32,481 nucleotides of DNA from an uncultured Candidatus Thioglobus sp. (lineage in GTDB: Bacteria; Pseudomonadota; Gammaproteobacteria; PS1; Pseudothioglobaceae), in the NCBI GenBank assembly GCA_905612405.1, contig CAJQRX010000029.1, positions 1-32,481 of the forward strand. The letters are read 5' to 3'. A program made the translations under genes and the position numbers. Shown here piece by piece: positions 1-32,481 of this stretch. The notes beneath the pieces are model-generated. The model was not told the origin of the DNA, did no database searches, and saw only the letters and a program-made list of their open reading frames with translations. Positions within the stretch are counted from its first letter, which is position 1. Every line of letters begins with the position of its first letter.

Positions 1-6
1 CGAAAT

Positions 7-35
7 TTGGACTTTGATGCAAAATCAAATATAAT
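7..35 (+). promoter_or_regulatory. Putative sigma70 promoter for the MORN-like gene
   Basis: A perfect -10 box TATAAT lies at 30-35, 17 bp after a poor -35 (TTGGAC, 7-12). Transcription would start at about position 42, which is the A of the ATG. No Shine-Dalgarno sequence is visible, so a leaderless mRNA is possible. AT-rich DNA makes chance -10 boxes common. Confidence 0.4.
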
Positions 36-41
36 CTCACT

Positions 42-431
42 ATGAATAAAAATACAAATGGATTACAAACTGAACATTTAGATAATGGCATGAAGCTAGA
101 GACAACGTATAAAGATAGCATTAAAAATGGTAGAGAAACTTATTGGTATGAGAATGGAAAAAAAGCTTCAGAGGGTTTTTATGAAAATAATGAACTTGAA
201 GGTACTTTAACTTATTGGTATGAGAATGGAAAAAAAGCTTCAGAGGGTTTTTATGAAAACAATGAACTTGAAGGTACTCTTACTGCCTGGAATGAAGATG
301 GCCTCTTGGAGTCTGAGCAAGAATATAAGAATGGCGTTCTTAATGGTAAATCTATTTTCTATGAAGATGGCTTAAGAGCGGCCGAGTATATTTTGGAAAA
401 TGGAGAGATATCAGGAAATATTAATGGCTGA
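42..431 (+). CDS. MORN-like repeat protein (YwqK-antitoxin-like family)
   Basis: This is a 129-residue soluble protein with no signal peptide. It is built from about five 23-24-residue repeats of the pattern G-x-x-x-Y-W-Y-E-N-G-K-K-x-x-E-G, the MORN_2 type found in proteins often annotated as 'YwqK family antitoxin'. Residues 33-56 and 57-80 are near-identical copies encoded by a 72-bp tandem duplication; the copies before and after them are more diverged. Such repeats form beta-hairpin stacks that bind proteins or membranes, and the antitoxin label for the family is weakly supported. No toxin-like partner is visible next to it, although the window begins just upstream. A -10 box abuts the start codon. 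The product type is fairly sure; its role is unknown. Confidence 0.72.
   Translation: MNKNTNGLQTEHLDNGMKLETTYKDSIKNGRETYWYENGKKASEGFYENNELEGTLTYWYENGKKASEGFYENNELEGTLTAWNEDGLLESEQEYKNGVLNGKSIFYEDGLRAAEYILENGEISGNING
139..282 (+). repeat. 72-bp tandem duplication in the MORN-like gene
   Basis: Two adjacent 72-bp copies (139-210 and 211-282) differ at only three positions, so 69/72 match. The unit encodes 24 residues and keeps the frame. The near identity implies a recent duplication or continuing homogenisation, because the other repeats in the same gene are strongly diverged. Confidence 0.95.
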
Positions 432-498
432 TCAGCTTAATCGAGTCTTGATTTAAAGAACCCCTAATCCACATTAAATTTTCTAGACTATCTTACTT

Positions 499-954
499 AT
501 GAAAAAACTATTCCTAATTGGTCTTCTTTTAGTGCCTTACTCCATTTCTGCTGATGAGATTAATATGATGACTACTATTGATGGTGAGTCTAATGGAATT
601 CAAGTTGAGAATTTTTATTTTGAGAGAAAAGAACTAACCGATAGCACCTCTATCCTCATTAGTGCTAATGAAGCTAAAAATGTTAAATGTGCTATTTATG
701 ATAAAAATGATAAACCTATTAAGGTTTCAACGGGCAAGGTAACTCCTCCATTTAGTGAAGTTTTAGTTTTATCTAGAAATGCAATGATTATAAAAGCCGA
801 AGAACCTATATGTATACTTACAGAGCCTCTTCTTGAAAAGGCCCGCAAAGCGTTAGAAGAAGTCTACAAAGAGTTAGAAGAAGAAAAAGTAAAAAGAACA
901 GATAGCTCAGTTGATATGTACTACAAAATGCCAACTTTTTTATTAGACGACTAA
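499..954 (+). CDS. Hypothetical secreted or periplasmic protein
   Basis: This is a 151-residue protein of no family I recognise. It starts with a short basic segment (MKK) and a hydrophobic stretch to about residue 17, then Ser-Ala-Asp, which fits a Sec signal peptide cleaved near residue 18. The middle has alternating beta-like segments and two cysteines (about residues 54 and 110) that could form a disulfide. Residues about 112-132 are a charged helix rich in Glu and Lys (LEKARKALEEVYKELEEE). It ends 39 bp from the convergent ubiB stop. No Shine-Dalgarno sequence is obvious upstream. It may be a cell-envelope accessory protein, but nothing in the neighbourhood assigns a job. Confidence 0.7.
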   Translation: MKKLFLIGLLLVPYSISADEINMMTTIDGESNGIQVENFYFERKELTDSTSILISANEAKNVKCAIYDKNDKPIKVSTGKVTPPFSEVLVLSRNAMIIKAEEPICILTEPLLEKARKALEEVYKELEEEKVKRTDSSVDMYYKMPTFLLDD

Positions 955-993
955 ATCTATATAATTGCTAATTTATAAGTCTTAATAAGTTTT

Positions 994-2598
994 TTAGCGC
1001 GATTTAAGCCAGAAGATAAGGCTGAAAAATACACTTACCCCAGCATAAGTCCAAATTGATTGAGTTGCAAGAAACCCTGTGAGTACAAGAAGTGATATTG
1101 CAATAATAGTCGCACGCTCCTTTAGTGAGTTTTCTCGAAGTTGAGCGAGAATTGCCTCTGTTTGTTTTTTTGAATTTTCTTGTTGAAGTGAGCCTTTTTC
1201 AATTTGTTTTAAAGCATTAATTACTAACATAGGGATTTGTGGTAATTCTAAAATAAGCTCAGGAAGTTGATCAGAGATTTTTTTAGTTATGTTTTTAAAG
1301 CTATATTTGTCTTTGGCAAGCTTCTCAAGGTAAGGTTTTGCCGTTGCCCATAGATCAAGTTCAGGGTATAGAGTTCTCCCTAATCCTTCAATGTTTAGTA
1401 ATGTTTTATAAAGTAGTAGAAGCTGAGGCTGAACTTCCATGTCAAAACGTTTGGCCTCTTTTAATAGGCTTAATAAAACTTGACCAAAAGAAATTTCGCT
1501 TAAGGGTTTTTGAAATATCGGCTCACAAACACTTCGAATTGCATTTTCAAACTCTAAGACATTTGTTCCTTCTGGTATCCAGCCTGACTCAAGGTGGACT
1601 TGAGCGACTTTTTTATAGTCCTGATTGAAAAAAGCTAAAAAGTTTTGAGCAAGATAGTATTGATCAGCTTCTGTTAGAGTGCCCATAATTCCAAAATCAA
1701 CACCAATATATTGATCATTTTCTCCAACAAAAATATTTCCTGGGTGCATATCAGCATGGAAAAAATTATGATCGAACACTTGAGTGAAGAAAATCACCAC
1801 ACCATTTTCAGCGAGAGTTTGAAGGTTTGTATCAGTACTTTTTAAGGCCTCAATATTAGTAACTGGAGTTCCATAAATGCGCTCAGTTACCAGTATGTTT
1901 GAACGGCAATAATCCCAGTGAACTTTTGGGACATAAAGAAGGCTGGAATCACTAAAGTTCTTTCTAAGTAGGGATGCATTAGCTGCCTCAACCATCATAT
2001 TTAGTTCGTTATAAATGATAGTTTCAAATTCAGCAACTGCCTCTCTTGGCCTCAGTCTTTTACCGTCAGGATGTTTTTCAGCTAGGCCTGCAAAGGCATA
2101 AAGTAAGCGAATATCTCTTTTAATTTGTTTTTCTATTCCTGGCCGAACAACCTTAATAATAATTTCTTCATTATTATGAGTAATCGCGCTATGAACCTGT
2201 GCAATAGATGCTGAAGCTAAGGGCTCATCATCAAAAGATGCAAATAAAGTTGTGACGCTTGCATCAAGGGCTTTTTCAATAATTGATTTAGAGTCTTTAG
2301 CTGGAAAGGGAGGGCATTTATCTTGCAGTTTTGCCAACTCATTACCTATATCCTCTGGAAGAAGGTCTCTTCGAGTTGAAAGCGTTTGACCAAATTTTAT
2401 AAAAATTGGGCCTAATTCTTCGAGCGCAAGGCGAATTCTTTCACCCCTACTAAGTTTTTTGCTTGGAAAATAATGCCATGGCGTTAAATAAATTAGTGGC
2501 TTGAGGCTTTTTAGAAGCGAAGTAGATAATATAAGATGATCTAGTCGGTATCTTATTAGAGTTCTTGATATGCCAAGGAAGCGAAAAAAACTTTTCAT
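994..2598 (-). CDS. ubiB: UbiB, atypical kinase/ATPase for ubiquinone biosynthesis
   Basis: This is the membrane-associated ABC1/ADCK/UbiB-family protein needed for coenzyme Q synthesis. It is thought to use ATPase activity to help extract or present lipophilic intermediates to the Ubi complex. At 534 residues its length is normal for the family. Diagnostic motifs are the KxGQ motif (KFGQ, residues 68-71), the Ala-rich loop that replaces the kinase P-loop (ASASIAQVHS, about 128-137), the lysine in IIKVVRPG (about 149), the catalytic segment HADMHPGN (281-288) and DFG (301-303). The C-terminus (about 495-530) has two hydrophobic segments that anchor it in the membrane. Its ATG directly abuts the ubiJ stop codon, completing ubiE-ubiJ-ubiB as in E. 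coli. No tatABC follows here; the next gene is convergent. Confidence 0.97.
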   Translation of the reverse strand: MKSFFRFLGISRTLIRYRLDHLILSTSLLKSLKPLIYLTPWHYFPSKKLSRGERIRLALEELGPIFIKFGQTLSTRRDLLPEDIGNELAKLQDKCPPFPAKDSKSIIEKALDASVTTLFASFDDEPLASASIAQVHSAITHNNEEIIIKVVRPGIEKQIKRDIRLLYAFAGLAEKHPDGKRLRPREAVAEFETIIYNELNMMVEAANASLLRKNFSDSSLLYVPKVHWDYCRSNILVTERIYGTPVTNIEALKSTDTNLQTLAENGVVIFFTQVFDHNFFHADMHPGNIFVGENDQYIGVDFGIMGTLTEADQYYLAQNFLAFFNQDYKKVAQVHLESGWIPEGTNVLEFENAIRSVCEPIFQKPLSEISFGQVLLSLLKEAKRFDMEVQPQLLLLYKTLLNIEGLGRTLYPELDLWATAKPYLEKLAKDKYSFKNITKKISDQLPELILELPQIPMLVINALKQIEKGSLQQENSKKQTEAILAQLRENSLKERATIIAISLLVLTGFLATQSIWTYAGVSVFFSLIFWLKSR

Positions 2599-3117
2599 TT
2601 AGGACGCTCTTTTTTTAAAAAATTTAGATCGACTAGGAGCAATTAAAAGAGTGGTAAATTCATTTTTTAAACCCTCAATAAATGAATCCTTGTCCTGAGC
2701 TGAAGCATCTTTAATTCTATCTATTGTTCGTCCAAGCTGATGAGCAATAACGTCCCCAGTATACTGAGAAATAAGTTCTTCTATATCTATAGAGGATAAT
2801 GCAAATAAATCAGCTAATTGCTGCGCTGTTTTAATGCTTCCATTAATTTCAATATCTTCGCTTTCAATTAAATCTTCAAAGGAGGTGCCTTTAAATAAAG
2901 ATAGGAAGGCATTTTTGTTGAGAGTAATATCAACGTTAGCATCTTTGTTCTCAGTATTCTCTATGACAAAAATGCGAGAATTTAGACACAGAAAAAAAAG
3001 TTTTAAATCTATATCATCAACATACAAACTAACTAGACTGTTGTCGAGGCGATCTATGTTAATACTATTAACATTTATCATGTGGTTAAGGGCTTTTTCA
3101 ATTGCAAGGCGAAACAT
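2599..3117 (-). CDS. ubiJ: UbiJ, lipid-binding accessory factor of the Ubi complex
   Basis: UbiJ is an SCP2-domain accessory protein that with UbiK organises the soluble Ubi metabolon and binds ubiquinone intermediates. The 172-residue product has the expected layout: an N-terminal SCP2-like fold (about 1-115) with a strand-rich centre and the GxxFEDLIESEDIEINGS-type region where SCP2 proteins have their conserved 'isG.' turn, then a C-terminal amphipathic helical tail (about 120-172) ending in basic residues. It is shorter than the E. coli protein (about 200 residues). It lies 5 nt after ubiE and abuts ubiB. Sequence conservation in this family is low, so the call rests heavily on position between ubiE and ubiB. 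Confidence 0.9.
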   Translation of the reverse strand: MFRLAIEKALNHMINVNSINIDRLDNSLVSLYVDDIDLKLFFLCLNSRIFVIENTENKDANVDITLNKNAFLSLFKGTSFEDLIESEDIEINGSIKTAQQLADLFALSSIDIEELISQYTGDVIAHQLGRTIDRIKDASAQDKDSFIEGLKNEFTTLLIAPSRSKFFKKRAS

Positions 3118-3122
3118 AGTAA

Positions 3123-3863
3123 TTAAGTTTTGATTGCTTTATGAAGCGCTACTATACCGCCAGTAAGATTGTGATACTCGCAAAAACCAAACCCAGCATC
3201 AAGCGTCATAGATTTTAGTGTTTCTTGATCAGGGTGTTTGCGAATTGATTCTGCAAGGTACTGATAACTATCTTCATCACTTGCAAAGAATTCGCCAAAT
3301 TTTGGTATAACGTTGAAAGAGTATAAGTCGTATATTTTTTTCAGCATCTCATTCTCAACCTTAGAAAACTCTAAAATTAGCAATGTACCACCCTTTTTTA
3401 AAACACGATGCATTTGTTGAAGTGCAATATCCTTATTCGTTACATTTCTTAAGCCAAAGGCAATACTTACACAATCAAATGTATTGTCTTCAAATGGAAG
3501 AGATTCAGCATTTGCTTGAACAAAGTCCACGTCAATAATTCCATGATTTAAAAGATTTTTTCTACCCTCATTAAGCATTGAGCCATTGATATCAGATAAG
3601 ATAACCTTTCCAGATTCACCAACTTTTTTTCTAAATTTTATAGCTAGATCACCTGTTCCCCCGGCTATATCAAGAACTTGGTCTCCTTCTGATACATTAC
3701 TACTAGAAATCGTATAGTTTTTCCATAATCGGTGAGTTCCCATTGACATGACATCATTCATGAGATCATATTTGCCTGCAACTGAGTCAAATACGCCCTT
3801 AACTAGGCCTTGTTTTTTTTCAACATCGACCTGTTTATAGCCAAAGTGAGTAGTCTTATCCAT
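3123..3863 (-). CDS. ubiE: UbiE, 2-methoxy-6-polyprenyl-benzoquinol C-methyltransferase
   Basis: UbiE is the class I SAM-dependent methyltransferase that adds the C2 methyl group in ubiquinone synthesis, and in menaquinone synthesis where that pathway exists. The 246 residues match the family length. Visible features are the N-terminal signature [19 protein letters not shown] (about 24-42), motif I DIAGGTGD (65-72) that binds SAM, NAESLPF (about 118), FGLRN (about 136) and the LEFSK segment. It sits 2 nt after the citrate synthase stop and 5 nt before ubiJ, so translation is probably coupled. No menaquinone genes are visible, so a ubiquinone role is most likely. Confidence 0.97.
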
Positions 3864-3865
3864 TA

Positions 3866-5002
3866 TTAATTAGAAGGATAGTCCCTAAAGTCAGCACCAG
3901 TGTATATCTGTGTCGGTCTAAAGATTCTATTGTGACTAACCTGCTCATGCCAATGAGCCACCCATCCAGCTGAACGAGCCATGGCAAAAATAGGAGTAAA
4001 GTGTTCTTTGGTAAAGTTAAATATTTCTGAGTAAAGGATGCCAGAATAAAAGTCAACATTGGGGTAGACCCCTTTTTCAGATAATAATTCATTACAGACA
4101 CTTTCAACTTCAAGTGCCGTTTCGAATCGGTTAGATAAGTTGAGACCATTTTTCTTAATATAAGTCTTAATCATTTTCTCAAGAATTGTAGCTCTAGGAT
4201 CCTTAGTTTTATATTCGCGATGACCCATGCCCCAAATAACTTGTTTGTTTTTGAGTCTATTTTCAATCCATGAGCGGGCATTTTTTGCAGAACCAATTTC
4301 ATCAAGCATAAGAAGTACGTTTTCATTTGCATTACCATGCAAAGGCCCAGCAAGAGTTCCAACTCCTGAGGCGATTGAAGAAAAAGGATTAGCAAGTGTA
4401 GATGCCGTTACCATAGTCGAAAAGGTGGAAGCATTGATTGTATGTTCAGCATGTAAAATTAAGGAAGCATCTAAAAGATTAATAATTTCTGGATCAGACT
4501 CCTCTCCAAAGCACATGTACATAAAATTTTCAGCATAAGACATTTTATTACTTGGAGGAATTGGATCATATCCTCTACTAATGCGAGTCCACATTGCTAC
4601 CAGAGTGCTCATATTAGAAATTATTTTGATAAGTGCATTCTGAGTATATGCTGAATCTGGTTCCGATGCGCCAGCATCTGGGTAGAAAGTAGCCATTGCG
4701 GCCATGGCAGTTTGAAGCACGTCCATTGAGTGTCCAGTTGGTGGAAGCGACCAAAGTAAATGGCGGATTTTTCGTTTTACTTCATTTCTTTTTTGTAAAA
4801 TATTTTTAAAGTTTGACAGCTCTTTAGATGAAGGAAGCTCGCCATTCATTAACAACAAAGCAGTTTCTTCAAATGAAGAATGCTCGACAAGATCTTGAAT
4901 GGAGTAGCCTCTATAAGCAAGTATTCCTTTCTCACCATCGATTGAAGAAATTGCTGATTTAGTTGCTGGAACGCCTGCTAGGCCTGGTATATATTCGATC
5001 AT
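3866..5002 (-). CDS. gltA: Citrate synthase (short type I family; methylcitrate synthase possible)
   Basis: This enzyme condenses oxaloacetate with acetyl-CoA to citrate. The open frame runs back to 5062, but that would overlap erpA by 44 nt and add 20 residues unlike the family. The ATG at 5002 gives the usual N-terminus [19 protein letters not shown] and 378 residues, the length of the compact Bacillus/archaeal-type enzymes rather than the ~430 of E. coli GltA. Catalytic residues are in place: His222 in GPLHGN, His261 in GMGHREY and Asp317 in NVDFYSG, with oxaloacetate-binding His187 in HAEHTINAS. Methylcitrate synthases (PrpC) share this size, but no prpB/prpD gene is nearby and the gene sits in a housekeeping operon. 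The absence of a Shine-Dalgarno sequence fits translational coupling to erpA. Confidence 0.9.
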
Positions 5003-5018
5003 ATTATTATTAATTTTA

Positions 5019-5372
5019 TTAAATTGAAAAAGAAGATCCACAACCACAAGTGGTTTTGGCATTAGGGTTACTTACAATAAATCTTGCACCTTGGAGATCC
5101 TCAAGATAGTCTACTGTTGAGCCCATGAGATACTGATAACTCATTGGATCGATAACTAGTTCAACACCCTGTTTATTAACTCCACTATCACCTTCTTTAA
5201 GATTTTCATCAAAAGCAAAGCCATAGGAGAAGCCTGAGCATCCACCACCAGTAATATAGACTCGAAGCCTTAAAGCTGGGTTTTTTTCTTCTTTGATGAG
5301 TTGCGCAACTCTGCTTGCAGCGCTATCGCTAAAAACTATATCAGCTTCATCTTGAATTTCAGCGGTAACCAT
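5019..5372 (-). CDS. erpA: ErpA, A-type iron-sulfur cluster carrier
   Basis: ErpA receives [Fe-S] clusters from the ISC scaffold and delivers them to apoproteins such as isoprenoid-pathway and respiratory enzymes. The 117-residue protein has the HesB/IscA fold and the three cluster-ligating cysteines: Cys45 in [14 protein letters not shown], and Cys109 and Cys111 in the C-terminal TCGCGSSF. The motif and the long acidic N-terminus favour ErpA over IscA or SufA, and no isc or suf genes adjoin. A clear Shine-Dalgarno (GGAG, about 8 nt upstream) precedes the ATG. It lies 34 nt after argC, where a 5-bp hairpin (ACTGC/GCAGT, 5400-5416) overlaps the argC stop, and 16 nt before the citrate synthase gene. 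Confidence 0.96.
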
Positions 5373-5406
5373 AGGTTATCTCCAAATTATTATATATAGA
5401 CTGCTT

Positions 5407-6441
5407 TTAAGGCAGTAAACCAATCTGTGTAAGACCTTCCTGCTCTTCAAGTCCAAACATTAAGTTCATATTTTGGATTGCTTGGCCCGCAGCACCCTTA
5501 ACTAAGTTGTCAATAACTGACATAATTACCAATTTGTTACTGTGTTTAATATACTGAATTGAAATCTGGCAATAGTTTGATGATTTAACGGAACGCGTTT
5601 CAGGATAAGTACCTTCAGGGAGTATTTTAACAAATTCTTCATTTTTGTAGGCATTTTCGAAATAAGATCTAATATCAACAGCTGGATCAACAAGATCAAC
5701 ATAAATAGTAGCCTCTATACCTCGAATCATTGGAAGCAAGTGGGGAACAAAAGTTAACCCAACTGGCTTTCCAGCCATAAGTTCTAACTCTTGCTTTATT
5801 TCAGGAAAGTGCCTGTGACCACTTACTGCATAGGGTTTAAAGCTTTCAGTTATCTCACAAAGAAGAGTTGCTTGGTTTGCAATTCTTCCTGCTCCACTGG
5901 CTCCAGATTTGCAGTCTGCAATTATGCTTGAGGTATCAATTAAGCCATTCTCAAGAAGAGGTTTTAAGGCTAGAAGAACTGCTGTTGGATAACACCCAGG
6001 ATTTGCAACTAGTCGCGCATTTCTAATAGCATCCCTTCTAATTTCAGGCTGACCATACACTGCCTCCTCTAGAAGTGAAGACTGTGAGTGCTCCATTTTG
6101 TACCAATTTGACCATAAGTCTGCGTCATTAATTCTGAAGTCAGCACCTAGATCAACAACTTTGATGCCTTTTTCAAGAAAAGATTTAGCATTATTCATTG
6201 CAACTCCATGTGGCGTTGCAAAGAAAACGATATCACATTCAAACAAAGCTTTATCATCTGGCAGCGAATATATTAATTCTGATAAACCATGCATATTAGG
6301 AAAAACTTCTGATATTTTTTTTCCTTTAAGAGCTCTGGAGGTAATCGATGTAACTTCAGCAAGTGGGTGTTGATGGATGATGCGCAATAGTTCTATTCCG
6401 GTATATCCTGAACCACCAATTATGCCGACTTTAATTTTCAT
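5407..6441 (-). CDS. argC: N-acetyl-gamma-glutamyl-phosphate reductase
   Basis: ArgC reduces N-acetylglutamyl-5-phosphate to the semialdehyde with NADPH, the third step of arginine synthesis. The 344 residues match the family. The N-terminal Rossmann motif is GIIGGSGYTGIELLR (6-20), the nucleophile is Cys150 in ANPGCYPTA, and downstream motifs include SGASGAGR and SGHRHFPEI (His near 209), where the catalytic histidine lies. Its ATG overlaps the accC stop by one base (TAATG), so it is translated as part of the accBC mRNA. Arginine genes elsewhere in the window are absent. The link with accBC is not one I know as standard. Confidence 0.97.
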   Translation of the reverse strand: MKIKVGIIGGSGYTGIELLRIIHQHPLAEVTSITSRALKGKKISEVFPNMHGLSELIYSLPDDKALFECDIVFFATPHGVAMNNAKSFLEKGIKVVDLGADFRINDADLWSNWYKMEHSQSSLLEEAVYGQPEIRRDAIRNARLVANPGCYPTAVLLALKPLLENGLIDTSSIIADCKSGASGAGRIANQATLLCEITESFKPYAVSGHRHFPEIKQELELMAGKPVGLTFVPHLLPMIRGIEATIYVDLVDPAVDIRSYFENAYKNEEFVKILPEGTYPETRSVKSSNYCQISIQYIKHSNKLVIMSVIDNLVKGAAGQAIQNMNLMFGLEEQEGLTQIGLLP

Positions 6442-7793
6442 TATTCTTCGCCTCCAAGCATTTTTTCTAGGTAGTGAATATTCATACCACCTTTTTTAAA
6501 TACTTCATCAGTCATAATTTTTCTTTGAAGTGGAATATTTGTTTTTATTCCATCAATAACCATTTCATCAAGAGCATTTTGCATCTTAACAATTGCATTA
6601 TTTCGGTTGTCGCCAAAAGTAATCACTTTTCCAATCATAGAGTCATAGTATGGCGGTACATTATAGCCATTATAAATATGAGAGTCTATTCTAACTCCTA
6701 AGCCACCAGCAGCATGGTACTGAGTAATCTTTCCAGGTGAGGGCATAAATGTTATAGAGTCTTCAGCATTAATCCTGCATTCAACAGCATGACCTTTAAT
6801 TTCAACTTGATCTTGAGTTATTGATAATTTATCACCACCCGCAATTAAGATTTGTTCACGGACAATATCAACCCCAGTGACCATTTCAGTTACTGGATGC
6901 TCCACTTGAACCCTAGTATTCATTTCAATAAAGTAAAACTCGTCATTATCAAAAAGAAATTCAAACGTTCCAGCTCCACGATAGTTAATTTTTTTACACG
7001 CTTCAGCGCAAATATTACCAATTTTATTTCTTAATTCTGGAGAGATTCCTGGCGCAGGAGCCTCCTCTACAACTTTCTGGTGACGCCTCTGCATTGAGCA
7101 GTCTCTTTCACCAAGATGTATTGCATTTCCATGCTGATCAGCTAGAATTTGAATCTCAATATGACGCGGAGTGGTTAAGAATTTTTCCATGTATACTTCA
7201 CCGTTACCAAAAAAACTTAACGCTTCAGACTGAGTAAGTCTTATTGAGTCAGCTAAGTCATCTTCAGATTCTACAACTCGCATTCCACGGCCACCTCCCC
7301 CACCAGAGGCTTTAATAATTATTGGTAAGCCAATTTCTCTCGCAATTTTGATACTTCTTTGTTCATTATCATCTAGCGCTCCATTTGACCCTGGAACACA
7401 AGGTACACCGGAGCTTTGCATTGCTTCAATGGCAGCAACTTTATCCCCCATAACCCTTATATTTTCTGCGTGTGGACCAATAAAGATAAAACCACTTTGC
7501 TCAACCTGTTCAGCAAAGTCAGCATTTTCAGAAAGAAATCCATATCCTGGATGAATTGCATCAGAATGTGTTACCTCAGCAGCACTTATAATAGCGGGAA
7601 TATTAAGGTAGCTTTTAATAGATGGATGTGGCCCAATACAAACTGCTTCATCTGCTAATCGAACGTGTTTTAAGTCTTTATCTGCTGTTGAATATACTGC
7701 AACAGTTTGAATTCCAAGTTCTTTGCAGGCCCTAAGAATTCGAAGTGCAATTTCACCACGGTTAGCAATTAAAACTTTTTTTATTGAACTCAT
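6441..7793 (-). CDS. accC: Biotin carboxylase subunit of acetyl-CoA carboxylase
   Basis: AccC carboxylates the biotin on AccB with bicarbonate and ATP in the first committed step of fatty-acid synthesis. At 450 residues it is one longer than E. coli AccC. It shows the N-terminal biotin-carboxylase domain ([12 protein letters not shown], 7-18; [10 protein letters not shown], 81-90), the ATP-grasp glycine loop [11 protein letters not shown] (161-171), the metal and bicarbonate segment [11 protein letters not shown] (290-300) and the C-terminal ECRINAED motif. It overlaps accB by 4 bp (ATGA) and argC by 1 bp. Confidence 0.98.
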
Positions 7794-8233
7794 TCGACTA
7801 TGATTAGCGATTGTCCAAATTCTACTGCTTCACCATCTTTAACAAGAATTTGAAGGACTGTACCTGACTGTTCAGCTTCAATTTGATTCATTATTTTCAT
7901 AGCCTCAACAATGCCAATAGTATCGCCCTGTTTTATCTGCTGACCAACTGTTACAAAAGGCTTTGCAGTTGGAGAAGGAGCTGAATAGTAAGTTCCTACC
8001 ATAGGAGATGTTAAAGACTGGCCAATAGTAGCAGGTTCATCTGCAATTATTGGGACTGCTGCCACTGGAGGCATAGAGGCAGGCGCTTGCTGCTGAACAA
8101 AAGAGTGACTTGGTGCAGGAGAATTTCCATATCTAGAAATTTTTACTGACTCTTCTCCTTCTTTAATTTCAATCTCTGACATTCCAGATTCCTCCAGAAG
8201 CTCCATTAGCTTTTTAACTTTTCGAATATCCAT
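7790..8233 (-). CDS. accB: Biotin carboxyl carrier protein of acetyl-CoA carboxylase
   Basis: AccB carries biotin between the AccC and carboxyltransferase active sites. The 147-residue protein has an N-terminal helical interaction region (1-35), a Pro/Ala-rich flexible linker (about 37-70) and a biotinyl domain (about 72-147). The biotin-accepting Lys113 lies in EAMKIMNQ, and a [13 protein letters not shown] segment corresponds to the protruding 'thumb' of AccB proteins. It is the first gene of the long minus-strand operon, with a good Shine-Dalgarno AGAGGA about 6 nt before the ATG. The promoter should lie in 8234-8461, but I see no convincing -35/-10 pair there. Confidence 0.97.
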
Positions 8234-8271
8234 TTGTAATCCTCTTTATTATTCTTTGCAACTAGTTTTTT

Positions 8272-8289
8272 GAATCTAAATACAGATTC
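8272..8289. promoter_or_regulatory. Inverted repeat in the accB leader
   Basis: GAATCT and AGATTC are separated by 6 nt, about 40 bp before accB. It could be a regulator site or a small leader hairpin in the 228-bp gap between dsbD and accB. No other clear signal stands out in that gap. With only 6-bp arms the significance is modest. Confidence 0.25.
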
Positions 8290-8461
8290 CTATTAAAGCC
8301 ATTAAGACAAGTAACGATTGCAAGTTCATGTTTTGGCTTAAAAATATAATAAATAAGCCTCTGAGACTAAATTATAACTGTAAATAACTAATAAGAATTT
8401 TACCACCTATTTAACCAAATATAGCTACAATTCGAAGCATTTAGAGGAAATTAATAAATAT

Positions 8462-10303
8462 TTATTGTAGATTATTTATGTGGTTTACAAACTCTTTAGC
8501 ACTAACTTCACCAATAATCCTTTGATCTCGAAGTTCATTACCATTTTTAATAAATAATATGGCAGGTGGCCCAACAAGGGAGAATCTTGCAAGCATCAAC
8601 TGATTGAAGCGATTATTGTCAGTTACGTCTAATGTAAATTTAAGAGAATCAGCCAAAGCATCATTGACTTGTCTGTTTGAGAAAACGACTCTCTCAAGCT
8701 TGTTGCAAGAAATACACCATTCGGCATAAAACTTGATGACTAGCAAATTATTATTATTTTTAGTTTTATCTAATAATGTATTAAATTCATCTTCATCTTT
8801 AATCACTTGAAAATCAACACTATTTGATGAATCTATACTATCCCCATAAATAATTGAGTCAAGAGGTTGTTGAATATCGCCACCACCTTTCGCTACCATT
8901 AACCATAGTAAGACGCCATAAGCTAAAAAAATCAAACATATTGCTTTGAATAGAAGACTCCAGAAACTAATGGATTTAGTAATTTTGTTAAAAACACCAA
9001 GCATAATTGGAGCTATAGTGAATAGCAGGGACCATAGAACTAGAGACAAAAGTGGGTTAAGAATTCGATCTAGTAAATAGAGAGAAACAGCAATCATTGA
9101 AAAGCCAAAAATTTTCTTGACATTTTCCATCCATGGCCCAGCTTTTGGCAGTGCATTGACACCCCAGCCACAAATTATTATTAGAGGGATGCCCATTCCC
9201 AAGCCCATTGCAAAAAGACTAGCGGCCCCCTTAGCAGCACTTCCTCCAGCAATAACATAGCTTAAAGCGGTTGCCAGGAAGGGCGTTACACATGGACCAA
9301 CAATTAGAGCAGAAAGGAAGCCCATGATGCTTACACCAATAAAGTCACCACTCGTTTGCCTATTACTAAGGCTTGTAATCTTGACTTGTAATTTAGAGGG
9401 TAGTTGGATTTCATAGTATCCAAACATTGAAAATGCAAGGAATAGAAAAACTAAACTGAAAACAATCAAGACCCAAGGAGTTTGCATTATCGCCTGAATA
9501 TTTATGCCAGCCCCGAAGTAACCAGCTGTTGCTCCAATTAATGCATAAGCGAGAGACATTGAAAAAACAAATACAACGGACATCAAGATTGCCCTTGGAG
9601 TACTTGGAGCTTTCTTTTGCCCAATAATAATCCCAGAGAGTATTGGTACCATTGGGTATACGCAAGGTGTCCAAGAAAGTGCCAAACCAGCTAAAAATGC
9701 TGCAACCAATAAAGTTAAGCCACCTTGTTGAAATTTTTCATTGGCACTTTTTTCTGACTTTGTTATTTGACTATTGTCTTGAGAAGAGAATGCTTGAGTA
9801 CCATTAAAATCAACTTGAATGGTATCACTCTGAGGGGGATAACAAACCCCACCTTCCCAGCAGCCTTGGTGTTCTATTGTTAATATAACCTTGTTGCTAA
9901 CAATATCAGTAAGTGAAAGAACAACCTCCATGGATGAATTGTAAATACTGACCTCACCAAAAAACTCATCAACCTTGAACTTTGCCTTTGGAAACAAAGC
10001 ATTTTCAATTGTTGCCCCTTTGACTGAAAAAGAAATTTTATCTTTATAGAGGTAATAGTTATCCTTAACAATCCATCTCACAGTAATTGTCTTTTCATCA
10101 ACCGAAATAGCACTTAACTTAAAAGCCTCGTTAACTTTTACTGGGCTTTTTTCAAAACTAAGGTTATTTTCACCCTGTAATAAAATTGATGATTGATTGC
10201 TTTCACTTAGATTAGATTCTTTATCAACTAAAAGAGTTTCAGCCCAGCTTGTTGAGAGGGGGGCAAGGATCAAAAGCAGAATGATAGAAAAAAATTGCTT
10301 CAT
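8462..10303 (-). CDS. dsbD: DsbD, transmembrane thiol:disulfide interchange protein
   Basis: DsbD moves reducing power from cytoplasmic thioredoxin across the inner membrane to periplasmic DsbC, DsbG or CcmG. The 613 residues show all three modules. A signal peptide (1-21, ending SWA) leads the periplasmic alpha domain with Cys148 and Cys154 in GCWEGGVCYPP. A membrane domain of about eight helices (about 195-470) carries Cys214 in WTPCVYPM and Cys338 in GPCVTPF. A C-terminal periplasmic thioredoxin-like gamma domain has Cys530 and Cys533 in EWCISC. All six redox cysteines are present. It is transcribed alone on the minus strand; its stop lies in a 14-bp AT-only palindrome (8453-8466). The cytochrome c maturation partners are not in the window. 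Confidence 0.97.
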   Translation of the reverse strand: MKQFFSIILLLILAPLSTSWAETLLVDKESNLSESNQSSILLQGENNLSFEKSPVKVNEAFKLSAISVDEKTITVRWIVKDNYYLYKDKISFSVKGATIENALFPKAKFKVDEFFGEVSIYNSSMEVVLSLTDIVSNKVILTIEHQGCWEGGVCYPPQSDTIQVDFNGTQAFSSQDNSQITKSEKSANEKFQQGGLTLLVAAFLAGLALSWTPCVYPMVPILSGIIIGQKKAPSTPRAILMSVVFVFSMSLAYALIGATAGYFGAGINIQAIMQTPWVLIVFSLVFLFLAFSMFGYYEIQLPSKLQVKITSLSNRQTSGDFIGVSIMGFLSALIVGPCVTPFLATALSYVIAGGSAAKGAASLFAMGLGMGIPLIIICGWGVNALPKAGPWMENVKKIFGFSMIAVSLYLLDRILNPLLSLVLWSLLFTIAPIMLGVFNKITKSISFWSLLFKAICLIFLAYGVLLWLMVAKGGGDIQQPLDSIIYGDSIDSSNSVDFQVIKDEDEFNTLLDKTKNNNNLLVIKFYAEWCISCNKLERVVFSNRQVNDALADSLKFTLDVTDNNRFNQLMLARFSLVGPPAILFIKNGNELRDQRIIGEVSAKEFVNHINNLQ

Positions 10304-10420
10304 AAAATTATTTAAAATTGGGTAACTTTATTCAAAAGAAATAGTCAAAATCTGACAGGTTTATGAAAGAATTACAGTATATATTATAGTCTAATCAAAG
10401 TTTTGCTCGAGTTACGTTTC

Positions 10421-10449
10421 TTGATTGCCATAGAGCTATTTTATATAAA
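10421..10449 (+). promoter_or_regulatory. Putative sigma70 promoter for the EamA exporter gene
   Basis: TTGATT (10421-10426) and TATAAA (10444-10449) are separated by exactly 17 bp on the + strand, in the 219-bp gap between divergent dsbD and the exporter gene. Transcription would begin near 10456, giving a leader of about 67 nt. Confidence 0.5.
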
Positions 10450-10522
10450 ATCGATTCTTGATTAATTATCTAAGTTATTTTAATTAGTGATTTAATAAGT
10501 AAATGAATGTTTGGTGTTTTTT

Positions 10523-11434
10523 ATGAAAAATCTTACTTTAAGTGCACGCTTTACCCCATGGCTTTTTGTTTGGATATGGAGCACAGGTTTTTTGGCCGCC
10601 AAATACGCCCTTCCATACGCAGAGCCATTCACTTTATTAGCTTATCGCACTGCGCTTACATTACTAGTTTTGTTTTTTATATTACGAATCAATAAAAGCA
10701 GTTGGCCAAGCTCTCGATCCGCATTTTTTCATCTAATATTCGTAGGAGTATTGATTCATGGGATATATCTTGGAGGTGTTTTTCAGGCGATCAAATGGGG
10801 AATGCCGGCCGGATTATCCTCAATGATCATTGGTCTTCAGCCATTAGGAATGGCTTTCATGGCTGGAATAATTCTTCATGAGAGGGTATCTAGAAAACAA
10901 TGGATTGGTTTAATTATCGGACTCATAGGGATATATTTAGTTTTATTTGAAAGGTTTGACTTAACCACTGATGGTTTTTTTAGCGGTTTCTCTTTTTGGG
11001 CAATATTGGCCGTATTTGCATCACTTTTTGGGATTTCGTTAGGGGCCATTTATCAAAAGCGATTTTGCAGCGACATGGATTTAATTAGTGGAACCTGGGT
11101 TCAATATCTTGGTGCATTTATGTTTTGTATTATTGTGGCTTTTTGTTTTGAGACTGGTGAGGTTCAATGGACTGGTTCATTTGTTATTACCCTAGCCTGG
11201 CAGGTTTTTGGGCTTTCAATTGGAGCGGTGCTCCTTTTAATGACAATGATTAAGCAGGATGCTTCAGCTAGAGTTGGTAGTTACTTTTATTTAGTTCCTG
11301 CTCTTGTAGTAATTCAGGCTTGGTATCTGTTTGGAGAGACTATGGGCATCATGGCAATAACTGGATTTTTATTAATTGCATTTTCTGTTGCAATGACTTC
11401 ATCAAAAAATAATGATTCTAAAGTAGCGCATTAA
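10523..11434 (+). CDS. EamA-family (DMT superfamily) inner-membrane transporter
   Basis: This is a predicted ten-helix permease with two tandem EamA domains (about 5-135 and 150-290), the architecture of drug/metabolite exporters such as RhaT or YdcZ relatives. The substrate cannot be read from sequence. The frame opens at TTG 10511, but the ATG at 10523 is preferred: it gives MKNLTLSARFTPW and 303 residues, typical for the family. Recognisable features are LLAYRTALTL, the GLQPLGMAFMAGIILHERVSRKQ segment closing domain one (conserved P and GE/HE-type motif), and IQAWYLFGE (264-272) at the same place in domain two. The last nine residues are a polar tail. It stands alone, convergent with the catabolic operon 14 nt away. 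Confidence 0.9.
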   Translation: MKNLTLSARFTPWLFVWIWSTGFLAAKYALPYAEPFTLLAYRTALTLLVLFFILRINKSSWPSSRSAFFHLIFVGVLIHGIYLGGVFQAIKWGMPAGLSSMIIGLQPLGMAFMAGIILHERVSRKQWIGLIIGLIGIYLVLFERFDLTTDGFFSGFSFWAILAVFASLFGISLGAIYQKRFCSDMDLISGTWVQYLGAFMFCIIVAFCFETGEVQWTGSFVITLAWQVFGLSIGAVLLLMTMIKQDASARVGSYFYLVPALVVIQAWYLFGETMGIMAITGFLLIAFSVAMTSSKNNDSKVAH

Positions 11435-11448
11435 GAATTTTTTGGCAC

Positions 11449-11829
11449 TTAAATCTCACCAGCATTCTCTAAAACTTTTCTTGCAATTTTAAAACACTCA
11501 ACTCCTTGAGGAACTCCACAATAGATTGCAATAACATGGAGTATTGATTTAATCTCATCCTTACTTACTCCATTCGTTAAAGCGCCCTTAAGGTGGATTT
11601 CCCATTCATCCATTTTTCCAAGGGCAGCAATCATTGTTAGATTCATCATAGACCTAGTTTTTTCATTAATGGTGTCATCACCCCATCCAAAGCCCCAGCA
11701 CCACTCAGTCATTTGTTTTTGAAAGTCTTCATTAAAATCATCTGCTGCCTCTAAGTTTTTTTCTACATAGTCACTACCTAGGGTTGCTTTTCTCTTTGAT
11801 AAGCCTAATTCGAATAATTCTTTGTCCAT
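11449..11829 (-). CDS. Carboxymuconolactone decarboxylase family protein (PcaC-like)
   Basis: This is a 126-residue all-helical CMD-domain protein. It resembles 4-carboxymuconolactone decarboxylases in its spacing of RKATLGSDYV (about 13-22), WGFGWGDDTINEKTRSMMNLTMIAALG (about 45-71, with the usual TRS..N..m.aALG block), EIHLKGALTNG (about 77-87) and AIYCGVPQG (about 101-109). It lacks the CxxC pair of the peroxidase-like AhpD branch. No other protocatechuate-pathway genes are here, so the ring substrate implied by the PcaC name is not supported. It is the last gene of the hydrolase-flavin monooxygenase operon, 35 nt after the aldehyde dehydrogenase, with a GGAGT Shine-Dalgarno. It may decarboxylate or isomerise a product of that pathway. 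Confidence 0.88.
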   Translation of the reverse strand: MDKELFELGLSKRKATLGSDYVEKNLEAADDFNEDFQKQMTEWCWGFGWGDDTINEKTRSMMNLTMIAALGKMDEWEIHLKGALTNGVSKDEIKSILHVIAIYCGVPQGVECFKIARKVLENAGEI

Positions 11830-11864
11830 TATTTACTCCATTAATTTTTAAAGATTAAGATTAT

Positions 11865-13334
11865 TTATCTCATTATAAAAGGGTTGCTCATTGGTTCAGA
11901 AGACGTGTTAATCCATGTTGTTTTAGTGCGAGTGTATTCATGAATAGCATCTATTCCAGCCTCCCTACTCCCTCCACTTTGTTTCACACCACCAAAAGGA
12001 GCAATAGGTGAAATTGCTCGATAAGTATTAATCCAAACAATCCCAGAGTGTATTTTTTCACTAACGCGATGAGCTCTTGCTAAATTTTCAGTAAAAACTC
12101 CTGCACCAAGACCATAAGCAGAGTCATTTGCCATTTCTATAACCTCTTCTTCAGTATCAAATGCAATGACGCTTATTACAGGTGCAAATAGTTCTGTTTT
12201 AACGCAATCAAATTCCTGATTAGGGCATTCAAGTAAAGTAGGTTCAAAGTACCATCCTTCTTTTTTATGGCTTGGCTTGTCACCTCCAAAAATAAGTTTG
12301 GCGCCTTGCTTAATAGACTGTTTAACAACACTTAGTGCTCTTTCAACTTGATGTTTTGTTGCAAGAGGCCCAACCTGTGTATCCCTATCTAAGGGATCGC
12401 CAACTATAATATTTTTTGCACGCTCTTTAATCTTCTCAATTATTTGAGAGTGAATTGATTTTTGAATAAAAACACGCGAGCCGGCAACACAGCTTTGCCC
12501 AGAAGCTCCAAAGTTTCCTGCAATAATGGCATTTACTGCCCCGTCAATATTGCAGTCTTCAAAAATCAACATAGGTGATTTGCCACCAAGCTCAAGACTT
12601 ACATGAGCAAAATTTTCAGCACTATTCCTAACAATATGTCTAGCAACTTCAGTGCCACCAGTAAAAGCAATTCTTGCAACTTTTGGATGGGTAGTTAATA
12701 CTCGCCCACATGGCTCTGCAAAGCCAGTTATGATATTTATAACTCCAGGAGGAAAACCACTTTTTTCAACCAACTCAGCAAATTTAAATAACGCAGCGGG
12801 AGCCTGTTCAGAGGCTTTGACTACTAGTGTATTTCCTGCAGCTAAAGCAGGAGCTATTTTTGTTGCTGAAAGAAAAAGTTGCGCATTCCAAGGAACAATG
12901 GCAACAACAACCCCAATAGGTTCACGGGTTGTAAAAACACGCATATTAGGTTTATCAATGGGAAGAACCTCTCCTTGTATTTTGTCTGCTAGGCCAGCAT
13001 AGTAATAGTAATAGTCAGAAACATAGTTGGATTGAGCACGAGTTTCAACTAACAATTTTCCACTGTCCCTGGTCTCAAGATCACCTAACTCTCTAGCATT
13101 CTCAGAGATTAAATCACCTAGCCTATGAATTAATTTTCCCCTTTGGGTTGGAGTAAGACTTGACCAGGGACTATCATGGAGTGCCTTGTGCGCGGACTCT
13201 ATGGCTAAATTAGACTCATCTTCTGTTGCAGATGGAAAGGTTGCCCATGGTATGCCATTTGCAGGATTAATAGTTTCAAAGCGTTCTGATCCAGAACTAA
13301 ACTTACCATTAATATAGTGTTTAAAGTGTTCCAT
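11865..13334 (-). CDS. NAD(P)-dependent aldehyde dehydrogenase
   Basis: This 489-residue enzyme oxidises an aldehyde to a carboxylate. It has the complete ALDH fold with Asn150 in VPWNAQ, catalytic Glu248 in LELGGKSP and nucleophile Cys282 in GQSCVAGS, plus GFTGG-type (RIAFTGGTEVA) cofactor binding and the C-terminal FGGVKQSGGSREAG. Where most members read PWNFP it reads PWNAQLF, a variant I associate with a subgroup acting on bulky or semialdehyde substrates, but this is not decisive. A strong Shine-Dalgarno (AGAGGAAGGG) precedes the ATG. It lies 12 nt after the luciferase-like monooxygenase, suggesting that it oxidises the aldehyde that the monooxygenase forms. Confidence 0.95.
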   Translation of the reverse strand: MEHFKHYINGKFSSGSERFETINPANGIPWATFPSATEDESNLAIESAHKALHDSPWSSLTPTQRGKLIHRLGDLISENARELGDLETRDSGKLLVETRAQSNYVSDYYYYYAGLADKIQGEVLPIDKPNMRVFTTREPIGVVVAIVPWNAQLFLSATKIAPALAAGNTLVVKASEQAPAALFKFAELVEKSGFPPGVINIITGFAEPCGRVLTTHPKVARIAFTGGTEVARHIVRNSAENFAHVSLELGGKSPMLIFEDCNIDGAVNAIIAGNFGASGQSCVAGSRVFIQKSIHSQIIEKIKERAKNIIVGDPLDRDTQVGPLATKHQVERALSVVKQSIKQGAKLIFGGDKPSHKKEGWYFEPTLLECPNQEFDCVKTELFAPVISVIAFDTEEEVIEMANDSAYGLGAGVFTENLARAHRVSEKIHSGIVWINTYRAISPIAPFGGVKQSGGSREAGIDAIHEYTRTKTTWINTSSEPMSNPFIMR

Positions 13335-13346
13335 GTCCCTTCCTCT

Positions 13347-14384
13347 TTATGTAAATGCAGGCATCACTTTTTCAATAAAAAGTTCTAAAGATCTCTTTTT
13401 CTTTTCAAAGCTCATGCTGCTATCAATCCAGTAACTATATTCATCAAAACCAAGAGTCTCACAAAGCTTGATACGCTCAATAACTTCATCAGGAGTTCCT
13501 ATAATACTATTTTGACGCATTTTTTCAGGTGAGTACATTTCCATTTTAGACATTTCTTCATCCGTAAGCTTCTCAATAAGTCCTTGCTTAATAGGCCTTT
13601 CATTCTTAAACCACGCACCAAAATAACAATAAAATCTAGATATATCTTTAGAGCCTTGAACAACTTCTTCTTCGCTCTCACCCACAAATGTGTGACGTAG
13701 TACCATTATTTTTGGCCGCTTTATATCTTTATATTTTTCACAAGAGTTATTGAATTTTTCCATCAAAGAGATAACCTCTTCATCTCCAAGCCACAATGGA
13801 GTTACTTGAACATTACAACCCTCTTGTACAGCAAAGTCATGAGAATGCTGATCTCTGGCGGCAATCCAAATTGGTGGGTTAGGAGATTGTAGAGGTTTTG
13901 GTGAGCTAGTAGTTTTTGGAAATGACCAATGCTCACCTTCACCAGTGAAGTCACCTTTCCACAAGCCTTTAATTGCTGGGACAATTTCTCTCATAGCACT
14001 TCCAGCTGAAAATGCATCTATGCTATCTGCAAGGCGATCATATTCAAAAGAGTAGGCACCTCTAGCTATACCAATCTCAAGCCGACCACCTGAGATAATG
14101 TCCGTCATTGCCGCTTCTTCTGCCAGCTTGATTGGATGCCAAAAAGGTGCAATAATTGTCCCAGTTCCAAGCCTAACATTTTTTGTTTTGTTGGCTAAAT
14201 CAGCTAGATTAATAAACGGGTTTGGAGCAATAGTGAAGTTCATGCCGTGATGTTCACCTGTCCATATTGTTTTAAAACCTGACCTGTCAGCTATTTGACA
14301 TAGCTCAACATACTCTTCATATAAGCGTTTTTGTGATTGCTCTTCGTCTATCCTTTCCATTTGAGCAAATAAAGAAAAATTCAT
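13347..14384 (-). CDS. LLM-class (bacterial luciferase-like) flavin-dependent monooxygenase
   Basis: The 345-residue protein has a luciferase-like TIM barrel that uses reduced FMN supplied by a partner reductase. Family marks are the N-terminus MNFSLFAQ, TIWTGEHHG (about 40-48), TIAPNPFINLADLANKTKNVRLGTG (about 51-75, the conserved 'T.r.rlGtg' strand), SGGRLEIGIARG (about 96-107) and GTPDEVIERI (about 296). It does not look like RutA, SsuD or MsuD in length or start. The substrate is unknown; alkanal, cyclic-ketone or heterocycle oxygenation are all possible. A GGAG Shine-Dalgarno precedes the ATG. The flavin reductase gene lies 11 nt upstream and is the likely electron donor. Confidence 0.92.
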   Translation of the reverse strand: MNFSLFAQMERIDEEQSQKRLYEEYVELCQIADRSGFKTIWTGEHHGMNFTIAPNPFINLADLANKTKNVRLGTGTIIAPFWHPIKLAEEAAMTDIISGGRLEIGIARGAYSFEYDRLADSIDAFSAGSAMREIVPAIKGLWKGDFTGEGEHWSFPKTTSSPKPLQSPNPPIWIAARDQHSHDFAVQEGCNVQVTPLWLGDEEVISLMEKFNNSCEKYKDIKRPKIMVLRHTFVGESEEEVVQGSKDISRFYCYFGAWFKNERPIKQGLIEKLTDEEMSKMEMYSPEKMRQNSIIGTPDEVIERIKLCETLGFDEYSYWIDSSMSFEKKKRSLELFIEKVMPAFT

Positions 14385-14395
14385 ATTAACAGCTC

Positions 14396-15343
14396 CTATA
14401 TATTTTGATTAGTTTTACTTATAGCCTCGATATTACCTTCACTTTCCTTACCTACAAATACTCCAAAAGCATTCAAATCTCTTTCAGCAATATAGCGTTT
14501 AAGCATTATCCTACTTGCCTTATCAATTAGAAGTTCAAACGGTATTGAGTCAAAGTCATAAAACTTTCCAGTAGTTATAGATGAGCCATCCTCGATTTTT
14601 GTACGGTAATATATTAGGCTAGTTCTATCATCATTATTTTCAAAAACTGAGAATAGATAATGTTCATTTATGTGAATTTTTTGTTTATAGAGCTTGCCGA
14701 GAAGGCTCTCTTCATCAGTATTTGCACCAAGTCTTGTAGCAGTAGGGAAGCAAAGTAGCCCACTTGTTTGATCTGTAAGGAGAAATATTTTTTTTCTCCA
14801 TTCAATTAATGCCCCAACAAGTATTTTTGTATTTTTATTTTCCATTGCAAGGAGCATTTTCTGTTCAAGTCCAAGATTGACATAATTTCCTCTTAAATAA
14901 ACCAATGGAGTTTGTGGGTTGTACCCAAACTCCCTTACCTTTCCAACAACAATAAGGTGGTCACCACCTTCTATAATATTATCCGTATCACAATCAAACC
15001 AGGCGACTGAGTTAGATATGATAGGGCTTCCTGTAGCTTTTGACTCCCAAGAAATATCTTTAAAACGATCTGTTTCAGGACTTGCAAAAGTGGTTGAAAT
15101 ATGTTGCTGACTTTCAGAGAGAACACTAACTGCAAAATTCCCATCCTTAGAAAATGATTCTATGTTGAAAGATTCCTTATCAATGCATATCAATATTAAT
15201 GGAGGGTCTAACGACACTGACGTGAAAGAGTTTGCAGTAAATCCTATTGGGCTTCCATCTTTATCTTTAGCTGTAACAATAGTTACCCCTGTTGGAAAAG
15301 AGCCAAGTGCTTGTCTTAGGTCCCGTGTTTCTTCTGTTTTCAT
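14396..15343 (-). CDS. Flavin reductase fused to a degenerate Nudix-like domain
   Basis: Residues 1-160 are a HpaC/RutF-type flavin reductase domain (FPTGVTIVTA, 16-25; GFTANSFTSVSLDPPL, 34-49; EGGDHLIVVGKV, 125-136), which reduces FMN or FAD with NAD(P)H for a two-component monooxygenase. The family is usually about 160-190 residues; this protein has 315. Residues about 172-300 read like a Nudix fold: VGALIEWRKKIFLLTDQ, a FP at 199-200, then G206-x5-E212-x7-K220-Q221 where a Nudix box has G-x5-E-x7-R-E. The catalytic REUxEE part is lost, so hydrolysis is unlikely and binding of a nucleotide or flavin is more plausible. It overlaps the upstream hydrolase gene by 4 bp (ATGA). The reductase call is firm; the tail call is moderate. 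Confidence 0.9.
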   Translation of the reverse strand: MKTEETRDLRQALGSFPTGVTIVTAKDKDGSPIGFTANSFTSVSLDPPLILICIDKESFNIESFSKDGNFAVSVLSESQQHISTTFASPETDRFKDISWESKATGSPIISNSVAWFDCDTDNIIEGGDHLIVVGKVREFGYNPQTPLVYLRGNYVNLGLEQKMLLAMENKNTKILVGALIEWRKKIFLLTDQTSGLLCFPTATRLGANTDEESLLGKLYKQKIHINEHYLFSVFENNDDRTSLIYYRTKIEDGSSITTGKFYDFDSIPFELLIDKASRIMLKRYIAERDLNAFGVFVGKESEGNIEAISKTNQNI

Positions 15344-16179
15344 GTAGTAGTATTGTAAGTGTTATTAAGAAAGCATTCTATTATTGGGTTAACTTTTTTT
15401 GCCGATATATATGCCATCATATGTGCTTCACCTTCAATGGACTCGCTAGAGCCGTTTGGCGTTTCTTGAGCCATTTGTTCAGACATTAGTGAAGTAGAAT
15501 TAGGGTCTTCACTCCCAGTTAAGTATAAAACAGGTGGTTGTAAGTTTGAGAGATTATTTACAAAAACTCGATCAGATGTTGCAAACAAATAGTAAGCCTC
15601 TGAATAAGCTTTTGGTGAGGTGTTTTTAAGCCAGCCTTGAACATTATTAATCTTAAGTAAATCATAAGGTCTGGTTTTATTTTGAAACCACCTCTCAAGT
15701 GTTTGATTAATATTAGGTATTTGTTGAGAGTTTAAGACATCTTTAGCCCTCATAATTACATCATCTTGCGCTTTTTTAGTTCTTTTAAAGACAATATTTA
15801 TGGGAATGAGTGTGTCAACTTTTTCAGGATATCTTAATGCAAATGCAACTGCAATAAGCGCTCCCATTGAGTGTCCAATTATAGAAAAGTTTGAGACCCC
15901 TATCTCATTAACAAGATTGTACAGTTGGCTAATATAGTCTTCTAGGGTGAGTTTATCCTTTTTGAGTAAGCTTTGTCCATGACCTAAAAAGTCATAAGTT
16001 ATTACGCGATAATTTTTTGAAAAATGTTCGATTTGAGGTTGCCATATTTCTCCACACATTCCAACGCCATGAATAAAAATTAATGTAGCTGGAGCATCTC
16101 CAAAAGCTTTATAGGCAGTACCATCTTTATCAAAAAAAAAGGGCGTATCTGAATAATTGATTACTTCAAGGTCTTCCAC
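15340..16179 (-). CDS. Alpha/beta-fold hydrolase
   Basis: This 279-residue hydrolase is the first gene of the five-gene catabolic operon. It has the oxyanion strand FIHGVGMCGEIW (35-46), DFLGHGQS (63-70), the nucleophile Ser104 in GHSMGA, an acid candidate in SEDPNS (about 233-238) and the histidine in GEAHMMA (about 256). The fold covers esterases, lactonases, C-C bond hydrolases and RutD-like enzymes. In this context it could open a lactone or ester before or after oxygenation, but that is inference. The start is GTG at 16179, since an in-frame stop lies two codons upstream and the next ATG would remove the oxyanion loop. It overlaps the flavin reductase gene by 4 bp. Confidence 0.9.
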   Translation of the reverse strand: MEDLEVINYSDTPFFFDKDGTAYKAFGDAPATLIFIHGVGMCGEIWQPQIEHFSKNYRVITYDFLGHGQSLLKKDKLTLEDYISQLYNLVNEIGVSNFSIIGHSMGALIAVAFALRYPEKVDTLIPINIVFKRTKKAQDDVIMRAKDVLNSQQIPNINQTLERWFQNKTRPYDLLKINNVQGWLKNTSPKAYSEAYYLFATSDRVFVNNLSNLQPPVLYLTGSEDPNSTSLMSEQMAQETPNGSSESIEGEAHMMAYISAKKVNPIIECFLNNTYNTTT

Positions 16180-16471
16180 AAGTCAATCCATTAATAAATG
16201 TTTGTAAAATATACTTACAGGGCACACACTTTTTTCTCTCACTGCCTGCCGACTTGAGTAACAAGAAATATAGAGTATTAAATGTTGCATGTCAAGGGAC
16301 AAATATATGCGATTTTTTTAAGAATATGTCTTATTATTTAAAAAAAATTACTTATTATCTAAAAAAATGATTAAAAAACGGTAATTTAACTATTTTTATA
16401 CATAAAAACATCGTTATTAATTAAAAAATAGCTAAAAATAGCTAATTTTGATGAAAATTAATGTATTTATA
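16180..16471. other. AT-rich intergenic region upstream of the catabolic operon
   Basis: This 292-bp gap holds the promoter at 16267-16295 and no gene. Upstream of that promoter are two imperfect 18-19-bp direct repeats (starting 16330 and 16351, CTTATTAT then a poly-A run) spaced 21 bp, that is two helical turns. A tandem 10-bp repeat AAAAATAGCT lies at 16424-16443. These could be regulator sites or simple AT slippage. Confidence 0.5.
16267..16301 (-). promoter_or_regulatory. Strong sigma70 promoter and possible operator for the catabolic operon
   Basis: On the minus strand a perfect -35 TTGACA (16295-16290) and a -10 TATATT (16272-16267) are spaced by exactly 17 bp, the best promoter match in the window. 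Transcription would start near 16260, leaving a leader of about 80 nt before the GTG. An inverted repeat TGTC-AAGG-GACA (16290-16301) covers the -35 box and could be a repressor site. The arms are only 4 bp. Confidence 0.75.
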
Positions 16472-17101
16472 TCAAAAAATACCCTTAAATAGTTTTTTTA
16501 ACTCATCATTTATGAAGCAATCTATAACTAGATGGTATCTATCAATATTACTATTATTGCTCACGGAATGATGTTTAGTAACGTCAAGGTAGTAATAGTG
16601 CCCTGTTTTTAGATTGAATAACTTACCTTTTAGATCATTTTCATTTTCATAAAAAGTAAAAATAACATCATTATTGGTCCTGATAGGAATATGAAGCCTA
16701 GCAATCTTTTTATTTTTAATATCATCATCTATATTGTCTGTATGCTTTTTAAGAGTCTTGCCTGCAACTAATTTTGTAAATCGAATTCTCTCAAAATTAC
16801 AAGGCAGCTTAGAGATCATCTCACGTATTGGCTTCATAATAGGTTCGTTGAATAGCGAAGTCCACTGCAATTGAGTTTCAACCTCTACCTTTGTATCTAC
16901 AAAACCTGGTTTAAATATATCTGATGCATTTGAGCCAAATCCATGAAGTGATAATGCTGTCCAAATATTATTGTTTTTATAAGGTGCTATTTGCGATAGT
17001 AGGTGAAAGTTAATTTTATCAAGGTAATCTGCAACACCATTTAAATCATATATGTATGGTTTTATTCGAGTATCTGGACTCGAGATTGTGGATTTATCCA
17101 T
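16472..17101 (-). CDS. Aspartyl/asparaginyl beta-hydroxylase-like 2-oxoglutarate/Fe(II) dioxygenase
   Basis: This 209-residue cytoplasmic protein carries the jelly-roll dioxygenase signature: iron ligands His120 and Asp122 in KKHTDNID, a distal His177 or His178 in KHHSV, and Arg188 for 2-oxoglutarate in DRYHLVIDC. ARLHIPIRTNNDVIFTF (134-150) is the strand typical of this family. The layout resembles the Asp/Asn beta-hydroxylase group that also includes bacterial proline cis-hydroxylases, so a free amino acid or a peptide could be the substrate. It is monocistronic, with AT-rich gaps on both sides and no Shine-Dalgarno sequence. Enzyme class is fairly certain; the substrate is open. Confidence 0.85.
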   Translation of the reverse strand: MDKSTISSPDTRIKPYIYDLNGVADYLDKINFHLLSQIAPYKNNNIWTALSLHGFGSNASDIFKPGFVDTKVEVETQLQWTSLFNEPIMKPIREMISKLPCNFERIRFTKLVAGKTLKKHTDNIDDDIKNKKIARLHIPIRTNNDVIFTFYENENDLKGKLFNLKTGHYYYLDVTKHHSVSNNSNIDRYHLVIDCFINDELKKLFKGIF

Positions 17102-17258
17102 GTATTAATTTGAATATTAGATTAGTCATAAATTAAATTTAAAACCTAACTTTATATGATGAAAAGTCTCAATTATTTTCTCCATTTAATCATAGTTCGA
17201 TAAAGAGCAGCTAACTAGACTAGGGTTAACTTTAAGGGTTATTAGAATAAGAATAGAA

Positions 17259-17945
17259 TTAAATCAAACAAGTAACTGACAATGTTTTAAAAAAAAGTTC
17301 CTCTGATTCATTGAATAAATTTTCAGATTTTGAGTTTTTATATTCTCTATTTACCTCCTTTATTCTCTCGGGAGATATCCTTAAACGCGTCCTTTTTTGA
17401 ACACAAGCACAAGTTTTAGTGTTAATACTACTATTAATTTCATCTTTGTTTGAAGGATCAACCCCTAATGATGACAATAAAGACATTACTTCAGTTGAAA
17501 TAGGTTTCAAAGGATTTTTTTCTAGACCACATACCAGGTTTGCAAAAAAATGCCCACCTTCTTCTACAATTTCTGCTACTTTTTCTTCTACAATTTCTGC
17601 TACTTTTTCTTCTACAATTTCTTCTACTTTTTCTTCTACTTTTTCTGCTACTTTTTCTGCTACTTTTTCTTCTACTTTTTCTTCTACTTTTTTATAATTC
17701 TCAATAATTGAAGCTATTCCAAATTTTTCACCAAATAAATACCATGCTTGGATCGCGAAAATAGGATTTGCTGAGTAGAGGTAGTTTTTAAACCCAGCAT
17801 CATAAGAAGCAGCACATTTTGTCGCATCACTGAGAGAAAGAGTAAGGTCAGCATTACATTTACTTAGCTCTAAACTGATACTGTTATCCCCAATAGAAGG
17901 TTGAGAGAAAAGTATTATTAGAAATATGAGGACTATTTTTCTCAT
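17259..17945 (-). CDS. Hypothetical secreted protein with a VEEK tetrapeptide-repeat helix
   Basis: I do not recognise this 228-residue protein. A signal peptide (about 1-19, MRKIVLIFLIILFSQPSIG) is followed by a small domain with Cys30 and Cys44. Next come a hydrophobic segment NPIFAIQAWYLFGE (60-73) and a 44-residue run of four-residue repeats V-E/A-E-K/I (86-129). A C-terminal domain has four more cysteines (139, 179, 181, 226). The repeat run places Lys and Glu at i/i+4 spacing, as in single alpha-helices or coiled coils, so it probably acts as a stiff rod between two cysteine-bearing domains. It is encoded by 12-bp tandem repeats, so its length can change without a frameshift. Surface or periplasmic placement is inferred. 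Confidence 0.75.
   Translation of the reverse strand: MRKIVLIFLIILFSQPSIGDNSISLELSKCNADLTLSLSDATKCAASYDAGFKNYLYSANPIFAIQAWYLFGEKFGIASIIENYKKVEEKVEEKVAEKVAEKVEEKVEEIVEEKVAEIVEEKVAEIVEEGGHFFANLVCGLEKNPLKPISTEVMSLLSSLGVDPSNKDEINSSINTKTCACVQKRTRLRISPERIKEVNREYKNSKSENLFNESEELFFKTLSVTCLI
17556..17687 (-). repeat. 12-bp minisatellite encoding VEEK/VAEK/IVEE repeats
   Basis: Ten full 12-bp units (17568-17687) plus a partial one are tandem copies of TTTTTCTTCTAC on the + strand, with variants TTTTTCTGCTAC and AATTTCTGCTAC. Variant units alternate in a 24-bp higher-order pattern at the left end. The unit is a multiple of three, so slippage adds or removes four residues in frame. Confidence 0.95.
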
Positions 17946-17968
17946 AGTTTTAGTTTATTTTGAACCAT

Positions 17969-18004
17969 GGGAGAATTCTACCCTTGCAATTATTAAAAGA
18001 ACAA
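17969..18004 (-). promoter_or_regulatory. Putative promoter and palindrome for the VEEK-repeat gene
   Basis: On the minus strand TTGTTC (18004-17999) and TAGAAT (17980-17975) are separated by 18 bp. The -10 lies inside a near palindrome GGGAGAATTCTACCC (17969-17983, 13 of 15 positions symmetric), which could be an operator. Confidence 0.35.
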
Positions 18005-18193
18005 GTTTTGATATTGCTTTTTTAAGCCAAATAATTTTTTTAGATAAAACAAGTCTAATTAATGAACAAGAGTTCAATCCAATAATAGTTCGATTATAAC
18101 AACATTCCCCAGTTACATAATTTGCTAATAATTGATATTCAATCTATATGGATTTTATGCCATATTTTTTTTGTGTCCTGTAACATTTTACAA

Positions 18194-18556
18194 ATGAAAA
18201 ACTTTACAGTTACTTATTATGTAGAAAATCATGAAGAGGTGGATTTTGTTACATATGATTTTGATGCAGAAAATTTAGAGTCATTAGAACTTCAACTTCA
18301 ACAAGGTGAAGGGATTTCTCAAAGATGGTGGAAACATTTCTACACTCAACACTTAGCACCTGATCAAACGACTAGTCTTAATGATATTACTGATTGGGGT
18401 TATTTTTATATTGAAGACACAGATGGTAATGAGGTGTTTTGCAACAATGATGAGTATCTTGAACTACTTCTTAAAGATAAACAAACATTTATTAATAAGT
18501 TAATAAAGAAGAATATAACAAATCCAGTAGTCGTTCATCAAAGTAAGAAGAGTTAA
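18194..18556 (+). CDS. Hypothetical small acidic protein
   Basis: This is a 120-residue soluble protein of no family I recognise. The frame opens at 18122 with TTG, but the first 24 residues are hydrophobic and unlike the rest. The ATG at 18194 (MKNFTVTYYVENHEE) is the better start. It is rich in Asp, Glu, Trp and Tyr (RWWKHFY, about 44-50; DWGYFYIEDTDGNEVF, about 67-82) and ends in a basic tail. Alternating strands suggest an alpha/beta fold. It is the first of three same-strand orphan genes in an accessory stretch, separated by 78 nt from the next. No Shine-Dalgarno sequence is visible. Confidence 0.6.
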   Translation: MKNFTVTYYVENHEEVDFVTYDFDAENLESLELQLQQGEGISQRWWKHFYTQHLAPDQTTSLNDITDWGYFYIEDTDGNEVFCNNDEYLELLLKDKQTFINKLIKKNITNPVVVHQSKKS

Positions 18557-18634
18557 ATCCAGTTGTATTTTTGACCGATTGATTTTGTATGTTGGAGACA
18601 CTTAACAAAGTCATATTTATAATAAAATAAAATT

Positions 18635-19057
18635 ATGATGAATAACTTTGTTAAACATTCAATAATTAGATTTGTTACAAAAGAATTGACAACGATTATT
18701 GATGACATTAAATCATCAACCTATAATTTTACTAAAGTCAGAACAAACTTTTCAGATAATTCCTTCAATATTACTAGAGTTGACGGAATGTTTGAAGGAT
18801 CACTACATATGTTGATTCACAGGATTATGTACGTAGAAAAACACTATCTGAGGTTTTTAGATTCTGAAATGATGAATGAAGTTGAAGAAGATCCACATTC
18901 AAGATGGTGGGTTAATCATGGTCATGAGGATTATGAAAAGATTGATGAATTCTTATCTGATATTTATTATGATTGTATCTTCAATGTTTATGAGTACCTA
19001 ACTAATGACATTAGTAGTGATGTCAAGAATGAATTTAAAGATTATTTAAATCTTTAA
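18635..19057 (+). CDS. Hypothetical helical protein
   Basis: This is a 140-residue protein I cannot assign. It looks mainly helical and cytoplasmic, with no signal peptide or membrane segment. The middle holds SLHMLIHRIMYVEKHYLRFLD (about 56-76), where two histidines spaced like metal or helix-packing residues occur, and RWWVNHGHEDYEKIDEFL (about 89-106). Two adjacent ATGs at 18635 and 18638 are equivalent starts. A TATAAT lies at 18618-18623, only 11 nt before the ATG, and no Shine-Dalgarno is present. It shares the RWW motif with its upstream neighbour, which I take as chance. Confidence 0.6.
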   Translation: MMNNFVKHSIIRFVTKELTTIIDDIKSSTYNFTKVRTNFSDNSFNITRVDGMFEGSLHMLIHRIMYVEKHYLRFLDSEMMNEVEEDPHSRWWVNHGHEDYEKIDEFLSDIYYDCIFNVYEYLTNDISSDVKNEFKDYLNL

Positions 19058-19086
19058 TTCAAAGTAAATTTACATTTAGATACAAT
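19058..19086 (+). promoter_or_regulatory. Putative promoter for the DUF4174-like gene
   Basis: TTCAAA (19058-19063) and TACAAT (19081-19086) are spaced 17 bp, and the ATG begins at 19092. Transcription would start at or next to the start codon, giving a leaderless or near-leaderless message. Confidence 0.4.
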
Positions 19087-19091
19087 AAGTA

Positions 19092-19517
19092 ATGAAGAAC
19101 AGGATAAAAGTATTGTGCCTATTGTTAACTTTATTAATGTTTCCAATCATGAGTAATTCAAGTGTAAAAATAAATTTAGAAGAATATATTAATTCATTTT
19201 CATGGGACAAAAGAATAGTCCTCTTTATTACAAAAGATATTTATTTCATTAATGAAACTGACGATTTTTTTAAAACAAATAGTTGTGAAAATGAAGAAAG
19301 AAATTTGAAGTACATTAGAATTGTTGGAGATGATATTAATGAATACATTATTCCAGATAGATATAAGAATAAATATGGACTTTGGTTAATTGGTTATGAT
19401 GGTGGAGATAAATCATATTCAAATGACACCTCATTACTAAAAGAAATTCACAATATTATTGATACAATGACAATAAGAAAGAGTGAAATGACTGAACAAA
19501 ATGAAAAATGTAATTAA
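19092..19517 (+). CDS. DUF4174-type secreted protein
   Basis: This is a 141-residue protein with a signal peptide (about 1-22, MKNRIKVLCLLLTLLMFPIM then SNSS). The mature part starts with an SWDKRIVLFIT strand (about 37-47) and ends with LWLIGYDGGDKS (97-108) and IIDTMTIRKSEM (122-133). These match the hallmark end of DUF4174 proteins, where LiGKDG..K and ID.MPMR..EM recur. That family has a thioredoxin-like look but no known activity and no CxxC; the two cysteines here are far apart. It is the third same-strand orphan in the accessory stretch, followed by the first grpE-core repeat region. Confidence 0.7.
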   Translation: MKNRIKVLCLLLTLLMFPIMSNSSVKINLEEYINSFSWDKRIVLFITKDIYFINETDDFFKTNSCENEERNLKYIRIVGDDINEYIIPDRYKNKYGLWLIGYDGGDKSYSNDTSLLKEIHNIIDTMTIRKSEMTEQNEKCN

Positions 19518-19547
19518 GGTTTTGTTACAGGATTACTTTTACAAATG

Positions 19548-19719
19548 TTTTACAAATGATTTTTGACCTATTGGAGTAGGGTTTGAGGGGGTCGGTCGGT
19601 TATTGTTCGACTATGACTCAATGGTCTTAAACCTCCTTAGTAAAGTAAATTATTGTTAGACACGTTGCTTGCAAGCCATTGTTCCTTCTGTATGGCGGGT
19701 ACTGCGATATAAACACTTT
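19548..19719. repeat. Intergenic repeat, copy 1
   Basis: This is the diverged partner of 20345-20524. Shared blocks in order are a 34-bp left block (19548-19581, 30/34 matches, containing a CCTA...TAGG hairpin), the 19-bp grpE-like core (19599-19617, 17/19), a TTGC..GCAA inverted repeat (about 19665) and a 20-bp right block (19700-19719, 17/20). An extra TTTTACAAATG precedes it in tandem (19537-19547). Potential pairing of GGTTTGAG with CTTAAACC encloses the core. The rest of the 296-bp gap 19518-19813 shows nothing else. Confidence 0.85.
19599..19617. other. Attachment-site-like core, diverged grpE 3' end copy
   Basis: GTTATTGTTCGACTATGAC matches the grpE 3' end (21178-21196) at 17 of 19 positions in the same orientation. 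It is the most distant and most diverged of the three copies, as expected for the oldest insertion in a stepwise series. Confidence 0.55.
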
Positions 19720-19813
19720 GTTTGACAGTTTCACAATCACAATTAATCATTTTTACTAAATATTATTATAAAAGAGTAGAATTATCTTTTTAGAATAGTA
19801 AGGGGATAAAATT

Positions 19814-20305
19814 ATGGAAGAGACTGAAGCACAAGCAAATAAACGAAGAATTCACGAACTTGAGCGTATTGCATTAGGCGAGGTTGAGGTAGATAAAGTT
19901 GAAGTTGAATTTGAAGTGGATAAAAAAGTAAGTGATGTACCTCAAGAAGTTTTAATGACAAAATGCCCATATTGTGCAGAAGAAATTCAAGGCGCTGCTA
20001 TTAAGTGTAAGCATTGTGGTGAAAGGATAACTCAGCCTTCATCATCTCAACAATTTAACTCAATTCCACAAGATGTTCTATTTAATGCAACTATGACGAA
20101 TTGTAATAAAATCGAGGATCCACAAAAATATGGTGGTTGGTCAAAACATATGATTTGGTGGTCACTTACAGGGATTATAGGAATTATTATTGCCTTTATA
20201 GGAATGACGAATAGTAAAGGCAGTGTTGTAAAAAATGCGCAGGCAACACAACTTCTTGCTTTGTCGGTAATATTCCAATTGATAACTATGATGATATGGC
20301 AATAA
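19814..20305 (+). CDS. Zinc-ribbon membrane protein
   Basis: This is a 163-residue protein with a charged N-terminal helix (1-40), a double-CxxC zinc ribbon (Cys51, Cys54, Cys65, Cys68 in CPYCAEEIQ...CKHCGE) and two membrane helices near the C-terminus (about 113-131 and 145-162). The ribbon type (CPyCAEeI...aikCkhCG) is common in small membrane proteins of unknown function. A short motif is repeated around it: PQEVLMTKC (43-51) and PQDVLFNATMTNC (85-97). A strong Shine-Dalgarno (AAGGGGA, about 8 nt upstream) marks the start, unlike its leaderless-looking neighbours. It is the only gene of the 795-bp unit between the first two grpE-core copies. Confidence 0.8.
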   Translation: MEETEAQANKRRIHELERIALGEVEVDKVEVEFEVDKKVSDVPQEVLMTKCPYCAEEIQGAAIKCKHCGERITQPSSSQQFNSIPQDVLFNATMTNCNKIEDPQKYGGWSKHMIWWSLTGIIGIIIAFIGMTNSKGSVVKNAQATQLLALSVIFQLITMMIWQ

Positions 20306-20344
20306 CTAAATCAGTTTAAACACCGATCTGACAACATATCTTAG

Positions 20345-20524
20345 TTTTACAAATGATTTTAACCCTATTGAAGTAGGGCTTCTAGAGGGGTCAGTTATTG
20401 TACGACTATCACGATTAGGTCTGTAACCCCGACGCAATAGGGTTTTTCTCATCCACACTTCATACACACTTTTGCGGCAAACCCTTATGCCACCCAGAAC
20501 TAGTTACTGCGACATACGCACTTT
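20345..20524. repeat. Intergenic repeat, copy 2
   Basis: This is the partner of 19548-19719, with the same block order: left block 20345-20378, core 20394-20412, inverted TTTGC/GCAAA (20471-20481) and right block 20505-20524. The copy adds a 10-bp perfect inverted repeat (AACCCTATTG at 20361-20370, CAATAGGGTT at 20435-20444) and inner arms GGGGTCAG/CTGTAACCCC, so the core would sit at the tip of a long imperfect hairpin. The local CCCTA...TAGGG hairpin could also end transcription of the zinc-ribbon gene. The surrounding gap 20306-20604 holds no gene. Confidence 0.85.
20394..20412. other. Attachment-site-like core identical to the grpE 3' end
   Basis: GTTATTGTACGACTATCAC is an exact 19-bp match, same orientation, to 21178-21196, which encodes the last five residues and stop of GrpE. 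The two copies bracket a 784-bp unit containing one gene (20605-20982). A 19-bp identity is not expected by chance in 32 kb. Confidence 0.7.
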
Positions 20525-20535
20525 CATACACGCTT
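20450..20535 (+). repeat. 11-bp iterons at the left end of the second unit
   Basis: Four directly repeated 11-mers of the CATACACACTT type occur: CATCCACACTT (20450-20460), CATACACACTT (20461-20471), CATACGCACTT (20513-20523) and CATACACGCTT (20525-20535). The first two are in tandem and the last two are 12 bp apart. Spacing near one helical turn fits cooperative protein binding. Confidence 0.8.
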
Positions 20536-20604
20536 TTCATTTTATTCCGTAGTGAAGGAATAGAACGGATTGTTAGTGTTTCTGACCACCTTAGATTGAA
20601 GCAA

Positions 20605-20982
20605 CTACTTAACGTAGTCACAAACGAAATTTAAGAAAATTGCACCTCCACTATCAGGGTCTGGATATATCCAGTCATAAGGACCATTCTCTACTTCTTG
20701 TGTACCTCTACCCATCGGTTGCTGATAGAAAATATATGATAAACCTTTATAACGATTAACTCCACAATCACCTTGTTTATATGCTTTGGTACTCATAACT
20801 CCACTTTCAGTAGGTTTGGATCTATCGCCTAATTCCCACCAATAAATATATCCGTTATGTTTTTTGATTGTATCTTTTTCTATGTAATAAGTATTTGAAC
20901 TATTTTCGAAAAAAAATGTCCATTCTCCATATGAGTTAACCGAAATCAGCATTGAGAATAGAAGTATGAGTAGTTTTTTCAT
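20605..20982 (-). CDS. Secreted protein resembling surface-adhesin E-like proteins
   Basis: This is a 125-residue protein with a clear signal peptide (MKKLLILLFSMLISVNSYG, cleaved near residue 19). The mature part begins EWTFFFENSSNTYYIEKDTI and continues with YIYWWELGDRSKP, SGVMSTKAYKQGDCG and a C-terminal FVCDY. The single disulfide implied by the two cysteines, and the 'W...Y(I/V)(D/E)..tI...g.v..W.l.d.....S.k....dC' progression, fit the adhesin-E-like domain found in many small periplasmic or surface proteins. True adhesion is unproven. It is the only gene of the 784-bp unit bounded by exact grpE-core copies and is transcribed toward the repeat. Two small inverted repeats precede it (21002-21016 TAGAAT/ATTCTA; about 21020-21031 TGAAG/CTTCA), possibly operators. 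Confidence 0.75.
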   Translation of the reverse strand: MKKLLILLFSMLISVNSYGEWTFFFENSSNTYYIEKDTIKKHNGYIYWWELGDRSKPTESGVMSTKAYKQGDCGVNRYKGLSYIFYQQPMGRGTQEVENGPYDWIYPDPDSGGAIFLNFVCDYVK

Positions 20983-21112
20983 AATAGAGTCATTTTTGAA
21001 CTAGAATTTGATTCTACTACTGAAGTTCTTCAAAAGTATAGTACTTGACTGAGAATTTACGAGTCAGAATAGGAGGGTTTAAGACACCCGACCAAGACAT
21101 ACAGATAGTCTA

Positions 21113-21138
21113 TTCTCATACACACTTCATACACACTC
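21113..21138 (+). repeat. 11-bp iterons at the right end of the second unit
   Basis: CATACACACTT (21117-21127) and CATACACACTC (21128-21138) form a tandem pair. The 25 bp 21113-21137 match 20446-20470 at 24 positions, so the same iteron block lies inside both ends of the unit, in direct orientation. Confidence 0.85.
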
Positions 21139-21177
21139 CGAAAAAGTGTAGTTAAATCAATGACTTAAAAGTGTCTT

Positions 21178-21196
21178 GTTATTGTACGACTATCAC
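21178..21196. other. Attachment-site-like core within the grpE 3' end
   Basis: The final five codons and stop of grpE (Val-Ile-Val-Val-Gln-stop, read on the minus strand) form the native copy of the 19-bp repeat. Integration here would leave grpE intact because the incoming copy restores the same codons. Confidence 0.6.
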
Positions 21197-21721
21197 CAGT
21201 GCTGGGCGGACTAATCGTCCATTTAAAGTAAATCCAACTTGGATAACCTCTAATACAGTATTTGGTGTTTTGTCTGGCATTGGAGCCATAGTGACTGCCT
21301 CATGAAGCTCTGGATTGAATTTTTCATCAACAGGATTTATGGCCTCTACTCCAAATTTTTCAAGAGTTGACATAAAAACTTTATTTGTAAGCTCAATTCC
21401 TTCAATTGTATTTGCTAGGGTTGCATTTTCATCCATTGCTAGCTTAAGTCCCATTGAAAGAGAGTCGTTGACCTCTAATAGGGCTTTAACAAAACCATCA
21501 AGTGCATATTTATGGGCATTTTCAAGATCTTTTGATGTACGTCTTTTAAGGTTTTCCATCTCGGCTTGGGAGCGTAAAAGTTTGTCCCAATTATCTTTCG
21601 CAGACTGCTGCGCTTCTAGCAGCTGAGTCGCTAAATCTTCATTTTTGTTATCATCAAGTAAATCTTCTTGAACCTCTTTAGAGGTATCATCTTGAGTTTT
21701 TTGTTCTGTCTTTTTTGTCAT
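21179..21721 (-). CDS. grpE: GrpE, nucleotide exchange factor of DnaK
   Basis: GrpE releases ADP from DnaK to complete its chaperone cycle. The 180-residue protein has a disordered acidic N-terminus (1-30), a long dimerising helix (about 30-90, with [15 protein letters not shown]) and the C-terminal beta domain. The beta domain carries the signature [21 protein letters not shown] followed by [21 protein letters not shown]. The ending is intact and normal for the family, although its last codons are duplicated downstream. It is divergent from nadK across 65 bp, a conserved gammaproteobacterial arrangement. A heat-shock-like promoter is visible upstream. No convincing terminator follows the stop, only a 5-bp ACACT/AGTGT hairpin. 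Confidence 0.97.
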
Positions 21722-21744
21722 TTTTTAACCAAACTAATGTATAT

Positions 21745-21774
21745 TTAACATGTTATGTAGTTACTTTTTAGTAT
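21745..21774 (+). promoter_or_regulatory. Putative nadK promoter with central palindrome
   Basis: TTAACA (21745-21750) and TAGTAT (21769-21774) are separated by 18 bp, placing the transcript start about 6 nt before the nadK ATG. A perfect 10-bp palindrome TAACATGTTA (21746-21755) overlaps the -35 box. Confidence 0.35.
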
Positions 21775-21782
21775 ATTTCAAG
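21753..21782 (-). promoter_or_regulatory. Possible sigma32-type promoter for grpE
   Basis: On the minus strand CTTGAAA (21782-21776) is a perfect sigma32 -35 element, and CTACATAA (21760-21753) is a weak -10 match after 15 bp. grpE is a classic heat-shock gene, which supports the reading. The -35 overlaps the nadK leader. Confidence 0.45.
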
Positions 21783-21786
21783 GCCT

Positions 21787-22605
21787 ATGTTTAATTCTAT
21801 TGGCGTTATCTGTAAACCAAACGATTTTACCAGTCAAAAAACTGCCCTGGAGCTTGGAGTACTTCTTAAAAATCTTGGTGTTATTTTGTTGGAGGATCAA
21901 AAAGACTTTGAGAAAAATGCTGATCTAATTATTGTTGTTGGTGGTGACGGTACCATATTGAATACTGCAAGAACTTATGTAGACTTCAATATTCCTATTC
22001 TTGGAGTTAATTTAGGACGCCTTGGTTTTCTAGCTGACGTTCCAGTTGGATCGATGACGCCTGTTGTTAGTGCGGTTCTAAATGGTGAGTTTATTAAAGA
22101 GAAAAGATCGCTTTTAAGCTGTCAAATTGAACAAAATGGCAAAGCATTGTCAAAACATCTGGCATTTAATGAGGTAGTAATTCATAGGAATGAAACTCCA
22201 AGAATGATAGAGTTTGAACTGAATGTTGATGGCGACTTTGTGAATAATCAGAGGGCAGATGGAATTATAGTTACCACACCTACTGGCTCTACTGCTTATG
22301 CGCTTTCAAGCGGAGGCCCAATTATGCACCCGAGTACAAATGCGATTTGCCTAGTATCAATCAGCCCTCATACAATGAGTCATAGGCCGTTCATTCTTGA
22401 TGGTGAAAGCGAGGTATTGATTACTCTTTTAGATTGTGAAGATAGAGCAACAATTAGTTTTGATGCTCAATCCTCAGTTCATGCATCAGAAGGTATCGCT
22501 CTTAGAGTAAAGCAACATGAAAATTTTGTTCATCTAATTCACCCAAAAGGTTATGACTATTTTGAAATTATCAGGTCAAAGCTTCATTGGGGCCAAAAAG
22601 TCTAA
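21787..22605 (+). CDS. nadK: NAD kinase
   Basis: NadK phosphorylates NAD to NADP. The 272-residue protein has the GGDGTIL motif (52-58), NLGRLGFLAD, an FNEVVIHR strand and the NQRADGIIVTTPTGSTAYALSSGGPI block typical of the family. It is divergent from grpE, and recN follows 12 nt downstream, as in E. coli. The leader appears very short. Confidence 0.97.
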   Translation: MFNSIGVICKPNDFTSQKTALELGVLLKNLGVILLEDQKDFEKNADLIIVVGGDGTILNTARTYVDFNIPILGVNLGRLGFLADVPVGSMTPVVSAVLNGEFIKEKRSLLSCQIEQNGKALSKHLAFNEVVIHRNETPRMIEFELNVDGDFVNNQRADGIIVTTPTGSTAYALSSGGPIMHPSTNAICLVSISPHTMSHRPFILDGESEVLITLLDCEDRATISFDAQSSVHASEGIALRVKQHENFVHLIHPKGYDYFEIIRSKLHWGQKV

Positions 22606-22617
22606 TAAATTAAAGAT

Positions 22618-24279
22618 ATGCTTGAGCACTTACATGTAAAAAATTTAGTTGTTGTCGAAGACCTAAGTGTTGAGTTTAAGTCTGGCATGACTGTTGTGAC
22701 TGGTGAGACAGGTGCAGGTAAATCAATCTTAATTCAAGCATTAAGTCTAGTTTCTGGAGGTCGTTCTGATTCGTCACTAGTTAGGAAAGGCGCAAGTAAA
22801 GCTGAAATTGTTGCAACATTTAGTTTGAATTCTGGAACTGAGCTTCAAACTTTTTTAGAGGGCTTGGATTTAGAAAATGAGAATGAGTGCATCTTACGAA
22901 GAGTTATTGCTTCGGATGGAAAGTCCCGTTCATACGTTAATGGTTCTAATGTGCCTTTATCAACGCTAAAAGATATTGGAAGTTTTTTGATTGATATGCA
23001 TGGCCAAAACGAGCATCAGCTGTTACTTCGAGCGAATCATCATCGCTTGCTACTTGACGATTATGCCGGCACTCAAAAGCAGTGTGAAGAAGTAAATAAT
23101 ATTGTCAACAATTATCAAGCGGTCAAGAATGAGGTCGAAGACTTACAAAATAATAACTCTCTCCTTGAAGCCCAAAAAGAGTTAATAACCCATCAACTGA
23201 ATGAACTTATTCAAGCCGAAATGACTCAGGATGAGCTTGATAATATTGAGGATGACTATAAAGTCTCTACAAATGCAAGCCAACTTGTTGAAAAAATTTC
23301 TAAAATAATAGACTCTCTTGATAATGAATCAGGTGTTAATAATGTTTTAATTGAAAGTGAAAAAATTGTTAATAAGTCGAAAGAACTTGATTCACGCTTA
23401 GACACAATACATTCATTACTGGCAAGCGCCCAGCTTCAAGTCCAAGAAGGAATTTATGACTTGACAGATTACCTCGGTAAAATTAGCAGCCAAGAAGATA
23501 ATTCAGCATTACTTAGTTCTAGAATTAATGAGCTTCATGACCTTGGTCGTAAGCATAATTGTCAAATTCAAGGACTACTTGAGGCACAATCAGCTTTGCA
23601 AGAAAATCTTAATATGTTGGGCTCATCGAGCGATAAGATAGATCAGTTATTACTAGCGCAAAGTAAATTTGAGAAAGAATATTATGCCAAGTCAAAGTTA
23701 TTGAGTGCTGAAAGAGTAATTGCGAGCAAGTCTCTTTCAAAAGAGGTTACAAGCTTAATGCAAAAACTTGGAATGCCGGGAAGTGAAATCACTTTTAGCA
23801 TTAATTCTTCTGAAGGAGCTGTAAGGCTTAATGGTATGGAGGAAATTATCATTCTTACAAAAACTAACGCTGGGCAAGATTTTAAGCCGCTCGGAAAAGT
23901 AGCTTCTGGTGGAGAGTTATCAAGAATTTCTCTAGCACTTTCAGTTGTTACAAGTAAGACTGAGCTCACCCCATCAGTTGTATTTGATGAAGTTGACGTA
24001 GGTATAAGTGGATCAGTTGCTGAAATTGTTGGCCAGATGTTAAAAAAATTATCAAATCGATACCAAATTATTTGTGTAACTCACCTAGCTCAGGTTGCAG
24101 CGCAGGGACAAGATCATATGAAGGTTGTAAAAACGCAAAAAAATGGCTCAACTTTCACTCAAGTTGCAAGCCTTAGTCCTAAAGAAAGGACGGATGAAGT
24201 GGCAAGAATCTTAGGCGGCATTACAATTAGTGATAAAACTCGAATAGCAGCTGAAGAGATGATAAATTCAAGCTCTTAA
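22618..24279 (+). CDS. recN: RecN, SMC-like DNA repair ATPase
   Basis: RecN acts in double-strand-break repair, tethering DNA ends. The 553-residue protein has an N-terminal Walker A GETGAGKS (29-36) and MHGQNEHQLLL, a long central coiled-coil region (about 155-370), and the C-terminal ABC signature ASGGELSRI followed by Walker B VVFDEVDVGISG and an H-loop CVTHLAQVA. It follows nadK by 12 nt and is probably cotranscribed. A weak AT-only inverted repeat lies downstream (24310-24330). Confidence 0.97.
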   Translation: MLEHLHVKNLVVVEDLSVEFKSGMTVVTGETGAGKSILIQALSLVSGGRSDSSLVRKGASKAEIVATFSLNSGTELQTFLEGLDLENENECILRRVIASDGKSRSYVNGSNVPLSTLKDIGSFLIDMHGQNEHQLLLRANHHRLLLDDYAGTQKQCEEVNNIVNNYQAVKNEVEDLQNNNSLLEAQKELITHQLNELIQAEMTQDELDNIEDDYKVSTNASQLVEKISKIIDSLDNESGVNNVLIESEKIVNKSKELDSRLDTIHSLLASAQLQVQEGIYDLTDYLGKISSQEDNSALLSSRINELHDLGRKHNCQIQGLLEAQSALQENLNMLGSSSDKIDQLLLAQSKFEKEYYAKSKLLSAERVIASKSLSKEVTSLMQKLGMPGSEITFSINSSEGAVRLNGMEEIIILTKTNAGQDFKPLGKVASGGELSRISLALSVVTSKTELTPSVVFDEVDVGISGSVAEIVGQMLKKLSNRYQIICVTHLAQVAAQGQDHMKVVKTQKNGSTFTQVASLSPKERTDEVARILGGITISDKTRIAAEEMINSSS

Positions 24280-24309
24280 ACAACTGAATCTTTTTTGAAA
24301 ATAAGCTTT

Positions 24310-24330
24310 AATAAATTACTTAAATTTATT
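24310..24330 (+). terminator. Weak AT-only hairpin after recN
   Basis: AATAAATT and AATTTATT are separated by 5 nt, 31 nt after the recN stop, with a T-rich stretch following. It could end the nadK-recN transcript, but the all-AT stem makes it weak. Confidence 0.3.
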
Positions 24331-24364
24331 TTACTTCACAGTAAATAAATTGTCCTTGTAAGAC

Positions 24365-24392
24365 TTGACTATTAAACATTAAATTGTATAAT
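24365..24392 (+). promoter_or_regulatory. Sigma70 promoter of the ATP synthase operon
   Basis: TTGACT (24365-24370) and a perfect TATAAT (24387-24392) are separated by 16 bp, directly before atpI. Transcription would begin near 24399. Confidence 0.75.
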
Positions 24393-24429
24393 ATTTCTTT
24401 TGTGCATAGTCAGGGTGGATATCGAAAAA

Positions 24430-25595
<1,166 letters not shown>

Positions 25596-25629
25596 TTTTT
25601 TTTTAAATAGTTTTTATAAGTAGGAGTAA

Positions 25630-25866
<237 letters not shown>

Positions 25867-25900
25867 ATTGTATTCTTTTAATAATTAAGGGTATTAAGCT

Positions 25901-26371
25901 ATGAACATTAACCTTACGCTCATTGGGCAAACAATAATGTTTGCCATGTTTGTGCTGTTCTGCATGAAGTTTGTTTGGCCTCCACTTGTCGAGGCAATGG
26001 CTGCACGCAAAAAAGCTATTGAAGATGGATTAAAGGCTGCGGAACTTGGAAAAGAAGAGCATGCATTAGCTCAGAAAAATGCTGAAGATCTTATAGAGAG
26101 TACTAAAACCCAAGCTGCTGAAATTATTGCAAACGCGGATAAACAAGCTAATGTAATGATTGATAAAGCTAAAGGAACAGCTTCTGAAGAGGCTGATAAG
26201 ATTAAAGCGCACGCTAAGTCTGAACTTGACCAAGAAGTTGTGAAAGCACGTAATGAGCTTAAAAATCAAGTTTCAACTTTGGTTATGCAAGGTGTCAACT
26301 CAGTTTTAGAGAAAGAAGTTGATTCTAAAGCACATAAAGATATGCTTTCTAAGCTGTCTCAATCACTATAG
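25901..26371 (+). CDS. atpF: F1Fo ATP synthase subunit b
   Basis: Subunit b is the peripheral stalk that holds F1 against the stator. The 156 residues match E. coli. An N-terminal membrane helix (about 5-27, [24 protein letters not shown]) precedes a long charged helix (about 35-140) that dimerises. The start [12 protein letters not shown] is the family standard. Confidence 0.97.
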
Positions 26372-26380
26372 GCTAAGACG

Positions 26381-26929
26381 ATGGAATTATCAACAATTGC
26401 AAAGCCATACGCTCAAGCGATTTTTGAAATTGCTCAACAAAGTAATTCTGTCTCAGGATGGAGTGACTTTTTAGCCACAGCTTCAGCGATTATGGCTGAT
26501 CAAAACACAAAGACTTTCATTGCATCTCCAAGTAAAAGTAAAGATCAAAAATTTGATTTGATTTCTACTTTAATTTTAAGGATGACTTCAAAAGAACTTA
26601 GTAAACAAGAGTCGGCTTTTATAAATCTTATTTTGAATAATGATCGTTCGAGCGCAATTAGCAGTATAGCTTATGCTTTTGATTCCGAAGTTTCTAATGC
26701 TAATAAGAGTAAGAACTTCAAAGTTATTAGTGCATATGAGCTCAGTGATGCTGAGCAAAAAGCAATCGTTGAAGATTTAACAAGTAAACACAAAACTACT
26801 GTATCAGTTGAAACTGAAATTGATGCGACCCTTAAAGGTGGCGTCATTATTAAAGAAGGTGATAAAGTAATCGATACATCAATTAAGGCAAAAGTAGATG
26901 CTCTAGGCGTCTCTTTGTCTGTAAATTAA
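26381..26929 (+). CDS. atpH: F1Fo ATP synthase subunit delta
   Basis: Subunit delta joins the peripheral stalk to the top of F1. The 182-residue protein begins ELSTIAKPYAQAIFEIA and ends with the conserved beta segment DATLKGGVIIKEGDKVIDTSIKAKVDALGVSL, both diagnostic. It lies 9 nt after atpF and 21 nt before atpA. Confidence 0.97.
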   Translation: MELSTIAKPYAQAIFEIAQQSNSVSGWSDFLATASAIMADQNTKTFIASPSKSKDQKFDLISTLILRMTSKELSKQESAFINLILNNDRSSAISSIAYAFDSEVSNANKSKNFKVISAYELSDAEQKAIVEDLTSKHKTTVSVETEIDATLKGGVIIKEGDKVIDTSIKAKVDALGVSLSVN

Positions 26930-26950
26930 TTTTATAAAGAGAGGTTAGTT

Positions 26951-28492
26951 ATGCAATTAAACGCTTCTGAAATCAGTGATTTAATTAAAAAAGAAATAGA
27001 GGGCTTTGACTTTTCAGCTGAAGCACGTACAGAAGGCACTGTAATTAGTGTAAGTGATGGAATCGTTCGTATCCATGGCTTAGCAGACGCTCAGTTTGGT
27101 GAGATGTTAGAATTTCCAGGAAATACTTTTGGATTGGCGCTTAACCTAGAGCAGGATTCTGTTGGTGCGGTTGTATTAGGTGACTATCTTCATATTTCAG
27201 AAGGCGACACTGTTAAGTGTACAAATCGAATTATGGAAGTTCCAGTTGGTAACGAGCTTCTTGGCCGTGTTGTTAATCCTCTTGGAGTAGATCTAGAAGG
27301 TAAGGGAGAGATAAAAACATCTGTAACTCGCCCAATTGAAGTAGTTGCTCCTGGTGTTATTGAAAGACAATCAGTTGACCAGCCAATTCAAACTGGAATT
27401 AAGGCAATTGATGCTATGGTTCCAATTGGACGTGGTCAGCGTGAACTAATTATTGGTGATCGTCAAACTGGAAAAACTGCTGTTGCAATTGATGCGATTA
27501 TTAATCAGAAAGGTACTGGTGTTAAATGTATTTATGTTGCTATTGGACAAAAAGCATCTTCTATAGCTACTGTTGTTCGTAAGCTAGAAGAGCATGGCGC
27601 GTTAGAACATACAATTATTGTTGCTGCGTCAGCTTCTGACTCTGCAGCTCTTCAATATATTGCTCCTTATGCTGGATGTGCAATGGGTGAATATTTCAGA
27701 GATCGTGGTGAAGATGCTCTAATTGTATATGATGATTTGACTAAACAAGCATGGGCATATCGTCAAGTATCGCTTCTTTTAAAACGCCCACCAGGACGTG
27801 AAGCATATCCAGGTGATGTATTTTATCTCCACTCTCGTTTATTAGAAAGAGCATCAAGAGTTAATGCTGAGTATGTTGAAAAAGTAACGAATGGTGAAGT
27901 AAAAGGTAAAACAGGCTCATTGACTGCTCTTCCTATTATTGAAACTCAGGCTGGAGACGTATCAGCATTTGTTCCAACAAATGTAATCTCAATTACAGAT
28001 GGTCAAATTTTCTTAGAGACAGATCTATTTAACTCTGGTATTCGACCAGCGATCAATGCGGGCCTTTCAGTTTCTAGAGTTGGTGGTGCTGCGCAAACTA
28101 AAATTGTTAAGAAACTTGGTGGCAGTATTCGTCTTGATTTAGCACAGTATCGTGAATTAGCAGCTTTTGCTCAGTTTGCATCAGATCTAGATGCTGAAAC
28201 TAAAGCGCAAATTGATCGAGGAATACGCGTGACTGAACTAATGAAACAAGCACAATATTCGCCTCTTAATGTTGCTGAAACTGCGACATCACTTTTTGCT
28301 GCAAACTCTGGTGCACTTGATGATGTTGAAGCGAATAAAGTAGTTGCGTTTGAAGGCGCACTTCTAGCTTATATGAACGCTAACCAAGTTGAATTGATGG
28401 CTTCTATAAATGAATCTGGCGATTATAATGATGATATATCAGCAAAACTTCAAGCTGCTATTGATGACTTTAAAGCTAATAATACCTGGTAG
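26951..28492 (+). CDS. atpA: F1Fo ATP synthase subunit alpha
   Basis: This is the non-catalytic nucleotide-binding subunit of F1. The 513 residues equal E. coli AtpA. Walker A is GDRQTGKT (169-176). [19 protein letters not shown] (DELSEEED-type region) and [22 protein letters not shown] are intact, including the arginine-finger region [17 protein letters not shown] element precedes the ATG. Confidence 0.99.
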
Positions 28493-28498
28493 AAAGAG

Positions 28499-29362
28499 AT
28501 GGCAGTAGGCAAGGAAATTAGAACACAAATTGCGAGTATTAAAAATACTCAGAAGATTACTTCGGCTATGGAAATGGTTGCTGCTTCTAAGATGAAAAAA
28601 GCGCAAGATAGAATGCTTGCTTCACGTCCATATGCTGAAAAAATTCTTAATGTTATTGGTCATTTGACTCATGCGAATTCAGAGTTTAAACATCCATATA
28701 TGACCGCTTCATCAGATAATACGCGTGTAGGAATTATAGTTATCTCAAGTGATAGAGGTCTTTGTGGTGGACTAAATACTAATTTATTTAGAAGTCTTTT
28801 AAAAGATATTGCGGCATGGCAATCAGATAAAGTTGAAGTTGAGCTTTGTACTATTGGTAAAAAAGCTACTTCATTTTTTAAAAATACAGGGCTTAGGATT
28901 AATGCTGTACTGACTGATATTGGAGACAAGCCCCAGTTTGATGATCTTTTAGGGACTATTAAAGTAATGCTGGATCGTTATGATGCAGGTGAGATTGATC
29001 AAATCAGGATTGCCTATAATAAGTTTGGCGGTACGATGACTCAGGTTCCAACTGTTAAGCAAATTGTTCCAATGGAAGTTACTGAAGAAAAAAGTAAGGA
29101 TCACTACTGGGATTATATATACGAGCCAGATGCAGAGAGTGCATTAAGTGCTCTACTAGTACGGTATATAGAAGCAATAGTTTATCAAGGAATTGTAGAA
29201 AATATTGCTTGTGAGCAGTCTTCTAGAATGATTGCTATGCATAGTGCTACAGAAAATGCAGGTGATATGATTGATGAGCTAGAATTAATTTACAACAAGG
29301 CAAGGCAGGCGGCTATTACTCAGGAAATTTCTGAGATTGTAGCGGGTGCTGCTGCTGTTTAA
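28499..29362 (+). CDS. atpG: F1Fo ATP synthase subunit gamma
   Basis: Gamma is the central rotor shaft. The 287-residue protein has the N-terminal helix [32 protein letters not shown], the central [14 protein letters not shown] fold and the C-terminal helix with [13 protein letters not shown] and [19 protein letters not shown]. All these segments are standard. It lies 6 nt after atpA. Confidence 0.99.
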
Positions 29363-29370
29363 AGATTTAA

Positions 29371-30765
<1,395 letters not shown>

Positions 30766-31182
30766 ATGGCAGTAATACATGTTGATGTAGTTTGTGCAAC
30801 TGAGGAGATATACTCAGGTGAGGCAAAATGTGTTTTTGCTCCAGCTACAATGGGTGAGATTGGTGTGTACCCAATGCATGTTCCTTTAATAAGTACACTT
30901 AAACCTGGCGAAGTCAGAGTTGAAACTGAGAATGGTATAGAGTCTATTTTTGTTTCTGGTGGTATTATTGAAGTGCAGCCTGATACAGTTACAATTTTTT
31001 CTGATACAGCTATTCGTGCAAGCGACTTAGATGAGTCAAAAGCTCTCGAGGCGAAAAAGCGCGCTGAAGAAGCCATGTCTAGCTCTCAGACAGAACAAGA
31101 TATCTCAACTACTCAAGCAGCACTAGCTGAATCTATGATGCAGCTGCAAATGATTTCTAAGATGAGAGGAAAGAAGCGCTAG
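30766..31182 (+). CDS. atpC: F1Fo ATP synthase subunit epsilon
   Basis: Epsilon is the rotor-base subunit that inhibits ATP hydrolysis. The 138-residue protein has the N-terminal beta sandwich (about 1-85, with GEIGVYPMHVPLISTLKPGEVRV) and a C-terminal helical hairpin (about 90-138). It follows atpD with no gap. Its TAG stop (31180-31182) lies in a CTAG palindrome that also provides the stop of the convergent alkyltransferase gene. Confidence 0.98.
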   Translation: MAVIHVDVVCATEEIYSGEAKCVFAPATMGEIGVYPMHVPLISTLKPGEVRVETENGIESIFVSGGIIEVQPDTVTIFSDTAIRASDLDESKALEAKKRAEEAMSSSQTEQDISTTQAALAESMMQLQMISKMRGKKR

Positions 31183-31484
31183 TTTGCTTTAAAGAGAACA
31201 GACTGAAAATTAACAATCCTATTGTTTAACACATGAACGCCTTCTTTCTGAAGGCGTTTTATTTTGATGCTTATGTCATATGCAAAACCCCCTAATTCAC
31301 CGTTTGATTTAACAACTCGATGGCAGGGTACTATTGGAGCAAATGGATTTTTATTCATTGCACTGCCAACTGCTCGATACGCATTTGGCCTTCCAATCAT
31401 TCCAGCAAGTCCACCATATGAAATTACATTACCAGAAGGAATTTTTTTTAAAGCCTCGTAACACTGAGATTGAAAAGATGTCAT
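31179..31484 (-). CDS. One-domain O6-alkylguanine-DNA alkyltransferase (MGMT family)
   Basis: This 101-residue protein is only the C-terminal DNA-binding/active-site domain of the MGMT family; Ogt and Ada-C also have an N-terminal domain. It contains the helix-turn-helix segment SYGGLAGMIGRPNAYRAVG (22-40, with the conserved RAVG arginine finger), then NPFAPIVPCHRVV with the alkyl-accepting Cys54 and NGELGGFAYD. Because the Cys is retained, it is not the Trp-bearing alkyltransferase-like (Atl) type and may repair O6-alkylguanine directly. It overlaps kdsC by 4 bp (TCAT on the + strand). About 18 residues after the family's usual EGV end are extra. The sequence coding for RLQKEGV also forms the terminator of the atp operon on the opposite strand. 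Confidence 0.88.
   Translation of the reverse strand: MTSFQSQCYEALKKIPSGNVISYGGLAGMIGRPNAYRAVGSAMNKNPFAPIVPCHRVVKSNGELGGFAYDISIKIKRLQKEGVHVLNNRIVNFQSVLFKAN
31236..31265 (+). terminator. Rho-independent terminator of the ATP synthase operon
   Basis: Perfect 9-bp arms AACGCCTTC (31236-31244) and GAAGGCGTT (31250-31258) enclose a 5-nt loop and are followed by TTATTTT. It lies 54 nt after the atpC stop. The T-run exists only in the + direction, so it should not stop minus-strand transcription. It is entirely within the coding sequence of the alkyltransferase gene. Confidence 0.9.
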
Positions 31485-32014
31485 TTTAGAAAAGATTGTA
31501 TCAAGTCATCATATTTATCTTGTGATTTTAATATGAAATTACATACCTCACGAACTGCTCCGTTGCCACCACTCTTCTGAGTAACTATAAGGGCGTGATC
31601 TTTTACACATTCTTGAGCATTTGCTACTGCAACTGGAAGGGCGACTCTGGTCATCACAGGAAGGTCAATGACATCATCACCAACATAAGCTGACTCACTA
31701 GGGTTGATTGAAAGTTTTCTTGTTAGTTCTGCTAAAGCAATACTTTTATCAAGTACACCATGATAGTAGTGTTTGACCCCAAGTCCTTCAAGTCTATGAG
31801 CAGCAGATTTTGTGCTTCTTGCTGTGATTACAGCAACTTCAATTCCCGATAATTGCAGTAATTTAATTCCAAGACCATCTTGCGAATCAAATTTTTTCTG
31901 TTCAACACCATTGTCATCAAAATATATTCCACCATCAGTGAGAACTCCATCAACATCTAAAATTAAGAGTTTAATTTTTTTAGCTATCTCACTTACTTTT
32001 TCATTTGAATGCAT
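31481..32014 (-). CDS. kdsC: KdsC, 3-deoxy-D-manno-octulosonate-8-phosphate phosphatase
   Basis: KdsC is a HAD-superfamily phosphatase that removes phosphate from KDO-8-P on the way to lipopolysaccharide core. The 177-residue length suits the cap-less C0 tetramer. Motif I is LILDVDGVLTDGG (Asp20 and Asp22), motif II is ITARST, and motif III/IV is YVGDDVIDLPVM. The C-terminal KSGGNGAVREV is a KdsC hallmark. It overlaps the alkyltransferase gene by 4 bp and follows yidC by 9 nt, away from the usual lptC/lptA partners. Confidence 0.95.
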   Translation of the reverse strand: MHSNEKVSEIAKKIKLLILDVDGVLTDGGIYFDDNGVEQKKFDSQDGLGIKLLQLSGIEVAVITARSTKSAAHRLEGLGVKHYYHGVLDKSIALAELTRKLSINPSESAYVGDDVIDLPVMTRVALPVAVANAQECVKDHALIVTQKSGGNGAVREVCNFILKSQDKYDDLIQSFLK

Positions 32015-32023
32015 TGGTTTTAT

Positions 32024-32481
32024 TTAACCATTAATTTTTTTATTGATGTACATTTGTTGAGCAATTGAAAGTACGTTATTGGTTACCCAATATAATACCA
32101 AGCCAGAAGGAAACCAGAGGAAGAAAACTGTAAAGACAACAGGAAGCATCATCATTATTTTCGCTTGTATTGGATCAGCAGGAGGTGGGTTAAGTCGCTG
32201 CTGTAACCACATCGACGCACCCATGATTAATGGCAGTATATAGTAGGGGTCTTTTGCTGAAAGGTCTAGTAAATATAAAAATGGTTCTTGTCTAAGCTCT
32301 ACCATTTCAATAAGTACCCAGTAAACAGAAATGAAAACAGGAATTTGAACTAAAATAGGTAGACAACCTGCAGCAGGATTTATTTTTTCAGATCTGTAAA
32401 GCTCCATCGTTTTCTTGCCAATTTTTTGTTTATCACCTTCATATGTTTCTTTAATTTTTTGAAGTCTTGGGGCCAATTTTT
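32024..32481 (-). CDS. yidC: YidC membrane protein insertase, C-terminal part (cut by window end)
   Basis: Only the last ~152 codons are in the window; the frame is open to the right edge, so the methionine at 32476 is internal. The visible part is the YidC/Oxa1 core: the cytoplasmic [19 protein letters not shown] hairpin, [36 protein letters not shown] and [24 protein letters not shown], matching the gammaproteobacterial protein in order. YidC inserts membrane proteins, including ATP synthase subunit c, which is encoded 6 kb away. The basic tail is short (YINKKING). Confidence 0.97.

Follow-up and report, generated by a model that had tools for sequence, protein, structure and literature searches.

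CIMEs are described, in the part of the source available, as integrase-less segments that are bounded by att sites and occur in tandem at a gene end (PMC5704250). The fGI-2 of Methylophilaceae, as far as the accessible text describes it, has direct repeats of the last ~20 nt of tRNA-Lys and segments of 330 bp to 42 kb (PMC10872708), and for Actinomarinales the available passages report tRNA-fragment repeats at inserted cassettes (PMC7771536). Additive islands were defined in work on Alteromonas (PMC5217437). They can be recognized by repeats of the target end, left by repeated insertion at one site. Integron cassettes can also form integrase-less arrays, or CALIN, which according to the excerpt available can be mobilized in trans (PMC11389934). 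Thus, the logic of accretion is known from CIMEs and from additive islands at tRNAs, at least within the accessible parts of these accounts. Regarding grpE as an integration site or as the target of a genomic island, the match obtained in the partly accessible literature concerned SCCmec only. One-gene units with att arms are not described in the titles or abstract openings of the literature matches listed, which come largely from outside subscription journals.

The window studied here is a stretch of 32,481 bp, i.e., one whole contig of an assembly of an uncultured Candidatus Thioglobus sp. (1.09 Mb in 58 contigs, 67.8% complete). Behind its grpE gene lie two intervals that are probably non-autonomous, one-gene integrative units, accreted stepwise and moved by an integrase acting in trans. 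The original prediction, an integrase-less cassette array grown by stepwise insertion at grpE, is supported by empty and variable sites in relatives, by a 19-mer that is not scattered over the genome and by the lack of an integrase in the regions searched. It can be refined by the presence of arm-type repeats in the units, of like units at other genes and of integrase-bearing relatives at tRNA genes.

Like CIMEs as described in the available text, the grpE units are integrase-less, have att-like ends and lie in tandem at a gene end, and units 1 and 2 retain both an attL-like and an attR-like border. They differ from that description in their size of about 0.57-2.4 kb, in carrying one gene each (two in G018), in their occurrence at several protein genes and in the lack of any sign of a past ICE or IME in an integrase search of 28 regions. 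The grpE array also displays the repeated target ends by which additive islands are recognized. However, additive islands target tRNA genes, whereas the units here use the ends of protein genes and have matched arms, and the accessible accounts of these islands are silent on paired arm repeats and on the pairing of integrase-less with integrase-bearing elements. With CALIN, as partly accessible to us, the array shares the property of being a cassette array without an integrase. No attC-like hairpin was found, however: the single-strand folding of core copies 2 and 3 is weak (z -1.7 and -1.1) and no Rfam match was found in the window, and structured RNA or attC at the cores was rejected on these grounds; nor was an integron integrase found in or near the array in the 28 regions. 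A dif-like core as in Xer-using elements (IMEX) was not seen either, the dif sites found being unlike the cores. One-gene units with att arms at protein-gene ends look like a new form of the known accretion.

The core repeat and its units in the window

The features of the array and its surroundings are listed here by position in the window; G and L numbers are our handles for genomes and loci.

15340-16179, minus strand: conserved alpha/beta hydrolase, far border of the hotspot (kept in relatives)
16180-19598, no strand: older distal part of the variable region, without a core copy at up to 4 mismatches (ORFs, alignment)
19092-19517, plus strand: DUF4174 cargo, 141 aa (domain search; DNA comparison with G028)
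19537-19558, minus strand: left tandem repeat of the next, older segment, CATTTGTAAAA twice (perfect tandem 11-bp repeat, 11/11)
19599-19617, plus strand: core copy 3 with two mismatches, at the far end of unit 2 (pattern search; the junction in G009 lies here)
19599-20393, no strand: unit 2 of 795 bp with a single gene and decayed tandem repeats (arm analysis)
19814-20305, plus strand: unit 2 cargo, zinc-ribbon protein with a hydrophobic C-terminal part, 163 aa (PF13248)
20394-20412, plus strand: core copy 2, exact, border between units 1 and 2 (pattern search)
20394-21177, no strand: unit 1 of 784 bp with a single gene and tandem repeats close to either end (repeat and arm analysis)
20446-20470, minus strand: right-end tandem repeat of unit 1, core-proximal pair (repeat family D8)
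20512-20536, minus strand: right-end tandem repeat of unit 1, inner pair (by eye)
20605-20982, minus strand: unit 1 cargo, Adhesin_E-like secreted protein, 125 aa (PF16747, E 9e-17)
21116-21137, minus strand: left tandem repeat of unit 1, AGTGTGTATGA twice (perfect tandem 11-bp repeat, 11/11)
21178-21196, plus strand: core copy 1, the grpE stop and the last five codons (pattern search)
21179-21721, minus strand: grpE, with its 3' end as the target site (ORF; GrpE match in relatives)

The core, GTTATTGTACGACTATCAC at 21178-21196, comprises the stop codon of grpE (21179-21181), its five last codons and one base beyond. As originally predicted from the letters of the DNA, its three copies all lie in the plus orientation at the positions and with the mismatches listed, and they are spaced by 795 and 784 bp, with one gene in each interval (zinc-ribbon on the plus and Adhesin_E on the minus strand, respectively). 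Three matches of the 19-bp core occurred in 0 of 100 dinucleotide shuffles. At up to two mismatches, the three copies are the sole places of the core in the whole, 67.8% complete assembly, and the objection that the 19-mer could be a generic scattered repeat thus falls away. The farthest copy is indeed the most diverged, which fits an order with the newest unit next to grpE, three copies being too few to test an age gradient. Against accretion speaks that no further core copy was found beyond 19599, even when up to 4 mismatches were allowed. No tRNA genes were found in the window.

Core copies flank units 1 and 2 on both sides. Arm repeats are present at both ends of unit 1, where a 25-bp repeat is located near either end (20446-20470/21113-21137); in unit 2, they are decayed, which is a point against the main reading. 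A 38-bp repeat adjoins core copies 2 and 3 (19547-19584/20344-20381). The match of the unit 2 cargo to PF13248 (E 1.2e-5, 25.1 bits) is under the curated cut-off of 27. A defence function of the unit cargo was considered and rejected, since only one weak PADLOC match, to part of a profile, was obtained (E 0.006). Elsewhere in the variable region, the gene for a 228-aa protein contains a 12-bp tandem repeat in ten overlapping copies (17535-17704), which encodes Glu/Val/Lys-rich repeats.

Occupied and empty sites in relatives

GrpE was matched in 50 of the 58 genomes searched, the window's own genome included, and the DNA downstream of grpE was compared at 28 loci of relatives. Together with the window, this yielded 29 sequences, 16 of which contain the border hydrolase, 339 to 5521 bp away from the stop codon of grpE; there was no match in the other 13, several of which are short. 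In G009, GrpE is 96% identical to that of the window and grpE can be aligned through its stop, but exactly the 784- and 795-bp units are absent. Its core joins the sequence found behind copy 3 in the window, and past the core the two are 96.8% identical over 1443 bp, with 96-97% identity in the distal part. The last 60 bp of grpE are identical in G008 and G027, and right at the stop, ~568 bp carrying one gene are inserted in G008; beyond this insertion, the two sequences are 92% identical. The empty and variable sites to be looked for according to the original prediction thus exist, in G009 and in G008 versus G027. G024 also lacks both units, together with the DUF4174 gene, and keeps the next 936 bp at 96%, and G028 keeps the distal genes. 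Against the main reading, however, the first 35 bp after grpE in G024 correspond neither to copy 3 nor to a core junction with the window, and the first 53 bp in G028 are not core-to-core with the window.

The left flanks of core copies 2 and 3 resemble the sequence directly behind grpE in G008, G009 and G023. By eye, several of the left flanks behind grpE could pair as a hairpin followed by T runs; the units may supply a replacement transcription terminator for the target gene. The grpE junction in G008 (L049) reads GTTGTT-CAATAA-AACAAC, with two 6-bp arms in inverted orientation that flank a 6-bp centre, resembling the minimal core site of a tyrosine recombinase.

When 83 genomes of the family were searched for the arm with up to 3 mismatches, matches were found in 14, some of them plainly by chance. 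Of the 20 places matched, 14 were inspected; besides grpE, the full arm occurs among these behind maf, an ABC permease gene and a gene for a 437-aa protein and in an array in G021. Judged by eye from 125-bp flanks, with one more locus per gene running off its contig, the 3' end of the permease gene carries the arm at 8 of 23 readable loci, is empty, with the next gene following at once, at 13 and has other insertions at 2; for maf, the corresponding numbers are 3, 20 and 1 of 24. In the window's own genome, the permease gene is followed by a one-gene unit of 2.2 kb that is closed by a second core copy with 1 mismatch, and in G002 by a different one-gene unit of 850 bp that ends in a core copy with 4 mismatches, the distal genes being shared. 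At the right end of the maf units in G008 and G015, no core copy was found, which speaks against the main reading.

A refined arm model, the 18 sequences of which were taken from the same sites, gave 21 matches at E <1e-5, in 12 of 29 genomes of the genus and in 0 of 54 others. Models R1 and R2 were built from arms that they later recovered; with R1, G021:C163, G027:C31 and second copies in G018 and G023 were gained at E <1e-4, and with R2 a second copy in G002. Beyond the genus, G086 had a match to R2 (E 3e-5). A short pattern of the arm, allowing one mismatch, proved too loose and was abandoned, as 46 of 58 genomes matched and a reversed control did so as often. The class-B arm had 0 matches in viral contigs, and the 4 matches of a 17-mer core in them, all inside ORFs of unrelated DNA, were taken as chance. 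On G021:C150, which may be a chimeric contig, MORN-like and zinc-ribbon genes form an array that is located away from grpE and yet contains an exact grpE-type core of 18 bp (L109/L172).

Judging from DNA identities, cargo has apparently been transferred both between species and from site to site. The DUF4174 segment is 96.2% identical over 472 bp between the window's genome and G028, the backbones of which are 76-78% identical; for the gene next to it, the identity is 88.3% over 385 bp. Furthermore, a 63-aa gene behind grpE in G023 recurs in the ABC-permease arrays of G002, G010 and G028, with 92, 92 and 88% DNA identity, respectively.

Arm-type repeats and integrase elements

When at least 9/11 matching positions and a location within 130 bp of the stop are required, 15 of 23 left ends contain a tandem 11-bp repeat, versus 1 of 48 control ends (Fisher p 7e-9, which is optimistic since the left ends were partly picked by their arm). 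In thirteen of these 15 ends, the repeat begins 40-49 bp after the stop codon, those of grpE_G024 and abc_G006 lying at another distance. The remaining 8 left ends lack a repeat of 9/11, which counts against the main reading. The sequence of the repeat varies from element to element. In the 12 elements with both ends, the left repeat matches its own right end at a mean of 9.83 of 11 positions, versus 8.39 for the right ends of others (p 5e-5), and this test is weakened by the use of a wrong left repeat for L099. For the 8 integrase-less elements alone, the values are 9.75 and 8.63 (p 0.0013). Tandem repeats matched to an element's own end are presumably what the arm-type sites of an integrase would look like. 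Against this, the repeats at the two ends of the grpE unit of G008 differ.

Integrases with a MATIQKV-like N-terminus constitute a family of tyrosine integrases, the intact members of which are 333-349 aa long; they were found at 10 loci in 9 genomes of the genus and at a single locus in another genus of the same bacterial family. According to ARAGORN, a tRNA gene adjoins 10 of 13 integrase loci, the remaining three integrases being located at the end of a contig or close to it. The integrase mostly follows the 3' end of the tRNA; in the tRNA-Pro cases L239 and L246, integrase and tRNA gene are on opposite strands, so that the 5' end of the tRNA is the target. A second core was found in 4 of the 10 loci tested and gives core-to-core lengths of about 4.6, 5.7, 6.8 and 7.6 kb. 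Tycheposons are marine elements that carry cargo, with a tyrosine recombinase, at tRNA genes. They resemble the integrase-bearing elements described here in having a tyrosine integrase next to a tRNA gene (10 of 13 loci), whereas the grpE units have neither a recombinase nor a tRNA target. Relatives of the integrase in viral contigs are up to 42% identical.

A tandem 11- or 12-bp repeat is located at most 75 bp upstream of the start in 14 of 14 integrases. Ten of these are from the genus, L101 is from the other genus of the family, and L237, L240 and L245, the latter filed as an Epsilonproteobacteria MAG, are from other public records; the integrases of L100 and L103 are disrupted or truncated. 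A similar tandem repeat is present at the right end of L096, L099 and L100 and as a single copy in L098. The identity between repeats correlates with that between integrase residues 1-60 (rho 0.48, p 0.0005) and 61-150 (rho 0.49, p 0.001) and shows no such correlation with residues 151-260, the catalytic part (rho -0.09, p 0.67); this covariation may stem partly from shared ancestry and physical linkage. The repeats of the units resemble those of the MATIQKV-type integrases but are identical to none of the integrase repeats seen, and this speaks against the main reading. A search of the islands L092-L108 and L111, which carry integrases, yielded no arm of the grpE type with fewer than 9/28 or 6/25 mismatches. 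By eye, the P4-type integrases of the genus (L102, L104-L107) also show upstream tandem repeats of 11-12 bp, an observation that goes against the main reading; the one in L106 contains an Arm-DNA-bind_3 domain.

At a tRNA-His gene, an integrase element and an integrase-less unit lie in tandem (L099), an arrangement relevant to the mobilization of CIMEs by another element. Beyond the far tRNA-His core of the integrase element, the second unit has the same core, arm and tandem repeat, with 89.9% identity over 99 bp, and a cargo gene of 497 aa occupies the position expected for the integrase start. Residues 12-49 of this cargo are 74% identical to the cargo of the permease unit in the window's genome. 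In L098, the second unit has 88.9% of 63 bp of core and arm in common with the integrase element and a 174-aa gene in place of the integrase. Hence, there are units that share the arms of an integrase element and yet have no integrase. Beyond the cores of the second units, no integrase was matched in 3.9 kb (L099) or 6.4 kb (L098), and no third core copy was identified in either locus. In the second unit of L098, 30 of 31 bases of the tandem-repeat block are inverted relative to the first unit.

For the units themselves, a profile built from 18 tyrosine recombinases of these genomes was run against six-frame segments of at least 60 aa from 28 regions (grpE, ABC, maf and others). None matched at E 0.01, whilst 12 of 12 integrase-bearing regions in the same file, serving as positive control, did. 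The 28 regions include several that are not known to carry the arm, e.g., grpE of G004, G006, G014, G003, G019, G001 and G026; five of them stop at a contig edge (grpE of G010 and G017, ABC of G008 and G017, and maf of G017), and the permease region of G028 was covered to 8.6 kb. Within these regions, the array is thus integrase-less as had been claimed, and a recombinase adjoining a grpE core was not found. In the window's own genome (68% complete), just two tyrosine recombinases were found, of 295 and 318 aa and on other contigs, which are taken, by their size, for XerC and XerD; this counts against the main reading.

Probable accretion and competing explanations

Each unit would be a one-gene segment without an integrase, with a core derived from the grpE 3' end at both borders and, close to these, 11-bp arm-type sites. 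The tyrosine integrase acting in trans would be of the type present on the tRNA-gene elements of 4.6-7.6 kb in the same group of bacteria, and a circular unit would recombine with the core at the end of grpE. Thereby, grpE would retain an intact end, and the old core copy and any older units would be pushed outward; repeated rounds would lead to an array with the newest unit next to grpE. Core copies, the exact absence of the units from a relative and occupied and empty sites at three genes are observed, as are matched arms, integrase-free regions, the tandem units of L098 and L099 and near-identical cargo in a diverged relative. From these we infer circular intermediates, action in trans and the choice of integrase for the grpE units.

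Alternatively, the units could be decayed remnants of larger, integrase-bearing islands that lost their integrase after integration, i.e., a fossil, CIME-like accretion without any traffic of single genes. Such an origin is described for CIMEs in the accessible part of the source (PMC5704250), and it would suit the decay of unit 2 and the distal part and the mismatched end repeats of the G008 grpE unit. It is difficult to reconcile, however, with arms that match at both ends in units at grpE and the ABC permease, with close relatives that differ by a one-gene insertion of 0.57 kb and with the recurrence of cargo at more than one site and, with 96% identity, in a diverged species; moreover, no integrase remnant was found by the profile search at E 0.01. 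Altogether, this explanation is unlikely. Homologous exchange via the flanking core genes, which would swap the region behind grpE and carry the repeats along by chance, is disfavoured and very improbable: gene content does vary behind a conserved border and transfer of whole segments would likewise yield blocks of high identity, but the exact core copies, the constant distance of the 11-bp repeats, the occurrence of the same arms behind several genes and the left-right matching are left unexplained. Cassettes driven by an integron integrase at attC or by XerCD at dif-like cores are hardly credible: one-gene units added at one end do recall integron cassettes and the two recombinases found in the own genome are of Xer size, but core copies 2 and 3 fold weakly, Rfam gave no match in the window and one dif-like site was found in each of 6 genomes searched, unlike the cores (CGTATAATTTATATTATGTTAAAT in 3 of the 4 genomes of this genus searched).

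Assuming stepwise accretion by an integrase in trans, a broader scheme may tentatively be proposed, which we consider possible rather than probable. It would be a two-part cassette economy without integrons, in which the integrase elements at tRNA genes serve a pool of integrase-free one-gene units at the ends of protein genes. The 11-bp repeats would constitute an interchangeable address code that is read by the variable N-terminus of the integrase, the catalytic part remaining constant, and each integrase would move only the cassettes with its code. If confirmed, the arrays would offer a natural test of joint change in the arm-binding parts of integrases and the arm sites.

Streamlined ocean bacteria have few obvious mobile elements, yet many differing small genes of unknown function. 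If confirmed, the units described here would provide a concrete mechanism, with recognisable ends, for the traffic of single genes in these bacteria, and one-gene units behind grpE and a few other core genes would represent a stripped-down gene trade in SUP05-type bacteria. Because the units encode no recombinase, they are missed by searches for recombinase genes. A AGTAGAAT-like motif is found in a leader common to the cargo genes of different units (L034, L049, L050, L109 and window 21000-21025), and a second leader, TCACACATCAAACGAAATTTGGACTTTAGTTC, in several permease and maf units and also behind the integrase in L098; possibly, these shared leaders are promoters that travel with the units.
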